A stretch of DNA of 64,000 nucleotides from Thermoplasmata archaeon (lineage in GTDB: Archaea; Thermoplasmatota; Thermoplasmata; Thermoplasmatales; Thermoplasmataceae), in contig JAKATN010000002.1 of the NCBI GenBank assembly GCA_021818715.1, positions 62,001 to 126,000 on the forward strand. Reading direction: 5' to 3'. Numbering within the stretch: position 1 is the stretch's first letter; each line of letters starts with the position of its first letter. Shown piece after piece: positions 1 through 64,000 of this stretch. The notes below the pieces were generated by a model. The model was not told where the DNA came from, made no database searches, and worked only from the letters and a program-made list of their open reading frames with translations. A program made the translations under genes and the position numbers.

Positions 1-3000
1 GCCTGAAGGAAGACCCGTTTCGGTAAACACTACGCTGTATGTGACAAGGCTGAAGGCCACCGAGACAGTAATATTTGCATCGCTGACACTGAATTTTCCG
101 GCCGGATTTACAGGTGCGTAATCCTTGTTTTCAGCCGAAACCATGTATGTGTAATTGCCGTTTATCAGCGTTATCTCTGCACTCGGCCCAGTGGATTCCA
201 GGCTGGTCCGTCCTGTTATATTCACCCACCAATTCACCCCGGCGGGAAGGCCTGACTGATTGAATGTTACAGCATAGGTTTTCTCGAATGTCACGTTCTT
301 CGAATATGCCTTAGCAGATATGGTGAACGTACCGGTCTCAACTGTAGCTGAATAGACTTTATCGGCGGACGATATGGAATATGAATAGGTTCCATTGATC
401 AGCTGGAAACCAATAGTTGTTCCAGTGCCAGAATGAGAGTTTGAGCTGCCGGACGCGTTAGTCACGTTCACATACCACACAGTCCCGGACGGTAGCCCGG
501 TCTCAGAGAATGAGACGGCGTAAGTGTAGGGTTCAAATTTAATGGACACTGACACGGGAGCGCCGTTAACCTGGACAGAACCGGTATAGGATGTGGGGGC
601 ATAGCCTTTGTCTGAGGTTGCGACAGTGTACGTGTATGTGCTATTTGGAAGTGCAACACTGATCGTCGCCCCGGATGACGAGTGCGATGGCTGTCCGGTG
701 ATATTCACGTACCATTCAGTGGGCAGAGGCAGGTTTGATTCGGTGAATGTCACCATATATGATGCAACGAAGGCGATCGTTGGCACGCTCACGCTCTTAC
801 CGTTCACAGTAAAATTGCCCGTGGCTTTGGATGGCGAGTAGGACGCATTAGCAGATGCCACGGTGTAGTCATAGCTCCCATTGGGAAGGTTTGCAGTTAT
901 GATGCTTGTGGTGGAGTTTAGGGAAAGCTGTCCGGTAATGTTGACGAACCACTTCACCCCTGCCCCCAATCCGCTTGCCGAGAAGGTGACGGCATACGTG
1001 TAAAGATTGAACTTGACATTCTGGGTCACTGCCTTTCCGCTCACACTCAAGGATCCGGATGCGGCCAGAGGAGCATACGACTTGTTGTAGCTAGCAATGG
1101 TGTAGCTGTAAGTCCCGTTTGGAAGGCTTGTGGATATGCTCGAAGACGTCGACGACAACGGATTTTCTCCGGTGATGTTCGCATACCACAGGTAGCCAGA
1201 AGGAAGGCCCGTCTCATCAAAAGTTACCGAATAAGTGGCAGAAGACACCCCGCTGAACGTTATGGAAACGGTTTTAGAAGCACCAGACACGCTGAGATAT
1301 CCGGATGATATAGAGGGGGAAGAGGCAGTATCCGAATCCTGCACAGTGTAATAGTGTGTGCCGTTGGAGAGGTTGAAATAGTAACTTCCGGATTGCAACG
1401 GGCCGGAGTAATAGCCGGTGATATTAACATACCACGATTGCCCTGCAGGCAGACCCGTTTCCTGGAAGAGGATCTGGTAGAAGTTGAAAAATTTCAGATG
1501 AACGATCTGGGAAGAGCCAGAGACTGTCACATAGCCGCTCAAAGAGCTGCCATTGGTGTACGCACTATACTCGTATGTTCCGTTAGTCAAAGCGGCATCA
1601 TAGGAGGATATACCTTCAAAGAGACCCTGGGCCAACTGTATCACCTGCCCGGAACCGCTGAGCGTATCAATGGTGAGGGACCAACTCGCAATGGAAGACG
1701 TATCCCTGTTGATGAAAGTCACGCTGTACACATAATTTAGGGTAACACTTAGGGACTTGTTTGAACCAGCCACGGTTATGCTACCAGATGCCACCGGAAC
1801 CAAACCCGCATATGCGCGATAACTGTAAGTGCCGTTCGGCAACGCCAGTGACAGATGGGTGTTTTCCGAGCTTCCGGATGCAGTTGTGTTTGAATCTGTG
1901 TTATTTGCAGACGCCGACCACGCGAAACCCGCATTCAAACCAGTTTCAGTTAAATTCACATCATAAAATTCAGGCATATTCACATTGAATGTCCGTGAAG
2001 TGCCGGCTATAGCAAACGTGACCGGCAGGAAGGCAAACTTTGATTGCGGATTGGTATATTGGGGGTTAGAGCTTTCCACTACTATGGCATAGTCATAGGT
2101 GCCGTTCGCCAGAGACATAGTCATGGAACTCAAGTTGGTAAAGTTATACAGAGTAGTTGTACCTGAGGCGTTGGATAATGTTGCCGCCCAGAAGTATCCC
2201 GGCGCAAGGTTCCGTTCGGTGAAAGCGACTGAGTAGAGAACCGGGAAATCTATCAGAATCAACTGGTTTGCACCCGCCACAGTGATCTGGGATTGTCCAA
2301 GGCTGGTAATCTGCCCGGTGGGAGATAATAAGATCGGGGTGTAGTTATAGGAGCCATTGGGCAGTGCGGTGTTGAAAGTTGAACCCGTAATAGACGGTTC
2401 GTTTACGGAAACGGAACCGTTCTTGTTGGAAATAAACAATGTCCAGTGGTCAATCGGTGGTACCCTCTTAGCGGTGAAGGTTGCATCATATAATCTGTAA
2501 GGTGAAGGGAGTGCAACCTGCAAATTTAACGGTCCATTGTTCACGTTAAACTTCAGGTTCTTATCTACGGTATAGACGCCTTCCATGTAAGAGTAATTGT
2601 ATGTGTCCGCCGGAAGGTAAAACGTCATGGCAGACCCGGTGCTGCTGTTTGAGGTTGAAATGCTGGAAGAACTATTGGAAACCTGCACGGACCATTCCAA
2701 TCCTGCTTTCAGGCCTGTCTCGGAGATCGTGACCTTGTATAACGTCGGGATGGTTAGCCGGACGTTTATGTTCTGGCCGGTCACGCCAAAATATTCTGCC
2801 ATACTTATGCCATTGATATCCACTGAGAAACTATAAGTCCCATTGGGAAGGTATGCGAGCATGGAGAAATTGCCTGTTCCGATGGTAAAGTTTTCGAAAT
2901 ATGAGAACTCAAACGCCGAGAAGTTAGACAAGATTCTGAAAAGGCCAACAAACGTAAACGATCCAACATTTATGGGTCCGAATAATAAGTCTACCACGTA

Positions 3001-4089
3001 TAATGTTGGAAATTTCAGAGATAGCGACGCCCCGGAACTTGTAACAACCAGGCTCCCACTCAGGAAGATGGCGTGGGAACTTCCAGCGTTATAGTAGTAA
3101 TAACCGACTGGCAGATAGGCAATCATTAAGCCAGTTGAGGAAGTGTTGGTATATCCAACGCTACCGTCGACGGTGGATATTTCCAGCTCCCAAGTCCTGC
3201 CTGTATTCAGCCCTGTGGGTGCAATCGTCACTTTATGCACAGGTGGAAAGGTTACGCTCATTGATGTCTGTGAGCCATTCACATAAAGCGTGCCGGAGGA
3301 AAAGGAGGCGTTCTTAAATATTCCCTGAACGTGATAGGTACCGTTTGGCATATAAGCGGTCATCGCGGGCGTGGAGCTTGTATTGAGGTACAAAGCTGAG
3401 TTCCCCGATATTGCTGCATTCCAGCTGGATGAGGCACTCAGGCCTGTCTCTGTCAGCGACACCTTGTATACCGGCTGGAAGTAAAGACTAACCGTAAGCG
3501 AAGAGGATGTTACGTTGAGAATCCCTTCAATAGCTGCCGGATTATATGGTCCTGCAATTATCATATAAACGCCTGGCGCCATGTAAGCTGTCATGGAAGA
3601 AGAAGTGCTCAAGTCATAGTACGCGTAACTGAATGTATAATGCCCGAAGAACTGCTCAAAATATTGGCTGTAATTCATTAGTTCAACAGCCCATGGTGTA
3701 CCCGCGGTAATGTTGTGGGCGTCGAAGGTGATGGAATAAAGCCCTGCAGGAGACAGGCTGTGAGAATCAGAGCTAACCTTCATAATTGGATGATCCAGAG
3801 GATATTCTGCAGTTGAAAGTACGGTGGAATCAGAGCCCCGCGAGGTTGTACTCTCGCTGGTGAATGAATGACTCAGTGGATGTAATGGCGGCGCCTTTGA
3901 ACTAACTGAACCGGCTGATGGTGTGGCCGCCTGATAGTGTGATCCACCAGGAAAGAAAGCCAGAGATGAAAACAGCATGATAAGAATGATCAACAGGGTC
4001 GAGAAAATTTTCAAGCTATTATTGCTGCCATTGATGCCTTTCCTGCTGAAGTTTGTTCCTGATATAATAATACTGTGTTTGGTTTCCAT
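1..4089 (-). CDS. Giant repeat-containing secreted surface protein (C-terminus beyond window edge)
   Basis: The reading frame is open from the ATG at 4089 to base 1 (1363 codons) with no stop, so the protein continues past the left edge. The N-terminus has a charged stretch, then a hydrophobic signal or anchor segment at about residues 30-50. The rest is about sixteen diverged modules of about 80 residues. The core is a strand ending in FxETGLPxG, then WxV, an N-G-T-Y turn and an aromatic strand, like small beta-sandwich domains. N-x-S/T sequons are frequent. Such ETGLPSG modules are common in extracellular proteins of Thermoplasmata; the function is unknown and adhesion or cell-envelope cover is inference. 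An AT-rich TATA-like element at 4111-4122 fits a leaderless start at 4089. Module identity falls from the C-terminal side, where the motif is canonical, toward the N-terminus. Confidence 0.85.
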   Translation of the reverse strand, partial: METKHSIIISGTNFSRKGINGSNNSLKIFSTLLIILIMLFSSLAFFPGGSHYQAATPSAGSVSSKAPPLHPLSHSFTSESTTSRGSDSTVLSTAEYPLDHPIMKVSSDSHSLSPAGLYSITFDAHNITAGTPWAVELMNYSQYFEQFFGHYTFSYAYYDLSTSSSMTAYMAPGVYMIIAGPYNPAAIEGILNVTSSSLTVSLYFQPVYKVSLTETGLSASSSWNAAISGNSALYLNTSSTPAMTAYMPNGTYHVQGIFKNASFSSGTLYVNGSQTSMSVTFPPVHKVTIAPTGLNTGRTWELEISTVDGSVGYTNTSSTGLMIAYLPVGYYYYNAGSSHAIFLSGSLVVTSSGASLSLKFPTLYVVDLLFGPINVGSFTFVGLFRILSNFSAFEFSYFENFTIGTGNFSMLAYLPNGTYSFSVDINGISMAEYFGVTGQNINVRLTIPTLYKVTISETGLKAGLEWSVQVSNSSSSISTSNSSTGSAMTFYLPADTYNYSYMEGVYTVDKNLKFNVNNGPLNLQVALPSPYRLYDATFTAKRVPPIDHWTLFISNKNGSVSVNEPSITGSTFNTALPNGSYNYTPILLSPTGQITSLGQSQITVAGANQLILIDFPVLYSVAFTERNLAPGYFWAATLSNASGTTTLYNFTNLSSMTMSLANGTYDYAIVVESSNPQYTNPQSKFAFLPVTFAIAGTSRTFNVNMPEFYDVNLTETGLNAGFAWSASANNTDSNTTASGSSENTHLSLALPNGTYSYRAYAGLVPVASGSITVAGSNKSLSVTLNYVYSVTFINRDTSSIASWSLTIDTLSGSGQVIQLAQGLFEGISSYDAALTNGTYEYSAYTNGSSLSGYVTVSGSSQIVHLKFFNFYQILFQETGLPAGQSWYVNITGYYSGPLQSGSYYFNLSNGTHYYTVQDSDTASSPSISSGYLSVSGASKTVSITFSGVSSATYSVTFDETGLPSGYLWYANITGENPLSSTSSSISTSLPNGTYSYTIASYNKSYAPLAASGSLSVSGKAVTQNVKFNLYTYAVTFSASGLGAGVKWFVNITGQLSLNSTTSIITANLPNGSYDYTVASANASYSPSKATGNFTVNGKSVSVPTIAFVASYMVTFTESNLPLPTEWYVNITGQPSHSSSGATISVALPNSTYTYTVATSDKGYAPTSYTGSVQVNGAPVSVSIKFEPYTYAVSFSETGLPSGTVWYVNVTNASGSSNSHSGTGTTIGFQLINGTYSYSISSADKVYSATVETGTFTISAKAYSKNVTFEKTYAVTFNQSGLPAGVNWWVNITGRTSLESTGPSAEITLINGNYTYMVSAENKDYAPVNPAGKFSVSDANITVSVAFSLVTYSVVFTETGLPSG

Positions 4090-4627
4090 ATAGATAAATA
4101 TTATGTACCTATTTAATTATACTCTAACGAGATTTTTAAAAAACCTCGTGCTGTAAATTAAGGTCGATTTTTGTGTCTCCTAAATGGGGTTGGGGGAAGG
4201 GTAGCCATATCTCCGCAGGAACCTTCCGGAAATCCTTAGACTGTCGCAAGGCAGGTTCTTCACTTCCATAGTCACGAACAGTTGGATGATGAAAGGCCAT
4301 TAAAGTAGGTTTAGGATTGCACAGGTTTCATTTCGTTTCCATAGATGGAATAGGTAAGGTGCATGACAACCTCAGTGCATGGACGGAATTTTCGAGAAAG
4401 ACACGAAAGGGATCGCCGCTGCCAGCGCTGAAATCCCTGTGGCTCTCAGCAGTACGCTAACATCGGATTACGCGGACAAATAGCGGCTTTTGCCTCTGGC
4501 ACGAACGTATTGATGCAATACAGTTAGCGTATGATTATTCCACCGCGGAAAAATGTCCGCCTCATCCATGGCGCAGGCACTAGAAACCCAGGCGAGGGCT
4601 TAATGATAAGCAGAATTAAACTTATGA
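4090..4627. other. Gene-poor stretch with nested inverted repeats
   Basis: No convincing full-length gene lies here. The left end holds the promoter of the repeat surface protein. From about 4400 to 4600 there are several inverted repeats: a 9-bp pair at 4453-4461 and 4523-4531, a 7-bp pair at 4472-4478 and 4554-4560 that interlocks with it, a 6-bp hairpin with a 3-base loop at 4507-4521, and a 5-bp hairpin at 4545-4560. Short open frames exist on both strands, for example 33 codons on the minus strand from 4569 to 4468 and 34 codons on the plus strand from 4379. It could be a structured RNA or the remains of a decayed gene; I cannot decide. Confidence 0.4.
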
Positions 4628-4702
4628 TGCTCCGACCGGGATTTGGACCCGGGTCGCCGGCTTGAAAGGCCGGTATGCTTGGCCGGACTACACCATCGGA
4701 GC
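4628..4702 (-). tRNA. tRNA-Glu (anticodon UUC)
   Basis: Read on the minus strand, a 7-bp acceptor stem (GCTCCGA with TCGGAGC) closes a cloverleaf with discriminator base A. The anticodon arm has a loop CUUUCAA, giving anticodon UUC for glutamate. The T arm carries the GGGTCCAAATCCC sequence. There is no intron and CCA is not encoded. An AT-rich promoter-like element lies upstream near 4729-4737. Confidence 0.95.
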
Positions 4703-4800
4703 GTTCTCGCCCTTTAGGCTCCGAACTTATATTTATCTTTCTTAGACAAAAGAGAATTCGCTTTCCGGGAATTCTGCTGCACGCTAACCAATTTCCAGCT

Positions 4801-5832
4801 TCAGTAATTTACCCTGTAGCGAAGGAGGGCCGCAAACCTTCCGAACTTTCCCAGCACTATCCCAGGATCATCCCTGGTGCTGAATATGAAAGGTTCTGCC
4901 CCGGTCTGTTCCGCCAGATCAAGGATCTCCCTGCCGCGATCTGTCCGGAACTCATCCTCTGTTATCAGCACCTTGTCGACAGCAGATCGCGAAAGGAGAT
5001 CTTTGACGGTGTCAAATCCGTATGCTGCACTTCCAGACCTTGAGACCTCTTTCAGGAAGCTTTCGAGAAGCTTCTGCTCGATTGCGAGCCTGCTCTGGCT
5101 CACTATCCTTTCAGCCTCGTCGGACTGAAGGAATGCATATACAGATCCCTCATCAGTTCTGTCGGAAGGAAAAGATTCAATGCTGAATGGTAAATTCCTG
5201 CCGGACAGATATTCTCTCAGCCGGTTTCTTGTCATGCCTGGCCCCAGAATGACCAGAGTGTTGATGCCGGTTCTCGGCAGGGCTCCTGCGATCTCCTCAA
5301 AATATCCCTTCTCATCGAATTTTGACTCGAACATCTTCCCGCTCTTTCCTGAGTACAGTTTTGCAATGACATTTATACCATACGTCCTGAGCTGGAAAAT
5401 CGAACTGGATTCATCATCAAGCGCAACAAATACCGTTCCCCTGTCCACTCTTTCAAGGCTTTCGTTAAGCATATGCCTGGAAGCCTGATCCCATCTCTTA
5501 TCCCTTATCTCAATCCTGTCTCCCGGAGCAATGTTGATGGATTGGTGCTCATTCATAAGGTCTTCCGGGCCCTCAGTAACCACACCAAGCACCTTCAGCT
5601 TGTCCGTGAAGCTCATGAACTCCAGCTTTTCAGTTACGATGATGATGTGTACCGGTTTGCGATCAGTTTCCTTTGCCCTGATCATATCCTCTTTCCTTTC
5701 CTCTCTCCTGAATACTACGCTGCCCACAGAGTCCCCCCTTACAATTATGTTGGACAGGTACCAGAGGTCGTTATCGTCGTCAGGAACGACCACTACAAAA
5801 TCAGAGAATTTCTTCCCTTCAACGAGTCGCAT
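4801..5832 (-). CDS. pelA: Pelota, mRNA surveillance factor (Dom34 homologue)
   Basis: Archaeal pelota recognises stalled ribosomes with an empty A site and, with aEF1A acting as its GTPase partner and ABCE1, splits them. The 343 residues match the family's usual 340-370. The N-terminal Sm-like domain (about 1-125) has the family's NDLW and IRGDSV-like signatures. The central domain (about 130-255) begins with VFVALDDESS, and the C-terminal eRF1-3-like domain has the GxDTVKDLL and EFSTRDD-like segments (here FIFSTRDDPG). As in all pelotas there is no GGQ motif. It lies 69 bases behind ubiX and has its own AT-rich box near 5857-5868, so it is probably also transcribed alone. Confidence 0.95.
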   Translation of the reverse strand: MRLVEGKKFSDFVVVVPDDDNDLWYLSNIIVRGDSVGSVVFRREERKEDMIRAKETDRKPVHIIIVTEKLEFMSFTDKLKVLGVVTEGPEDLMNEHQSINIAPGDRIEIRDKRWDQASRHMLNESLERVDRGTVFVALDDESSSIFQLRTYGINVIAKLYSGKSGKMFESKFDEKGYFEEIAGALPRTGINTLVILGPGMTRNRLREYLSGRNLPFSIESFPSDRTDEGSVYAFLQSDEAERIVSQSRLAIEQKLLESFLKEVSRSGSAAYGFDTVKDLLSRSAVDKVLITEDEFRTDRGREILDLAEQTGAEPFIFSTRDDPGIVLGKFGRFAALLRYRVNY

Positions 5833-5901
5833 AGGCAGCAGTTACAAGAAAGTAGTAGCCTTAAATTAAACGTTCGCTCGTAAATCTGGAAATTGTAAGA
5901 T

Positions 5902-6462
5902 TCACATACCAGACCAGCGTGACGTCAGATCGTTCTCTATGTTGAGGTGGTCGAGTACGCGACCGATCACAAAATCCACCATGTCTTCAACAGACTTTGG
6001 TTTGGTGTAGAATGCCGGCATGAAAGGAAGCACCGACACTCCGTTGACTGACAGCTTGAGCATGTTCTCAAGGGTGATGGAACTCAATGGGGTCTCCCTG
6101 GGCACCACCACGAATTTCCTCCTTTCCTTCAGGGCTACCGACGCGACCCTGGTGATCAAAGAGTCGGAAATGCCGGAGGCAATCTTGGACAGGGTTGAAA
6201 TTGAGCAGGGAATTATGACAAAAGCATCGAAGAGAAAACTTCCTGAACTCACCCTTGCACCGAGATCGGAATCGTCGTAACTGTTGGTTGCCAGCTGCTC
6301 CAGTTCTGCGACCTCTTTTCCGGTTTCAAAGGTGAATACCTTGCTGGAATTCTCGCTCATTATAAGGTGGACTTCATGGCCTTTCAAAAGCTTCAGAAGC
6401 CTGTAAGCCAGTACACTGCCGGACGCACCGGTAACGCCCACCACCAGTTTCTTCCTAACCAT
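5902..6462 (-). CDS. ubiX: UbiX-family flavin prenyltransferase
   Basis: UbiX attaches a dimethylallyl group to reduced FMN to make prenylated FMN, the cofactor of UbiD-type decarboxylases. The 186-residue length is typical. The N-terminus VVGVTGASGSVLAYRLL is the family's flavin/phosphate-binding loop. The middle CSISTLSKIASGISDSLITR matches the signature of the active-site region, and VVPRETPLS is the highly conserved prenyl-phosphate-binding segment. The start is 6 bases after the stop of the small membrane protein gene, so the two are probably co-transcribed. No UbiD partner lies in the window. Confidence 0.95.
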   Translation of the reverse strand: MVRKKLVVGVTGASGSVLAYRLLKLLKGHEVHLIMSENSSKVFTFETGKEVAELEQLATNSYDDSDLGARVSSGSFLFDAFVIIPCSISTLSKIASGISDSLITRVASVALKERRKFVVVPRETPLSSITLENMLKLSVNGVSVLPFMPAFYTKPKSVEDMVDFVIGRVLDHLNIENDLTSRWSGM

Positions 6463-6468
6463 AACAGC

Positions 6469-7032
6469 CTACTTGTTGCGGTTGAACACATAGTAAAGAA
6501 TGACTATGGAAGCCACTACGGCGAACAGAATGCCGAAATAGATAATGTTCATGCCACTATTGTTCGTTATCGGGACAGACCAGGAATATCCAGGATATGC
6601 GCCAGCATCAAGTGCCTGTATGTTTGTATAGCCGGAAATCTGTGAATTCAGGTTCTTGGTCATGTTGAAAGCCTTTGACATATTGGCAACCGAATCAAAC
6701 CCTATGTACATGAGAGCTGACACAAAGGCCATGCCGTATGGATTCAGGCCGGTGTAGTTGAGATCGAATATTATGAGATACTGCGTAAGGTTTCTGCTCC
6801 AGTTGTAACTGATATAGCTGGAATTGTCTATGATATTGCTGAACAATGCTTTCCACTGTACATCTGTAATCGTGTAATGAGTCCCCTGTGACCCCACCAC
6901 ATAATACGTAATACCAGGGAGCGTGCTCGGCGGAGGGTTGAGCGTGGGGGTGGAAGCGGCTGAAATGGATGGAATTGCCAGTAGCATCACCAGCACCAGG
7001 ACTGAAAGAATCGCAATCTTTGAGGATCTCAT
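6469..7032 (-). CDS. Small secreted protein with C-terminal membrane anchor, unknown function
   Basis: The 187 residues start with a signal peptide (about 1-26, positive MRSSK then a leucine/valine core ending in ISAA). An extracellular domain rich in Asn, Tyr and N-x-S/T sequons follows. One C-terminal membrane helix is at about 160-183, with a short basic tail (NRNK). I recognise no family. It follows the giant winged-helix surface protein by 34 bases, and the spacer is almost filled by a 15-bp perfect inverted repeat flanking a TATA-like element. A separately regulated leaderless message is therefore possible. The neighbourhood suggests it works at the cell surface with the larger protein; that is inference. 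Confidence 0.75.
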   Translation of the reverse strand: MRSSKIAILSVLVLVMLLAIPSISAASTPTLNPPPSTLPGITYYVVGSQGTHYTITDVQWKALFSNIIDNSSYISYNWSRNLTQYLIIFDLNYTGLNPYGMAFVSALMYIGFDSVANMSKAFNMTKNLNSQISGYTNIQALDAGAYPGYSWSVPITNNSGMNIIYFGILFAVVASIVILYYVFNRNK

Positions 7033-7037
7033 CTAGG

Positions 7038-7083
7038 CATGGCTGAACAAATCGAGCTAAATAATTTTATTTGTTCAGCCATG
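7038..7083. repeat. 15-bp perfect inverted repeat around a TATA-like element
   Basis: The arms 7038-7052 (CATGGCTGAACAAAT) and 7069-7083 are exact reverse complements, separated by 16 bases. The right arm includes the last codons of the giant surface protein (W, L, N and K before its stop at 7067-7069). The other arm ends 5 bases before the ATG of the small membrane protein at 7032. On the minus strand the loop reads AAAATTATTTAG, a reasonable TATA box about 30 bases before that ATG. It could be a two-armed operator or a strong mRNA hairpin. No T-run follows, so a simple terminator is unlikely. Confidence 0.8.
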
Positions 7084-10000
7084 GTTCCATAACATACAGG
7101 TTTCCGTCAGGATCGTCCAGGACTGCTATCCTATGGTGTGATTTCAGCCGATTCAGTGTTCTCCTGAACGCAAGCCTGTTGTATCCTGTTCGGGCAGCCT
7201 TCCGGGACACCTCCTTCAGGGGTTTTCCCATGGAACCCATTATGAGTGCAGTGATCTGCTCATCTGACCTTTTCCCGTAGAATGCAAAGAGCGCAATCCA
7301 GCAAAGGAATGCCGAAGCAGGCGCGACAAGCGGAAGGTACCCGTAATTCTCTACGGTTGTCCTGCTTGCATACGATCGGCCGTCAAAGAGCACCACCAAC
7401 TCGATGCTGCTTCTGCCTATGGGGAGATCAACGCTAAGCACCGTACTTTTGCCTGCGTATTTTCCGTTCACGTACCACTGTACCTGCACCTCTGGCGTGA
7501 TAACGCCTTCAAGACCTGCAGTGAACTCCCAGGCGGAAAACAGGGAGGAGGACCCTATTGAAGCTGATGTCACGTCGGAAAAGTAAAGATTCTGGATCGT
7601 GACATTCTCGGACATATTGAAATTTCCGCATAGATCAAGGGCCATAATTGTGAAATTGTAAATCCCGTTTGATTCAAGATGCACATCGACATTTCCGGAT
7701 GCAGTGGACAGGTTTTCCACCGATCTGCCGTTTTCCATCAACAGAACAGTGGCCGGAGGAACCGGATCGCTCAACGAATAGGTCAGGTTAACGAACGGCG
7801 ACGCTATGAGGGTACTGCTGGATGCTCTCAGCGATATCTCTGGCCGGAAATCATAGGCGAGAGCGACAACGGAGGAGTAGTTTGAGTTTCCTGAGTCAGA
7901 ATACCTCCAGACTGTCACGGTGTACCTTTCGTTAATGTAGGGGAACAGAACAGACATGTTTCCAGTGGAGAAGTTCTCAGTGCCGGTGAAGTTTCCAGAA
8001 GTCAGGATCACTGAATATCTGTAAATCCCGGGAAGCGACATGTGCAGAGTGGTAGTGTTGGAATACAGTGCCTGCGGCAGCTCCGGCGCCGATGGAATAG
8101 TGTTGTTTACCCGCAGGAAAAAGCTTCTCACGGCGAACGTACCGCTTGGCGAAGTCGCATTCACCAGCACAGTATAGTTTCCGTTGATCGAAAAAACAGG
8201 ATCTTCCGGGCCGAAGCTAAAGTTGGCTGAGTCTGAGAATTTCATGCTGAAGAGGGTGACCCCCTGATGAATGACTTTCACCATGATGGTGCTTGTGATA
8301 TTTGTCCACGCATCAATGTCAAGGCTGTTGTTTGGAGAATTTCCAAAGAATGAATAGCAGTTGATCACTGGAAGAACGAGGTTAAGCAATGGAGGATAGC
8401 CAATTACATTGATCCATGCAGACCGAAGCAGCACAGTTTGCCCGGAAAATGAAACTCCGTAGAGGCTGACTGTCTGGTTCCCCTCGTTCAGATTCAGCAT
8501 TGTGAAATTTGAGTGGATTATTGAATCAGCAGATCCGACCTTGACAACGTAGTATTGGGCCCAGGAAAGGTTAGTCCAGGATATATTCTCATATGAGGCG
8601 GAAATATTCCCAGACCTGAGGGAAGTGGTGAAATTTTCCTTGCTGATAACTTCACCGTCCAGCACATAACTGAAATGAAACTCGTATCCGAAACAATCTC
8701 TGGCAGTGAAATTGAGATACACGTATCCCGGCACGTCTATTCCCGAAAGGTTGACGTAACCCGTAGAATTCAGATTAAGCGTCTTTCCGTCGTAGGACGC
8801 AGAAAGGATCTTAATCATCCATGGATCCGTGATATTGTAGTAAATGACCGAACCGTTTGACACATAGGAATAATTTCCGGCAGAAAGGGTGAAAAGAGGA
8901 GAGTAATGATCCACCCTGGCAAGCACACTGGCATTCAGGAGGAACCCCTGCAAATTGCCTATGGAAATGACTGACGTGTAATTGCCTGATGGAATGCTTG
9001 AAGTATTTACATGCACCAGTGGAGAATTGCTTCTGAAAATCTCACCATCGATCGACAGCGTTGTCGTGTACGGGGAGGTGCTGTTTACGGGCAGATCAAT
9101 GGTACTGTTCCCCCGTAGCAGGAGATTTCCGGGAGACCTGAAAGAAAGCGACCCCTGGACTGGCGTGGGCAGCCTGGCGTTCAGGACATAGACCACCGTG
9201 CCCGCAACAACGCAGATAGTGCCCGATCCATTATCGCCAAATGCAGAATTTATTGCCCGGCTGTTCATTGTGATGTTGATAAACATTCCCGATGCAAGAT
9301 CGACCATGCCGAACGGGGATGCGAGAATTTCAGTTCCTGGGAGGGCTGCTACAGTTCCACGAGATGGGAAAATAAGCACTCCAGCATAATACAGCATCTG
9401 AGAATTGAGGGCAGAGTCATTCTCGGCAAGTGCAAGAACCGAAGTTGAGTTCGAGTTGGAAACTGTTGTGGAAACAATGGAGACGATTCCTGAAAATTGT
9501 GCTTTTGGGAACGTATCAGCGGTAAGGTTTATTGCACCAGACCGGTCAACAGTCAGTTTATACCCGCTGGAGAAATCCGTCAGGAAGGCTGAGAACTGGC
9601 CCGATTCCATGCAGGTTGCCAGAAGGGTGTAATTCCTCAGGAAGGATGGCAGACTGGTATTTCCCTCCGGCTTGAAGCTGTAGGAAAAGTGCTGAATTCC
9701 CATCTTGCTGAATGCCGAGAAGTTACTATCCATTCCAAAGACAACGCTGGTGGCGTCCAGGGACCCGGAATAATAGTATATTCTGGCAGAGAGATTCCCC
9801 CAGAGGGAAATAAGGTAAGAACCGCCTGTCCACGAAAACAGGAAACAGGCAGAATCTCCATGACGAAAAGATTCAATGAAACTGTAACCCTGGTCATGTA
9901 AAGGGGCAGATTCAAGCCTGAAAAATGTCATGTTCTCATAGTTGAAATCGAATAAAGTTCCATTGTAGCATGGAATGAATATGGAATTTACCTCCGGCAT

Positions 10001-10783
10001 GACTAAGCTGGCATTCCAGTCAGCAACAGGCCTCAAGTAAGCGGGAATGCTGGAATAAACGGGATGTCCGCCAACCTGCGCGGTGGAAAAAGCGAAAGAT
10101 TGCTCCTTCTGCAGGGAGATGCTGTAAATAGTGAGATTCGAAATTTCGCCGCCAACGCTGAGGAACAGCTTCCCCGACAAAGCCTGCATTGAAAGCGGTA
10201 CCGGGAAGCTATCCCCGCCGGCAGGAGATAAAATACAGTACTCCGCGGAATTTGGAAAATTCACCTGATCCATACTGATCACGTCTGATGAGAACGGTAA
10301 ATTCCCTTCCTGATAGAGGATGCCGGAATCATGAATGATCTGCGTATGGAATCCGTTGTAAGGGCCAAACCTGACATCGGTGCATGCCGCAGCTGATGCA
10401 TTGCCGAAAAGAATGTTGTCCTCGGTAAATGCCCCGTTCTGCTGATCGCTCCACGAGAAATTGACCGTCATGGAATAGCCTGCAGGAACGCTGACTGACA
10501 TGTTGAGGTACGAGTCCAGCGTGTAGGAATCAGTCCTGATATTGAGGCCATTAAAGCCTCCATACGACTGAATGGAATAGGAAATGTTATCCGATCCGCT
10601 CATTCCGAAGCTTATCCAGGAATTATTCGCGGGGATGCCGCCTGCAGGAAGGCTTGAGAAATTATAGGCAAGGGTAGTCTGCCCTTCTTCGGGAGAAAAT
10701 GCCTGCGGGGAGATTGCATGGGGAGCATGGAAAGGAATTGTGGAGGCGAGTATGGCGACCAGCAGAAGGACCGGTAATTTCAC
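7067..10783 (-). CDS. Giant membrane-anchored surface protein with cytoplasmic winged-helix tail
   Basis: The 1238-residue product has an N-terminal signal peptide (about 1-24) and an extracellular part of about 1130 residues very rich in N-x-S/T sequons and beta-strand-like segments. One membrane helix follows (about 1147-1167, LVAPASAFLCWIALFAF), then a cytoplasmic tail of about 70 residues. The tail reads as a winged helix: helix EQITALIMGSM, helix LKEVSRKAA, recognition helix LAFRRTLNRLK, then a wing DDPDGNLYVME. This architecture suggests a one-component sensor that binds DNA from the membrane; ligand and targets are unknown. GTG is the best start. An AT-rich box at 10805-10813 would allow a leaderless message. 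It heads a probable operon with the small membrane protein and ubiX. Confidence 0.8.
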   Translation of the reverse strand: MKLPVLLLVAILASTIPFHAPHAISPQAFSPEEGQTTLAYNFSSLPAGGIPANNSWISFGMSGSDNISYSIQSYGGFNGLNIRTDSYTLDSYLNMSVSVPAGYSMTVNFSWSDQQNGAFTEDNILFGNASAAACTDVRFGPYNGFHTQIIHDSGILYQEGNLPFSSDVISMDQVNFPNSAEYCILSPAGGDSFPVPLSMQALSGKLFLSVGGEISNLTIYSISLQKEQSFAFSTAQVGGHPVYSSIPAYLRPVADWNASLVMPEVNSIFIPCYNGTLFDFNYENMTFFRLESAPLHDQGYSFIESFRHGDSACFLFSWTGGSYLISLWGNLSARIYYYSGSLDATSVVFGMDSNFSAFSKMGIQHFSYSFKPEGNTSLPSFLRNYTLLATCMESGQFSAFLTDFSSGYKLTVDRSGAINLTADTFPKAQFSGIVSIVSTTVSNSNSTSVLALAENDSALNSQMLYYAGVLIFPSRGTVAALPGTEILASPFGMVDLASGMFINITMNSRAINSAFGDNGSGTICVVAGTVVYVLNARLPTPVQGSLSFRSPGNLLLRGNSTIDLPVNSTSPYTTTLSIDGEIFRSNSPLVHVNTSSIPSGNYTSVISIGNLQGFLLNASVLARVDHYSPLFTLSAGNYSYVSNGSVIYYNITDPWMIKILSASYDGKTLNLNSTGYVNLSGIDVPGYVYLNFTARDCFGYEFHFSYVLDGEVISKENFTTSLRSGNISASYENISWTNLSWAQYYVVKVGSADSIIHSNFTMLNLNEGNQTVSLYGVSFSGQTVLLRSAWINVIGYPPLLNLVLPVINCYSFFGNSPNNSLDIDAWTNITSTIMVKVIHQGVTLFSMKFSDSANFSFGPEDPVFSINGNYTVLVNATSPSGTFAVRSFFLRVNNTIPSAPELPQALYSNTTTLHMSLPGIYRYSVILTSGNFTGTENFSTGNMSVLFPYINERYTVTVWRYSDSGNSNYSSVVALAYDFRPEISLRASSSTLIASPFVNLTYSLSDPVPPATVLLMENGRSVENLSTASGNVDVHLESNGIYNFTIMALDLCGNFNMSENVTIQNLYFSDVTSASIGSSSLFSAWEFTAGLEGVITPEVQVQWYVNGKYAGKSTVLSVDLPIGRSSIELVVLFDGRSYASRTTVENYGYLPLVAPASAFLCWIALFAFYGKRSDEQITALIMGSMGKPLKEVSRKAARTGYNRLAFRRTLNRLKSHHRIAVLDDPDGNLYVMEPWLNK

Positions 10784-10868
10784 CCACCTGAAACAGAAGG
10801 TATTACAAATTACTTTTCAGGAGCCATTCCACGCATTCTGCAGGTAACTGAACCCAAAACAATGCCGA

Positions 10869-10875
10869 TTTATAG
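10869..10875 (+). promoter_or_regulatory. TATA box of gap
   Basis: TTTATAG is centred 25 bases before the ATG at 10897. This favours that ATG over the in-frame ATG at 10888 and implies a leaderless mRNA. Confidence 0.6.
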
Positions 10876-10896
10876 TCCGAAACACTTATGATTTAT

Positions 10897-11913
10897 ATGA
10901 TAAAAGCAGGAGTAAACGGATTCGGAACCATTGGAAGAAGAGTCGCCACTGCCCTTTCAAAGCAGGACGACATTCAGGTTGTCGGAATCGTGAAGAACTC
11001 TCCCGATTACGTATCCAAGCTTGCACGCTTGAACTTCAACCTATACGTGCCCGATGCCTCCAGGCTGCCTGACTTTGAAAAGGAAGGTATAACAGCGAAA
11101 GGCACACTGAATGATCTCATCGGAAAATCCGACATCATCATCGACTGCACCCCTGAAGGCACAGGGGAGAAGAATTCTGAAATTTACAGGAAGGCAGGGA
11201 TCAAGGCAATATTCCAGGGAGGAGAGGAGAAGGAAGTTGCAGAGGTAAGCTTCAACTCATATGCCAATTTCGATAGGGCCGTTGGAAAGAACAGAGTCAG
11301 GGTCGTTTCATGCAACACCACCGGGCTTGCACGAACGCTCTCTCCACTGGCGGAGGCATTCGGGATAAAGAAGGTAGATGCAACGCTTCTGAGGAGGGCG
11401 ACCGACCAGAACGACAGCAAGAAAGGGCCCATAAATGCGGTGGAACCCAGCCTGAAGATCCCCTCCCATCATGCTCCTGACCTGAAAACGGTAATGGGGG
11501 ACATCGACGTCGATACCATAGCCATAAAGGTTCCAACTACCCTTATGCATGTCCACGTCGTTCAGGTGATCCTCTCCAGGGAAGCTGACAAAAAGGATGT
11601 GCTCGCTGAATGGGAAAAGAGGAATAGAATCATGCTGATCAGCGGAAAGGACGGGAGATCATCGACAGCCCAGGTTATGGACATGGCGAGGGAACTTGGA
11701 AGGGATCGCTCAGATCTTTACGAAATACCTATCTGGAGGGAGAGCGTTACGGTTTCAGGCAACAAGTTAAGGTACATCCAGGCAGTCCACCAGGAAAGCG
11801 ACGTCATACCGGAAAACGTTGATGCGGTAAGGGCAGCGATGAAGACCCATTCCGGGAAGGACTCCATAGAAAAGACGGACAGAACCCTCGGAATCAGGGG
11901 AACGGTGATTTGA
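10897..11913 (+). CDS. gap: Type II glyceraldehyde-3-phosphate dehydrogenase (archaeal)
   Basis: It catalyses NAD(P)-dependent, phosphate-requiring oxidation of glyceraldehyde 3-phosphate in the lower glycolytic or gluconeogenic pathway. The 338 residues match archaeal type II enzymes. The Rossmann motif [11 protein letters not shown] is at the N-terminus, the catalytic cysteine is in SCNTTGLAR (about residue 140), and the LRRATDQND and HHAPDL segments are family signatures. An upstream in-frame ATG at 10888 exists, but the TATA position favours 10897. The stop overlaps the TTG start of radA, so the genes are probably co-transcribed. Confidence 0.96.
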
Positions 11914-12911
11914 ACTTGGCAGAAAGAAAGAAAGAGGAAAAGGAAGAAAAGGAACCCGTGAAGCAGCTATCAATAGAAGATATCCCTGGTGTGGGCGAAG
12001 CCACTGCAGAGAAGCTCAGGGAGGCCGGCTATGATGACATGATGACGCTGGCAGTCGCGTCACCCAAGGATCTAGCTGAAGTTAGCGGGATAGCAGAAGG
12101 CATAGCATCCAAGATTATAGTCGCCGCCAGAAAAATGGCTGACGTTGGCAATTTTGAGACTGGCGAGGAGATACTGGAAAGACGAAGAGAAATAAGCAAG
12201 CTCACCACGGGGAGCAAGGCGCTTGATGATCTCCTCGGTGGAGGCATAGAAACCCAGTCAATATCGGAGTTTTACGGGGAATTCGGGTCCGGGAAGACAC
12301 AGATCATGCACCAGCTCGCAGTAAATGCCACCACGCCTGTTGATAAAGGCGGATTCGGATCTCACGTTCTCCTCATAGACACGGAGAACACCTTCAGGCC
12401 TGAGAGGATAGTCCAGATGTCCAAGGCAAAGGGGATTGATCCGGAAGAAGTGCTGAAATCCATACATGTGGCAAGGGCATACAATTCCCATCACCAGATC
12501 CTGCTTGGGGAGAAGGCGGCAGAAATGACAAAGGAATTTCCCATACGCCTGCTGCTGGTGGATTCCCTTACAGCCCATTTCCGTTCCGAATACATGGGAA
12601 GGGGGTCGCTGGCAGAAAGGCAGCAGCTTCTTAACAGGCACATGCACGACCTCCTGAGGTTTGGGACTATATACAACGCGGCTGTGGCAGTAACTAACCA
12701 GGTTTCTGCCAGACCAGACGTCTTCTTCGGGGATCCAACTGCACCGATAGGGGGAAACATAGTCGGGCACACTGCCACTTTCAGGGTGTACCTTAGAAAG
12801 AGCAAGGCAGGAAAGAGAATTGCAAGGCTGGTCGACTCACCTTACCTGCCGGAAGGAGAGGCCGTCATCCAGGTGGGAGAGGACGGCATAAGCGACGTGG
12901 CACCGGTCTGA
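11910..12911 (+). CDS. radA: RadA, archaeal recombinase
   Basis: RadA forms helical filaments on single-stranded DNA and drives strand exchange in homologous recombination. After a charged Lys/Glu-rich leader (about 1-17) comes the helix-hairpin-helix N-terminal domain ([17 protein letters not shown]). The ATPase core has Walker [10 protein letters not shown] (about 131), Walker B LLLVDS (about 212) and the ssDNA loop region near [14 protein letters not shown]. The length of 333 is normal and no intein is present. TTG at 11910 overlaps the gap stop; a second TTG lies two codons downstream, so the exact start is uncertain. Confidence 0.97.
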
Positions 12912-12918
12912 TATATCC

Positions 12919-13437
12919 ATGGAGTTCTGGAAGTACCTGGAAAAGAAATTCCAAAGAAGCCCTTCGCAGCTGCTGGCCATCAAGGCCCTGATATCCAGCG
13001 GCATATCGGTAAGAAGGGAACAGGGGTCAGCAAGGTTTTACTCTGGAAACATAGAGATCAAGTCAAACGCCGTGGCCCGTGGACTGCATACCGACAGGCG
13101 TGTCATACTGGAACTTTCCAGGAAGATTACTGAGGACAGCGTACTTTCACCCATGTTCTCCAGGCTGATGCCGCTTCCCAACCTTGGAGTGGCAAGCCGC
13201 GACATGGGTTTTGGAGCTATAGAAATCATTCCAATATCAGCCTATATCCCTGGAATAGTAGCCGGCGTTCTTGGAATCATTGCAAGGGAGGGAATAAACG
13301 TAAGGCAGGTGATTGTTGACGACCCGGAGATTTCCAGCGATCCGAGGGCCGTCATTGTCACCGATCGCCCGATAGACTCATCCCTGATACCCGAGATCAG
13401 GATGGTCAACGGCGTGAGGGCCGTCGTTATACTTTAG
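12919..13437 (+). CDS. ACT-domain protein, predicted regulator of amino-acid metabolism
   Basis: The first half (about 1-95) looks like a helix-turn-helix region: SPSQLLAIKALISSGISV, then a basic strand segment. The second half is an ACT domain (IEIIPISAYIPGIVAGVLGIIAREGINVRQVIVDD split by a turn), the fold that usually binds amino acids. This order matches the archaeal family COG2150. The ligand and regulated genes cannot be read from the sequence. It starts 7 bases after radA and its stop is 3 bases before the XPD start, so it sits inside a co-transcribed group of DNA-repair genes. Confidence 0.85.
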   Translation: MEFWKYLEKKFQRSPSQLLAIKALISSGISVRREQGSARFYSGNIEIKSNAVARGLHTDRRVILELSRKITEDSVLSPMFSRLMPLPNLGVASRDMGFGAIEIIPISAYIPGIVAGVLGIIAREGINVRQVIVDDPEISSDPRAVIVTDRPIDSSLIPEIRMVNGVRAVVIL

Positions 13438-13440
13438 AAC

Positions 13441-15357
13441 ATGTCTGCCGATGGCTCTGTTATCACCGGGGAAATCAATTTTCCGCTGAGGGATTACCAG
13501 AGAAAGGCCATAAAGTTCATAACCGGAACGCTTGAAACGAAGAACGCCGCTCTGCTTGAAGCACCGACAGGTTCCGGAAAGACCCTTATAGCGCTTATCA
13601 GTGCGATCAGTTACGCAAGGATTCACAAGGCAAAAATCCTCTACCTGACGCGAACCAATACGCAGCAGGAGAATGTTTTCCGGGACCTCAAGAAGCTTTC
13701 CGGTGTGTTGCGCATTAAGGCAGCACCAATCCAGGGCCGGCAAAACATGTGCCTGCTTTACCGCGAAATTTCAGGTGAAAAGGACTTTTCCCCGGAATCG
13801 CTTTCAAAGTTCTGCACTCACAGAAAACTCCTTGTGAAGGAGGGCAGAACTGAAGCATGCAGGTTTTACAACGAAAGGATGAGATCGACGGAAACTCAAT
13901 CCAGGATACTTGGCGAATACCTGTCTGCGGAAGAGATAGTGAACTTTGGGATAGCGAAAGAGATCTGCCCTTATGAAGCCATTAAGGCTTCTCTAAAGAA
14001 TGCCGAACTTGTTGTCGCACCTTACGCCTTTTTCCTCAATTACGGGATAGCCGAAAGATTCCTCAGCCAGTGGGGAATAGATCGTTCCCAGCTGCTGCTG
14101 GTCATGGACGAGGCACACAACCTCCCCGACCTTGCAAGAAACGTCGCATCGTTCTCCATTACCGAGAAATCAGTTGACATGGCAGAATCAGAGCTGAAGA
14201 GGTTTGGTGATCCTGAGCTTGACAGGGGGATTCGCGGATCGGATCTGACCGAGTACGTGAGAGATTCCCTGCTGGTCATGGGCAGGGATTATCTCAGGGA
14301 TCAGGATGAGGCCAGAATATCATCCACGGAATTCATGGAGAACCTCATGCTTGCGTCCAGGTTATCATCCAACGACATTCATAACATGATATCGAGGCTT
14401 GACATCATAGGTGAGAACATTGCGTCGTCTATGGAAAGGGATGGAAAGATCCCAAGATCCTCGGTGCAGGCCCTGACGACGAGGCTCCTTGCCATGGAGG
14501 AACTGGACGAGGACACGTTTATCAACGTGATCTCCAGGGACAGGGGCACTTCACTGTCCATCATGTGCCTGGATCCAGCAGCAGTTCTCAAGCCCCTGAG
14601 AGAATCAAAATCCATCCACATATCCGGTACCCTGAGACCCACGGATGCCTATAAGCGCATCACGGGCTTCGACGACGCGGGTGAGATGGTCATAAGCGAC
14701 GTATTCCCGCCGGAAAACCACCTGTTGCTTTACAGCAATGATTTCTCCACCAGGTTCGAGACCTTTGACGAAGCTGAGGCTGAAAGGATGAGGGGCATGA
14801 TAGAGAAGATAATATTGCAGGTGAACAGGAAATGCATCATCTTCTTCCCATCGCATTCGGTCATGGAGAAGGTCACTTCAAGCGGGTTTGCATTTCCTTA
14901 CCTGATGGAATCGAAAGAAATGAAACAGGAGGAAATATCGGAACTCATCGCGGATTTCCGGAAAGGCCCTGAGCCCCTTATGGCTGTTTCCGGCGGGAGG
15001 ATATCAGAGGGGCTTGACTTCCCTGGAAACCAGCTTGAAATGGTCATAGTCGCAGGCATCCCATTCCCGAAGCCTGACGTGAAGCAGAGAGCCCTGAACC
15101 AGCTGTACGACAGGCTGTACGGCAGGGGATGGGAAATGGCTGTCACATTCCCCGCCGCAGTGAGAATCAGGCAGGAAATAGGCCGCCTCATCAGGAGCGA
15201 GAAGGATCAGGGGGTATCAATAGTACTCGACAGCAGAATCACGGGATTCAGGCGTTATTTCCCAGGTATGAGGTCATCGGATGACCCGGGAGCCGAGGCG
15301 CAGGAATTCTTCGAGTCGCGTGGGCTGAAGAACGCATGGGACTCAGGCATATATTAA
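13441..15357 (+). CDS. xpd: XPD/Rad3-family iron-sulfur DNA helicase
   Basis: A 5'-3' superfamily 2 DNA helicase, related to the nucleotide-excision-repair helicase XPD. Walker A is APTGSGKT (about residue 40), followed by LTRTNTQQENV (motif Ia). Four cysteines that would hold the 4Fe-4S cluster follow in NMCLLY, KFCTHR, EACRFY and EICPYEA. The DEAH box is VMDEAHN. The C-terminal motor domain has SEGLDFPG and the arginine-finger helix QEIGRLIRSEKD. The 638 residues are in the normal range. It directly follows the ACT protein. Confidence 0.95.
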   Translation: MSADGSVITGEINFPLRDYQRKAIKFITGTLETKNAALLEAPTGSGKTLIALISAISYARIHKAKILYLTRTNTQQENVFRDLKKLSGVLRIKAAPIQGRQNMCLLYREISGEKDFSPESLSKFCTHRKLLVKEGRTEACRFYNERMRSTETQSRILGEYLSAEEIVNFGIAKEICPYEAIKASLKNAELVVAPYAFFLNYGIAERFLSQWGIDRSQLLLVMDEAHNLPDLARNVASFSITEKSVDMAESELKRFGDPELDRGIRGSDLTEYVRDSLLVMGRDYLRDQDEARISSTEFMENLMLASRLSSNDIHNMISRLDIIGENIASSMERDGKIPRSSVQALTTRLLAMEELDEDTFINVISRDRGTSLSIMCLDPAAVLKPLRESKSIHISGTLRPTDAYKRITGFDDAGEMVISDVFPPENHLLLYSNDFSTRFETFDEAEAERMRGMIEKIILQVNRKCIIFFPSHSVMEKVTSSGFAFPYLMESKEMKQEEISELIADFRKGPEPLMAVSGGRISEGLDFPGNQLEMVIVAGIPFPKPDVKQRALNQLYDRLYGRGWEMAVTFPAAVRIRQEIGRLIRSEKDQGVSIVLDSRITGFRRYFPGMRSSDDPGAEAQEFFESRGLKNAWDSGIY

Positions 15358-15383
15358 ATTTAATGAATATATACGCTCCATGA

Positions 15384-17207
15384 ATGAACGGTTTTTTTCC
15401 TGATCTTGCCAGGTCTATCCGAAAACAGATTTTAACCGGCGAGATCAAGAAATGGCTATTCCTGGGTGTGTTCATAGGTATAATTGCCGGGGTTGGCGCC
15501 CTTGTCATTTATTACTCGATTGAGCTTTTTACCTACCTTCTTGCACAGAACGTTGGAATGGAGAGCATTCCGTACCTGGGAAACCCGGGTTTCTCCAGCA
15601 CGACCCTTCTCCCACAGACTTCTTTTTTCATTTCACCGTCGAAACTGCTAATCCCTGTCTCAACCACCATTGGAGGGCTGGCCTCCGGATACCTGGTTTA
15701 CAGATTCGCGCCCGAAACAGAAGGGCATGGTACGGACGCTGCAATTGATGCATTTCACAACAAGGCTGGTCGGGTGAGGAGGAGGGTACCGATAATAAAG
15801 ACAGTCGCTTCTGCTATCACAATAGGTTCTGGTGGCAGCGCAGGCAGGGAAGGACCCACTGCACAGATTGCCGCTGGTTTCGGTTCATACATAGCCGACG
15901 TTTTTCGCCTGAGCGACAAGGACAGAAGGACAGCCGTTGCCGCAGGAATCGGCGCCGGCATTGGGAGCATCTTCCTGGCACCGCTGGGGGGAGCTCTGCT
16001 GAGCACAGAGATACTCTACCGGAGGGACTTCGAGGTGGAAGCCTTCATTCCCTCAATCATAGCATCCGTTGTCGGATACTCAATTTTTGGCTACATTTTC
16101 GGATACAGGCCCCTGTTCTACATACCTGGCACCTACCCACTCGGATTTGGGCATCCATCATCACTGATCGTTTACATCCTGGTGGGGTTGCTGGCCGGCA
16201 TAGCAGGCATACTCTTTGTGAAAACATTCTACGGGATGGCGAAGTTTTTCAACGGGAAGGTAAGGGGGCCGAGGATGCTGAAGCCCGCAATCGGAGGGCT
16301 CGCGGTCGGTATTATGGCAATGTATTTCCCCGAAGTTCTTGGCCTGGGATATGTCTGGACCCAGGAGATATTTCTCGATCCATATTATTTTCCCCTCTGG
16401 ATGCTTATAGCGCTTATTTTCCTCAAAATGATTGCCACCTCTCTGACGGTTGGATCAGGAGGCTCCGGTGGGGTTTTTGCGCCGGGAATGGTAATTGGCG
16501 GTTTTGTCGGCGCCTCCATCGGGGTCGTGATACAACCTTTTTTCCCTTTCCTGAGCGTTCTTGAAATAACAATTGTCGGGATGATAGCTTTCTTCGGGGG
16601 AATTTCCAAGGCTCCTCTCTCTGTGATCATAATGGGCACGGAAATGACGCAGAGCTACACACTTTTCCTTCCCCTCATGGTTGCCACGATAATTTCATAC
16701 TTCGTTACAGGAGACAATGGCATCTACAGGAGCCAGGTGTTGTCCAGAGCCTATTCACCTGCACACAAGTACGAATACGAGAAACCTATACTTGACGATC
16801 TGCTAGTTAGGGATGCTATGAAGAAGGATTACCTCTGGGTGGAACCCAGCACAAGGCTGAGCGACGTCATGCTAAGGATCAGGGAAAGCAAGACCAAGAA
16901 TGCAGTGGTCAAGAGCGGCAATCTTCTCATGGGGATAGTGTCAATGGACAGCATCATGGCAGCTGATCCAGGCAAGGCGTCTGTGGCGGATGTGTTGGAC
17001 CCGCACCCGCTGACTATAGGGGAGGGTGAAAGCGTCCATCAGGCGCTGGAGAAACTGGTCAAGAGCGACCAGGGAAAACTGGTGGTGGTAAAGGAAGGGG
17101 ATCCGCAGTCTGTCGTTGGAACCATCGGGCTGGCAGAGATTGCAGATGCATATAACATGGAGATACGGCGGATAAGGGAACAGCAGTTGATGCAGGGTGG
17201 TACCTAG
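15384..17207 (+). CDS. CLC-type chloride channel or transporter with C-terminal CBS domains
   Basis: About ten to twelve membrane segments span residues 25-440, followed by a tandem CBS pair (about 475-600). The selectivity-filter segments are present: GSGGSAGREGP with the gating glutamate, GSGGSGGVFAP, and the C-terminal tyrosine in GIYRSQ. By alignment with E. coli ClcA, the inner proton glutamate (Glu203) is isoleucine here (LLSTEILYRR), so coupling to protons may differ. The GSGIP segment is GHG, as in other CBS-containing prokaryotic CLCs. CBS domains usually bind adenine nucleotides. A box at 15355-15363 fits a leaderless ATG at 15384. Its stop overlaps the next gene. Confidence 0.92.
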   Translation: MNGFFPDLARSIRKQILTGEIKKWLFLGVFIGIIAGVGALVIYYSIELFTYLLAQNVGMESIPYLGNPGFSSTTLLPQTSFFISPSKLLIPVSTTIGGLASGYLVYRFAPETEGHGTDAAIDAFHNKAGRVRRRVPIIKTVASAITIGSGGSAGREGPTAQIAAGFGSYIADVFRLSDKDRRTAVAAGIGAGIGSIFLAPLGGALLSTEILYRRDFEVEAFIPSIIASVVGYSIFGYIFGYRPLFYIPGTYPLGFGHPSSLIVYILVGLLAGIAGILFVKTFYGMAKFFNGKVRGPRMLKPAIGGLAVGIMAMYFPEVLGLGYVWTQEIFLDPYYFPLWMLIALIFLKMIATSLTVGSGGSGGVFAPGMVIGGFVGASIGVVIQPFFPFLSVLEITIVGMIAFFGGISKAPLSVIIMGTEMTQSYTLFLPLMVATIISYFVTGDNGIYRSQVLSRAYSPAHKYEYEKPILDDLLVRDAMKKDYLWVEPSTRLSDVMLRIRESKTKNAVVKSGNLLMGIVSMDSIMAADPGKASVADVLDPHPLTIGEGESVHQALEKLVKSDQGKLVVVKEGDPQSVVGTIGLAEIADAYNMEIRRIREQQLMQGGT

Positions 17208-17661
17208 GCATAACGGGGGTCTGGACTGGAGTTTTATTCAGTTTGACGAGAAATACACGGATCGGGTTACCGACCTTGCCAACAGGTCGATGTCTGAAAC
17301 ATACAATGAGAAGGTGATTCTTGACATTTACCGGTCTTGGCGTGAGGGATTCATCCTTCTTATGGCCGGTGACGAAATTGCTGGCTTCATTTGCGGGTCA
17401 AGGTACAGCATCACTGAGGCAAGAATTCTTCTTCTTGCCGTAGAGAACGCCTACAGGAGAAGCGGACTGGGATCAATGCTGCTTGACCGTTTCCTCGAAA
17501 TCTGCCGCAAATCAGGATACCTCAGCGTCAGGCTTGAGGTGCGCACGGATAACGATGGGGCGATTTCCTTTTATCGCAGGCACGGGTTTTCAATAACATC
17601 CACAATGCTTTACTATTACAGCGACCTTTCAGACGCATTCCAGATGTGGCGGATGCTCTAG
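17197..17661 (+). CDS. GNAT-family N-acetyltransferase (RimI-like)
   Basis: The protein has 154 residues with the acetyl-CoA-binding signature VENAYRRSGLGSMLL (R/Q-x-x-G-x-G/A), preceded by the strand ILLLAV. It is followed by VRLEVRTDNDGAISFYRRHGF, the typical end of RimI-like proteins that acetylate protein N-termini. The start codon is GTG at 17197, overlapping the CLC gene by 11 bases, so translation is probably coupled. Its substrate cannot be inferred; Nat-type protein acetylation is the likeliest role. Confidence 0.88.
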   Translation: MVPRHNGGLDWSFIQFDEKYTDRVTDLANRSMSETYNEKVILDIYRSWREGFILLMAGDEIAGFICGSRYSITEARILLLAVENAYRRSGLGSMLLDRFLEICRKSGYLSVRLEVRTDNDGAISFYRRHGFSITSTMLYYYSDLSDAFQMWRML

Positions 17662-17822
17662 CCGATGGATTCGCACATTTAAGAGAAAGGCAACCCTCCC
17701 TGCGAAGAGGCTGAAGGATCTGCCATAACCAGCAAGAGGAATAAGATGAGAGCGCGATCCTGAACCCTGCACATTGCCATAGCGCGTAACAGTTAAATCG
17801 AGACTGCGATGCATGTGCTGAA

Positions 17823-18188
17823 ATGGGAAACATGATCTGCACCTCGGTTAACGGTGACGAGAAGCTTGATTCATTTGCCTCGGCAAAATACCTGATCATA
17901 TACGATGAGGACAAGAAGGAGCTTGCCGTGCAGATCCGCAATCCGGCAGTAGTGAAGAGAAAGGGAAAGAAGGGTTTTGTCAGGGAATGCATAGGGCTGA
18001 AGGCAAACGTTGTCATTGCCCCGCATGGGTCCCTCACATTCGGCTGCAGGAGCATGCTGAAGAAAGCCAGGATAAAGATCCTGGTCTCCGATCGCGGTAA
18101 GCATTTTCTTGAAGCAGAGACCCGCAAGCCAACTTTCTTCGAGGTCCTTTATTCAACCTTCAAGAGGGAACCAGTGGAGAAGAAGTGA
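17823..18188 (+). CDS. NifX/NafY-like (dinitrogenase cofactor-binding fold) protein
   Basis: The 121 residues look like an RNase H-like FeMo-cofactor-binding domain. A strand-helix start (VNGDEKLDSFASAKYLIIYD), a conserved REC in the middle and VVIAPHGSLTFGCRSMLKKA near the end match small archaeal proteins of this fold. Many archaea lacking nitrogenase carry such proteins, possibly for Fe-S or metal-cluster handling. A box near 17790-17796 fits a leaderless ATG. The gene is convergent with the DRG GTPase, with no space between the two stops. The family call is moderate. Confidence 0.6.
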   Translation: MGNMICTSVNGDEKLDSFASAKYLIIYDEDKKELAVQIRNPAVVKRKGKKGFVRECIGLKANVVIAPHGSLTFGCRSMLKKARIKILVSDRGKHFLEAETRKPTFFEVLYSTFKREPVEKK

Positions 18189-19274
18189 CTATGATCTGCT
18201 TATGATCGTCACTATGTCAAAATCCTTCAACAGATAGTCAAGCCCCACCCTCATCTCAGAAAACCTTCTGTTCGGGCCTGAAATGATTGCATACCTGAAA
18301 GACGAGATGAAAGCCCTGTTAATTTTCCTGGCAACATCCCTGACAGTGCTTCCCTGCGAAAGTATAAGTGGTCTTTCCATGTCGACAACCCCTGATTTTT
18401 CGCGCATGTACACCCTTATCAGATTCAGGGAGGTGAAGATCAGCGATTTCAGATCCTCGATGCCAGATCCGGTAGATGCCGACACCCTGACGAACCTGAA
18501 CTTCTCTGACACAGACCGATCCAACTCATTGCTGTGGGGGAGATCGCTCTTGTTAATTGCGATCACTGCCGGAAGGTAGACTGTGTTCTGCCTGAGATAC
18601 TCAATCAGATCACTGTCGCTGATGCTGTCTCTCAGGTAAACATCCGCGTTGACTATCTTGAATTCCTTGAGTATGGAAAACATCATACCATGGTCCACAG
18701 AGACGTCCGCAGGCTTGTGCACCTTTATGCCGCCGGATATCGTTTTCTTGAGGGAGATATTCTTCCTTGATCTGTTCAGCACAATCCCTGCCCTGTATAG
18801 TTCTGCCTCAATTTTCTCAATGCCTGAAACGTTTTGGTCCGTGACAATGAGTATCAGGTCGGAGTTCCTTGCCATGCTGATGACTTCCCGTCCCCTGCCG
18901 GCTCCGGCGGACGCATTTTCTATAATGCCCGGTAGATCAATCACCTGTATCAGGGCCCCGTTGTACTCCATTGTGCCGGGTATAGCCTTCAGGGTGGTGA
19001 ATGCAAAACTGCCCACCTCGCTGTTTGCGCCGGTAAGGGAGTTAAGCAGGCTGCTCTTGCCGACGTTAGGGAAGCCAACCAGGGCAACTGTCGCATCCCC
19101 ACTCTTCGGTATGGAAAAACCCGTCCCCCCACCTGTTCTTGAAGTCTCAGCCTCCAGCTGTAGCCTTGCCAGCTTGGCCTTGAGGATTCCAATGTGATGT
19201 TCCGTAGCCTTGTTGTACTGGGTTTTTTTGAGTTCCTCTTCGATCTCCTTTATTTTCTTGTCATTTGTTCCCAT
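18189..19274 (-). CDS. DRG-family GTPase with TGS domain
   Basis: Developmentally-regulated GTP-binding (DRG/Rbg) proteins are Obg-related GTPases associated with ribosomes in archaea and eukaryotes. The N-terminal helical hairpin (about 1-45, KIKEIEEELKKTQYNKAT) is typical. G1 is GFPNVGKSS, G3 DLPGI and G4 INKSD. The inserted S5D2L-like region follows G3, and the C-terminus (about 295-361) is a TGS domain (LILSQGSTVRDVARKI). Length 361 equals family norms. The upstream gene on the same strand is the candidate aRF1 methyltransferase, 23 bases away, and both concern translation. Confidence 0.95.
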   Translation of the reverse strand: MGTNDKKIKEIEEELKKTQYNKATEHHIGILKAKLARLQLEAETSRTGGGTGFSIPKSGDATVALVGFPNVGKSSLLNSLTGANSEVGSFAFTTLKAIPGTMEYNGALIQVIDLPGIIENASAGAGRGREVISMARNSDLILIVTDQNVSGIEKIEAELYRAGIVLNRSRKNISLKKTISGGIKVHKPADVSVDHGMMFSILKEFKIVNADVYLRDSISDSDLIEYLRQNTVYLPAVIAINKSDLPHSNELDRSVSEKFRFVRVSASTGSGIEDLKSLIFTSLNLIRVYMREKSGVVDMERPLILSQGSTVRDVARKINRAFISSFRYAIISGPNRRFSEMRVGLDYLLKDFDIVTIISRS

Positions 19275-19297
19275 TCAGGCCACCCGAGAAAATGTTG

Positions 19298-19933
19298 TCA
19301 GGTTACCCTGATACTCACTTCCATGAGAAGGAGTCTCTCAAAGAACAGCTTCGTTGAAGCGACAGTTCGAAACGAAAAATCTCTGGATTCGGACATGAAC
19401 AGATCTATGTCTGCCAAATCTGACAGCACGATATAGCACTTTCCACCCTTATCCATAAAGCGTGGCAAATCTGTGAGAAACCTGCGAACTACCTTGAAGC
19501 CGTCAGGCCCTCCGGCCCACTGCTCAAACCCGGGCACTTCCTCCTCCACCGGAAGATATGGCGGGTTGAAAATTACCGTATCGAACTTCCCGGTGACGGA
19601 GCTGAACAGGTCGCTTACGTGTGCCCACAATTCGATGCCGTTGCGCTTTGCATTTGCCAGGGTGCATTCAACGGCAGCCGGGTTGATGTCCACAGCCTCC
19701 ACGGGGTGCCCCATCTTCCGGCAGAGTATGGAGATCAGGCCTGTGCCGCAGCCCACTTCTAGTATCCTTCCCGAGGGAAGCACGTTGTCAGCAAGGAGTA
19801 TGGAATCATCGGAGGGCTCGTAAACTCCGTTGCATGACTCAATACTAATCGAGATGCCTCCTCGCCTATATTCCATTCTGATTTCCGTCCGGGGGAGAAT
19901 ACTCCCATTCATCTGGGAAACGAACCCTTTCAT
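19298..19933 (-). CDS. HemK2/Mtq2-type methyltransferase (probable aRF1 glutamine methyltransferase)
   Basis: A class I SAM-dependent methyltransferase with motif I LEVGCGTGLISI, motif II VDINPAAV and the NPPY motif of enzymes that methylate amide or amino nitrogens (FNPPYLP). The VYEPSDDS segment before motif I is the mark of the Mtq2/N6AMT1 branch, which methylates the GGQ glutamine of release factor 1. The partner Trm112 is not in the window. The start could be ATG 19933, with a weak TATA near 19950-19958, or the in-frame ATG at 19876, which better matches homologues. A GGGAG/CTCCC hairpin lies between them at 19893-19906. Confidence 0.85.
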   Translation of the reverse strand: MKGFVSQMNGSILPRTEIRMEYRRGGISISIESCNGVYEPSDDSILLADNVLPSGRILEVGCGTGLISILCRKMGHPVEAVDINPAAVECTLANAKRNGIELWAHVSDLFSSVTGKFDTVIFNPPYLPVEEEVPGFEQWAGGPDGFKVVRRFLTDLPRFMDKGGKCYIVLSDLADIDLFMSESRDFSFRTVASTKLFFERLLLMEVSIRVT

Positions 19934-19979
19934 GAAAGACGGCGCATTATATCTATGTCACGACCTATTACTGGCGAAG

Positions 19980-21152
19980 TTAACTCAGGGCAATTTCATC
20001 CTGTATCTCCCTGAGACTGGCGATTACCTGTTTTTCGATTTCGTCAACTTCCTCCCTGATGGACTTTACGGCCTTTTCAATGTCCGTGCTCTTTGTGCGG
20101 ATGTTCCTGAAGCGATCGATGGAAGCTTTAATCGTAGACAGCTTCTCGCCAAGATCCAAAGGCTTCATGACAGCTCCGGAAGCAATAGATGACAGGGCAC
20201 GAAGCCTCGCCCACTTGTACGCGATCTCCATCAGGTTCTGGTTTATCATTTCCGAGGTTTCCGAGGTCAGGGCAACGGCCAGAAAGCTGTTGTCATATTC
20301 GTTGAACCAGCCGGTCTCATCCGGAAGGCCTTCAACGGCCCTTGATACAAAAATACCATAGGCCGCACTGCGGTTCTCCATTGCCTCTTTCATCTCATCC
20401 CTTATTTTCTTGACCGTTCTGAAAGGGGAGTCCTTGGCTTCAATTACGATCTGAAGGTTTTCACTTCCAATTCTGGCAGTGAAATCGCCTTTCTTGCTTG
20501 AGGTTATCCTGCCGGGAGTGGAGGTCAGATCAGAGATTTCATCCCCCAGCGGGCGGGCAATTGCTGCAAGCAGGGACCCAACCTGCCCCTGGAACTCAAT
20601 TCCCTTCAGCGGAGTCCTCTCCTTCACCTTCTGGACCTCCTCGTTCACGGCAATTTTGCTCTTCATTTCATTTAAGGAATCCAGTATTTCTTTACGGAGC
20701 GAATGGAGCGGGCTGCCGGGCCTTCCCGGATCAAACACATTGCGGATCACCTCGCCGTTCGGCCCGACAAGGTCATTGACAAGCTTCAAGAATTCCCCGT
20801 TTTTCCCGATCTTTGCATCAAGGAAGCCCGCAAGAACCCCCCTTTCGCCGAAATAGCCTTCGATCAGGTTCCTTACTTCCCCCTCTGTGCCAAACTTTCG
20901 TTCCATTTCATGTCTTATGTCGCCAAGCATAGCCGAGAAACTTCTCTCAATGTAATCGACCTTTTCCGATGTGGCTATGCTCCTGAGGGCAATCACGCCG
21001 GTTTTAATCACCGTTTCAAGCGTGATCTCCCGCCTTTCCTCTCTTACTGCTGAAAAATACTGGATTATATCGTTGTCGGTGGTGTGAAAGGAATTGATCC
21101 AAAACCCGGTTTCGCTAACTTTGATATCGACTTCCATGCCGTCAGAATCCAT
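19980..21152 (-). CDS. Uncharacterised coiled-coil protein with PD-(D/E)XK nuclease-like core
   Basis: The 390-residue protein has a helical N-terminal half. Residues about 185-275 resemble the restriction-endonuclease fold: a helix with E186 (GIEFQGQVGSLL), D223 in KKGDF, then E238-A-K240 in IVIEAKDS, followed by a helix and a strand (AAYGIFVS). That is the E...D...E-x-K metal-binding pattern. The C-terminus (about 300-390) is helical with coiled-coil character. A similar core occurs in DUF2130 proteins. No methylase or helicase is adjacent, so a restriction role is not supported; DNA repair or structural maintenance is possible. A box near 21172-21180 fits the ATG at 21152. Confidence 0.6.
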   Translation of the reverse strand: MDSDGMEVDIKVSETGFWINSFHTTDNDIIQYFSAVREERREITLETVIKTGVIALRSIATSEKVDYIERSFSAMLGDIRHEMERKFGTEGEVRNLIEGYFGERGVLAGFLDAKIGKNGEFLKLVNDLVGPNGEVIRNVFDPGRPGSPLHSLRKEILDSLNEMKSKIAVNEEVQKVKERTPLKGIEFQGQVGSLLAAIARPLGDEISDLTSTPGRITSSKKGDFTARIGSENLQIVIEAKDSPFRTVKKIRDEMKEAMENRSAAYGIFVSRAVEGLPDETGWFNEYDNSFLAVALTSETSEMINQNLMEIAYKWARLRALSSIASGAVMKPLDLGEKLSTIKASIDRFRNIRTKSTDIEKAVKSIREEVDEIEKQVIASLREIQDEIALS

Positions 21153-21275
21153 GTGAACGAATATTCTCTTCAGATATCAAACTAATGGGCACCCGGCATA
21201 ACTCACACCAGATCCATCCGGAATGCGAATCAGGGGAGACATTTAATTAAGCGGATATGCCTCATTCCTTTTGGT

Positions 21276-21563
21276 ATGACGGCATACACCCAGTATTTAG
21301 CTGATCTGTTTTTCCTGCTTCTAGGTCTGTCCGTGATAATTGATGTCGTTATCCTTGCCGGTTCAGCCAGGGTTATGAGGTTAAGAAAGGTGAGGATACT
21401 GTCGGCCCTGTTCCTGATCTCCCTGATTGTCCTTGTGTACCTTGTATACACGATACTCGCAGGGTTTAGCCTTATTGCTTCATTTCCGGCATATGCCGGT
21501 ATTCTGCTGGCATTTTCAGTGCTTTCGGTCTTTTACTTCATGATCCTGAAAGGAATGTCTTAA
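21276..21563 (+). CDS. Small membrane protein (three membrane helices)
   Basis: The 95 residues form three hydrophobic helices (about 8-30, 41-66 and 70-92) separated by a short basic loop (RVMRLRKVR). I recognise no family. An AT-rich box at 21240-21250 precedes the ATG. Its TAA is followed directly by the TTG start of the winged-helix gene, so the two are translated together. This pairing suggests the membrane protein senses or anchors for the regulator. Confidence 0.7.
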   Translation: MTAYTQYLADLFFLLLGLSVIIDVVILAGSARVMRLRKVRILSALFLISLIVLVYLVYTILAGFSLIASFPAYAGILLAFSVLSVFYFMILKGMS

Positions 21564-22058
21564 TTGAAGGAAAGTGGATCGTTCAGGGAACTACTGCTAA
21601 ACCTCATCCGTGAGAACCCGGGGCTTCATTTCAGGGAGATCCAGCGAAGAACTGCTTCCGCAGTGGGAAAGCTGGATTACAATCTCTACCAGTTAGAAAG
21701 AGAGGGGCTTATATCTTCCAGAAGGGATGGAAAGGTGTTGCGGTTTTTTTCGATCGATCAGGACTCGGCGCAGGATCGGATGCTGGCGTTTCACCTGAGA
21801 AACTGGCAGTCACGAGATCTTCTCATCAGGGCTGCAGACTCTGGCGATGCAGGCCTCCCGATACCCGGCAATAGCAAATACAGGAAAAATGTGGAAAGGA
21901 TGGCAGAAGACGGAATACTGCAGGTTTCTGATAGAGGGGACACGCTCATCATAAGCGTGACTGACAGGGACAGCCTGCTGAAATTCCTGAAGAAATACGG
22001 CGACAGTTTCATAGACTCGATCGCTTCTTCGATATACAGGCTCCTGGATGAACACTAA
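21564..22058 (+). CDS. Winged-helix transcription regulator (archaeal, two winged-helix units)
   Basis: The 164 residues begin with a winged helix (FRELLLNLIRENPGLHF, then IQRRTASAVGKLDYNLYQLEREGLI divided by a turn, and a wing SRRDGKVLRFF). The second half (about 95-160) may be another such unit. This layout is frequent in euryarchaeal regulators linked to membrane proteins. The TTG start lies immediately after the stop of the small membrane protein, and the end overlaps the convergent secreted-protein gene by 4 bases. The target is unknown. Confidence 0.8.
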   Translation: MKESGSFRELLLNLIRENPGLHFREIQRRTASAVGKLDYNLYQLEREGLISSRRDGKVLRFFSIDQDSAQDRMLAFHLRNWQSRDLLIRAADSGDAGLPIPGNSKYRKNVERMAEDGILQVSDRGDTLIISVTDRDSLLKFLKKYGDSFIDSIASSIYRLLDEH

Positions 22059-23065
22059 TTCCGGGGTTTCTTCTTCCTGTAACCGCGATACATCATACCG
22101 ACTGCAGCTGCACCCGCAAGCATTCCGATCCCGAGGAACACTGCATGATCGGCGACGTAGTTGATCACGCTGGTGCCGTACAACAGAAGCCTTGAGTTTG
22201 AAAGATCTGCACCAAGTACCGATACATAGGGATCCTGGGTCACCGTAAGTGAGCCGGCATGGGCCTGGAAGTTGAGTACAAATGCAAGGAGAACACCCTC
22301 TTCCCTTGGAATTATTGAAATCGTGTCCGTCCCTGCAACTCCGTTGTGCGTGTAATTGTAATTCCACCAGTAAAGCGCGCGCGTGGAATTAATGTCGGTG
22401 CTGTTGTTTCCCATAGTCAATCCGCCACCGTACATTGAACTTCCGCTGTACGCGTTTACCTCGTTATAATAGAACTGCTTTGAGTCCTCTGCGCCAGCCG
22501 CTCTCTGGACGATCACAAACGTTTCATTTCCGGCATTCCCGGCGGTGAGGTCAACAGTGATTGATAACGACAGCTTTACCGTGGAATTATTGATGCCTGA
22601 AAAGTCGAAACTCTTTTGGGTCAGGCCGCTTGTCAGGTTCAGATTGGATATCTGGCCGTCGTATCTTGAGACATTAACGTAGGCCTGTGCCGATATAGGT
22701 TCAAGTTTTCCGCCTCCAAGGTTGGCGTTGTCGCCGAGGTTCATGACGGTCAGGTAGAGATCTGACAGATCAGTGCCGTTTATGCCATAGAGTGTAAAGT
22801 TGGACACATACGAATAACCCTGTGAACCATTCAGAATTTTCCACTGGAGATCCCCCAGCTGGGCTCCGAACACGCCGGAAGAAGTCGCGATAAAAACATC
22901 GGAATAGGTGACGTTCACGCTCACCACATTGGACACGTTAATCGTCACCTGCGGTGATGGCGAGAGATATATCTCGTTTTCAGAACCATCAGCGCTGGCC
23001 AGCGGCGCAGCTATCATCAATGCAGTGAAGAATAGGCTTATCCAGAGGTACGCCGACCATCGCAC
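22055..23065 (-). CDS. Secreted, membrane-anchored surface protein, unknown function
   Basis: The 336-residue product has a signal peptide (MRWSAYLWISLFFTALM with a cut near ASA), an extracellular beta-rich domain with many N-x-S/T sequons, and one C-terminal membrane helix (about 305-325) ending in a basic tail (YRKKKPRN). The longer frame starts at GTG 23119. The GTG at 23065 is preferred because a TTAATAA box is centred about 27 bases upstream and a proper signal peptide begins there. It is divergent from the PepSY-like gene, and the two share the promoter region 23066-23168. No family is recognised. Confidence 0.75.
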   Translation of the reverse strand: MRWSAYLWISLFFTALMIAAPLASADGSENEIYLSPSPQVTINVSNVVSVNVTYSDVFIATSSGVFGAQLGDLQWKILNGSQGYSYVSNFTLYGINGTDLSDLYLTVMNLGDNANLGGGKLEPISAQAYVNVSRYDGQISNLNLTSGLTQKSFDFSGINNSTVKLSLSITVDLTAGNAGNETFVIVQRAAGAEDSKQFYYNEVNAYSGSSMYGGGLTMGNNSTDINSTRALYWWNYNYTHNGVAGTDTISIIPREEGVLLAFVLNFQAHAGSLTVTQDPYVSVLGADLSNSRLLLYGTSVINYVADHAVFLGIGMLAGAAAVGMMYRGYRKKKPRN

Positions 23066-23152
23066 AGGCTGATAATCCAGTGAACTGGTTATTAAGCTTT
23101 TGGAACAGTGATGTTCCACAACCGTTTACTGGCTTCACGATCTGTGACATCC

Positions 23153-23160
23153 GGAGGTGA
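23153..23160 (+). promoter_or_regulatory. Strong Shine-Dalgarno site deciding the start of the PepSY-like gene
   Basis: GGAGGTGA is fully complementary to the archaeal 16S rRNA 3' end. It overlaps the first possible start (GTG 23157) but lies 8 bases before GTG 23169, so 23169 is the likelier start. Confidence 0.6.
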
Positions 23161-23168
23161 AAAAACAA

Positions 23169-23591
23169 GTGCTCTCATCGTTACTAAGCGCGAAGGCGAT
23201 TGTCGCATTGATCTTGACCGTTTCTGCAGTATCAGTTGCTGGTGCAGCCGGAACAGGCCCTCTTGGGCACATGTTCACGGGGACATCAGGCAGCGGAAAT
23301 CTGACGGCAGCAGAACAGGCAGCGATCACGTACGTGGATACACATTTCTCAGGGAACGGTACGGCCAAGATCCTGCAGATCGAGAACGATACCGAGAACG
23401 GTTCAGCGGTTTTTGATATAACCATACTGGCCCCAAACGGGAATGTCTATGATCTCGGAATAAGCCAGTCGACAAATCAGGTAATCTCTGTGGAACTCTC
23501 CCAGGACATGAATGACAACCAGACTGAGACGGAAAACAGCGACAACTCGACTTCGACCGACAACCAGAACATTGACCAGAAGGACAGCTGA
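23169..23591 (+). CDS. Small secreted PepSY-like protein
   Basis: About 140 residues: a signal peptide (core IVALILTVSAVSVAGA), a short Gly/Ser/Thr linker, then a domain resembling PepSY (AAITYVDTHF, AKILQIEND, VFDITILAPNGNVYDLGI, VISVEL). The C-terminal tail is rich in Asp, Asn, Ser and Thr. PepSY domains often inhibit or assist secreted peptidases. The strand-loop-strand with a conserved aliphatic-aspartate pattern supports the call, but identity is modest. An alternative GTG at 23157 would add MKKQ, giving a more positive N-terminus. It is divergent from the membrane-anchored surface protein gene. Confidence 0.65.
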   Translation: MLSSLLSAKAIVALILTVSAVSVAGAAGTGPLGHMFTGTSGSGNLTAAEQAAITYVDTHFSGNGTAKILQIENDTENGSAVFDITILAPNGNVYDLGISQSTNQVISVELSQDMNDNQTETENSDNSTSTDNQNIDQKDS

Positions 23592-23767
23592 ATACAATTT
23601 CAGCTTCCCAATTTTTTACCACCTTTATCTTTGAATGCACATCAGCTTTCGATCCGATCTGTGCGTCCAGCAGAAACCTCGAAGAAAACCCCACAATGTG
23701 CATGGCGTATTGGGTCGATACCTAACTTTATTACAAAGCTCAAATTATACGCCGCAGGGAACCACCG

Positions 23768-26074
23768 TTGAAGACTACCCTCATAATTGCCGAGAAATTC
23801 GATGCCGCCAGGCGCATCTCCTATATCCTTTCCGAGGGCACATCCAAGCAGAAGAGAACTGCCGGCATGAATTATATTGAATTTTCAGATGGAAACGAAC
23901 GTAACGTCATGGTGCCGCTCAGCGGCCACATCGTCGAACTTGACTTTCCGGAAGAATTTCATGACTGGTCGAAGTCCGACCTTTCCCGAATGGTTTTCAG
24001 CGATCTGATAGTCAAGGTAAAGAACAAGACTGCGCATTCGACGCTGAAGACGCTTGCCGCGGAGGCAGACAGGATAATCGTCGCAACCGACTACGACAGG
24101 GAAGGTGAGCTTATCGGAAAGGAAACCCTAGACCTGATCGGTGCTGACCCACTCTCAGGAAAGATCGCAAGGGCCAGGTTCAGCTCCCTCACTGGACCGG
24201 AGATCAAGAATTCCTTTTCGGAATTGATAAAACTGGACGCTGACATAGCCGATTCAGCTCAGGCGCGGGAGGAAATTGACCTTATTTGGGGGTCGGTCCT
24301 GACCAGATTTTTTTCAGTTGCTTCCAAAAGGCTTGGTAACAATTTCCTATCTATCGGGAGAGTACAGACTCCAACTCTGGCACTTATAGCCAGGAGAGAG
24401 GAGGAAATACGGAAATTCATCCCGGAAAAATACTGGAGAGTAGTCGCCACTTTCTTCAAGGATGGAGAATTTATGGGAGAACTGGAAAACGGCCCTCTGA
24501 AGTCCTCTGAAGAGGCGAAATCCATACTTGAATCATTGAAGGGAAAGGGTGGAAAGGTGGTGGAATTTTCCAGGGAGGAAGTGCCCATAAAGAAGCCACC
24601 CCCATTCAACACCACGGAATTCCTGCGCGAGGCATCACGAATAGGGATAGCTCCTGCCAGGGCCATGAGAATAGCAGAATCCCTATACACGTCAGGTCTG
24701 ATCAGCTACCCAAGAACAGACAATACAGTGTACAACAGGACAATATCGCTGAAAAGCATAGCGGAAAAGCTCAGAAAATCGCAGTTCAGCAAGGAGGCTG
24801 AGCTCGTGCTGAGCCAGGAGAAGATAGTGCCGTCCAGGGGAAAAACCGAAGCCACCGATCATCCGCCTATATACCCAGTATCCGTTCCAGGAAAAAAGCC
24901 GCTTAGACCGGAATTCCTGAAAATATACGAACTCATAGTCAGAAGGTTTCTGGCGACCATATACCGGAACGGGTTGGAAGAGAGAAAGCAGTCAAGGATT
25001 AGTATAGACGGAGTGAACTTTGTATGCAAGGGCAGGAAAGTGATCGACCCGGGCTGGCTCCAGATATATCCTTACCGGAAGATCACTGAGGTATTCCACC
25101 CTGATATCGAAAGCGAAGAACAGGTTCCTGTAAGATCGATCAACTCACTGGAAGAGGTTACCAGGCCCCCGCCAAGATACGACATGGGATCGATCCTCAA
25201 GACAATGGAAGAATTGAAACTTGGTACAAAGAGCACGAGACACGACATCCTGGAGAAGCTGCAGATGAGAGGTTTCATCGAGGGCAATCCTATCGTCCCT
25301 ACAGGTCTGGGAATGGCGCTAATAGATGCGGTTACGTCGGTAAAGTCAAGGATTTCAGAGCCCGAGATGACAGCAAGCCTGGAGGATGAAATGGATGAAA
25401 TCGCAAACAGGAGGAAGACAAAATCCTCAGTAGTGGAGGAATCCAGGGAAATGCTGCTGTCCGTTCTCAAGGATCTTGACGGAAACAGGGAAAAGATAAG
25501 GGAAATCATAAACAGTGGACTTACCCGGGGCGAAAGCATTGGCAAGTGCCCTGAACACAACACCGACATCATGTTCTCGCGGGACAGGGAAAGAGCCAGA
25601 TTCTGGTGCATTACCGAAGGGTGCGAAAGAAAGTTCGACAGGCTTATCAGGGGGAAGATCACTGCAACGGACAGGGTCTGCCCAGTTTGCGGCAATCCAT
25701 TGATCAGGATAATCAGGCGTGGCCAGTCCCCGGAAGAGGTGTGCATAGACCCGAAGTGCCAGTTCAATCTTTCAAGGCAGGAGCTTGGCACATGCCCTAA
25801 AGACGGCGGAAAGCTTGTGGTTAGGCAATCCAGATACGGCAAAAGGTTCATTGGCTGCTCTAACTATCCTTCATGCACTGTAACCTACCCTCTGCCACAA
25901 ATGGGTTTTCTCTCTGTTACTGGTGAAATTTGCGAACACTGTTCTTCGCCCCTGCTGATATCAACAAGGGGGAATAGGAAATGGAAATTCTGCCCAAATA
26001 TGGCCTGCGAGTACAACAAGAAAAAGAAAACCAGGAAGGTGAAAGCCGGTGGAAAGGCTAAAACTGCTACCTGA
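23768..26074 (+). CDS. topA: DNA topoisomerase I (type IA) with four C-terminal zinc fingers
   Basis: It relaxes negatively supercoiled DNA by single-strand passage. The 768 residues contain the TOPRIM domain with metal motif DYDREGE (about residue 112) and the catalytic tyrosine in GLISYPRTDN (about 317). After about residue 590 come four Cys-type zinc fingers (CPEH...C, CPVC...CIDPKC, CPKD...CSNYPSC, CEHC...CPNMAC) ending in a Lys-rich tail. The start is TTG at 23768; an AAATTATAC box centred about 22 bases before it supports a leaderless message. The last 26 bases overlap the next gene. Confidence 0.97.
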   Translation: MKTTLIIAEKFDAARRISYILSEGTSKQKRTAGMNYIEFSDGNERNVMVPLSGHIVELDFPEEFHDWSKSDLSRMVFSDLIVKVKNKTAHSTLKTLAAEADRIIVATDYDREGELIGKETLDLIGADPLSGKIARARFSSLTGPEIKNSFSELIKLDADIADSAQAREEIDLIWGSVLTRFFSVASKRLGNNFLSIGRVQTPTLALIARREEEIRKFIPEKYWRVVATFFKDGEFMGELENGPLKSSEEAKSILESLKGKGGKVVEFSREEVPIKKPPPFNTTEFLREASRIGIAPARAMRIAESLYTSGLISYPRTDNTVYNRTISLKSIAEKLRKSQFSKEAELVLSQEKIVPSRGKTEATDHPPIYPVSVPGKKPLRPEFLKIYELIVRRFLATIYRNGLEERKQSRISIDGVNFVCKGRKVIDPGWLQIYPYRKITEVFHPDIESEEQVPVRSINSLEEVTRPPPRYDMGSILKTMEELKLGTKSTRHDILEKLQMRGFIEGNPIVPTGLGMALIDAVTSVKSRISEPEMTASLEDEMDEIANRRKTKSSVVEESREMLLSVLKDLDGNREKIREIINSGLTRGESIGKCPEHNTDIMFSRDRERARFWCITEGCERKFDRLIRGKITATDRVCPVCGNPLIRIIRRGQSPEEVCIDPKCQFNLSRQELGTCPKDGGKLVVRQSRYGKRFIGCSNYPSCTVTYPLPQMGFLSVTGEICEHCSSPLLISTRGNRKWKFCPNMACEYNKKKKTRKVKAGGKAKTAT

Positions 26075-26954
26075 AATTGCGGTAATATTGCTTTTCGCAG
26101 CAGTATCGTTCTTTTCACTTCTTGTGGCATACGTTTATGGCGCAACTGCCGGTATACAGCAATCGACGTCGAACACCACCAACCTGCTCTACGTCATTCT
26201 CATAATTGCCGTCACACTGGTAATGACTGGCGCAATTCTATACTTCTCACAGAAGCGTGGCATCAGGCTCATCCGCGGCATTTTTATAATAGTCTCCATA
26301 TACGCGACCTTCATCGTTTCCTATGCTGTGGCTGCCCTTGTGGTATCTGTCATCCCCATGGGCGAGCTTGCAGCCCTGCCGGTGTTTCTCATCATATGGT
26401 TCACAATCCCCGGATATCTGGGATTCATGGCATTGACCTCGAAGTCCTTCATTATCGGGAATATCATAGGGTTCATGCTGTCTGCAGGATTCGCTGCAGT
26501 GTGGGGGCTCACGCTTGATGTCTGGTTCACCGTGGGTTTGCTTATAATTTTTGCATGCTATGACTACATCGCGGTTTACAAAACGAAGCATATGATAAAA
26601 CTCGCAGATCTTGCGACCTCAAGCTCCCTCAATATGCTCTTTGTCATACCGGCATCCAGGGGTTTTGATCCCTCTGCCAAGTTCAAAGAAAACCGTGGCG
26701 AAGGCACAGAGCCGGAGGGGGAAAAGGGAATTCTCCTTGGATTCGGCGACGTTGCGCTTCCGAATGTAATGATCATCTCCTCCACCATTTATGGAAACTA
26801 CCAGCTGTTTCCGTTCTTCTATCTCCCACTTCTTGGTGCAGTGGGAGGAATCCTGGTTCTGATGTTTTTCACCAAAAGGCCTGCCCCCGGGCTCCCACTT
26901 CTCAACGCAGGGGTTATAATTGGCTTCCTTCTTGCCCTATTCGTCCCCTGGTAA
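26049..26954 (+). CDS. Presenilin/signal-peptide-peptidase-like intramembrane aspartyl protease
   Basis: The 301-residue protein has about nine hydrophobic segments. The two catalytic aspartates occur in the family motifs YD (CYDYIAVY, about residue 178) and GxGD (LGFGDVALPN, about 235). The conserved PAL segment reads PGLPLL near the C-terminus. It matches archaeal presenilin homologues (COG3389), which cut membrane helices of substrate proteins. The GTG start at 26049 overlaps topA by 26 bases, so translation is likely coupled. Possible substrates include the many single-helix surface proteins of this genome, but that is inference. Confidence 0.88.
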   Translation: MERLKLLPEIAVILLFAAVSFFSLLVAYVYGATAGIQQSTSNTTNLLYVILIIAVTLVMTGAILYFSQKRGIRLIRGIFIIVSIYATFIVSYAVAALVVSVIPMGELAALPVFLIIWFTIPGYLGFMALTSKSFIIGNIIGFMLSAGFAAVWGLTLDVWFTVGLLIIFACYDYIAVYKTKHMIKLADLATSSSLNMLFVIPASRGFDPSAKFKENRGEGTEPEGEKGILLGFGDVALPNVMIISSTIYGNYQLFPFFYLPLLGAVGGILVLMFFTKRPAPGLPLLNAGVIIGFLLALFVPW

Positions 26955-27170
26955 ATCTGACTGTGGGGGAGAAATTCTGCAACTGCCTGACCTCCTCTTC
27001 CGAAGAAACCATATGTTTGCGCCCGTGCATTCCCCTGATATGCTCAGACCTTTTTTCCTGTCTGCCAAGCACCGAATCCGATTACAGGTACCTTGAGGTC
27101 GATCCCTCCGAGTTTCCTGCATTGCATTTGTTAGAATTGCATAATGGTTAATTTTCCCTTTGCAGGTGCA

Positions 27171-28670
27171 TCAGTGCAGGAAGGTTCTTTTCCCGGTGAA
27201 GTACATTGGGATCCCGAGTTCATCTGCTGCTGAAATGCTTTCTTTGTCCCTGATTGATCCGCCGGGCTGGATGATAGCAGCAACCCCGATTTCATGAGCA
27301 AGCTTTACTGAATCGCTGAACGGAAAATACCCGTCAGACGCAAGCACAGAACCCCTGGACCTTTCTCCAGCTCTCCTCGCTGCTATCCGCAGGGATTCGA
27401 TCCTCGAGGTCTGCCCTGCGCCCACTCCGACAGTGGCAAGATTCTTCGCCAGAACTATGGCGTTGCTCCTGCACCTTGCGGCAACCTTCCAGGCAAAGCC
27501 GAGGTCTGCAAGCAATGAAGGGTCCGCAGATACCTTTGTCACGCATTCCAGTTTTTCGTACTCTGGGGTGAGCGGAGACTGGACCAGTATCCCGTGGGAG
27601 ATCGATCGAATTCTCATCGAATCGTCCTTTCCGTATCTGAATTTTAGAAGCCGGAGGTTTTTTTTCTTTCGCATCAAATGATAAGCATTGTCCCGGTACC
27701 CAGGAGCACAGACCACTTCAAGGAAAAGGTTGGACATTTCTTCGGCAGTTGGCATGTCAATTTCCCCATTTACGCATACCACACTGCCAAAAGCCGATTC
27801 CCTGTCAGAGTCAAGAGCTTTCACGAAAGCCTCGCGCAAAGACTGAGCGGAAGCAGCGCCGCATGGGATATTGTGTTTTACGATCACGCATGATGGCCCC
27901 TCAAGATCAAACACGCTTTCCATCGCAGCGTTTGCATCCATGATATTGTTGTAGGAAAGTTCCTTGCCGCTCAGCTGGAAAGCAGCGGGGATACCAAGTG
28001 CGGAGCCGTCAGGAAACACCTCAGCCGACTGATCAGGATTTTCTCCGTACCTGAGCTTTCTGCCGTCTGATCTTGAAATGGAAAAGTACCCGGCAACGGG
28101 TTTTCCCGTCACTTCTGCGAGCTTGTTGTATATCAAGGATTCGTAACCGGACGTTGTGGCAAAAGCCTTCATCGCGAGTCTTTCCCTTGTTTCATGGGAT
28201 AGGGTTCCAGTTGAGGTTATTTCTCCCGACACGCTGTCATAGTCTGCGGGATCGGTCAGAACAGCTACCCTCCTGTAATTCTTTGCGGCAGCCCTGGTGA
28301 GTGATACACCCCCAATATCAATGTTTTCAATCATCCTGTCCAAGTCCCCGCTCAATGCAGCTTCGGCAAACGGATACAGGTTCGATATCACAATATCAAA
28401 ATTCATGTACCCGTTCCTTTTCATAGTGTCATCCGGCTCATCCCCCGGATTTAGTATACCGGCGTATATTCCGGGATGAAGCGTCTTGATCCTTCCTGAG
28501 AAGAGATCGCTAAAGCCGGTGATCGCACCGACCCTCAAGCATGGGATCCCTTTTTGTTCGAGATAAGCGGCAGTGCCTTCACTCGCAACCACGGTTCCTA
28601 ATCTCTCCCTTATAGCACCCAGGAATTCGAACAGACCTTTTTTTTCATGTACACTGGCAAGGACATTCAT
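27171..28670 (-). CDS. purH: PurH, bifunctional AICAR transformylase / IMP cyclohydrolase
   Basis: It carries out the last two steps of IMP synthesis: formyl transfer to AICAR from 10-formyl-tetrahydrofolate, then ring closure. The N-terminal cyclohydrolase (about 1-190) has GRIKTLHPGIYAGIL. The transformylase has the KHNIPCG segment (usually KHxNPCG) and the end sequence DGYFPFSD, then IQPGGSIRD. The frame could start at 28694, but family alignment (MNVLASVHEKKGL) places the start at ATG 28670, giving 499 residues, normal length. It is divergent from metK. Confidence 0.96.
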   Translation of the reverse strand: MNVLASVHEKKGLFEFLGAIRERLGTVVASEGTAAYLEQKGIPCLRVGAITGFSDLFSGRIKTLHPGIYAGILNPGDEPDDTMKRNGYMNFDIVISNLYPFAEAALSGDLDRMIENIDIGGVSLTRAAAKNYRRVAVLTDPADYDSVSGEITSTGTLSHETRERLAMKAFATTSGYESLIYNKLAEVTGKPVAGYFSISRSDGRKLRYGENPDQSAEVFPDGSALGIPAAFQLSGKELSYNNIMDANAAMESVFDLEGPSCVIVKHNIPCGAASAQSLREAFVKALDSDRESAFGSVVCVNGEIDMPTAEEMSNLFLEVVCAPGYRDNAYHLMRKKKNLRLLKFRYGKDDSMRIRSISHGILVQSPLTPEYEKLECVTKVSADPSLLADLGFAWKVAARCRSNAIVLAKNLATVGVGAGQTSRIESLRIAARRAGERSRGSVLASDGYFPFSDSVKLAHEIGVAAIIQPGGSIRDKESISAADELGIPMYFTGKRTFLH

Positions 28671-28775
28671 TATTCCGCTATAATTTGGACCCAATGAATA
28701 CTTTGTCTATTACTGTCAGGAATATATCCACCTGCGAGGTAATATTTTTCGCAGGCTGACAAAAGGTTTAAAAAA

Positions 28776-28785
28776 GTATATAAAT
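28776..28785 (+). promoter_or_regulatory. TATA box of metK
   Basis: GTATATAAAT lies 18-27 bases before the ATG at 28803, so the mRNA is probably leaderless or nearly so. This argues against the in-frame TTG at 28794. Confidence 0.65.
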
Positions 28786-28802
28786 AACCCCCTTTGAAAA
28801 AC

Positions 28803-29999
28803 ATGGAAAGAAACATTGCAATAGAAAATCTCGCTCAGTTGCCGACATATGCCAAGGAAGTAGAACTTGTGGAAAGGAAGGGAATAGGTCACCCTGACAG
28901 TGTTTCCGACGGCATCGCAGAAGCTGTAAGCAGGGGCCTGAGCAGATATTACCTGAAGGAATTCGGGCGCATACTTCACCACAACACCGACCAGATTGAA
29001 ATTGTCGGTGGGCAATCGGCTCCTAAGTTCGGGGGAGGTGTAGTGCTCGAGCCATGCTACATATTGTTAAGCGGCAGGGCAACAACCTCAGTAAACGGGG
29101 AGAGAATCCCTTTTAAATCCATCTCCATCAAGGCGACAAAGGAATATCTCACTACCAACTTCAGTCACCTCGATCTTGACAGCAGTGTAATGATAGACTC
29201 CAGGATCGGGCACGGTTCAGTTGATCTTAGGGGGCTTTACGACACGAGAAAACTCAAGGCGAACGACACCTCATTTGGAGTTGGGTTTGCCCCGTTCACC
29301 GACACTGAAAAACTCGTGCTCTCCACGGAGAAATACATAAACGGGCCTCTCAAGTCAAAGCTGCCGGCGGTGGGGCATGACATCAAGGTAATGGGATTCA
29401 GGCAGAAGGACAGGATCAATCTTACGGTTGCAGCAGCCTTTGTAGACAGATATGTCGCGAACCAGAAAGAGTACTTTTCAATCAAGGAAGACCTGAAGGA
29501 AAAGATACAGGATAACGCCAGCAAGTTGACAGACAAGAAGGTTTCAATTTTCGTGAACACAGGAGATGTCAAGGAAGAGAACATAGAATACCTCACGGTC
29601 ACCGGCCTTTCCATGGAAAATGGCGATGACGGATCGGTTGGAAGGGGAAACCGTGTTAACGGTCTCATCACCCCATTCAAGGCCATGAGTATGGAAGCAG
29701 CTGCGGGCAAGAATCCGGTTACCCATGTCGGAAAACTGTACAATGTGCTTGCCAACCTGATAGCCGGAGATGTGGTAAAGGAAGGAGCAGGAGACATCGA
29801 GGAAACTTTCGTGCGCATCGTTTCCCAGATCGGCAGGGACATCAGCGATCCCCATGTGGCAAGCCTGCAGGTGATTTACAAGAAAGGCGTCGATCCATCC
29901 AAGCATACGGGTAACATCAGGGGCATAGCCGACAACAGGCTGGAAAACATATCCAAGCTGACCGACGAATTCGTGGAAGGAAAAATCCCAGTCTTCTGA
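28803..29999 (+). CDS. metK: Archaeal S-adenosylmethionine synthetase
   Basis: It makes S-adenosylmethionine from methionine and ATP. The 398 residues match the archaeal MAT family, which differs from bacterial MetK: VERKGIGHPDSVSDGIAEA at the N-terminus, HHNTDQIEIVGGQS, the long GDDGSVGRGNRVNG motif, and GKNPVTHVGKLYNV. The start at ATG 28803 is set by the TATA box. A hairpin with a T-run follows the stop. It is divergent from purH across a 130-base promoter region. Confidence 0.97.
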   Translation: MERNIAIENLAQLPTYAKEVELVERKGIGHPDSVSDGIAEAVSRGLSRYYLKEFGRILHHNTDQIEIVGGQSAPKFGGGVVLEPCYILLSGRATTSVNGERIPFKSISIKATKEYLTTNFSHLDLDSSVMIDSRIGHGSVDLRGLYDTRKLKANDTSFGVGFAPFTDTEKLVLSTEKYINGPLKSKLPAVGHDIKVMGFRQKDRINLTVAAAFVDRYVANQKEYFSIKEDLKEKIQDNASKLTDKKVSIFVNTGDVKEENIEYLTVTGLSMENGDDGSVGRGNRVNGLITPFKAMSMEAAAGKNPVTHVGKLYNVLANLIAGDVVKEGAGDIEETFVRIVSQIGRDISDPHVASLQVIYKKGVDPSKHTGNIRGIADNRLENISKLTDEFVEGKIPVF

Positions 30000-30007
30000 T
30001 CAGATGG

Positions 30008-30042
30008 TCTCCCCTTATCTGGGGGGAAATCTAACTTTTTTG
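30008..30042 (+). terminator. Hairpin plus T-run after metK
   Basis: TCTCCCC pairs with GGGGGGA (30008-30027, one G-U pair) around a 6-base loop. A T6 run at 30036-30041 follows. It lies 9 bases after the metK stop. Confidence 0.6.
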
Positions 30043-30092
30043 TTCAAAAAAAGATTCAAACAGATTATTATAAATCAGGAGAATATGGCATT

Positions 30093-30392
30093 ATGGCAGA
30101 ATTTGTGTGCTATTCCTGCAAGAGGAAAGTCCTCACCGGCGAGAAATTTACATTTACAAAGTCCGGAGCCGTCCACTTCGATTGTTTCATTTCCGCAAGG
30201 AGGAAGGAAGTGCCGGAAGAAAAACAGGAAACTCTGAGGAAACTTTCATTGTTGCTGGACAGCCAGCTGAAACTTCTCATCGACATCCTGGAAATACGAA
30301 AGGGTCAGCCAGAGGTCGAGGCGGTCACCGCTGCATACAAAAACATTGAGAAGGAGTGCGGGGAGACTACCAGACAGATCTCATCCCTTTGA
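30093..30392 (+). CDS. DUF2175-like small zinc-finger protein
   Basis: The 99 residues start with CYSCKRKV, then GEKFTFTKSGAVHFDCF, a C-x2-C...H-x2-C treble-clef-like zinc site. A helical C-terminal part (about 45-95) follows with a coiled-coil pattern. It resembles archaeal DUF2175 proteins, whose function is not known. An AT-rich box (TTATTATAAAT, about 30064-30074) is about 24 bases before the ATG, consistent with leaderless transcription separate from metK. Confidence 0.7.
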   Translation: MAEFVCYSCKRKVLTGEKFTFTKSGAVHFDCFISARRKEVPEEKQETLRKLSLLLDSQLKLLIDILEIRKGQPEVEAVTAAYKNIEKECGETTRQISSL

Positions 30393-30402
30393 AACATTGC
30401 AA

Positions 30403-31026
30403 TCAATTCAAGCCAGCTTTCCCCCGATCCTCGTTCTTTGATCTGACGGTTATGAAGATAGCAGCCGTCATCACTCCTGTGAGAATCAGGGAGAATGAAA
30501 GCACGGTCAACCATACGGGTTGAGGTTGCACGGAAACGAAGGTGAATTCCTGGTTCACGGACACATTAAATGGTGTGCCGGAATCAGAAGTTACGTTTAC
30601 GGAATAAAATTCCAGTGAATATGTGCTCTCCCATCCAACCACCCTGGTGTTGTTAGTTGCAACTCCGGCAGCAACGTGCGTATAGTAAAGCGAACTGTTA
30701 GAGGTGCCAGTGGGATGAAATTCCGAAACAAGGTCTATCTCGTAGCTCACGGCCATGCTATCCCGCATCACGAAAGTGAAATTAGACTGATGGAAGAGAA
30801 ACACGTTGAAATAAAGGGTGGAAGCATTCACCGGATAAGCAGTCACGCTCTGATCATTGTATACGTAGTGGTATTCGTACTGCGGATAGTAAATATTCAA
30901 CCCTAACAAACCAACAACCACCATTATGGCTGCTACTACCAGATACGAGTTCCTTCTCACCCTCCTCCAGATCTTCCTCCGCATGGATTCCTTATCGGAC
31001 CGGCTTACCGAAGCCCGTATCGCCAT
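30403..31026 (-). CDS. Membrane protein with two terminal helices and an extracellular domain
   Basis: The 207 residues have a very basic N-terminus (SMRRKIWRRVRR), a first membrane helix at about 29-48, an external beta-rich domain with several N-x-S/T sequons, and a second helix at about 172-194 with a charged tail. Both ends would be cytoplasmic. No family is recognised. An in-frame ATG at residue 15 is an alternative start. It is convergent with the DUF2175 gene and lies upstream of tRNA-Leu without sharing its direction of function. Confidence 0.7.
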   Translation of the reverse strand: MAIRASVSRSDKESMRRKIWRRVRRNSYLVVAAIMVVVGLLGLNIYYPQYEYHYVYNDQSVTAYPVNASTLYFNVFLFHQSNFTFVMRDSMAVSYEIDLVSEFHPTGTSNSSLYYTHVAAGVATNNTRVVGWESTYSLEFYSVNVTSDSGTPFNVSVNQEFTFVSVQPQPVWLTVLSFSLILTGVMTAAIFITVRSKNEDRGKAGLN

Positions 31027-31134
31027 AATGATTATCAGGTAATGTGAATTACAATCTATTATACTTTCTCCAAATCAGATGCTCCAGGAAAACCTAATAA
31101 AGCTATTTTTGCACATTTCAGGATACTGCTAAAA

Positions 31135-31219
31135 TGCAGGGGGAGGGATTTGAACCCTCGTATCCCTACGAAACCAGACCCTCAATCTGGCGCCTTTGAC
31201 CAATCTCGACAACCCCTGC
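31135..31219 (-). tRNA. tRNA-Leu (anticodon GAG)
   Basis: On the minus strand GCAGGGG pairs with CCCCTGC, with discriminator A at 31135. The anticodon loop UUGAGGG gives anticodon GAG. The long variable arm (TTTCGTAGGGATACGA region) is typical of a class II tRNA for leucine. At 85 bases it has no intron and CCA is not encoded. Confidence 0.95.
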
Positions 31220-31278
31220 GTGATCTGCGTGATGCCTGTAATTTATTTAATCATGTTCCAGACATCAGGGTGGATTGA

Positions 31279-33588
31279 TCAGAGATCGCACTTTCCATCA
31301 GGACAGGCAGGATCGAAAGTTCCTTCAAGAAGAAGCAGGCCCCCTCCCGCATCGGTTTTGAGCTTGACCTCCACGGTTTCGTGCTTTGTTTCTCCGGAAT
31401 AGAGGACCTGTTCGGTCTTGCTCCTGTCCCTGTAGATCGTGATCCCCTTGCACTTGAGATCAAAGGCCATCCTGTAAGCCTTCTCCACGTCTTCTATCTT
31501 CGCTTCAGCGGGAAGGTTGATAGTCTTGGACACGCCGGAATCACAGTATCTCTGGAATGTTGCCTGCATCATTATGTGCCACTCCGGAGTAATCTCGTGC
31601 GCAGTGCTGAAAATGGATTTCAGATCCTCGGGCAAATCCACATGCGCAAGGCTGCCTGTCTCTGCGATTTCCAGCATAATGGACTCCGAATAGAGCCCGC
31701 GTCTCTTCAACTCCTGCTCGAGAAACTCATTTTTCTCCACCAGAGTCTTTCCAGAAAGTACATGCCTGACATATGAAAGGGCGAAGTAAGGTTCAATGGA
31801 GGAGGAGCAGTTTGCAATTATTGAAATGGTGCCCGTGGGTGCTATGGTGGTAGTTGTCGAATTCCTCATCTTTATTCCCTGCTGCTTCCAGGTGGATCCT
31901 TCCCACGCAGGGAAGCAACCACGTTCCTTTGCTAGTTTTGACGATTCGTCGTGGGATATATCCTGCAGGAAGGACATCACTTCCTCTGCAGTTTTCAGCG
32001 CCTCTTTGCTGTTGTACGGCACACCAAGCTGGGCAAGCATATCTGCGAAACCCATTATGCCGAGCCCAATTTTCCTGGTTTTGTGCGTAACCTCATAAAT
32101 ATGTGCATCCGGGAACAGGTTTGCATCGATCACGTCATCCAGGAATCTCATCGATATCCGTATGGCTTCTTCAAGGGACTTGAAATCAATCTTGCCTCCG
32201 GATACAAACTTTGCCAGGTTTATTGATCCAAGGTTGCAGGATTCATACGGGAGAAGCGGCTGTTCTCCGCATGGGTTGGTCGCCTCAATCGCTCCAACAT
32301 TGGGAACAGTGTTATGCCTGTTCACCTCGTCAATGAAGATGAGCCCCGGATCTGCCGTTTTCCACGCCTGCGAAACAATTGAATCCCAGAGTGCAGAGGC
32401 CCTGATCTGCCTCTCAATCTTTCCGTTTCTTGGGTTGACAAGGTCTATGTTTTCATCCCTGTCAAGTTTCTCAAAGAATCCGGAATCTACTGCGACAGAG
32501 ATGTTGAAATTACGCAACTTCTGGTTCTCGCTGTCCTTTGAGTTGACAAATTCCATTATATCCGGGTGATCATACCGGAGTATTCCCATGTTAGCGCCAC
32601 GGCGTTTCCCTCCCTGTTTTATGACTTCCGTAGTGGTGTCAAATATCTTCATGAACGAGACCGGTCCGGAAGCCACCCCCTTCGATGACCCGACTAAGTC
32701 ATCCTTAGGCCTGAGGGAAGAGAAGGAGAATCCAGTTCCACCGCCGGATTTGTGGATCTTTGCAGTAAGTTTCAGTGAATCAAAAATTCCGTCTATATTG
32801 TCCCCTACCGGTATCACAAAACAGGCAGAAAGCTGCCCAAGTTCTGTGCCCGCATTCATCAGCGTGGGGGAATTGGGCATGAACTTCATCGATACCATGA
32901 GATCCATGAATTTCTCCGTATAGCTGTTTACCGAGTTCTTGTTAGTTGCCAGGAATTTCTCAAGCTTTTCCAGGTCTTCCTGCGAAGGTTCTTTGCCAAA
33001 CACGGATTTGTAGGCAATCTTCATTGAATTCTTCTGGTAGTTAGACAGGTGCGGTAGCATAGTCAAGTCGGAATTTCTTGTCCTGGAGTTCTTTGCCGAC
33101 GCAAAAAATTCATAGACGCCCTCCACGACCCCTATGGATTCTGCAACCCTCCTGAACAGTTGCCTGGGGGTTTCAATAATCTTTGCGTCCGCATCCTTAA
33201 GAAGGTACCTGGATTCTAGCACGGTAGCTGCATTCAGCGACAGTTTCAGGTCATCGCTGACGCCAAGCCTCTTCTTCTCCTCCCTGATTATGCTCCTGTT
33301 CTCCCTGTAAAGGATGTAAGTTCTTGCAACGTCAGCAAAGGACTTACCCTTGGGGGAATAGTGCATGAGCTCCTCTTCCACCATATCCTGCACCATTTCG
33401 ACATGCGGAACCTCGTGAGTGCTTTCCAGTCTTGCCACCACCAGGTCGCAGATCTTCTCTGCATCCTGGACAGCCCCATGATTGGCGGACAGCATCGCTT
33501 TGTACACTGCCTTGGTGATCCTTTCCTTTTCAAACGGGACTGACGTCCCGTCACGCTTTATTATCTCTTTTATGGTCATTTTTCTCAT
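31279..33588 (-). CDS. nrdJ: Class II (adenosylcobalamin-dependent) ribonucleotide reductase
   Basis: It reduces ribonucleotides with a radical generated from coenzyme B12 and needs no small subunit. Of 769 residues, the first 90 form an ATP-cone (IKRDGTSVPFEKERITKAVY). The barrel has SACFVIP (first redox cysteine), KSGGGTGFSFSSLRP, the catalytic cysteine in NPCGEQPLLPYESCNLGS, and APTGTISIIANCSSSIEP, all typical of the NrdJ/NrdZ branch. The C-terminus ends with a cysteine pair (ACPDGKC) that would re-reduce the active site. ATG at 33579 is an alternative start. It follows nrdB by 6 bases, so class I and class II genes are co-transcribed. Confidence 0.96.
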   Translation of the reverse strand: MRKMTIKEIIKRDGTSVPFEKERITKAVYKAMLSANHGAVQDAEKICDLVVARLESTHEVPHVEMVQDMVEEELMHYSPKGKSFADVARTYILYRENRSIIREEKKRLGVSDDLKLSLNAATVLESRYLLKDADAKIIETPRQLFRRVAESIGVVEGVYEFFASAKNSRTRNSDLTMLPHLSNYQKNSMKIAYKSVFGKEPSQEDLEKLEKFLATNKNSVNSYTEKFMDLMVSMKFMPNSPTLMNAGTELGQLSACFVIPVGDNIDGIFDSLKLTAKIHKSGGGTGFSFSSLRPKDDLVGSSKGVASGPVSFMKIFDTTTEVIKQGGKRRGANMGILRYDHPDIMEFVNSKDSENQKLRNFNISVAVDSGFFEKLDRDENIDLVNPRNGKIERQIRASALWDSIVSQAWKTADPGLIFIDEVNRHNTVPNVGAIEATNPCGEQPLLPYESCNLGSINLAKFVSGGKIDFKSLEEAIRISMRFLDDVIDANLFPDAHIYEVTHKTRKIGLGIMGFADMLAQLGVPYNSKEALKTAEEVMSFLQDISHDESSKLAKERGCFPAWEGSTWKQQGIKMRNSTTTTIAPTGTISIIANCSSSIEPYFALSYVRHVLSGKTLVEKNEFLEQELKRRGLYSESIMLEIAETGSLAHVDLPEDLKSIFSTAHEITPEWHIMMQATFQRYCDSGVSKTINLPAEAKIEDVEKAYRMAFDLKCKGITIYRDRSKTEQVLYSGETKHETVEVKLKTDAGGGLLLLEGTFDPACPDGKCDL

Positions 33589-33594
33589 CTCGTA

Positions 33595-34677
33595 TTATTT
33601 CTGTTCATTCTGGGAAGGCGGCCTCAGCCTCCCAATGTTGAAGTTCTTCCCCGTCTTCTGATAATTCGTCACTCTTCTCTCGAAGAAGTCGGTCTTGGTC
33701 AGGTTCATGGAAGAGTATGATTCGATCCATGAAAGCGGATGCGTCTTCTGATCAGGATATGGCTCTGGTAAATTAACCGCTTTACTTCTGATATTTCCAA
33801 GATATTTTATGTACATCTCGATGGCCTGATCGCTAAGTCCAAGGATCTGGTTCCTGGTCACGTATTTCCCCCACTCTATCTCATGCGTAACCGCAGTTTT
33901 AACCATTGCTGTCAGGTCAGACATAATCCCGGGAGTAAACCACTCACGGTTTTCGTCCATCAGTGTCCGCATTATGTCGGTGAACAGGGCGAGGTGGGTG
34001 TTCTCATCCCTCTGTATGAGCCTTATCATGCTCACCGTCCCTCCCATCTTGTCCTGCCTTCCCAGGGTGTAGAAAAATGCAAAACCGCTATAGAAATAAA
34101 CCCCCTCCAGAAGGAAGTCAGCCATGCACGACCTGATGAAATTCTCTGGAGAGGGATCGGCGATAAACTTCTCATAGAGGTCGGTGATGAACCTGTTTCT
34201 CCTGAGGAGATGAGAGTCATCCTTCCAGAGATCATATACCGCATCCCTCGTCATGTGATCGACTACAGAAGTGAGGAGATAATCGTAACTCTGCGCATGG
34301 ATCGTCTCAAAAAATGCCTGGGCCTTCAGGCAGGCGGTCACCTCAGGTGCGGTGATGTAAGAGGCGATCGCTCCCAGGTTATCTATCTGTATGCTGTCCA
34401 GAAAGATCAGGAAGGATAGGGTCTTCTTGTAGGCATCCTGTTCGTGGGGAGTGAGCGTGGGGTACTGCCTTTTGTCGTCAACAAGCGGCAGCTCGTCCGG
34501 TATCCAGAAGAAACTCCTCATCTTCTTGTAGAGTTCCTCCGCCCAACCATATCTGCAGTTGTCGAATTCCAGCAGGTTGGTTGATGGGCCGCCCACAAGC
34601 CTCTGTACACTTCTGTCCCTTGTCCCTTCCGGGTTGAACAGCCTCTTCTGTGACATCGTCTCATTTATGCCTGGCAT
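33595..34677 (-). CDS. nrdB: Class I ribonucleotide reductase small subunit (R2), apparently active
   Basis: R2 holds the diiron-tyrosyl radical used by NrdA. All metal ligands are visible: D94, E124, H127, E191, E225 and H228, with the radical tyrosine Y131 four residues after H127 (ETIHAQSYDY). The C-terminal tail after WIESYSSMN extends about 40 residues and contains a tyrosine in RRVTNYQ, as needed for radical transfer and docking to R1. A GTG at 34686 is possible, but the perfect Shine-Dalgarno AGGAGGTG lies 8 bases before ATG 34677, which overlaps the nrdA end. The result is 360 residues. Confidence 0.96.
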   Translation of the reverse strand: MPGINETMSQKRLFNPEGTRDRSVQRLVGGPSTNLLEFDNCRYGWAEELYKKMRSFFWIPDELPLVDDKRQYPTLTPHEQDAYKKTLSFLIFLDSIQIDNLGAIASYITAPEVTACLKAQAFFETIHAQSYDYLLTSVVDHMTRDAVYDLWKDDSHLLRRNRFITDLYEKFIADPSPENFIRSCMADFLLEGVYFYSGFAFFYTLGRQDKMGGTVSMIRLIQRDENTHLALFTDIMRTLMDENREWFTPGIMSDLTAMVKTAVTHEIEWGKYVTRNQILGLSDQAIEMYIKYLGNIRSKAVNLPEPYPDQKTHPLSWIESYSSMNLTKTDFFERRVTNYQKTGKNFNIGRLRPPSQNEQK

Positions 34678-37298
34678 GACTCGCACACCTCCTCGCTCTT
34701 TGTTTCCTCGTTTATGGTGAAGTTGCGGAAATAGTAGATGGTCTTCACCCCAAGCTTCCAGGCCTGGAAATATACCCCGAGAAGGTACTGCTCATCAAGT
34801 GCCTCCGTGGCGTATACATTCATTGACTGTGACTGATCAAGATGACGCTGCCTGGCAGCAGCCGCCTTGATGCTCCACATCTGATCAATGGAATGCGCAC
34901 CCTTATAGAATGGCGCAGTCCCGTCATTCAGGTTGGGTGCAATCTGCTTGATGATGAAGCCCTTCTTTTCCTCGACGAAGACTGGCTTGAACACAGGATC
35001 AATGCCGGCGGTTGAACCGGCAATCACGGACGTGGATCCTGTGGGTGCAATAGCCATTATGTAGCCATTCCTCACCCCATCCTTCCGGACTTCTTCCTTA
35101 AGCTTGAGCCATCTTTCGCTTTCATAACCCCTCAGCCTGAAGTATTCTCCTGATTCCCAGTCACTTTCTTTAAAGAGGGGATACGCGCCTCTTTCCCTTG
35201 CAAGCTCTACCTCGCTCTTTATGGCTATGTAGTTGATCTCTTCAAACAGTTTGTCGGCGTACTCCAGATGTTCGTCTGACTCCCAGTCTATCCCCCTCTC
35301 TGCCAGATGCTGGTGATACCCTGAAATGCCGACCCCTATAGCCCTGTACCTGGCATTCGTCAGCCTAGCCTGTTCAAGAGGCAGATTGTTCATGGTGATC
35401 ACGTTATCAAGCATACGAATCTGCACAGGGATCACCTCGTTCAGCTTTTCGAGAGTGTCTGTCCGTCCAAGGTTTATAGATGACAGGTTGCAAACCACGA
35501 GGTCTCCGGGAATGTAACGCTTCTCTATTTCCTCTTCAGCAACGCCTTCATTTTTGAGGACAGTTGGCGACTGGTTCTGGCAGATTTCAGTGCACAGGTT
35601 GGAAGAATAAATCATGCCGGCGTGCTTGTTCGGGTTCATCCTGTTCACAGTGTCCCTGTTGAAGATGAACGGCCCCCCTGTTTCATAAAGGCTCCTTAGT
35701 ATCTGGCCAAATATATCGAGAGCCGGGATAGTTTTCCTGCTTATCCTGCTGTCGGAAACACAGTCCAGGTATCTCTTTTCCCACTCTTCTCCCCAGAAAT
35801 CTTCCAGGGACCATCCTTTGACGCTCCTGATCTCATGTGGATCAAAGAGATTCCACTCACCATCCTTCTCAATTTCCCTGTAAAAAAGATCGGGAATGCA
35901 CACTCCAGGAAAGACATCGTATGCCCTCCTCCTCTCATCGCCGTTGTTGGTTTTCAAGTCGAGGAAATCCAGAATGTCTTTGTGCCATATATCCAGCCAC
36001 AGGCTGACTGCGCCTGCGCGTTGCCCCAGCTGGTTAACCGATACTGCGGTGTCATTGTAAAGCCTTACCCAGGGAACTATTCCGCTGCCGGCGCCCTTAT
36101 ACCCTCTTATGGTGCTGCCGAGCGATCTCAGTTTCCCCAGATATACTCCCATCCCCCCTCCATTCTGGGACACCTTGGCAAAGGTTGTCAGCCCGTCGAA
36201 TATAGCTTGAAGCGAGTCATCGGGCGTATCAATGAAGCAGGAGCTGAGCTGCCCGTCAAGCCTCCTCGCGTTGGCAAGCGTCGGTGTCGCTACTGTTATG
36301 TACAGGTTTGAAAGGACATCATAAAACTTCTTCGCCCATTTTATTCTATCTTCCGGCTTCTCGGCAATGGCCAGGAAGCAGGCAATGCCCATAAAGGTCT
36401 CCTGAGGGAGTTCCAGTACCTCATCCTGCAGGCCCTTTATGCAATATCTGTCCGAGAGATGTTTTAATCCTGCGTACGTGAACAGCCTATCCTTGTCAGG
36501 TCTGATGTATGATCCCAGCTCCTCAAGATCCTCCTTTGTGTATGTCTGCAATACCTTTGGATCGTACCTGCCTATCTTCGTCAGGGTGTTCACGAGATCA
36601 TGAAAGCTGCCATATCCATGCGGGGACAGCCTGTTTTTGGATGCTTCCTTGTAAAGATCGTGGAGAAGCAGGCGCGCAGCCACGTAAGTCCAGTTTGGTT
36701 GGGATGCCGTAGTTTTCTCGTTCGCGACTTTTATGAGTGTTTCCTGTATCGCTCTGGTTGAAACTCCCTCGTAGAAATGAATTTGGGAATCGACCTCAAG
36801 GACAAGCGGATCAACCCCGGCCAGCCCGTCACAGGCATCCATGACGACATTCCTGATCTTTCCTACATCTATTGGCACTCTCTCTCCTTTCCTGTTGGTC
36901 ACAGTTGTCGGGCGGAGCCTAAGATCAACGCGCGGTTGTTCAAGCACTACCTGCCCCTTTCCGGAAGGAATCGATTTTTCAGAAAGGCGCTGCTTTTCCT
37001 CCCTTATTTTCCTCCTGTTTTCCCTGTAAAGGATGTAGGATTCGGCCACTTCGGAAAATCTCTTTCCGCCGATTTCTTCGTTCAAAAGCATTTTGATTAC
37101 GATGTCCTGAACGTCCTCTACCGTCGGCATATCACCTGCTTCTTCAAGGGACTTCAGAACCATCCCGGTGAATTTCTCAGCATCATCGATATCGCCGATC
37201 CCTGACGAGTGCATTGCCTTGAAGATAGCCTGCGTGATCTTTTTAGGCTGAAATTCCACTACATTTCCGTCTCTCTTTACAATTGTCCTGATCGCCAT
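34665..37298 (-). CDS. nrdA: Class I ribonucleotide reductase large subunit (R1)
   Basis: The 877 residues start with two ATP-cone domains (about 1-95 starting IRTIVKRDGNVVEF, and about 125-215 starting TVTNRKGERVPIDV), which bind the dATP/ATP that sets overall activity. The barrel has QLSSCFID (redox cysteine), KVSQNGGGMGVYLG, the NLCTEI catalytic segment, CNLSSINLG, and APTGSTSVIAGSTAGIDP. The tail ends with CESC, the external redox pair. ATG 37298 has an AGGTGG Shine-Dalgarno 7 bases upstream, better placed than the TTG at 37304. Tandem repeats upstream may be an operator. Confidence 0.96.
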   Translation of the reverse strand: MAIRTIVKRDGNVVEFQPKKITQAIFKAMHSSGIGDIDDAEKFTGMVLKSLEEAGDMPTVEDVQDIVIKMLLNEEIGGKRFSEVAESYILYRENRRKIREEKQRLSEKSIPSGKGQVVLEQPRVDLRLRPTTVTNRKGERVPIDVGKIRNVVMDACDGLAGVDPLVLEVDSQIHFYEGVSTRAIQETLIKVANEKTTASQPNWTYVAARLLLHDLYKEASKNRLSPHGYGSFHDLVNTLTKIGRYDPKVLQTYTKEDLEELGSYIRPDKDRLFTYAGLKHLSDRYCIKGLQDEVLELPQETFMGIACFLAIAEKPEDRIKWAKKFYDVLSNLYITVATPTLANARRLDGQLSSCFIDTPDDSLQAIFDGLTTFAKVSQNGGGMGVYLGKLRSLGSTIRGYKGAGSGIVPWVRLYNDTAVSVNQLGQRAGAVSLWLDIWHKDILDFLDLKTNNGDERRRAYDVFPGVCIPDLFYREIEKDGEWNLFDPHEIRSVKGWSLEDFWGEEWEKRYLDCVSDSRISRKTIPALDIFGQILRSLYETGGPFIFNRDTVNRMNPNKHAGMIYSSNLCTEICQNQSPTVLKNEGVAEEEIEKRYIPGDLVVCNLSSINLGRTDTLEKLNEVIPVQIRMLDNVITMNNLPLEQARLTNARYRAIGVGISGYHQHLAERGIDWESDEHLEYADKLFEEINYIAIKSEVELARERGAYPLFKESDWESGEYFRLRGYESERWLKLKEEVRKDGVRNGYIMAIAPTGSTSVIAGSTAGIDPVFKPVFVEEKKGFIIKQIAPNLNDGTAPFYKGAHSIDQMWSIKAAAARQRHLDQSQSMNVYATEALDEQYLLGVYFQAWKLGVKTIYYFRNFTINEETKSEEVCESCQA

Positions 37299-37304
37299 CT
37301 TCAA

Positions 37305-37704
37305 GCCACCTGCTGGTAAAAGGGAAGAAATACTGACGAATCTAAAGGAAATTTGACACTCTTATTGAATTGGATTTTGAGCAAGTTGATACTATATTGA
37401 TCTGGATATTTAACTGGATATTTATCCATTAATAGTCATGAAGTTAGTAATATTTAAAGTTAATAACCAGAATCCAGCAACATTGTGATATGGGAGGGGC
37501 AACTGGTATGCGTCTCCACATCAGGGACGCGATTTTTACCTTTAACTTCTGCTGCAGACAAAGGGCAAAATGCACACGAATCCACTTCGGAAATTTTTGA
37601 GGATGGTGATCGGTATCACTAGTATCAGGCATTATGAAACGAATGAAGACATGCTCGGGAACTGATCAATGGCTGATAGCATAAATTACGGCAAAGATCA
37701 CTGC
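37305..37704 (-). other. nrdA upstream region
   Basis: This 400-base spacer separates the R2-like gene from nrdA on the same strand. The nrdA-proximal third is AT-rich and carries a TATA-like CAATATAGTATC near 37388-37399 and a tandem repeat at 37402-37424. Several more AT-rich elements lie up to 37470. The distal half holds no convincing gene; a 62-codon frame on the minus strand (37632-37444) has protein composition unlike its neighbours and no ribosome site. The length suggests a complex regulatory region with a 5' leader of about 60-70 bases. Confidence 0.55.
37402..37427. repeat. Tandem repeat and palindrome upstream of nrdA
   Basis: CTGGATATTTA occurs at 37402-37412 and again at 37414-37424 (12-base period). 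The second copy runs into TCC to make the palindrome GGATATTTATCC (37416-37427). It lies just upstream of the TATA-like element of nrdA, where an operator or activator site would be expected. Confidence 0.6.
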
Positions 37705-38703
37705 CTATTTCTTTATCTCTATAAGCGAATCATACCATGGAATCGGGCTCCCGCTGATGCCGGGATATAAGGTGGCTATGTTCAGGGCCTTGGCTTCCCT
37801 GTTGGCAAGTGCCTGGCTGAACCGCGTAAGTGCAAAGTCAGTGAGGCCGGGTGCCATCCCTTCCGTGACGTTATGTATGAAATCCGTCTCCGATCTTATA
37901 AGTTCCTTGATGACATCTGAGGAAATAGAGTTGAAAGTGTCATTCTGCAGCTGAGGGTTCTCCTCCAGTATGGTGTTGACCGTCTTGACAAGCAATTCAT
38001 ACTGAAGGATTATGTCCCTGTTTATATATTTCACAAGGTTTGTGGTGAAGATGAGCCTGTTGTGTCTGGAAAAGGCATAAATCACCGCGAATTCTGTAGG
38101 TAGAATGGATCCGACAACCACTGCCGAAGTTATGAGGTTCAGCAGGAAATTCTCTACAATCGGCTCTCTGATATAGGAGAAAAAGTAGTCGTTGATGATC
38201 CTGTTCCTGCTCTTGAACCATTCAGTAGTTCGCCAGGACTCATAGATCGGTTCCCTGAGGTTCTGCGGCAGGGCATGGACTGCAATCTGGGTGTAAGAGT
38301 CTGCGTGCAAAGTTTCCTGGAAGGATAATCCGGAGTAGGCCGCAACAACTTCCGGCGAAGTGAAATAAGGCAAAATCACCTCATAGTTGGAAAAAAGTAT
38401 ACTTTCAACAATCATCAGGGAGGAAAGGGTGCGCATAAATATCTTCCTGTCAAGGTCAGACAGCGCTGAGAAATCCCTGTTTTCCCTGTCAAGGTTGAAC
38501 TCTGCGGGATTATATGTATTGGAAACAATTTTTCTGTAAATCGAAGCCGCCCATGGATACTTGGGGTCGTCCAGTGACAGTAGATTTGTGTGGCTTCCCC
38601 CAATTATACGTTTCCTGCTGACCCACTTGTCTCCGCTCTCGTTGAAGAGGAAGATCCGCTGCATCCTGTCCCTTGCGGAAAGCCCGCTTTTGCTCTCTAT
38701 CAT
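37705..38703 (-). CDS. Degenerate R2-like ribonucleotide reductase paralogue (second-iron half-site lost)
   Basis: This 332-residue product aligns without gaps to NrdB through the ligand helices: IIGGSHTNLLSLDDPKYPW, QETLHADSYT and YINRD match. It keeps E100 (in place of Asp), E130, H133 and the radical tyrosine position Y137. The other ligands are replaced: Glu by V197, Glu by I231 and His by Q234. It also ends right after the PIPWYDS segment, about 30-35 residues short, so the tail that docks R2 into R1 is missing. A structural or regulatory partner of NrdB (as yeast Rnr4) is likely; a metal-free radical protein is the alternative. A box at 38731-38740 favours ATG 38703 over the longer frame from 38850. 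Confidence 0.88.
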   Translation of the reverse strand: MIESKSGLSARDRMQRIFLFNESGDKWVSRKRIIGGSHTNLLSLDDPKYPWAASIYRKIVSNTYNPAEFNLDRENRDFSALSDLDRKIFMRTLSSLMIVESILFSNYEVILPYFTSPEVVAAYSGLSFQETLHADSYTQIAVHALPQNLREPIYESWRTTEWFKSRNRIINDYFFSYIREPIVENFLLNLITSAVVVGSILPTEFAVIYAFSRHNRLIFTTNLVKYINRDIILQYELLVKTVNTILEENPQLQNDTFNSISSDVIKELIRSETDFIHNVTEGMAPGLTDFALTRFSQALANREAKALNIATLYPGISGSPIPWYDSLIEIKK

Positions 38704-38730
38704 ACCAATCTTACCCGTGTTTGAACGCTG

Positions 38731-38740
38731 TAATTTATGC
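38731..38740 (-). promoter_or_regulatory. TATA-like box of the R2-like gene
   Basis: GCATAAATTA on the minus strand is centred about 30 bases before ATG 38703. A second box, TATTTATATT, lies at 38760-38769. Together they indicate the short start and a separate promoter. Confidence 0.45.
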
Positions 38741-38955
38741 CTCCCCTTATTGGTACAGAATATAAATACAGTATCTTTAGCGTCCATGCCCTCAGGCAGG
38801 ATCAATGAGAAGGGGTTTATCCCGGTCCTCGCAATTCCGCAACGGTTCAAAATGCTTTACCCGTGATTCCTGATTCTGCAACACTTTCTTCACCCTCCAG
38901 ATTCCTATGGCAAACAAGTCATGAGAGTATATGTACGGCGCAGGAATACCGTTGT

Positions 38956-40476
38956 ATGGGAATCGTCGAATGCGTTCCTAATTTCAGCGAAGGAAGGGAT
39001 GAGAAAATTGTATCCTATATAAGGGAGGCAATATCGTCGGTTGAAGGGATTTCGGTTCTTGACACGGAAATGAATCCGGATCACAACAGGGCCGTGATAA
39101 CCTTCGCAGGGGATTCTTCCATAGTTGTAGAGGCAGCTTTCAGGGGGATAAAGCGCGCGGCAGAGCTTATAGACATGACCACTCACAAGGGAGAGCACCC
39201 GAGGTTTGGTGCTGCCGACGTAGTCCCGTTCGTGCCGGTCACTGGAAACATTGAGGAATGTGTCAAACTGGCCGGAGATCTTGCTGGCAGAGTTGCCAGG
39301 GAATTGTCGATACCTGTGTATCTGTACGGAAGCGCGGCCAGAATTCCATGGCGATCCAATCTGGAAAACATCAGAAATGCAAAATTCCAGATCGAGGAGC
39401 TCAGGGAACACATCTCCGAGGATAAATGGAAACCGGATGAAGGACCTAAGACAATAGGGAAGGCTGGTGCATGCATAATCGGCGCAAGGGAGTATCTCGT
39501 CGCCTACAACGTAAACCTCGACACTCCTGACGTTGACGTGGCAAAGAAGGTGTCGAAGCAGATCAGGGAAAAAGCAGGAGGGCTCAAAAACGTAAAGGCC
39601 TTGGGATTTTACCTATCCGAGAAGAACCGTGCCCAGGTTTCAATGAATCTGGTGGATTTCAAGTCAACTCCTGTCTACAGGGCTTATGAAAACGTCAGGA
39701 TGGAGGCAGCAAGGTATGGCGCCAAGCCGGTGGAAAGCGAGATCGTGGGGCTGATTCCGCTGAAAGCTGTGCTAGATACAGCAGCCTACTACCTGAGGAT
39801 GGAAAGCATTCCCGAGGATCAGATTTTTGAGAACAGGCTCTCGAAATCCATGATCAATGATACCCTGGGGGACTTCATGTCGAGACTCGCTTCCTCATCC
39901 CCCACTCCGGGAGGGGGGGCAGCAAGCGCAATGGTGGGTGCAATAGCCGCAGCCCTGTCCAGCATGGTAGCCTCCCTAACCGCAGGCAGGAAGGCTTACG
40001 CGTCAGTCAGTTCAGAGATGGAGAAAATAATCGCCGAATCCAGGAACATCATGTCAGAGATGAACAGGCTGATGAAAGAGGATGAGGAGGCTTTCAATGG
40101 GATTTCCGCAGTCTGGAAAATGCCCAGGGAGACAGAAGAGCAGAAGGAGGCCAGGAACGGGGAGCTTCAGAGAGCGCTAGTGGACGCTATAGGCGTGCCA
40201 ACGAGAATAGCGAAAGGATGCCGCAGCATCCTGGACAGTTTGAAGATTCTTGCGGAAAAGGGCAACAAGAATGCGATCAGCGATGTGGCCTGCTCAGCCG
40301 AATTCGCGTTTGCGGCCATACGTGGTGCATCGTCCAACGTACTGATAAATGCAAAGTCCCTTGCCAGTGGAGATGAATGCACAAGGCTGGTGAAGGAGAC
40401 CGCAACCCTGATAGATGAGTCTGAACAAATTCTAAAGGAGATAAGAAAAATTGTGGATTCTAAAATAACAGGGTAA
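38956..40476 (+). CDS. ftcD: Bifunctional glutamate formiminotransferase / formiminotetrahydrofolate cyclodeaminase
   Basis: It transfers the formimino group from formiminoglutamate (from histidine breakdown) to tetrahydrofolate, then releases ammonia to give methenyl-tetrahydrofolate. Residues 1 to about 300 are the transferase: MGIVECVPNFSEG, catalytic-region NPDHNRAVITFAG, and THKGEHPRFGAADVVPFVP. Residues about 320-506 are the cyclodeaminase, with SSSPTPGGGAASAMVGA and a helical bundle. The GAGTATATG box at 38925-38933 sets the start at ATG 38956; an in-frame extension to 38863 is not supported. No other histidine-degradation gene is nearby. It may feed one-carbon units to purH. Confidence 0.95.
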   Translation: MGIVECVPNFSEGRDEKIVSYIREAISSVEGISVLDTEMNPDHNRAVITFAGDSSIVVEAAFRGIKRAAELIDMTTHKGEHPRFGAADVVPFVPVTGNIEECVKLAGDLAGRVARELSIPVYLYGSAARIPWRSNLENIRNAKFQIEELREHISEDKWKPDEGPKTIGKAGACIIGAREYLVAYNVNLDTPDVDVAKKVSKQIREKAGGLKNVKALGFYLSEKNRAQVSMNLVDFKSTPVYRAYENVRMEAARYGAKPVESEIVGLIPLKAVLDTAAYYLRMESIPEDQIFENRLSKSMINDTLGDFMSRLASSSPTPGGGAASAMVGAIAAALSSMVASLTAGRKAYASVSSEMEKIIAESRNIMSEMNRLMKEDEEAFNGISAVWKMPRETEEQKEARNGELQRALVDAIGVPTRIAKGCRSILDSLKILAEKGNKNAISDVACSAEFAFAAIRGASSNVLINAKSLASGDECTRLVKETATLIDESEQILKEIRKIVDSKITG

Positions 40477-40662
40477 CTAGAATAATGATTTCTTTATTGC
40501 AGAATCCACCTTGGTTTTGAGCTCAGGCGATATCTCATTTATCTGGTGGGCACTCTTCGCGTGGTCAGCAATCTTCTTCACTAGGTCTTCCCTGTTCTTC
40601 TCAGCCGCAGAAAAACTGCAGTTCATTCCGATGTCCGAGCACTTAAACTTGTATTTTGCCAT
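40477..40662 (-). CDS. DUF1059 small protein
   Basis: The 61 residues have two cysteines in YKFKCSDIGMNCSF, then a helical region with a conserved histidine (KIADHAKSAHQI), matching DUF1059. The function is unknown; metal binding is possible. The start at ATG 40662 agrees with the family and a TATA-like TTATATATTG box at about 40686-40697. The frame could extend to 40782, but that part has no family match. It is convergent with ftcD and divergent from the MFS gene. Confidence 0.8.
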   Translation of the reverse strand: MAKYKFKCSDIGMNCSFSAAEKNREDLVKKIADHAKSAHQINEISPELKTKVDSAIKKSLF

Positions 40663-40817
40663 AATATCAATGGCGTATGAATAAATCAATATATAAGCTT
40701 GACTGACTCTGCCCGCCCTTAGGGAAATATTCAGGCACTGCAAACAGCCTCCAATTTTCCGTCTTATCTGAACCGTAAGCATCCAACCTTTTTAACCGGA
40801 GATCAATCACTTCCGCA

Positions 40818-42137
40818 GTGGAAACTGCACAAACTGTGGAATCCGTGCATGGGAACAGGTGGTTCATCGGGTACTTCTTTTCCAACCTTGCATCCGGCCT
40901 CATCTCCCCGCTGATCCCTCTGTACGTGCTTCTGTATCTCAGACTCTCAGTGCTCTACGTAGGCATTGCATCTGCAATAGTTTCCACTGCTTCCGTTCCA
41001 GTTCTCATTCTTTGGGGAAATCTGTCGGACAGGTATGGCAGGAGGAAGATCTTCATTGTGCTGGGTTTCCTTGGAGGCGGGGCCTCCCTGTTCGGGATAA
41101 TGTTTGCGTCCAACATATGGCTGTTTTTAGGAATACTATCACTGTTCCAGATCATAGTGATGGCCAGCGTTCCCGTTGCCACAATGATAATCATCGAGAA
41201 TTCGGCCAGGGAGAGCTGGCCGAATGTGATGTCGCGCTTCAACATGGTTGCATCGGTTGGGAACGTAGTCGGGCTGGCGGCTGGCGCAATTTCTATCATA
41301 TGGGTTTCGTCAAATGCCCAGATGCTTGTCTTCCTTTATATCACCGCTGGAGTTGTGTATATACTGGCCGGGGTGATGGTTCACCTGCTCATACCAGAGC
41401 CGGTAAAAAAAATTCAGAGAAAAAAGCTGGCGGGCATTTACTCGGTGCGGATCATGGAAAAACTTCGGTTTTTTCCGAGCAACATGATACACATAATTTC
41501 GCCAAGGCAGCCGAGCGACAGATCCTTAAGCGGCGCCACCTGGGGGTTCCTTGCCTCCTGCGCATTCCTGATGTTCGCATTTCAGGTATTCTTCGTACCG
41601 TTTCCCGCTTATATGATCGACATTCAGAAATCTTCAGATCTGATTATTTACCTTATGTACCTTGGTAATGCGGTACTCGGGGCTTTCAGTTACAGGTTTT
41701 CAGGCAGGGTAGTTAATTCTCTGGGCCCGGGAAAGGTTCTCCTTGGCTCACTCCTCACCAGGGGCATAATCTTCGGCATTGCGGCGATACTTGCACTGGT
41801 ATATGTTCTTGGCTCAGCCACTGTATTTTCCCTGATTGTAATGTATTCAGTTCTAGGAGGGATCTGGAGCCTGATATCCATCAGTCAGCTGACCATACTT
41901 TCCAACAACGTGAAGACAACGGTCAAAGGACGGGCGATTGGATATTACAACTCGCTTACAGGGGTCGGGCAGATAATAGCCGCAATCGCGGCGGGATATC
42001 TTTCAGAGATACTTGGATATGGTGTGACCTTCTCGCTGTCCGTAATGTTTCTTGCAATATCAGGAGTAGTTCTGATGAAAGCAATCAATTCCATGTCAGG
42101 TAAGAACAGGGGAACCGCCGGAGCCGCACCAGCCTAA
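40818..42137 (+). CDS. Major facilitator superfamily transporter
   Basis: The 439 residues form about twelve membrane helices in two halves, with a central cytoplasmic loop around 200-235. The loop between helices 2 and 3 carries the MFS signature GNLSDRYGRRKIF. The second half has SGRVVNSLGPGKVLLG, the repeat of that motif. The substrate cannot be inferred. It starts with GTG at 40818, with a CTTTTTAAC box 26 bases upstream, indicating a leaderless message. The end overlaps the convergent sepF by 4 bases. Confidence 0.9.
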   Translation: METAQTVESVHGNRWFIGYFFSNLASGLISPLIPLYVLLYLRLSVLYVGIASAIVSTASVPVLILWGNLSDRYGRRKIFIVLGFLGGGASLFGIMFASNIWLFLGILSLFQIIVMASVPVATMIIIENSARESWPNVMSRFNMVASVGNVVGLAAGAISIIWVSSNAQMLVFLYITAGVVYILAGVMVHLLIPEPVKKIQRKKLAGIYSVRIMEKLRFFPSNMIHIISPRQPSDRSLSGATWGFLASCAFLMFAFQVFFVPFPAYMIDIQKSSDLIIYLMYLGNAVLGAFSYRFSGRVVNSLGPGKVLLGSLLTRGIIFGIAAILALVYVLGSATVFSLIVMYSVLGGIWSLISISQLTILSNNVKTTVKGRAIGYYNSLTGVGQIIAAIAAGYLSEILGYGVTFSLSVMFLAISGVVLMKAINSMSGKNRGTAGAAPA

Positions 42138-42502
42138 AATGAACCCCTCAGCCTCTTCCTGTCTATGCTTATGCCTTTCGGGGTGAGTATGAAGAAATCC
42201 TTGGTGAGTGCGGCAAGATCACCATTCACGTCGCCAGCCGCTTCCTTGAGGCTGTTCCACACTCTCTTTATAGCCGATTCGTCAGAAGACAGGGATTCGC
42301 AATTGATCAGGAGTATATTCCCGCTGTAAATGTAGTTCATTAACCTGAAGACATCCTGGTCATCGTATATCTCTGCGACCTTTACTGTGGAGGAAGCGCT
42401 GCTGTCAGGCTCGGGCATCTTGAGTTTATTGAGATCAACAAATCGCCTTGGTCCCTTTGTCATTCCCCTCTTGGGCTGGCCCTTCTTAAGAAGTGGAGGC
42501 AT
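42134..42502 (-). CDS. sepF: SepF-like cell-division protein
   Basis: The 122 residues have a basic N-terminal tail that could bind membrane or FtsZ (about 1-35), then a DUF552/SepF domain (VKVAEIYDDQDVFRLMNYI, SGNILLINCESL, ending DFFILTPKGISI). In archaea SepF anchors FtsZ at the division site. FtsZ is not in the window. An AT-rich box near 42526 is consistent with a leaderless start. The gene overlaps the MFS gene end by 4 bases. Confidence 0.85.
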   Translation of the reverse strand: MPPLLKKGQPKRGMTKGPRRFVDLNKLKMPEPDSSASSTVKVAEIYDDQDVFRLMNYIYSGNILLINCESLSSDESAIKRVWNSLKEAAGDVNGDLAALTKDFFILTPKGISIDRKRLRGSF

Positions 42503-42601
42503 GGACTGATAAGAACGCTTAAGCCTAAATACTTTATTGGAGACACGGCCTGCCAGGAGCTGTATGGGGGAAGTGATCCAGGGAACTCGCGATAGATGCC
42601 T

Positions 42602-43261
42602 TCAGTTAGATACCCTCTTTATGAAGATATGGGCCAGGTTCCGGAATCCATCGCTCCATGTCCTCAGTTTGGGCTTGGTCACCCTCACCCCATACTTCAC
42701 CGGAATCTCTACGAACAGGCCGAGCTTGAAGGCCTCAATCTTCAAATCCTGGGAAAATGCCATACCGTTGCTCAGGTGCCGCATCCGGGGGTAGAGTTTA
42801 GATCTGAACACCCACATGCCGCTCTGGGAATCAACCATCCTGTAGCGGAAAAGTATTCGGATGAAAAGGTTGAGAACGCTGTTGCCCACAAAATGAAGCA
42901 TGGTGTAGTTTACCTCGTTTCTCAGGGTCATCCTGTCGCATGAAATGAAATCCACCCCGTTGATTTCCAGCAGGTCTATCAGCGGCTTCACCGCATCGGC
43001 CGGGTACGTTGCATCGCCGTCCAGGCCCACATAAATGTCTCCCGTGCAGTGCCTGAATCCGGTCTTGAAAGCCAGCCCGTAACCCCTTTCTGGCTGTTCC
43101 AGAACCACTGCGCCCATCTCCCTGGCAATTTCCCTTGTCCTGTCGGTTGAATTAGTATCAACCACCACAATCTCCACGTCATCTATCCTCTTCAACTGGG
43201 AAATAACAGTGCCTATGGTATTCTCCTCATTGATTGTAGGTATTACAACGCTGACCTTCAT
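42602..43261 (-). CDS. Family 2 glycosyltransferase (dolichyl-phosphate sugar synthase type)
   Basis: The 219 residues begin with VSVVIPTINEENTIG, followed by VVDTNSTDRTREIA and VGLDGDATYPADAV, which carries the DxD metal and nucleotide-sugar motif. SQSGMWVFR is the acceptor-side signature. This matches DPM1-like enzymes that charge the dolichyl-phosphate carrier with mannose or glucose for surface-protein glycosylation. It lacks the long C-terminal membrane part, so it is probably a soluble or peripheral enzyme. The start is ATG 43261; 11 upstream codons are not family-conserved. The abundant sequons in neighbouring surface proteins fit this role. Confidence 0.92.
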   Translation of the reverse strand: MKVSVVIPTINEENTIGTVISQLKRIDDVEIVVVDTNSTDRTREIAREMGAVVLEQPERGYGLAFKTGFRHCTGDIYVGLDGDATYPADAVKPLIDLLEINGVDFISCDRMTLRNEVNYTMLHFVGNSVLNLFIRILFRYRMVDSQSGMWVFRSKLYPRMRHLSNGMAFSQDLKIEAFKLGLFVEIPVKYGVRVTKPKLRTWSDGFRNLAHIFIKRVSN

Positions 43262-43391
43262 TGTTTCTTCTGTGATTCGCGTATGCAAGCGCATATTAAA
43301 GAGTTGTCCAGAGGAAAGGTGCAGGCAAGACCGATCATAGACTATTGCTTCTGTGCAACCATAATATATTGGAGTAAATTGTTCAACGGCT

Positions 43392-43739
43392 ATGGAAGCT
43401 GACCTGGAGGCTGCTTTTTTCTGGGATCAGGCCGTTGTGGAAATACTCATATTCGGCAGGATTACCATCATGAAGCTGCCTCTCCTGGCAGGGCCACCCC
43501 CAATATCCGCGTCCGGGATATTCTCCAGATCCGTAGGGTCAGGCAAGGGGCAGATCGCAGACTGGAGAATTCGCATCGAGAGCACAGGCAGGAGTGTGCA
43601 CGTTCTGGAATATGGGGACAGGTATGTCGGACATGTAGATCGATTCGATCCGCTTAGGAAACCGCTGGAACACGTAATCTATGATCGCGGCCTCGATCTT
43701 GTCAGGACAAGGGCGAAGAACCTGATCCGGAAGAGTTGA
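43392..43739 (+). CDS. Hypothetical protein, 115 residues
   Basis: The frame has a good promoter: CATAATATATTGG at about 43361-43371, about 25 bases before the ATG at 43392, so a leaderless message is likely. The sequence has no recognised family. It starts acidic (MEADLEAAFFW), has a Pro/Gly/Ser loop (GPPPISASG) and ends with strands and a basic helix (VRTRAKNLIRKS). No signal or membrane segment is clear. It is convergent with the acyl-CoA dehydrogenase-like gene, 4 bases apart. Confidence 0.6.
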   Translation: MEADLEAAFFWDQAVVEILIFGRITIMKLPLLAGPPPISASGIFSRSVGSGKGQIADWRIRIESTGRSVHVLEYGDRYVGHVDRFDPLRKPLEHVIYDRGLDLVRTRAKNLIRKS

Positions 43740-43743
43740 TGCG

Positions 43744-44754
43744 TTAGAGGTTCCCAGCTTCCTCCCCGTAATACTCCTTTGCTAGCAGCGTCATGGAGTG
43801 TATCTTTTCGCCAAAAAGGGAGTTCAGCGCAAGTGAATCCCTGTAGAATTTTTCAACACCGAAATCCTCGATGTAACCATATCCTCCATGAGTCTGGAGT
43901 GCCTGTTTGCTGGATACGACTGCGAAATCAGCGGCCAGTTCCCTTATTCCAATCATGTCCGCGGCAGACCGCCCGGAATCCGATAAGAGGAATTCACGCA
44001 GTGTCTTCAGCTGGACGCTCATGATGGACAGAGGGAAGGCAAGCGGCTGGAATGAGGACAGCGTAACGCCGAATGCTTTCCTGACCCTGGAATATTCCAT
44101 TGCTTTTTCAAGAGCGGCCTCAGACATTCCGATGGCAACCGCCGCTATATCCCCTGAAATTTCAGCCATCAGGGAATCAACGAATTTCCCAGAGTCCTTA
44201 ATTGCGGCCACTCTTTCGCTGACCTCGAACTGCGGGTCCCCAAACTTCAGCCCCCTGAAACCAAGCGGGCGGAACTCACGGCTGCCCTTCAACGAAACTC
44301 TGGCAAGCACGATTTGGCCGTCCAGCATGAAAATAGACATCGGGGCCTGGGGATCAACAAAGAACTTCTCCTTGCCTGCAGCCCAGAATTTAGTGAAAAG
44401 AGAGGTGTCGATAGAGATGGACGAAGCACCTGAAATGATGTCCCTGACGATCTCCTCCTTTCCCATTTTCTTCAGTACCCTGTATATAACGCCATTAAGC
44501 AGCATCACCCTCAGTGCAGCAGATCCAGAGAACCTGGCAATATTCATCAGGATGGTAAAATAGGCGGGGCGATCCAATCCCGATCCTCCTAGTTCGGTTG
44601 GTATAGCTGCTGCAAGGAATCCCTGCTGCGCAAGCTTTTCAACGAAATCGCGTGGTATCCCGATCTTCTCGAATTCCTGCTCCCTGCCGGAGAGTTCCCT
44701 GGTGAGAAAATCAAGAAGCGACGACCTGATCAGTTCCAGCTCTTCACCCGGCAT
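43744..44754 (-). CDS. Acyl-CoA dehydrogenase-like protein lacking the usual catalytic glutamate
   Basis: The 336 residues have the fold of acyl-CoA dehydrogenases: FLAAAIPTELGGSGL near the start, RVRKAFGVTLSSFQPLAFPL, and THGGYGYIEDFGVEKFYRDS near the end. Where active members read IWEGTSEI or IYEGTS, this protein reads SLFGEKIHS, so the catalytic base is replaced by phenylalanine. The central beta domain is also short. It starts directly after the stop of the active dehydrogenase gene, so it may form a heteromer with it, as known for some two-gene (FadE-type) actinobacterial enzymes. It could also be a degenerate copy. Confidence 0.8.
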   Translation of the reverse strand: MPGEELELIRSSLLDFLTRELSGREQEFEKIGIPRDFVEKLAQQGFLAAAIPTELGGSGLDRPAYFTILMNIARFSGSAALRVMLLNGVIYRVLKKMGKEEIVRDIISGASSISIDTSLFTKFWAAGKEKFFVDPQAPMSIFMLDGQIVLARVSLKGSREFRPLGFRGLKFGDPQFEVSERVAAIKDSGKFVDSLMAEISGDIAAVAIGMSEAALEKAMEYSRVRKAFGVTLSSFQPLAFPLSIMSVQLKTLREFLLSDSGRSAADMIGIRELAADFAVVSSKQALQTHGGYGYIEDFGVEKFYRDSLALNSLFGEKIHSMTLLAKEYYGEEAGNL

Positions 44755-45867
44755 CTAGTTCACGCTCCCTTCCTTGAGAAGATTCCTTGCAACCACAAGT
44801 TTCTCAATCTCACTGGTGCCCTCCCATATCTCGAGTATCTTTGCATCCCTGAGGAACCTCTCGAGCTGGCTGTTCAGTCCGTCCGTTCCCGTAATCTCCA
44901 GCGCCTTCTCCGTACAATATACCGCAGTCTCGGCGGCGTAATATTTCGCCATGCTGGTAAGAGTGGGATTCGGGTTGAAGTTGAATAGGAACGTGGCAGC
45001 CTTGTAGGTGAGCAGCCTTGCAGCCTCAAGCCTGGTGGCCATCTCAGAAATGGCAAACTGGACGCTCTCCTGCGAGGAATATGCCTGTCCCTTGGCCTTT
45101 ACTATCTCCATTGCCCTGTTTATCGCTCCCCTTGCAACTCCAAGCCCCTGGGCAGCCACGTAAATCCTGCTGATGTTGAAGAACGTCATAATGTAGTAAA
45201 ACCCTTTGCCCTCTTCTCCAATCAGGTTCTCCTTCGGTATCTTCACGTTGCTGAACTGCAATTCTGCTGTGTCAGTAGCCCGCACCCCCATTTTCCCCTT
45301 GATCTTGCTGGACTTGAACCCTTCCCATGATGAATCTACCAGGAAGCAGCTTAGGCCATGATGTTTCTTCTCTTCAACGGAAGTCCTTGCAAGAAGGACA
45401 AAATAGTTGGCAATCGTGCCATTGGTGATGAACATCTTTGATCCGTTGAGCATATATCCAGAATCTGCCGGAGTTGCAGTGGTCGCAAGGCCCGCAACGT
45501 CGCTGCCGCCTCCAGGTTCAGTAACTGCAAGGCCCATGATGGCCTTCCCCTGGCTGACTTTGGACAGGTATTTTTCCTTCAGGTAATCCGATCCAAACAA
45601 CATGAGGACCTCCGCACCGAAATAGGGTGTGGTTGCGGCAATGCCCAAGCTTTCGTCCACACTGCACATTTCCTCAATACCTATGAGCACCTTCCACGGA
45701 TCGGTGAAATCCATTATCCCGGCATTGAATGTCTTGATCCTCAATTCCTCGGGATACTTCTCGCCGCTGTCGCACGTCTCTATCAGTTCCCTGGTGAACT
45801 CCCTGTTTGCAAAATCCCGCACAGTTGCCCTGTATTTTTCATATTTTTCCTCAAAGTTAAAGTCCAT
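44755..45867 (-). CDS. Acyl-CoA dehydrogenase
   Basis: A FAD enzyme for the first step of fatty-acid beta-oxidation. The 370 residues include the FAD/substrate segment GLAVTEPGGGSDVAGL, MFITNGTIANYFVLLART, and the catalytic glutamate in LEIWEGTSEI near the C-terminus. The length is normal. It starts 1 base after the thiolase gene stop and is followed directly by the inactive-looking homologue, forming an operon with both. Confidence 0.95.
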   Translation of the reverse strand: MDFNFEEKYEKYRATVRDFANREFTRELIETCDSGEKYPEELRIKTFNAGIMDFTDPWKVLIGIEEMCSVDESLGIAATTPYFGAEVLMLFGSDYLKEKYLSKVSQGKAIMGLAVTEPGGGSDVAGLATTATPADSGYMLNGSKMFITNGTIANYFVLLARTSVEEKKHHGLSCFLVDSSWEGFKSSKIKGKMGVRATDTAELQFSNVKIPKENLIGEEGKGFYYIMTFFNISRIYVAAQGLGVARGAINRAMEIVKAKGQAYSSQESVQFAISEMATRLEAARLLTYKAATFLFNFNPNPTLTSMAKYYAAETAVYCTEKALEITGTDGLNSQLERFLRDAKILEIWEGTSEIEKLVVARNLLKEGSVN

Positions 45868-45868
45868 T

Positions 45869-47062
45869 TCACACCCTCTCCAAAATCATAGAATAGCCCT
45901 GTCCTCCGCCGACGCAAAGAGTAGCCAGACCCGTATTCTTTCCAGTTTCCTGCAGTGTGCGAGCAAGGGTTCCCAGGAGCCTGGCCCCGCTTGCGCCAAG
46001 CGGGTGGCCGATTGCAATGGCCCCACCGTTGATGTTCACCCTCTCAACAGGAATGCCGAACGCCCTCATAGTGTTCAGAGGGACCGCAGCAAAAGCTTCA
46101 TTTATTTCCCAAAGGTCGATGTCATCAGGTTTCAACCCGGCCCTGTCCAGTGCCTTTTTCGAGGCAGGTACCGGCCCCTCCCCCATTATGGACGGATCTA
46201 CAGCAGCCCATCCGAAAGACCGGATCTTTGCCAGGGGCTTAATCCCGGTCTCCTTGACCATCTTTCCCGACATCACTTCCACAATTGAAGCACCGGCATT
46301 GAGCGGTGATGAATTGCCGGCAGTGATCCTCCCTCCCGGCTTGAACGCTGGCTGAAGTTTTGCCATCTGCTCTATGCTTGCATCGTGCCTTATACTCTGA
46401 TCCTTGTCTATGGTGACAAACTCGTTACCCTTCTCCACTTTCACCGGCATTATCTCCCCTGCAAGGAAGCCGCTCTTTTCAGCTCTTGATGCTTCCCTGT
46501 GGCTCCTGAGCGCAAACTCATCCATCTCCCCCCTCTGAATGTTCTTCAGATCGGCCAGCTTCTCTGCGGTCAGACCCATATTGTAACCCACGTTCATGTC
46601 AAGCTTTGCGTATTCCGGCCTTACAAGCAGCTTGATGTTGGGTTTTATGTGGGGGTTGCCATTCAGAGGCACGTGGGTCATGTGCTCCATCCCGCCGGCC
46701 AGCACAATATCGGCATTCCCTGTGGCAATTTCCATTGAAGCTATGGAAATGGCATTCAGCGATGAGGAGCAGGCACGGTCCAGCGCCATTGCCGGAATCT
46801 TTAATGAAAGGTTGGAGAGCAGCACGGGATGCCTTCCCCCATACATCCAGTTCTCGTCGGCCTGAAGTGCACATCCAAATATTGCGTCATCAATCGCTTC
46901 CGGGTTTATCCCCGTGGAACTGACTGCGTTCTTAACCAAAAGGGAAAGTGCCTCATCCATACGGATGCTGTTGAACTGGTCCCTGTCAGGCTCAGAAGGC
47001 CTGGACCTCGAGAAAGGGGTTCTCCTGTAATGCACGATAAAAGATTCTCTGTCTTCCGTCAT
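45869..47062 (-). CDS. Acetyl-CoA acetyltransferase (thiolase)
   Basis: A thiolase of about 397 residues for the last step of beta-oxidation, or the reverse condensation. The nucleophilic cysteine is in DRACSSSLNAI (about 90). The NEAFA motif is in INEAFAAVPL, the catalytic histidine in IAIGHPLGASGARLLG, and the second cysteine in LCVGGGQGYSMI. A box near 47083-47092 gives a leaderless ATG at 47062, and it is the first gene of the operon with the two dehydrogenases. Confidence 0.96.
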   Translation of the reverse strand: MTEDRESFIVHYRRTPFSRSRPSEPDRDQFNSIRMDEALSLLVKNAVSSTGINPEAIDDAIFGCALQADENWMYGGRHPVLLSNLSLKIPAMALDRACSSSLNAISIASMEIATGNADIVLAGGMEHMTHVPLNGNPHIKPNIKLLVRPEYAKLDMNVGYNMGLTAEKLADLKNIQRGEMDEFALRSHREASRAEKSGFLAGEIMPVKVEKGNEFVTIDKDQSIRHDASIEQMAKLQPAFKPGGRITAGNSSPLNAGASIVEVMSGKMVKETGIKPLAKIRSFGWAAVDPSIMGEGPVPASKKALDRAGLKPDDIDLWEINEAFAAVPLNTMRAFGIPVERVNINGGAIAIGHPLGASGARLLGTLARTLQETGKNTGLATLCVGGGQGYSMILERV

Positions 47063-47225
47063 TATTGATTATAATGAACATATTTATTCATTTATCTGTG
47101 GTAGGTGAGAACCCCCTTGATCTTGCAAGGAGATGAAGGCGAACAGAAACTTTGAAGGGCTTTGGAAAAACTCAAGATGATTTGTAAGCCGGCATTATTT
47201 AAATCCCTCGTCCACATGTTGATGC

Positions 47226-47513
47226 GTGATACAGGTAGAGAACGTAAGCATAAGGGGAAATGAGCTTCAATACGTCAAAATAGACATGTGGGGAGCACCA
47301 TTGGTCATGCTCAAGGGAAAGAAGGGTTACGTTATGTGCGGTTATCTCAACATCGCAACTGCGGACAAACTGGGTGACTTCGCCGTCAGGGTCACGGGCG
47401 TGAAGGACCTGGATTCAGTTCTTGCATCGAAGGTTGTTGAGTGCTCGGCTGCGGCCAGCAGAGCAGGGATAAAGCAGGGGGATCCGGTGTCAGAAATTGC
47501 CGGACTGCTCTGA
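47226..47513 (+). CDS. DUF1805 protein
   Basis: The 95 residues match DUF1805: KIDMWGAPLVMLKGKKGYVMCGYLN split by a turn, then ATADKLGDFAVRVTGV and a helix near KVVECSAAASRAG. The function is unknown in this widespread family. It starts with GTG at 47226, about 25-30 bases after an ATTATTTAAAT box (47193-47203), so it is close to leaderless. It is convergent with the universal stress protein gene. Confidence 0.82.
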   Translation: MIQVENVSIRGNELQYVKIDMWGAPLVMLKGKKGYVMCGYLNIATADKLGDFAVRVTGVKDLDSVLASKVVECSAAASRAGIKQGDPVSEIAGLL

Positions 47514-47520
47514 GATACCA

Positions 47521-47943
47521 CTATTTGACCACAAGAACTGGAATACTGGATTCCTGCACAATTCTGGTGGATACGCTCCCCAGGAATATCCGTTTGGCTG
47601 CGGAAAGCCCCCTGCTTCCTGTGACAATAAGCCCTGCACCATTGGTTGTTGAGTAGTCCAAAATCGATCGTGAAGGTTCTCCCTCAAGAACCTCGGTAAT
47701 GCAACTCACTTTTTCATTCTCTGCCTTAGATTTCGCCTTATTCAGTATCTCATGGGCTTTTGAATAGACGCTATCCATGGATTCCTGTGGAACAACCACC
47801 CCCTCGCCATACAGGTGCGAAATATCCACAGCTGTTACAATCAGCAGCTGGTCTTTCAGCTCAGCAGCCAGGTTTATTGCAGTATCCAGTGCTTTTTCAG
47901 AATTTTCTGATCCATCGACGGCCACAAGTATTTTTGTAAACAC
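47521..47943 (-). CDS. Universal stress protein (UspA family)
   Basis: A single-domain Usp of 140 residues: ILVAVDGSENSEKALDTA at the N-terminus, and the ATP-binding signature GSRGLSAAKRIFLGSVS with the following IPVLVVK strand. Members with that G-x2-G-x9-G(S/T) motif bind ATP. The start is GTG at 47943. Confidence 0.93.
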   Translation of the reverse strand: MFTKILVAVDGSENSEKALDTAINLAAELKDQLLIVTAVDISHLYGEGVVVPQESMDSVYSKAHEILNKAKSKAENEKVSCITEVLEGEPSRSILDYSTTNGAGLIVTGSRGLSAAKRIFLGSVSTRIVQESSIPVLVVK

Positions 47944-48369
47944 AAATTAAATCGCGAATGCTGTAAAAAAAGGTTTCGATCTGAGCGAATGCGCACTATT
48001 TCAACTTTGGCTTTACGCCTGTCACGTTCAGCGATTGACGCCTGGAAATCCCGTCCCTGTCTATGCCATTGGCAAGGCTTAAATTCTATCAATAATCTTG
48101 CATGGATACGCAGCTGGACCGGGCACAGGCGGAGAGGGCGATTTTTGTGTTCCCTGCAGCCGGGGGACGGGCAAAACCAGTGATCATGCAAGGTGGATCG
48201 CTGAAGCATGATATAACGTGGGCATTCGCCAGAGGGATCCGCGATGGTCTTTCAAGTTCGCATTTAACGGCTGGGCGCTGTACAAATTCTTGGAATGATA
48301 AAATAAAGCGTAAAATGAAATTCCCGCCAGGAAGCGGGAAGATCAAAAAAGATGAAATGTTGTTTGAGA
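47944..48369. other. Intergenic stretch with a possible promoter and no certain gene
   Basis: A TATA-like GCTTAAATT at 48076-48084 is 18-26 bases before an ATG at 48102. The frame from there (130 codons to 48494) runs antisense over the next real gene, and its second half has poor composition, so it is not called. A short protein or RNA from this promoter is possible. The rest shows no clear feature. Confidence 0.35.
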
Positions 48370-48630
48370 TCAGAAGATCTTGGTTGCCTGTCTTACAGAA
48401 TGCTTCGTGGGGGGATTTACCTTTGAAAGCAATCCGTTCAGCTGGTCCACGCTCGGGCACGACCAGGAGCATATTGCCCTCCTCTCGTTGCTGATTACGT
48501 TGATGGAGTTCAGCTCAAATCCGCTGGGAAGCTTTCCATTCTTGGCCATATCCACTATGCTGTTTACCACGTTGAGCACTTTTTCCTGATCCCTTTCTTT
48601 CCATTCATGTTCCACTATTGCGTTTACCAT
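48370..48630 (-). CDS. Conserved-looking small protein, 86 residues, unknown function
   Basis: The frame VNAIVEHEWKERDQEKVLN (then helix, GKLPSGFELNSINVIS, and RRAICSWSCPSVDQL) reads like a small alpha/beta sandwich of the dimeric ferredoxin-like type. It ends with a conserved-looking PPTKHSVRQATKIF. Two cysteines flank a serine (WSCPS). Its ATG is divergent from the Bat-type regulator gene, 66 bases apart, with AT-rich boxes for both. Confidence 0.7.
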   Translation of the reverse strand: MVNAIVEHEWKERDQEKVLNVVNSIVDMAKNGKLPSGFELNSINVISNERRAICSWSCPSVDQLNGLLSKVNPPTKHSVRQATKIF

Positions 48631-48696
48631 TTTGGTTCCTCAAATCCATGAACCAGATAGAGTAAATACAGATGGTGCCATTCTGGACCGGTATAC

Positions 48697-49413
48697 ATGT
48701 ATGAAGTGAACCTGAAAACCAGGAACAACATGCCATTTTCAGAGCTCTCAAAAAAGTTTCCCGGGCTTCTTATTTACAGGTGGTGCAACTCTGCAGTCGA
48801 TTATCTTGAATTCTACGGCAAACAATATGAAATCGATCGGATCAGGGCCCTCCTCCCTGAGTTTGTTGAATCCCTCAACACAAATATCGTAAGTGAATCG
48901 AATGCAAGGGGCAGGCTTTCAGTGATGGTCTCATGCAGGTGCTCCGTCCATAACTCGGCAATCCGGATACTGGAGTCAAAAAACTGCCTGTGGCAGGCTC
49001 CCGTAATTTACCGCGGGGGGTACGAAAGAATCAATGCCGTCGCGTTCAACGAATCGGATCTTCAAGAGCTGTTTGAATCACTCTCGTCCATAGGGGAAGT
49101 TTCCCTTGAACGGAAGACGCGCCTTGAGCCAGAATCTCTGCATGACGTATACCTGATCCCGATCTCCAGCCTGCTGGGCAAGATGACCGAGAAGCAGCTC
49201 GGAATACTGAGAGAGGCGATCAGAAAGGGATACTTCTCGACCCCAAGGAAAACTACGGTGGAAGAACTGGCTGAAGGCGAGGGAATATCCGAATCTACAA
49301 TGCAGGAGCACATGAGCAAGGGAATCAACAAGCTTCTGGGCTCCATGGAACCATACATCAACCTGATGCTGGAATACAGGAAAAACCTGATGGAAGAACA
49401 CAGCGGCGAATGA
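48697..49413 (+). CDS. Bacterio-opsin-activator-type HTH regulator
   Basis: The 238 residues end with an HTH_10 domain: LTEKQL-like MTEKQLGILREAIRKGYFSTPRKTTVEELAEGEGIS divided into helices, then TMQEHMSKGINKLLG as the recognition helix. The N-terminal 150 residues form an alpha/beta sensing domain, with VSCRCS of possible metal or redox interest. Such regulators are common in archaea. It precedes the AidB-type dehydrogenase by 51 bases and may regulate it. Confidence 0.85.
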   Translation: MYEVNLKTRNNMPFSELSKKFPGLLIYRWCNSAVDYLEFYGKQYEIDRIRALLPEFVESLNTNIVSESNARGRLSVMVSCRCSVHNSAIRILESKNCLWQAPVIYRGGYERINAVAFNESDLQELFESLSSIGEVSLERKTRLEPESLHDVYLIPISSLLGKMTEKQLGILREAIRKGYFSTPRKTTVEELAEGEGISESTMQEHMSKGINKLLGSMEPYINLMLEYRKNLMEEHSGE

Positions 49414-49464
49414 CGGACGGCAGGCGGTACAGAAGCTTTAAGCTGGCAGTAAGAATCCATACTT

Positions 49465-51129
49465 ATGAAGAACAGGTTTTCCGAACTGTTCCATAGCAAA
49501 GGGGTGAACTATTATTCAGACGACCTGCCGCTGCAGGCTGCACTGGCATTCTTTGGCTTCGAGGGAGACAGCGATCTTTCCGGGCTTGGCCGATTCGTGT
49601 CCGAGGAATTCATTGAAGCCCTCGATTACATTGATCACTACGGGAAACCGGTTCTGAAGCCATGGAGCCTGACAGGGGAGAGGATTGATTACGTAAGGCT
49701 TTCGCCCGAGCACAGGTATATTCTGGACAGGTTGCAAAGATTCGGCCTGATCAGCAAGATGGTGAACGGATCTGAATCTCTTTTCTACCACTTCGTGACC
49801 GGCTACGTGGTTTCGGACTCCGGGATATTCTGCACATTCACCCTGACTGCACAGACAGCCTATGCACTGCAGAAATATGCAGACGAAGGGACCAGAAGAA
49901 GCTTTCTGCCCAAATTTTCTGATCCGGAAGAACCGTGGTATGGAGCGACCTTCTACACGGAAATACAGGGCGGGAGCGACCTGGGCGCAAACAAGACCGT
50001 TGCCAGGGAAAGGGACGACGGGTTCCTGATTTCCGGTCCGGACAAATACTTCGCGAGCAATGCGGGCATAGCAGACGGGGCCGTCGTCACAGCAAGGATT
50101 GAGGGTTCGAAGGACGGGGCGAAAGGAATCTCCACGTTCTTTGTACCTGCTTTACGCAGGGACGGAAGCCGGAATTACACGATCAGGAGGCTGAAGGACA
50201 AACTGGGAACTGTGGCGGTCCCCACCGGAGAGGTTGAATTCGATGACGCGGAAGCCTTCCTGCTTGGCAGCAGAGAATATGGAATTTACGTGGCAATGGA
50301 AATACTGTCCATATCAAGAATAGATGATGCAATTGCAGCAGTCGGCATTGCCAGAAAAGCTTTCTGGGAAGCATGCATCTATTCCACAGAAAGATACGCC
50401 TTTGGAAAACGCATATCAGATCACGAACTGCTTGCAAGGGACATGGTGGAAATGGAAGCGGAACTGGAAGCCGCCATGGTTGTCTCACTCATGGCAGCCA
50501 GGGAATTTGACAGAGCTTCAGGTTCAATGCCCCCATACGACGAAAGGTACAACCTGTCAAGACTGCTTGCCAGCCTTGCAAAAAACGTCGCGGCAGAGAC
50601 AAGTGCGATGGTGACCAGGTATTCAATGGAAATTGCAGGCGGCATCGGGTTCCTGGAGGAGTTTCCCATGGCAAAATTCCATAGGGATTCCATAGTAACA
50701 TCTATCTGGGAGGGGACCAGCAATATACAGGCGCTGGAAATGCTGGAGACGATAGTGAGGAAAAGAGCGGATATTTCCCTTATTAAACGCATGAAAGAGC
50801 TGATTGCGTCACTGAAAGACAGGGCACTAGCCAGCGATCTTGAAAAGGAAACCACGCTGTTATTTGAGAGAATAGGCAGGGTTCTCAAGAGCGGAGAAGG
50901 GGAATTTCACTCGAAAACCATACTTATGGAAATTGGCGAACTGGTTGCCACGGTACTGATGTTTTCGATCGCGGATCGGTCTGCTCCGGGGAGCGAGATA
51001 TTCCGGTCTTCAGCAAAAGTGTACTATGCCAGGCATTTCCGGATGGCAGAAGATTACAGGAAGCTTGTTCTCGGGTCAGGAAGCATCATAAGCTGGATGT
51101 CTGATGCTGCAGCATCCGCAAAGAAATAG
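49465..51129 (+). CDS. AidB-type acyl-CoA dehydrogenase
   Basis: The 554 residues are longer than normal acyl-CoA dehydrogenases and match the AidB branch. An N-terminal part (about 1-130) contains the extra helices, followed by GATFYTEIQGGSDLGANKT, FASNAGIADGAVVTAR, ERYAFGKRISDHEL, EIAGGIGFLEEFPMAKFHRDS and the catalytic glutamate in SIWEGTSNIQ. A C-terminal helical extension (about 440-554) follows. AidB binds DNA in E. coli, but substrate use here is unknown. It lies after the Bat-type regulator. Confidence 0.92.
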   Translation: MKNRFSELFHSKGVNYYSDDLPLQAALAFFGFEGDSDLSGLGRFVSEEFIEALDYIDHYGKPVLKPWSLTGERIDYVRLSPEHRYILDRLQRFGLISKMVNGSESLFYHFVTGYVVSDSGIFCTFTLTAQTAYALQKYADEGTRRSFLPKFSDPEEPWYGATFYTEIQGGSDLGANKTVARERDDGFLISGPDKYFASNAGIADGAVVTARIEGSKDGAKGISTFFVPALRRDGSRNYTIRRLKDKLGTVAVPTGEVEFDDAEAFLLGSREYGIYVAMEILSISRIDDAIAAVGIARKAFWEACIYSTERYAFGKRISDHELLARDMVEMEAELEAAMVVSLMAAREFDRASGSMPPYDERYNLSRLLASLAKNVAAETSAMVTRYSMEIAGGIGFLEEFPMAKFHRDSIVTSIWEGTSNIQALEMLETIVRKRADISLIKRMKELIASLKDRALASDLEKETTLLFERIGRVLKSGEGEFHSKTILMEIGELVATVLMFSIADRSAPGSEIFRSSAKVYYARHFRMAEDYRKLVLGSGSIISWMSDAAASAKK

Positions 51130-51458
51130 CTGCCGAACTTGCTTTATCATTCAAGATCAATGCGACGCCAATCACACCTGGACAGGGTTACGGGCGGGCA
51201 AATCAATTGATTATTCGCGCAAGTAGCATACCTGGTAATACCGGCAATACCAGATCGTACTGCAAATGCCTCAAAAATGGGGGTCACAGGAACGTATAAT
51301 GCCGAATAAAGTCCAGTTGCGGGCGGCCTGCATTGCAGATCACCAGATTCAACAAAACGCTATCAAGATCCATGCCTGTCTGCATGTGCCGGAAGGCTGG
51401 TAATGAGGACAATATGAGGAACTGGAATCTTTTTTAAGGTAACTCAAATCCCCTGCTT
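51130..51458. other. Intergenic stretch before the pyrophosphatase gene
   Basis: It contains the promoter of hppA at its right end (TTTTTTAA, 51430-51437). A weak 6-bp inverted repeat CTGGTA/TACCAG lies at 51232-51253. No gene or RNA is visible. Confidence 0.4.
51430..51437 (+). promoter_or_regulatory. TATA box of hppA
   Basis: TTTTTTAA is centred 25 bases before ATG 51459, so the mRNA is leaderless. Confidence 0.6.
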
Positions 51459-53564
51459 ATGTACGGAACGTTATTCGGCTGGGAACTTTTCATTCTGGCC
51501 GTATCATTTGTGGGGCTCATATATGCTATAGCACAGAGTTACCTGCTCTTGAAGATACCGGTGGACGACGCCGTTGCGAAGGAAATTTCGGATCACATAA
51601 AGACCGGTTCGAATGCATTCATGAAGAGGCAGTACACCTGGGTTTTCATTTTCGCTGTTGTGCTGGCAATAGTTATATTCGCGGCCTTCACAGCGATTGG
51701 GCAGGAGACAGACGGCGGCAAACTTGCTGCAGGTTTCATAGTGGGGGCAGTAGGTTCTGCAGTAGCCGGCCTGGCCGGGATGAATGTGTCAATCAGATCC
51801 AACGTCAGGTGTGCGATAAAGGCAAAGTCTGGACTCAACGATGCCCTCAAGGTGGCTTTCAGAGGCGGCAGCGTTACCGGCCTCACCGTAGTTTCACTCG
51901 CATTGCTGGGCTTAGTGGTCTTCTACATGCTATACCAGGATCCCTCGCTGATGGTGGGTTACATCTTTGGGGCCTCTCTCGTGAGCCTTTTTGCAAGAGT
52001 CGGGGGCGGGATATTCACCAAGGGTGCCGATGTTGGAGCAGACCTTGTCGGTAAGGTGGAAGCCGGCATACCTGAAGACGATCCAAGGAATCCTGCGACG
52101 ATTGCCGACAACGTGGGGGATAACGTAGGCGACTGCGCCGGTATGGGCGCCGATCTATTCGAGACATATGTGGTGACCGCGCTTGCTTCCATGCTGCTCG
52201 GATATCTCGTGTACATAAGCGGCTATACATTCCTCGGAACCTTTGGAATAATATTCCCGCTTGTTCTTGGCGCAGTCGGTGTTCTATCTTCCATCTTTGC
52301 CACATTGTTTGTGAGGAAAGGAGAGGGGCAGAGGATCATGACCGCCCTTTACAAGGGTCTCATAGTTACTGTCATAACCTCAGAAATTGGATTTTACATT
52401 GTTGATTACCTGATGCTTGGAGGGAACCTTGCCATATTCGGTGACACGCTGATCGGTTCAATCATAATGCTTGTGGTTGTCTACGTCACAGAGTACTACA
52501 CCTCAGAGAGATACAGGCCCGTTGCCAGGATTGCGGACGCTTCCACAACCGGGGTTGGAACCAATATCATCACAGGTCTCGGGTATGGTCTTCAGGCAGT
52601 CTTTGTCCCTTCAATCGTTATCGTCGCGGGAATAGTTACCGCCTACGGAATAACCTCTTATTCGCTGGGAAGCCAGCTCACGGCAACGTACGCAGGATTG
52701 TACGGAATTGGAATTGCAGCAGCCTCGCTTCTGTCAGCAACGGGAATGATAATCTCCATCGACTCATACGGCCCAATAACGGACAATGCAGGCGGGATTG
52801 CTGAAATGGCCGGCTTTGATGAGAAGACAAGGAAGGATGTGACAGACCCGCTCGATGCGGTAGGGAATACCACAAAGGCGGTCACAAAAGGATATGCAAT
52901 CGGAAGCGCCCTGCTTGCCGCTCTCACCCTGTTTGCCGCCTTCAAGATTGACATATCCGGATCATTCACTTCCCTTGAGCTTGACAACCCACTGGTTCTT
53001 GTTGGCCTGCTCATAGGTGCAATACTCCCGTTCTTCTTCACTTCGTACCTCATGAACTCGGTCGGGAAGGCTGCGCATGCAATCGTTGAAGAGGTAAGGA
53101 GGCAGTTTACTGCAGACAAAGGCATACTGGAAGGCAAGTCGAAGCCGGATTACGGAAAAGCGGTAGACATAGTGACCAAGGAAGCTCTCAGGCAGCTCGC
53201 GATGCCTGCAATCATCGGTGTAGGCACGCCAATTGTCGTTGGATTCACGCTTGGGCCTCTTGCTCTGGGGGGAGTCCTCCTCGGAGTGATACTGGGAGGA
53301 TATCCGCTCGCCATTATGATGACAGTCGGCGGCGGTGCCTGGGATAACGCGAAGAAATACATCGAGCAGGGAAACTACGGCGGGAAGGGATCCGAAGCCC
53401 ACAAGGCTGCCGTGGCCGGGGATACCGTTGGAGATGCCACGAAAGACACGGCTGGCCCGGCTATAAACCCGCTGATCAAGGTCGTAAACACGGTCTCCAT
53501 CCTTTTCATCAGCATAATGCTGAGCCACTATGCCCTGATGGGAATAATCAGCTATTTCCTCTGA
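51459..53564 (+). CDS. hppA: Membrane-bound H+-pumping pyrophosphatase, potassium-independent type
   Basis: It hydrolyses pyrophosphate and pumps protons out of the cell. The 701 residues form about 16 membrane helices. The catalytic loops have GGGIFTKGADVGADLVGK, then the acidic motif EDDPRNPATIADNVGDNVGD (DNVGDNVGD), and DNAKKYIE with the final KAAVAGDTVGDATKDTAGPA. The segment GNTTKAVTKGYAIGSA has lysine after GNTT, the mark of potassium-independent enzymes. For an acidophile this would help keep cytoplasmic pH near neutral. T-rich terminators follow. Confidence 0.96.
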   Translation: MYGTLFGWELFILAVSFVGLIYAIAQSYLLLKIPVDDAVAKEISDHIKTGSNAFMKRQYTWVFIFAVVLAIVIFAAFTAIGQETDGGKLAAGFIVGAVGSAVAGLAGMNVSIRSNVRCAIKAKSGLNDALKVAFRGGSVTGLTVVSLALLGLVVFYMLYQDPSLMVGYIFGASLVSLFARVGGGIFTKGADVGADLVGKVEAGIPEDDPRNPATIADNVGDNVGDCAGMGADLFETYVVTALASMLLGYLVYISGYTFLGTFGIIFPLVLGAVGVLSSIFATLFVRKGEGQRIMTALYKGLIVTVITSEIGFYIVDYLMLGGNLAIFGDTLIGSIIMLVVVYVTEYYTSERYRPVARIADASTTGVGTNIITGLGYGLQAVFVPSIVIVAGIVTAYGITSYSLGSQLTATYAGLYGIGIAAASLLSATGMIISIDSYGPITDNAGGIAEMAGFDEKTRKDVTDPLDAVGNTTKAVTKGYAIGSALLAALTLFAAFKIDISGSFTSLELDNPLVLVGLLIGAILPFFFTSYLMNSVGKAAHAIVEEVRRQFTADKGILEGKSKPDYGKAVDIVTKEALRQLAMPAIIGVGTPIVVGFTLGPLALGGVLLGVILGGYPLAIMMTVGGGAWDNAKKYIEQGNYGGKGSEAHKAAVAGDTVGDATKDTAGPAINPLIKVVNTVSILFISIMLSHYALMGIISYFL

Positions 53565-53579
53565 TTTTCCCAATCCCAC

Positions 53580-53607
53580 TTTTTTATTTTTAAAGTTCTG
53601 CTTTTTT
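53580..53607 (+). terminator. T-rich terminator after hppA
   Basis: Three T-tracts (53580-53585, 53587-53591 and 53602-53607) within 30 bases follow the hppA stop. Archaeal transcription often ends at such oligo-T stretches. Confidence 0.5.
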
Positions 53608-53736
53608 GACGCTTAAGCCTTATGGACAGTCAGTTCATGCGGCAATTTCTCAACCGGCACTGCCCGATCCCCGGTCCAAGTAACATCTTAATACAGGTTG
53701 TCATAATCTTCTTTGAACGGACTGACAGGGAAACTC

Positions 53737-54804
53737 ATGGAAAAGTATCTGGTGCTTGAAGACGGGACGATTTTCAAGGGCACTGCCTTCGGTTCGGATG
53801 CAGATTCCACGGGAGAAGTTGTTTTCACCACGTCAATGACCGGCTATGTGGAAACCCTGACCGATCCCTCATACAGGGGGCAGATAGTCGTCTTTGCCAG
53901 CCCAACTGCCGGAAACTATGTCTGGAATGAGGAGATGATGGAGTCTGACAGGGTGCAGGTCTCCGGGGTAATCACGAAGGACGGTCATGCCATATACAGG
54001 TCAACAGACGATGACGAACCGCTGGACGGATTCCTGAAAAAATACGCCATTCCTGGGATTGATGGCATCGACACCAGGCGCCTTATCATGAAGATAAGGG
54101 AAAACGGGACGATGAAGGGGGCTATATGCAGCGATCCTTCCGACCTCAAGGGGATACCTGATCCGATGTCCACCGATCTACTCGGGGAGCTCCGGATCAG
54201 GAAACGCACAATACCGGGGAGCGGGGAATTCGCAATCCTGCTTGTGGACACTGGCGCAAAGAGGTCAATAATCAGCAGGCTTTCTGCCATCGGAACTGTA
54301 GACATAGTTCCCTACAATGCAGATTTTGCGTCGATGGGAGAAGATTATGACATCATATTCCTTTCCAACGGGCCCGGCGATCCTGCACATCCGGCGAACC
54401 GTTCTCTCACTGACTTCGTAGCCAGCAGACTGGGAAAGGTGCCGATAGCGGGCATATGCCTCGGACACCAGATAATCGCTCTGGCCAGCGGTGCGCACAC
54501 AATAAAGATGAAGTACGGGCACCGCGGGGTCAACCACAGCGTCACGGACGGAAAAAAGATACTGATAACAACGCAGAACCATGGCTACTCTGTGGACGAG
54601 GCCAGCATTGAGGGAACCGGCCTCAGGGTCACGCTTCGCGACAGCAACGACAGAACAGTGGAGGGACTTGAGAGCAAAAGAAAATCCATCATGTCGGTGC
54701 AGTACCACCCTGAAGCGTCTCCGGGCCCGATGGACAGCATGAATTTTTTCAGGGATGTCGAGAACCTGGCGAGGGGTGGCTGTGCCGAGAGACAGGGCCA
54801 TTGA
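53737..54804 (+). CDS. carA: Carbamoyl-phosphate synthase small subunit (glutaminase)
   Basis: It releases ammonia from glutamine for carbamoyl phosphate, used in pyrimidine and arginine synthesis. The N-terminal domain (KYLVLEDGTIFKGTAFG, TSMTGYVETLTDPSY) is typical. The class I amidotransferase triad is cysteine in GICLGHQII and His/Glu in QYHPEASPGP. The frame could begin at TTG 53713, but the family start is ATG 53737 (355 residues). It overlaps carB by 23 bases. Confidence 0.97.
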   Translation: MEKYLVLEDGTIFKGTAFGSDADSTGEVVFTTSMTGYVETLTDPSYRGQIVVFASPTAGNYVWNEEMMESDRVQVSGVITKDGHAIYRSTDDDEPLDGFLKKYAIPGIDGIDTRRLIMKIRENGTMKGAICSDPSDLKGIPDPMSTDLLGELRIRKRTIPGSGEFAILLVDTGAKRSIISRLSAIGTVDIVPYNADFASMGEDYDIIFLSNGPGDPAHPANRSLTDFVASRLGKVPIAGICLGHQIIALASGAHTIKMKYGHRGVNHSVTDGKKILITTQNHGYSVDEASIEGTGLRVTLRDSNDRTVEGLESKRKSIMSVQYHPEASPGPMDSMNFFRDVENLARGGCAERQGH

Positions 54805-57800
54805 CGGCATACTGGTCATAGGTTCCGGGCCGGTCCGCATAGGCCAGGCAGCAGAGTTTGACTACTCCGGCACCCAGGCATGCCTCTCCTTCAGGGAGGA
54901 GGGACTTTTCGTAGTGCTGCTGAACCCGAATCCTGCATCAATCCAGACAGACGACGGAGTCGCAAGCAGGGTCTACATCGAACCAATAACTCCGGCAAAC
55001 GTTGCATCAATAATGAGGAGGGAGGATCTGCATTACATATATCCGGCAGTAGGGGGACAAACTGCACTCAACGTGGTATTGGAACTGAACTCCATGGGAT
55101 TGCTGAAAGAGATGGGGATCAAGATACTGGGAACACCGGTGGAATCTATACAGGTTGCCGAAGACAGGGAAAGGTTCTCGGAGCTTGTCAGGAGTGCCGG
55201 AGATAAGGTTGCACCTTCCCGGACAATCTGGAGACTGGAGGAAGTAGACGCGCTTGAGGTTGAGATGATCCCCTGCATAGGAAGAACGTCCTTTTCGCTG
55301 GGAGGTTCAGGCGGGAGGATTTTTCAGACCAGGGAGGAACTCAGGGAATTCTTTGTCAAAAACGTGATGGCAAGGGAAGGCAGGTCGCTGGATGTACAGA
55401 AATCCCTGGAAGGTATGAAGGAATTCGAGTATGAGCTTGTGCGTGACTCATTCGGAAACAGGATTGCAGTCTGCAACATGGAGAACCTTGATCCGATGGG
55501 CGTACACACAGGGGAAAGCATAGTGGTGACGCCTGCCCAGACAATAGATGATAAGACCCACCAGAGAATGCGGAATATAGGTTTCCGCATTATTGATGCC
55601 CTTGGCATAATCGGGGCATGCAACATCCAGTTTGCCCTCTCGGAAAAAGGGGACGTCTTCGTTGTTGAGTTGAACCCGAGAACCTCAAGGTCCTCTGCAC
55701 TGGCATCAAAGGCCTCGGGGTACCCAATCTCCAGGGTGGCATCAAAACTGGTGCTGGGATACAGCCTTGCAGAGGTGAAAAACCCCGTCACCGGAACTAC
55801 TTTCGCCTCATTTGAGCCCTCTCTTGATTATGTCACCGTGAAAATACCGCGATGGCCCTTCGAGAAGTTTGCCGTATCGAGAACCATAGGGGTGCAGATG
55901 AAATCTATAGGCGAGGTGATGGGGATCGGGAGGACATTCGAGGAAGCCCTCATGAAGGCAATCGCTTCCCTTGAAACCGTTGAATCACTGAAAATAAGGA
56001 ATTACTTTTCAGGCGACAGGCTCATTAAAGCGCTTTCTGAGCCATCGGACCTGAGGCTGTATTCCATTTTCGAGGCGCTCTTCCAGGGGATGGATCCCGC
56101 ACAGATTTGCCGCCTGTGCCATTATGACGCGTATTTTATCAGGAAAATGAAAAACATCGTGCAGAAACTCACGGAAATTGAGATAGGGAGCGTACCGGAG
56201 AAGCTTATCGAATTGAAGAAGCTCGGCGTTTCCGACGGCCAGATATCGTCTTTTACGGGAATCCGTGAAGTTGAAATAACAAGATTCCGGATCGAGAACG
56301 GAATAGTCCCCTCTTACCGGCTGATCGACACCTGCTCCGGCGAGTTCAAGAGTTCCACCCCTTATTATTACTCGACCTATTGCGAGGAAGACGAATTCAG
56401 GAAGCCTGAAGGGAGGATAGTTCTGATAGTAGGGGCAGGCCCAAACCGGATCGGGCAGGGGGTGGAATTCGACTACTCTGCAGTAAAGGCCGTCCAGGCG
56501 CTCAAGGCAATGGGGCTGAAGGCAGCAATAATCAACTCAAATCCGGAGACAGTGTCAACCGATTTTGACATTTCCGATGCCCTCTTTTTCGAGCCAGTCA
56601 CGCTTGAGCACACCTCAAACCTGGTTTCAAAGCTGAACCCTGAAGGCGTAATAGTCCAGTTTTCAGGGCAGACCGGACAGAACATGGCGGCAGGCCTGGG
56701 CGAACTATTTGGCGAAAACATACTCAGAGGCACTAAACCTTCCGAGATTTTCAGGATAGAGGAAAGAAATGTCTTTGCCAGAATACTGGCGGAAAACGGC
56801 ATAGATCAGCCAGAATTCGTTTCAATCTCCAACGAGGAGGATTTTACGAGGACCGTGGCGGCTATGGAACCACCGTACATTATGAGATCGAGCTTTATCA
56901 TAGGCGGCAGGGCCATGGATATCATATCAGACAGGGGTGAGGCGATCAGGCGGGTCAAGTCCATCCTTGCTGAAAGGCCTGGCTTTCCCGTACTGGTCAG
57001 CAAATACATTGAGGATGCGGAAGAGATCGACATCGATTTCGTGGCCCACGGCCAGGATTTCTCAATATGTGGAATAATGCCACACATAGAGGAGGCAGGG
57101 ACTCACTCAGGTGATGCAACCATGATCCTTACCCCAAGCATTGACAGCAGCACGCTCGACGGCATTCGAAAGCTTGTTTCCAGGCTGTGCATGGCTTTCA
57201 GGCTTGAAGGGCTCTGCAACCTCCAGGTGGCAAGAAAGGGAGACACGATATTCGTGATAGAACTCAATGCAAGGGCAAGCAGATCAATTCCATTCGTAAG
57301 CAAGGCCTCAGGAACGGACTGGGTTAGGGTTGCAGTCCGTGCGGCCATTAGCGGTGATTCCACCTTCCCCGAGTCATTCATCTCGTCATATTTCCTGAAG
57401 GTGCCGGTGTTCCCCTTTGACAGGTATGAGGACCTGGAGCCACTGCTGGGCCCTGAAATGAAATCGACAGGAGAGGCGATGCTTTCGGGAAAGTCATTGA
57501 AGGAGGCAGTTTCCAAAGCATGCTCACTCATCGGAATAAACGATCTTGGGAAAGGCGTGGTGATTTCCGTCAAGAATTCCGACAAGCCCCACATACTTGG
57601 CATGGCAAGGAAGCTTACAGCCGCGGGAATAAGGATTTACGCAACGCCAGGAACCCATGAATACCTTTGCCAGAACGCTGTGGAATCAAATGAAATCTTC
57701 AAGATAGAGGACGTCAGGGAACCCAAAATAGACGGGGTGATCCGGCAGACAAAACCATCTCTCGTATTAAATACGCCTTCCGATACATCCGGATCCATAA

Positions 57801-57979
57801 GAGACGGTTTCCGCATGAGAAGGGTATGCGTCACCTCCGGTGTGACCCTGGTCACGAACGCACGACTTGGAAGACTTATGGTGGACTCCCTTCTGCAGCC
57901 GCAGGAGCAGAGGTGCAGATCAATAACCGAATATCGTCAGAGCATTCCCGATCCCGGCGATGCCACACAAAACAGTTAA
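54782..57979 (+). CDS. carB: Carbamoyl-phosphate synthase large subunit
   Basis: Two ATP-grasp halves phosphorylate bicarbonate and carbamate. At 1065 residues it is full length. The first half has ILVIGSGPVRIGQAAEFDYS, SFSLGGSGGRI and ENLDPMGVHTGESI. The second has IVGAGPNRIGQGVEFDYS, MRSSFIIGGRAM and IEEAGTHSGDATMI. The C-terminal allosteric domain has GKGVVISVKNSDK. The carA-proximal ATG at 54755 also opens the frame, but GTG 54782, with GAGGGGTGG just upstream, matches the family N-terminus. One ATP-binding segment reads GRTSFSLGG where many enzymes have RPS. Confidence 0.97.
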   Translation: MPRDRAIDGILVIGSGPVRIGQAAEFDYSGTQACLSFREEGLFVVLLNPNPASIQTDDGVASRVYIEPITPANVASIMRREDLHYIYPAVGGQTALNVVLELNSMGLLKEMGIKILGTPVESIQVAEDRERFSELVRSAGDKVAPSRTIWRLEEVDALEVEMIPCIGRTSFSLGGSGGRIFQTREELREFFVKNVMAREGRSLDVQKSLEGMKEFEYELVRDSFGNRIAVCNMENLDPMGVHTGESIVVTPAQTIDDKTHQRMRNIGFRIIDALGIIGACNIQFALSEKGDVFVVELNPRTSRSSALASKASGYPISRVASKLVLGYSLAEVKNPVTGTTFASFEPSLDYVTVKIPRWPFEKFAVSRTIGVQMKSIGEVMGIGRTFEEALMKAIASLETVESLKIRNYFSGDRLIKALSEPSDLRLYSIFEALFQGMDPAQICRLCHYDAYFIRKMKNIVQKLTEIEIGSVPEKLIELKKLGVSDGQISSFTGIREVEITRFRIENGIVPSYRLIDTCSGEFKSSTPYYYSTYCEEDEFRKPEGRIVLIVGAGPNRIGQGVEFDYSAVKAVQALKAMGLKAAIINSNPETVSTDFDISDALFFEPVTLEHTSNLVSKLNPEGVIVQFSGQTGQNMAAGLGELFGENILRGTKPSEIFRIEERNVFARILAENGIDQPEFVSISNEEDFTRTVAAMEPPYIMRSSFIIGGRAMDIISDRGEAIRRVKSILAERPGFPVLVSKYIEDAEEIDIDFVAHGQDFSICGIMPHIEEAGTHSGDATMILTPSIDSSTLDGIRKLVSRLCMAFRLEGLCNLQVARKGDTIFVIELNARASRSIPFVSKASGTDWVRVAVRAAISGDSTFPESFISSYFLKVPVFPFDRYEDLEPLLGPEMKSTGEAMLSGKSLKEAVSKACSLIGINDLGKGVVISVKNSDKPHILGMARKLTAAGIRIYATPGTHEYLCQNAVESNEIFKIEDVREPKIDGVIRQTKPSLVLNTPSDTSGSIRDGFRMRRVCVTSGVTLVTNARLGRLMVDSLLQPQEQRCRSITEYRQSIPDPGDATQNS

Positions 57980-58038
57980 GCAGGATCGGGCTAAACTTAT
58001 GAAAAGATTTATAGAATCCCATTGGTTAAACAGTTCAT

Positions 58039-58455
58039 ATGCCAAGAGACACTCTCAGATATGGTAGCCTCGTGATCGGAATCATTGCGGGCATCATTGC
58101 CATACCCTTTTTCATCTCAGTCCCATTTTTCGGAATATACCTCGTGATATTTGGAGGTATTATTGCCGGGATGATCGCACGCGGGGTGATTAGGGGGATC
58201 GCGGTATCTGCTGCCGCTGGGCTGATACTTGCCGCACTCGCGATAGGTATTGCGGCAGTGAACCCGCAGAGTTTCCTCAATTCATTTTACCAGGACGTCC
58301 AGTTCTCGTCGCTGCTGTCATCCATGGTTGGAACATACCTCCATGATGTTACTGCGTTCAGCATCACGAGGCTGGTCGAACTGACAATGCTATACGTTGT
58401 CGCCATACCTGTAATCGGAGGATTCATTGGCGGCGCACTGAGACCGGGCTACTGA
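58039..58455 (+). CDS. Small polytopic membrane protein
   Basis: The 138 residues have four hydrophobic segments (about 10-30, 33-50, 53-75 and 115-135) and a Gly-rich pattern (GIIAGIIAIPFF, FGGIIAGMIARG, IGGFIGGALRPGY). It resembles small archaeal membrane proteins of the DUF5518/TMEM-like glycine-zipper type, but the match is weak. A GATTTATAGAA box at 58006-58016 gives a leaderless ATG at 58039. It lies between carB and polB without a clear link to either. Confidence 0.7.
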   Translation: MPRDTLRYGSLVIGIIAGIIAIPFFISVPFFGIYLVIFGGIIAGMIARGVIRGIAVSAAAGLILAALAIGIAAVNPQSFLNSFYQDVQFSSLLSSMVGTYLHDVTAFSITRLVELTMLYVVAIPVIGGFIGGALRPGY

Positions 58456-58529
58456 AGCCCGTTGGAGTTTCCCGTCCTGGATACTTCGATCCAGTCATGT
58501 TAATTTACAGGAAGCCATTACAATAACCG

Positions 58530-60845
58530 ATGGAGACAGAGATCAGGATTGTCGCAGCCTCCTACAGGAGGACGGATGTTGCGGTCGAGCTTTTTGGCCG
58601 GACCAGGGATAACAGATCAGTTACAGTCCTGTACAGGGGGTTCTTGCCGCATATAGATCTGATCGATCCTGATCCAAATTACATCAGGCACCTGAAGGCG
58701 GAAGGGGAATACGTTTCAGAGGAAGAGAAGAGGATATGGTATGAGGGCGATTTCAGGCAGGCATTGAGGGTTACCCTCAGATCCCCGTGGAAGGTCCCCA
58801 ACCTGAGGCAGCTTACGAACAAGCCCGTGATCGCTGCAGACATTCCTTTTCATCACAGATTCATCTACGACTTTGACCTTGGCGCCTGCACAACCGTAGT
58901 CGGGGAGCTTGACGAACAGGAAAAAAAGAATTTCACGACTGATTTTGTGATGGAAGCTAAATCCTTTGCAAATGCAGAACAGTTCAATCCTCCGCTGAAG
59001 GTTCTGTCCTTCGACGTTGAGAATTCAATACAGACACAGGAAATATACGTTATCGGGTATTCTATATACAATGGCGCCTCGTTCAGGGAAGGCAGCATTT
59101 CCGGCGACGAAAAGACCATCCTCACCAGGTTTGTTGAACTTGTCAGGCAGGAAGACCCGGACGTGCTGACCGGATACAACATCGACGGGTACGATCTCCC
59201 TCTCATACAGACACGGATGAAGAAGCACAACGTATGGTTCGGCATCGGGAGGGATTCTTCGCTGCCCAGGAGGATACAGAACCAGTACTGGCGCGTCCAC
59301 GGAAGGGTGATAAGCGATACATGGTGGAACGTCAAGAAATTTCTGCACCCGAAAAATGAGACGCTGAATGCAGTCGCGAAGGAAATGCTCGGGGAGGGGA
59401 AGGACAACATTGACAGGCTCAGAATTGAGGAAGAATGGGCAAAAAGGCGCAATGAGGTCATAGCATACTGCATCAAGGACGCCACCCTTACCCTGAAAAT
59501 ATTCCTAAAGCTGAGGGTGCTTGAAAGAAGCATGTTCATGGCCTCGGTTTCCAAGCTCCCGCTGGAAGACGTCATGAACGGAGGCACGAGCAACTTTGTC
59601 GACTCCATATTGATACGCGAGGCAGACAGGAACGACATCGGGGTGCCCATGACATCCTACAGGGACAAGGGCGAGGCGATTGAGGGCGGATATGTGAAAA
59701 GCATAGGTTCCGGGATATTCCGGAACGTCATAGTGCTGGACTTCAAGAGCATGTATCCATCAATGATCATCAAGTACAATATCTGCTTCACCACGTTGAG
59801 CGACAGCGGCACCAATGAAGCACCTAACGGCATAAAATTCCTGTCCAGGGAACAGAGGGAGGGTCTGATCCCCCGGATCCTGCGGAACCTGATGGAAGAG
59901 CGGGACATGGTAAAGAAGAGGATGAAGTCTGCGGCTTCAAAGGAGGACAGGGATTTCTACGACGGGATACAGGGGGCAATCAAGGTGCTGATGAATACCT
60001 TCTATGGCGTCCTCGCATCTTCCTTTTACAGGTTCACAAATCCCCAGATAGGGGCCGCAGTGACCGCATTTGCGCGGAATACCATAATGACGCTGATCGA
60101 CAGGCTGGAAAAGGAAGGGGTGAAGGTGCTGTACGGCGACACGGACAGCATTTTCATAGAATCCGTTTCCCAGGACCTCAGGCAAACGGTTGCCTATGGC
60201 GAAGAACTCAGCCAGAAACTGTCCAGGGAGGAGAACCTTTCCCTGGAGTTTGAAAAGGTCTTCGACCCGTTCTTCTCCCACGGTGCCAAAAAGAGGTATG
60301 CAGGGAAGATTGCCTACCCGTATGAACAGGCGGGAGAAACCCTGATTCGCGGTTACGAGGTGAGGAGGACGGATTCGTTCGACCTGCAGAGCGAGGCGCT
60401 CACTGCAGTTTTCTCGCTTATCCTTGACAACAAACCAGAGGAAGCCGTAAGGTATTCCAATGAAATAGTGGAAAAGGTGCAGAAGGGAGAAGGTGTCCCC
60501 ATATCGAAACTGGTGATCTCCAGGTCTGTCAAGGACTTCAGTGAATATGACAAGAAGGAAAGCCACAACCTTGCCAACGTCAGGGTTGCCAGGAAGATGA
60601 AGACCCTCGGCGAAACATTCGTACCCGGAATGAAGGTCTCATGGATAGTCACCAACGGAAAGAAGACTCCGCAGGAAGTGGAGCCTTACATAGAAGGAAA
60701 CAAATTCGAGTTCACCCCTGACTGGTCTTATTATGCCAGAAGGGTGGAGGAGACCCTCAAACGGGTTACGGAAGGGCTTGACGGTACTGCGGAATCACGC
60801 CAGGAAGGCCATGGGAAACAGAAAGTGACGCTTGACAGTTTTTGA
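58530..60845 (+). CDS. polB: Family B DNA polymerase
   Basis: Replicative-type polymerase with proofreading, 771 residues, no intein. Exonuclease motifs: SFDVENS (Exo I), NIDGYDLPLI (Exo II) and YCIKDATLT (Exo III). Polymerase motifs: DFKSMYPSMI (motif A), KVLMNTFYGVLAS (motif B), and YGDTDSIF (motif C) with both aspartates. The C-terminal thumb follows. Downstream is a long T-run at 60979-60986. Confidence 0.97.
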   Translation: METEIRIVAASYRRTDVAVELFGRTRDNRSVTVLYRGFLPHIDLIDPDPNYIRHLKAEGEYVSEEEKRIWYEGDFRQALRVTLRSPWKVPNLRQLTNKPVIAADIPFHHRFIYDFDLGACTTVVGELDEQEKKNFTTDFVMEAKSFANAEQFNPPLKVLSFDVENSIQTQEIYVIGYSIYNGASFREGSISGDEKTILTRFVELVRQEDPDVLTGYNIDGYDLPLIQTRMKKHNVWFGIGRDSSLPRRIQNQYWRVHGRVISDTWWNVKKFLHPKNETLNAVAKEMLGEGKDNIDRLRIEEEWAKRRNEVIAYCIKDATLTLKIFLKLRVLERSMFMASVSKLPLEDVMNGGTSNFVDSILIREADRNDIGVPMTSYRDKGEAIEGGYVKSIGSGIFRNVIVLDFKSMYPSMIIKYNICFTTLSDSGTNEAPNGIKFLSREQREGLIPRILRNLMEERDMVKKRMKSAASKEDRDFYDGIQGAIKVLMNTFYGVLASSFYRFTNPQIGAAVTAFARNTIMTLIDRLEKEGVKVLYGDTDSIFIESVSQDLRQTVAYGEELSQKLSREENLSLEFEKVFDPFFSHGAKKRYAGKIAYPYEQAGETLIRGYEVRRTDSFDLQSEALTAVFSLILDNKPEEAVRYSNEIVEKVQKGEGVPISKLVISRSVKDFSEYDKKESHNLANVRVARKMKTLGETFVPGMKVSWIVTNGKKTPQEVEPYIEGNKFEFTPDWSYYARRVEETLKRVTEGLDGTAESRQEGHGKQKVTLDSF

Positions 60846-60978
60846 TCAAGAGCTTTTCCCGATAGCGCACCCCAAAATTCTATGCGCGCAGCAAAAGGCC
60901 CTGTGCTTTTCGCCGACGCTGGTGAATGAAAGTTTCATGCAGGTGCAAAAATGGGAATGCCGAATACAAAGCCCCGGA

Positions 60979-60986
60979 TTTTTTTT
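60979..60986 (+). terminator. T8 run downstream of polB
   Basis: Eight T residues lie 130 bases after the polB stop. They are a plausible archaeal terminator for the plus strand. A GGATAG/CTATCC hairpin follows at 61000-61017 and may serve the convergent gene. Confidence 0.4.
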
Positions 60987-61070
60987 GTTTCGTTCCAGAG
61001 GATAGGCCTCACTATCCCCCCATCAAGGCCCTAAGATAAACGGAACGTTCAAAGCCAGTAAGGGAAGGGA

Positions 61071-61946
61071 TCAATAATATTCTGAAGGATCGACAACGTA
61101 CTGTGGTTTTCCATCCAGGAACCTCCTCACATTGGTACATGCAAGAAGCACGGCCTCATCAAAGTCCCCCTGTACCTGGTCGCTGACGTGCGGTGTGAGA
61201 ATGCAGTTTGGTGGGGGTTCCTCTGCCATTGTGGGCTCGTTCCACCACACATCTGAGAGGAAGTATTTCTCCGGAAATCTCTTGAGATACCAAAGCATGT
61301 CAGTCTTGTTCACAATGTCGGCCCTTGCCGCGTTTACGATTATCTTTCCGTTAAACATGGAAAGTGCATCTGCATTGATCATGCCACGTGTTTTGTTTGT
61401 CAGGGGGAGCAATATGACCACTATGTCTGCAAGTCCCATCAGCTTGGCAATTGAGACCACATACTGGCTCACGTTTGCGTCCTCCCTCTGAGTTCTGGTG
61501 TAGGCAAGGATTTCCATTCCGAATACCTTTGCCTTCTCGGCAAGCGCCCTTCCAACTTCTCCATATCCTATAATGCCGAGTTTCTTTCCTTTCAGGGTAT
61601 CGACAGCCTCCCTCCTGAATATCCTGTGATGGGTCTTGTTGTTGAGTTCGATGATCTTCTTCGTCGCGGACAGTATAAGGGCAAGGATATGCTCTGACGT
61701 AGAGGCTGAAAATGCCCCGGCATTCTTGCATACTGTGACTTCCGCCGGAACGTTCTTGAGGTTTGCGGCATCGAGACTCGCATAGATACTCTGGATTAGC
61801 TTGGTCTGGCTTGAAATTTTGTACTTATTGGCTATTATCTGAATCTCTCCGCTGGCGTCAGGATTTACAGTGACGTTGGCACCGGTAATTTCCTGACACC
61901 TTTTGAGAACTTCCGGAGAAACGTTAAAGGTTAAGAAAATATCCAT
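61071..61946 (-). CDS. D-isomer-specific 2-hydroxyacid dehydrogenase family protein
   Basis: The 291 residues have the NAD(P)-binding motif GIIGYGEVGRALAEKA. The catalytic arginine is in NAARADIV, glutamate in DVWWNEPT and histidine in LTPHVSDQ. The Rossmann-fold second-strand residues YTRTQRE (Arg after the tyrosine) suggest NADP rather than NAD. The catalytic domain before Rossmann (about 1-90) is short. The substrate may be glyoxylate, hydroxypyruvate or another 2-oxoacid; sequence alone does not decide. It is convergent with polB and divergent from the FHA protein gene. Confidence 0.9.
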   Translation of the reverse strand: MDIFLTFNVSPEVLKRCQEITGANVTVNPDASGEIQIIANKYKISSQTKLIQSIYASLDAANLKNVPAEVTVCKNAGAFSASTSEHILALILSATKKIIELNNKTHHRIFRREAVDTLKGKKLGIIGYGEVGRALAEKAKVFGMEILAYTRTQREDANVSQYVVSIAKLMGLADIVVILLPLTNKTRGMINADALSMFNGKIIVNAARADIVNKTDMLWYLKRFPEKYFLSDVWWNEPTMAEEPPPNCILTPHVSDQVQGDFDEAVLLACTNVRRFLDGKPQYVVDPSEYY

Positions 61947-62056
61947 GCCGTTCCAACATTATATGGTTGCTATATTTATTTTCTCTTGATGCAAGAAAAT
62001 AAGCACCTGAATGTCTGTCCGGCAAACAGTAATATAAACATAACACCTTTATCCCT

Positions 62057-62620
62057 ATGCTCTGGAAGCACAAGGAGAGGCTGACTGCACCCAACAACGC
62101 AATCAGGGTGTGCCCCAGATGCCTGTCAGTATACCCGGAAGACACCATTTTCTGCTCAAAGGACGGATCTAAACTGCTCCTGGAGATGGACATGAACGTC
62201 GGGGAGTCAAAATGCATCCAGTGCGGTGCATACCTGCCGGCGGATGAAACGCAATGCCCGGAGTGCGGATACAGTGCGGATCATTCCAATGTAGTATTGC
62301 GTCTCACGCCGTTGCTTTCCTCAAGCATAGTGATATGGAAATTCCCTTACGAATTCGGCAGGGAGGACATAATCAGGATTGAGGGTGCGGAATACGTTAA
62401 TTCAAGGCACCTCATGTTTTATCTTTCCAACAAAAAAATAGTGGCCAGGGAGCTTAAGACCCTGAACGGGACAAAGATCAACGGAAAAATTCTGGGGAGG
62501 ATGAACCAGAAGAAGGAAGTCGAACTGAAGAGCGGAGACATCTTGGAGCTTGCAATAAACTCACAGGGCGAGGGCATGGTCAAGCTGTCAGTCAACGTGT
62601 TAGACGCGAGTGGTATTTAA
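62057..62620 (+). CDS. Zinc-ribbon and FHA domain protein
   Basis: The first 75 residues have two zinc ribbons (RVCPRCLSVYPEDTIFCSKDG and KCIQCGAYLPADETQCPECG, each split over a turn). The rest is an FHA domain: FGREDI with the conserved Gly-Arg, NSRHLMFYL with the Ser-Arg-His, and LNGTKINGK with the NG turn. FHA domains bind phosphothreonine. The protein may be an adaptor for a Ser/Thr kinase, none of which is in the window. An ATATAAACA box at 62031-62039 fits a leaderless ATG. The following membrane protein gene is 14 bases away and likely co-transcribed. Confidence 0.85.
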   Translation: MLWKHKERLTAPNNAIRVCPRCLSVYPEDTIFCSKDGSKLLLEMDMNVGESKCIQCGAYLPADETQCPECGYSADHSNVVLRLTPLLSSSIVIWKFPYEFGREDIIRIEGAEYVNSRHLMFYLSNKKIVARELKTLNGTKINGKILGRMNQKKEVELKSGDILELAINSQGEGMVKLSVNVLDASGI

Positions 62621-62634
62621 ATGGGGTTGTGCTG

Positions 62635-64000
62635 ATGAAGGGTAATCTGACTGGAACGGAAGCATTATTCTATTCCGCGATAACCCTGATTCTGGTAACC
62701 TCTATCGCCGCCATCCCTTACATTGGATCGCTGGAACTATATTTCTCCATTTTTGGAATTCCTGTAATAGTCATCATCACTGCATTCCTGGTTGGATCTG
62801 TCTTCATACAGACCAGGAGAAGTCTCTACAGGCATTCCGGTTCCTATGGAACTACCAGGGGGAATAAAATCCCGCAGGTGCAGTCAATATCTCTGGGAAT
62901 CCTTTCCTCCACGTTTGCGTCTATACTAATCTACACGTTGCTGGGCAAATTCTACCTCCTACTGTTTACCATCATACTGGTTCCTTTCGAAATTCCACTT
63001 CTCATGCTGGAGGAGAAGTTTGCAGATTTCAACAGGATCAGGAAGGGCGTAGCAGTGGCTTCGTTTGCCGTGATTGTGCTGCTTTTCCTTTTCACTCTTT
63101 CCGCTCTCTTCAATCCGGTTCTCTACATTTCGGGAGTGGCCATTTATTCTCTAATGAGGACCTTCATTCTCACTGAGCCGAGAGAAAGGATCAGACAGAA
63201 CGGTTACAGCTCGGCCACTGCCCTTATTTCGCCGGCTTATCTCGGCAGCCTCACGCTTGTATTTTCCTCCCTGCACTCTTCAGGTTATGCCGTCACAATT
63301 GTCATTCTGGCAATACTGATGATTTTCGTGTCAATGATGATTGTGATGCGGAGAAGAAGGGTACCTTCCAGCATCCTCTTTGTTCTTCTGTTCCTGTCGA
63401 CGGTATTTGCCATCATTTTTACCATAAGAAACTATCAGCTGGAATATGCGGTAACCCTTTCAGCCCTTTTTGCGACATCGGCTTACATGATGTTCTATGA
63501 CCTCCTGGACTCAAAATTCCACAACATATGGAAATCAATAAGACTCCTGCCGAAAGGGGTTTTTGCGCCGCTATTCATCTTCTTTAGCGCTGCCGGGCTG
63601 GTGAACGTGTCCGGATTTTCATCTCTCACCTTGTCCGCGCTGTATCCCGGAACCCAATTCAGCGATTTCTCGCAGATTTTCATGATGGTGTTCCTGGTAT
63701 CCATCCTGTTGCTCATAACCATCACCGGCAGCAGGATCTTCAATCCTGTTGCCTTCATCGTACTTTGTGCACTGTTCATAAACGGTATATACTCCATTGT
63801 CTCACTTAACTTCGACGGCATCTGGACTCCCGGTTACCTGGAGGCTGCCATCCTCACCGTCGTTGTTTCCGGGTTTGTGCTTTATGAACCGGCGTTCAGG
63901 TTTGCAAGATCATATTCAACCAAGGTTCCGACCACCCTGTCAATTTCTCACCGGCTGGGGATAACCCATTATCTGCACTCACGATACGACGTAAACCTTG
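62635..64000 (+). CDS. Polytopic membrane protein, cut by the right edge
   Basis: The frame from ATG 62635 is open to the window end (455 codons). It has roughly ten to twelve hydrophobic segments with short basic loops (RRSLYR, RRRRVPSS, RPRERIRQ-like). I recognise no transporter or enzyme motif. The last visible residues (SHRLGITHYLHSRYDVN) begin a soluble region. Together with the FHA protein it could form a phospho-regulated membrane complex. The start follows a mini-ORF (ATG at 62621) that ends just before it. Confidence 0.75.
   Translation, partial: MKGNLTGTEALFYSAITLILVTSIAAIPYIGSLELYFSIFGIPVIVIITAFLVGSVFIQTRRSLYRHSGSYGTTRGNKIPQVQSISLGILSSTFASILIYTLLGKFYLLLFTIILVPFEIPLLMLEEKFADFNRIRKGVAVASFAVIVLLFLFTLSALFNPVLYISGVAIYSLMRTFILTEPRERIRQNGYSSATALISPAYLGSLTLVFSSLHSSGYAVTIVILAILMIFVSMMIVMRRRRVPSSILFVLLFLSTVFAIIFTIRNYQLEYAVTLSALFATSAYMMFYDLLDSKFHNIWKSIRLLPKGVFAPLFIFFSAAGLVNVSGFSSLTLSALYPGTQFSDFSQIFMMVFLVSILLLITITGSRIFNPVAFIVLCALFINGIYSIVSLNFDGIWTPGYLEAAILTVVVSGFVLYEPAFRFARSYSTKVPTTLSISHRLGITHYLHSRYDVNL

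Follow-up and report, generated by a model that had tools for sequence, protein, structure and literature searches.

An R2-like protein without a complete metal site and without a docking tail, encoded beside class I ribonucleotide reductase in Thermoplasmatales, is a candidate non-catalytic partner of NrdB

Why does an archaeon keep, next to the genes of a complete class I ribonucleotide reductase (RNR), a second copy of the radical subunit (R2, NrdB) that has lost much of its catalytic equipment? Yeast and Plasmodium are known to have non-catalytic R2 partners, and the need for a disarmed copy is still unsettled. The question is raised here by a stretch of 64,000 nucleotides from a Thermoplasmata archaeon (contig JAKATN010000002.1 of assembly GCA_021818715.1, positions 62,001 to 126,000), which we call the window. 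The minus-strand ORF at 37705-38703 encodes a protein of 332 amino acids, named R2L (R2-like protein) in this study, with an ATG at 38703 and the stop codon at 37705-37707. Since M1 is invariant across the orthologue alignment, this ATG is the right start and the longer ORF beginning with TTG is wrong. R2L is followed on the same strand by nrdA, nrdB and nrdJ. The nrdA gene (34665-37304, minus strand) encodes the class I large subunit with two ATP-cones; its ORF opens with TTG at 37304, and the ATG at 37298 is the likelier start. It is overlapped by nrdB (33595-34677, minus strand), which encodes a canonical R2 with all six metal ligands, the radical tyrosine, Trp48 and the C-terminal tail. 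Directly downstream of nrdB, nrdJ (31279-33588, minus strand) encodes a class II (B12) RNR. The complete class I RNR reported beside R2L in a preliminary description of this DNA is thus present. The genome of the window contains exactly two R2-family genes, R2L and nrdB.

By its sequence, R2L is a paralogue of R2/NrdB, which is the radical subunit of class I RNR. It aligns with the neighbouring NrdB over 313 amino acids with 29% identity and 0 gaps (BLASTP). With the Pfam model Ribonuc_red_sm (PF00268, cut-off 33.6), R2L scores 136 bits and NrdB 244 bits. The best NCBIfam family matches of R2L are bacterial-type NrdBs, and with the nearest of these models, NF007184, R2L scores 206 bits, which is under the cut-off of 310, and NrdB 434 bits. 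R2L and NrdB have 24 nearly invariant columns in common, among them those of the N-terminal arm (LFN..G / GG..T). The AlphaFold2 model of R2L, built from an input of 32 sequences, had a pLDDT of 89.1 and a pTM of 0.90, and the ferritin-like R2 fold is predicted to be intact. In a Foldseek search the best solved match to the model was the R2 of Aquifex aeolicus (7ail; TM 0.92, 1.6 Å), followed by that of Clostridium botulinum (6zjk). These two NrdBs are the closest solved structures to R2L by both sequence and fold (TM 0.91-0.92); unlike R2L, both carry the ligands of the second half-site in the alignment and a tail where the window NrdB has one. R2L therefore shares the fold and family of canonical NrdB but lacks its six-ligand set, its radical path and its tail.

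The losses can be located residue by residue. Positions are also given in E. coli numbering, for which a sequence taken as that of E. coli NrdB was used purely as a ruler. Of the six metal ligands of NrdB, three, namely E191, E225 and H228 (E. coli E204, E238 and H241), are replaced in R2L by V197 (38113-38115), I231 (38011-38013) and Q234 (38002-38004), all on the minus strand; the codons of I231 and Q234 were read directly in the DNA. R2L retains the first half-site (E100, E130 and H133) as well as its radical tyrosine (Y137), with E130-x-x-H133 (E. coli E115 and H118) encoded at 38305-38316 of the minus strand. This gap-free alignment bears out the substitutions and retained residues of the preliminary description, and the early stop that it noted before the R1-docking tail is equally clear: NrdB runs on with ...TKTDFFERRVTNYQKTG... 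where R2L ends, so that the tail and the Tyr356 equivalent are missing. One change had been overlooked, namely that the equivalent of Trp48 is Tyr in the window R2L. Only Asp237 is retained among Trp48, Asp237 and Tyr356. With the Trp48 position changed and the tail with Tyr356 missing, the path that would carry a radical from R2L to NrdA is interrupted at each end.

To what extent this pattern is typical was seen in the orthologues. There are 18 R2L sequences in total, one of which is broken by a contig end, and the ligand positions of the 17 full-length R2L sequences were surveyed against 16 NrdBs. The canonical set is D/E-E-H-E-E-H, and in every R2L at most three of these six positions carry a ligand-type residue. 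The E. coli D84 position is E in 16 of 17 R2Ls and the H118 equivalent is present in all 17, and E115 is retained in 4, E204 in 1 and E238 in none. Position 238 is always I, L or V. Position 241 is H in ten sequences, Q in six and N in one. Tyr occupies the Y122 position in 12 of 17, with Leu in all five full-length sequences of the genus that we label g2. The Trp48 equivalent is found in 6 of 17 R2Ls and the D237 equivalent in all; a C-terminal docking tail was found in none of the 17. In addition, R2L has gained an acid: E204 in its own numbering (38092-38094, minus strand; E. coli S211) is E or D in 17/17 R2Ls, and the same position is Gly in 16/16 NrdBs. These alignments exclude that the canonical positions supply a complete di-metal site, although other residues may form a metal site. 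The preliminary description had proposed to look for the exact V-I-Q pattern in relatives with synteny to nrdAB. Orthologues do lie beside nrdA; V-I-Q itself, however, is not conserved and appears as one of several states of a drifting site. The conserved signature of R2L, as read from the alignment, is the lack of a complete di-metal site and of the tail, an aliphatic residue at 238, His118 and Asp237, and the new acid at 211. The site looks like a remodelled non-catalytic core and not like plain decay, because the new acid at 211 and the fixed aliphatic residue at 238 match the best-conserved positions of the family.

Loss of ligands together with retention of a tyrosine, as in the window R2L, recalls the class Ie R2 (R2e), which carries a metal-free radical on a modified tyrosine. 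In class Ie, the glutamates 115/204/238 are changed to QSK or VPK and both histidines are kept (PMC11846895). The window R2L likewise lacks three canonical ligands, but at other positions: it retains E115, loses H241 and has no Lys (E-V-I with Q at 241). The tyrosine is not conserved in the family, being Leu in g2, and R2L has no tail. NrdI (PF07972) had no match in the genome of the window, which is 91% complete. Furthermore, R2e is the catalytic subunit of its enzyme, whereas R2L has a complete sister NrdB. The earlier view that R2L does not belong to class Ie thus holds, and we reject this identity as very improbable.

The loss of catalytic residues, together with evolution 3.5 times faster than that of NrdB, could also be taken for the decay of an nrdB pseudogene. 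The preliminary description had named stop codons or neutral substitution rates in relatives as the finding that would point this way. Neither was found: no copy across five genera contains a stop, 30 columns are invariant within the R2L alignment, and dN/dS lies at 0.02-0.06. In detail, the unsaturated R2L pairs gave 0.054 (G000-G001), 0.062 (G088-G002b), 0.024 (G004-G099) and 0.035 (G004-G098). When the same G000-G001 comparison was made for the neighbouring genes, dN/dS was 0.008 for NrdB and 0.075 for the first 646 codons of NrdA. These values indicate that R2L is under purifying selection and is less constrained than NrdB. Given the low dN/dS, the open frames and the conservation, a pseudogene is scarcely credible, and this explanation was rejected.

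R2L was found, open in every case, in 17 genomes of five genera, all in one Thermoplasmatales family. The carriers met in a scan of named genomes are metagenome-assembled genomes such as Thermoplasmatales archaeon A_EUR_06 and UBA582, and no other group was found in that scan. A search of 390 genomes of the phylum detected R2L orthologues in this family alone, the remaining matches being weak, partial R2s; beyond the family, 400 genomes of the class yielded either a single NrdB or weak R2 matches. A viral origin was also considered and rejected: R2L had no relative among viral contigs, and its best phage and plasmid matches were ordinary NrdBs with identities of at most 31%. Both nrdA and nrdB are present in 15 of the 17 R2L genomes, and every aligned NrdB has all ligands. 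The two R2L genomes without NrdB, G006 and G088, are 76-77% complete. No RNR gene was found in G006 (76% complete), which indicates missing sequence. Wherever the contig shows it, the order is R2L-nrdA-nrdB on one strand, with G006 as the sole exception. The G006 R2L (L029:2252-3274) is the most divergent one and adjoins genes resembling glutamate formiminotransferase, with no nrdA beside it; it retains Glu at the E204 position of E. coli and has lost E115, E238 and H241. In G002, a second R2L-nrdA pair lies on a contig of 4.8 kb (L030, contig C31), and its R2L shares 97% identity with the R2L of another genus; this contig is probably misbinned or a contaminant.

Conversely, nrdAB occurs without R2L in the four genomes of genus g3, one of which is 96% complete in 8 contigs, and in the half-complete genome G010. 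Since g3 is sister to the genus of the window in the NrdB tree (support 100/99), R2L was most likely lost in g3. The NrdB of g3 differs at three positions that are constant in all other NrdBs (P73S, D153E and P306L), but these changes show no evident relation to a partner. Because g3 has nrdAB without R2L, NrdB can apparently work alone there and R2L is probably accessory.

Taking these data together, we consider it rather probable that R2L is a non-catalytic beta-prime partner of NrdB, structural or regulatory, comparable to yeast Rnr4 and Plasmodium PfR4. Such a structural or regulatory role had been suggested in the preliminary description, and it is the best-supported reading; the pairing with NrdB is what we infer. 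R2L is unable to form a canonical di-metal cofactor, to hand a radical on to NrdA along the known path or to dock through a tail. In this model it would act via NrdB, in an NrdB/R2L (beta/beta-prime) dimer that carries a single radical site and a single tail. This dimer would stabilise NrdB, aid the assembly of the NrdB cofactor or tune the engagement of NrdA by NrdB, as has been suggested for Rnr4 and PfR4, and in this way would affect the activity of the enzyme. Pairing with NrdB is the simplest explanation because R2L is catalytically disarmed and tail-less, yet selected beside nrdA and nrdB. The loss of catalytic parts, the intact predicted fold, the purifying selection, the conserved locus and the co-inheritance with nrdA and nrdB all support it.

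Rnr4 and PfR4 are R2s thought to be unable to make the radical, and they are described as partners within alpha2-beta-beta-prime complexes (PMC3824934). Rnr4 lacks residues for the di-iron centre, and a role as a chaperone or partner has been proposed; PfR4 binds both PfR2 and R1 (PMC3824934). R2L resembles Rnr4 in being a ligand-deficient paralogue of R2 fold whose genome also encodes a complete R2, a situation seen in 15 of the 17 genomes. It differs in being archaeal, in belonging to the bacterial-type NrdB group and in having no tail, and its heterodimer is putative. R2L would work most like Rnr4, and its membership in this group depends on the heterodimer. The apicomplexan R2_e2/PfR4 is likewise a separate, long-branched, non-canonical R2 clade with a drifting tyrosine beside a canonical R2. 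However, R2_e2 keeps most functional residues, and R2_e2/PfR4 retain the C-terminal docking motif that binds R1 (PMC3824934), whereas R2L has kept neither and the motif occurs in no R2L.

In the tree of R2L and NrdB, which was built without eukaryotic sequences, all R2Ls group in a single clade (support 100/100) that is separate from the NrdBs and has a long stem branch. R2L may be a lineage-specific duplicate of NrdB or of older origin: a tree constrained to unite it with the Thermoplasmatales NrdBs is 2.5 log-likelihood units worse (AU p = 0.16). In favour of a partner of NrdB, the pairwise distances of the two proteins are correlated (r = 0.95 over 45 pairs), with R2L evolving about 3.5 times faster. 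Co-inheritance of neighbouring genes, however, correlates distances even between proteins that make no contact, and the long branch would also fit a protein with its own new function. R2L may then be a homodimer with a role apart from NrdB, in which the remodelled core (E100, H133, E204 and D230) perhaps holds a single metal or a small ligand. The H118 and D237 equivalents and the acid at 211 in 17/17 sequences, E at the D84 position in 16/17 and the ever aliphatic 238 describe a defined core and not random decay, and the fast evolution and the long stem also agree with this explanation. Nevertheless, the H118-D237 pair may persist merely as a structural hydrogen bond, and the conserved place beside nrdA and the co-distribution with nrdAB argue against a role of this kind, which we regard as improbable.

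The arrangement of the locus bears on how closely R2L and nrdAB are tied. In the window, a spacer of 400 bp (37305-37704, minus strand) separates R2L from nrdA; this spacer measures 96-450 bp in most genomes and 1087 bp in one. TATA-like boxes precede R2L and are also present in the spacer, ahead of nrdA. The one in the spacer, CTTTAAATAT, also occurs in a sister genome and is accompanied by a repeat with 12-bp spacing; from these elements, nrdAB probably has its own promoter, and separate transcription of R2L and nrdAB is plausible. A scan for bacterial-type promoters, a type of scan ill-suited to archaea, gave results close to chance. In three genera, the spacer that precedes nrdA contains short repeats spaced by 12 bp (window 37394-37417; L036:2011-2046; L034:10836-10867). 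They differ in sequence among the genera and agree in place and spacing; in L036, for example, CATGGTAAAAAT is present three times. They may be candidate sites for a regulator of nrdAB. No NrdR was found above the cut-off in the genome of the window, the sole match being the ATP-cone of nrdJ. Class I (nrdA, nrdB) and class II (nrdJ) RNR genes form one operon-like cluster in the window (31279-37304). The nrdJ gene lies within the RNR cluster in three genera and elsewhere in the genome in g2, g3 and g4. The NrdA of g2 and g4 (L033, L038 and L039) is without the first of the two N-terminal ATP-cones found in the window NrdA, which points to changed allosteric equipment among close relatives.

The spacer and the probable separate promoter mean that R2L is probably not tightly co-transcribed with nrdA, and this speaks against a partner of NrdB, as do the presence of nrdAB without R2L in g3 and the docking tail that PfR4, unlike R2L, has kept. 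They agree with a brake that acts through NrdB: mixed dimers with one active chain and one tail, or sequestration of NrdB, would lower the output of the class I enzyme, for example at low oxygen, when NrdJ takes over. A separate upstream gene with its own probable promoter, the loss of tail and metal site in all R2Ls, the dispensability of R2L in g3 and the presence of nrdJ in the same cluster in three genera are in line with such a brake. On the other hand, partners of the Rnr4 type are regarded as positive factors, and we think a brake unlikely, if slightly less so than a homodimer apart from NrdB.

As for the non-catalytic partner of NrdB, which we prefer, it is conceivable, though we put it forward only tentatively, that R2L represents an archaeal, tail-less form of such a partner that arose apparently independently of those in yeast and apicomplexans, with a remodelled and selected core (acid at 211, aliphatic at 238, H118/D237), and that it controls class I RNR through asymmetric dimers with a single tail, possibly as a switch between class I and class II. 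Searches of the open-licence literature met with no account of an archaeal R2 that lacks metal ligands. R2L scores below the NCBI cut-off for NrdB and above that of Pfam, and such proteins are therefore easily misannotated as active R2. If R2L is a partner of NrdB, it would be a prokaryotic example of a non-catalytic R2, selected in the small genomes of acidophiles and absent in a sister genus, and would thus offer a simple system for the role of this subunit. It would also mean that R2 dimers became asymmetric on more than one occasion and that one of their chains can do without its docking tail.

Follow-up and report, generated by a model that had tools for sequence, protein, structure and literature searches.

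The stretch of DNA analysed here (the window, 64,000 nucleotides) belongs to an archaeal genome of 1.39 Mb that is 91% complete. It encodes both subunits of an oxygen-dependent class I RNR, together with a class II RNR and an additional R2-like protein, which we call X (Table 1). On the minus strand the order of transcription is X, nrdA, nrdB, nrdJ. NrdA has two N-terminal ATP-cones and ends with the CESC and YY motifs, and NrdB has a tail of 43 residues, the radical Tyr134 and all six metal ligands (D97, E127, H130, E194, E228, H231). Thus the statement of an earlier sequence-only reading of this DNA that X adjoins a complete class I RNR holds. About 400 bp lie between X and nrdA, so that a single transcript is not required, and a repeat scan of the regions upstream of X and nrdA yielded no convincing shared operator. 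The divergent neighbour of X lies outside the RNR system; we take its product, by recognition of the sequence, to be glutamate formiminotransferase/cyclodeaminase-like (FTCD-like).

Table 1. Features of the RNR locus, in window coordinates
Feature	Position	Strand	Description	Basis
X	37705..38703	-	R2-like paralogue, 332 aa, ATG start	R2 family by Pfam and NCBIfam
X codon V197	38113-38115	-	lost ligand	
X codon I231	38011-38013	-	lost ligand	
X codon Q234	38002-38004	-	lost ligand	
X E100, E130, H133, Y137, D230			residues kept	
X E204			newly conserved residue	
nrdA	34665..37304	-	class I R1 subunit, 879 aa	Pfam/NCBIfam
nrdB	33595..34686	-	canonical R2, overlaps nrdA	Pfam/NCBIfam
nrdJ	31279..33588	-	class II (B12-dependent) RNR, 6 bp past nrdB	Pfam/NCBIfam
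FTCD-like gene	38950..40476	+	divergent from X	conserved neighbour (synteny)

X is a member of the Ribonuc_red_sm superfamily and matches the full PF00268 domain with 136 bits (cutoff 33.6). It scores 206 bits with the NF007184 equivalog, below the cutoff of 310, and the neighbouring NrdB scores 434. Its best matches are of this prokaryotic R2 type, with 255 bits to the Aquifex R2 and 46 bits to the yeast R2. The predicted model of X (pLDDT 85.8, pTM 0.88) matches the Aquifex R2 over its whole length (TM 0.90 with 7ail, Z 41 with 7aik), and by this model X keeps the whole R2 fold.

The alignment of X with NrdB is gap-free from X12 to X332 at a constant offset of three residues, 92 of 330 positions (28%) being identical. 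The ligand columns (E. coli/NrdB/X) of the first half-site are D84/D97/E100, E115/E127/E130 and H118/H130/H133, those of the second are E204/E194/V197, E238/E228/I231 and H241/H231/Q234, and the radical tyrosine column is Y122/Y134/Y137. Independently, a profile alignment that included the solved R2 structures of Aquifex, C. botulinum and B. halodurans matched the same columns. The replacement of three NrdB ligands by V, I and Q, reported earlier as affecting E191, E225 and H228, was thus reproduced; we count NrdB from its GTG codon, whereas the first count began at MPGINE and its numbers are three lower. The retained radical tyrosine was likewise confirmed in the window. The claim that the E/E/H of the first half-site is kept is true of the window X, but NrdB itself has D/E/H, and the glutamate at the E115 position is found only in the window's genus. 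In addition, the window X has no equivalent of W48 (Y64 in its place).

The docking tail is indeed absent, as had been noticed: only nine residues follow W323, the last conserved tryptophan of X, versus 43 after the matching tryptophan of NrdB. Across the family this segment is 8-10 residues long in all 18 X sequences and 38-43 in all intact NrdBs. Since all 18 orthologues stop at the same place, the tail loss is not due to a frameshift or an assembly error local to the window. Therefore X lacks what defines an active class I R2, the six-ligand set being incomplete and the C-terminal R1-docking tail with the radical-transfer tyrosine missing.

In whole-genome searches, X was present in 17 of the 117 genomes of the order Thermoplasmatales, all from a single family and belonging to the genera designated g1 (the window's genus), g9, g11, g18 and g19; the resulting set comprises 18 sequences, full-length and free of stops, with identities of 33-97%. 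NrdB is also found in the assembly for 15 of these 17 genomes. An alignment-based search of 400 Thermoplasmata genomes added nothing outside that one family, a genome-contig collection gave Thermoplasmata matches only, and viral contigs gave no relative. In plasmids and phages, among the matches listed (5 of 219 plasmid and 5 of 490 phage records), there were only distant ones, at most 31% identical and, where annotated, described as ordinary R2.

Comparison of these sequences refines the picture drawn from the window. None of the family members has a complete ligand set, and the usual diiron site is, judging from the residues, not expected in any of them. The bridging glutamate at the E115 position is replaced by T, Q, L, N or H outside g1, and this position stands at the 82nd percentile of variability. 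The position of E. coli E204 is occupied by nine different residues (99th percentile), its glutamate being gone in all sequences except one (L017), and the E238 position has lost the glutamate in all 18 and is always I, L or V, as if a cavity had been filled. The H241 position is H, Q or N; histidine is present in 10 of 17 scored members, so the loss in the window's genus was probably a later event. The D84 position is glutamate in 17 of 18 sequences, and the H118 and D237 positions (H133 and D230 of X) are invariant. A further glutamate, E204 of X at the position of E. coli S211, has no counterpart in NrdB, is kept in 17 of 18 sequences and sits two turns of the helix away from the lost ligand. 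The radical tyrosine position is leucine throughout g18, and the W48 position varies among W, Y, F and S. Thus the V-I-Q pattern is confined to the window's genus. What marks the family as a whole is that the Fe2 glutamate and both bridging-glutamate positions are lost and that H118 and D237 never vary. The strongest constraint falls on the C-terminal segment 307-328 in X and on the metal helices in NrdB. This segment of X is conserved to the same degree as in NrdB, and constraint has moved within X relative to NrdB.

The order FTCD-like gene, X, nrdA, nrdB is observed in g1, g9, g11 and g18 and in one genome of g19 (G116). A recurrence of both the V-I-Q pattern and the synteny with nrdAB in relatives had been suggested as a check; the synteny recurs in four genera and in G116, but the pattern does not leave the window's genus. 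The nrdJ gene comes next after nrdB in g1, g9 and g11 where the contig extends, and does not adjoin nrdB in g18. In genus g14 the FTCD-like gene adjoins nrdA with no X between them, and in g6 nrdAB is located at another place and no X match was found in those genomes (four genomes, one of them 96% complete in 8 contigs). The existence of nrdAB without X in these two genera implies that X is accessory, having been gained at or lost from the spot between the FTCD-like gene and nrdA, and that NrdB cannot depend on X for its function.

Several individual assemblies deviate from this arrangement. A TnpB-like transposon gene lies between X and nrdA in G090 (L119, G090:C1, 5413-6687). The most diverged X, intact and fast-evolving, is found in G115 (L116, G115:C2, 2249-3244) and is followed by a CutA-like gene; no nrdA, nrdB or nrdJ was found in this assembly, which is 76% complete. 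G077 has on a short contig a second X-nrdA pair (L124, G077:C31, 1-4820) whose X is nearly identical to that of G084, a genome of another genus; either a mis-binned contig or a recent transfer may account for it. Similarly, a nrdB-nrdA fragment in G039, a genome of another family (L117, G039:C56, 1-3555), with its NrdB matching that of G109 (g18), may reflect either contamination or transfer.

NrdA varies as well among these genera. It carries two ATP-cones in g1, g6, g9 and g11 (window 34665-37304; L034-L039) and one in G113 of g18 by PF03477, and tblastn alignments of the window NrdA in g18 and g19 begin after the first cone; from this difference, overall-activity regulation is predicted to differ between X-bearing genera. 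The window NrdA and NrdB are each 55% identical to their counterparts on a plasmid of Alicyclobacillus dauci, and the identity between the window NrdB and the other class I R2s of Thermoplasmatota (family f49) is only about 23-28%. From these identities, the class I pair (window 33595-37304) looks acquired from bacteria.

In the phylogenetic tree, the 18 X sequences form a single clade with 100/100 support, and NrdB of Thermoplasmatales forms another (98/100); the X family has a single origin. The trees of X and of NrdB both split (g18, g19) from (g1, g9, g11), as vertical descent of the pair would give. An origin by duplication inside the lineage, with X and NrdB as sisters, was not rejected (p-AU 0.131). 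The dN/dS of X is 0.02-0.07 in five close pairs (0.05 for the window pair), to which the estimate was restricted because dS is saturated in distant pairs. Between the window and G076, dS is 0.238 in both genes, and dN is 0.012 in X versus 0.002 in NrdB. Hence X is under selection, less tightly than NrdB, and its evolution is several times faster.

Taken together, the sequence data suggest that X is probably a structural or regulatory partner of the RNR. R2 proteins are dimers, and the most plausible explanation of an R2 fold maintained under selection beside nrdAB without the cofactor and the tail is that X forms the dead half of an NrdB·X dimer. In the version that we prefer, with a probability of roughly 0.55, the dead, tail-less X pairs with NrdB as β·X and aids assembly or docking in the manner of yeast Rnr4, having evolved separately. 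The small subunit would then be a dimer of X and the canonical NrdB, with a single radical site and a single tail for R1 docking. By supplying the other half of this dimer, X would keep NrdB in a shape suited to assembly of the diiron-tyrosyl centre and to the docking of tails on NrdA one at a time, and the X:NrdB ratio would allow the cell to tune class I activity. We infer accordingly a heterodimer, absence of metal in X, and a positive effect (assembly or stability) rather than an inhibitory one. In the active E. coli complex one β tail is docked and used at a time (PMC11482829), and a dimer with a dead, tail-less half is thus compatible with catalysis. Moreover, the R2 of yeast is a heterodimer with a β' unable to make the cofactor (PMC3824934). 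Against the NrdB·X dimer stand the faster evolution of X, as slower evolution might be expected of an obligate interface partner, and the separate occurrence of the partners, nrdAB without X in g6 and g14 and X without detectable nrdAB in G115.

The lack of the R1-docking tail and, in the window, of the radical-path W48 would also suit a negative regulator that damps class I, either by tying up NrdB in heterodimers poor in tails or by competing with R2 for its site on NrdA, for example at low oxygen, when the class II NrdJ encoded nearby would take over. The O2-independent NrdJ is encoded in the same neighbourhood in g1, g9 and g11, and X is dispensable, as g6 and g14 demonstrate; however, g18 keeps X though nrdJ is not beside nrdB, and deep conservation beside nrdAB equally fits a working part, and we regard negative regulation as unlikely. 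Less likely still is a job outside the holoenzyme, X being an R2-derived protein merely inherited beside nrdAB, for example as a homodimer that binds metal or another ligand, or takes part in redox chemistry, via E100/H133/D230 and E204. The persistence of these four residues, H133 and D230 invariant and E100 and E204 nearly so, while the rest of the site is degraded, agrees with such a job, as does X in G115. But the G115 assembly, incomplete as it is, has no NrdJ either and is likely to miss contigs; in all other assembled cases the conserved gene beside X is nrdA, and E204 of X is two helical turns away from the position of the lost ligand. Lower again we rate the proposal that the archaeal class I small subunit is normally an asymmetric β·X, with an X that arose independently of yeast Rnr4, and that E100, H133, E204 and D230 of X make up a rebuilt site other than diiron, which would act as a chaperone or in redox chemistry when the radical of NrdB is built.

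Two further readings have very little probability. Fast evolution, absence from g6 and g14 and the highly diverged copy in G115 could be signs of a decaying duplicate, a pseudogene in progress. For the family at large this is already refuted by 18 sequences without internal stops or frameshifts, the low dN/dS, the invariant columns and one clade over five genera; stop codons or neutral rates in relatives, which the sequence-only reading had named as marks of a pseudogene, were not found. Least credible is that X works as a metal-free R2 like those of class Ie, with a radical on a modified tyrosine, despite the three lost ligands and the tyrosine kept in the window's genus. Class Ie is defined by VPK or QSK at three glutamates (PMC11846895). 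No lysine occurs at the three glutamate columns in the 18 sequences, the radical tyrosine is leucine in g18, no tail can reach R1, and NrdI was detected by PF07972 in none of seven genomes, the E. coli, B. subtilis and L. lactis controls being positive. On these grounds class Ie is ruled out, in agreement with the earlier judgement that it is not an exact match.

The preferred NrdB·X reading would extend to archaea an arrangement for which yeast, where ligand-deficient R2 partners are established, has so far been the main example. Our search of the open-access literature, which was not exhaustive, found no report of such a partner in Bacteria or Archaea, and to our knowledge no prokaryotic R2 partner of this kind is known. 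If true, an independent archaeal case that also lacks the docking tail would provide a small subunit that by nature has one tail and one radical. It would offer a direct test of whether a single active half in each R2 dimer is enough for class I RNR, as suggested by recent asymmetric α2-β2 structures, and of what the dead half does.

The closest structures and sequence family of X are the NF007184-type NrdBs of Aquifex aeolicus, Clostridium botulinum and Alicyclobacillus, which are ligand-complete and tailed, whereas X, 26-31% identical to them, is without both features. R2lox shares with X an R2 fold without the R1-docking C-terminus, but keeps a complete Mn/Fe ligand set, and X was not assigned to it for that reason. 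Class Ie R2 has three ligand substitutions in the same fold, and the tyrosine is kept in part of the X family; the substitutions in X are other ones, and a normal NrdB is present beside it. Apicomplexan R2_e2 (PfR4) is, like X, a divergent second R2 in a lineage with one orthodox R2, but it keeps the iron ligands and lacks the radical tyrosine, the reverse of X in the window's genus (PMC3824934). X resembles an Rnr4-like β' in being a second R2, deficient in ligands, that occurs together with a canonical R1 and R2. The metal ligands of Rnr4 are lost as well. Orthology with Rnr4 by eukaryotic R2 descent was rejected, the best matches of X being of the prokaryotic type. Rnr4, the β' of yeast Rnr2/Rnr4, is likewise a cofactor-incompetent second paralogue beside canonical R2 and R1 (PMC3824934), but it is eukaryotic with a shortened N-terminus, whereas X keeps its N-terminus and has no C-terminal tail. 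The two are of independent origin, alike in their way of working only as far as the sequence tells.
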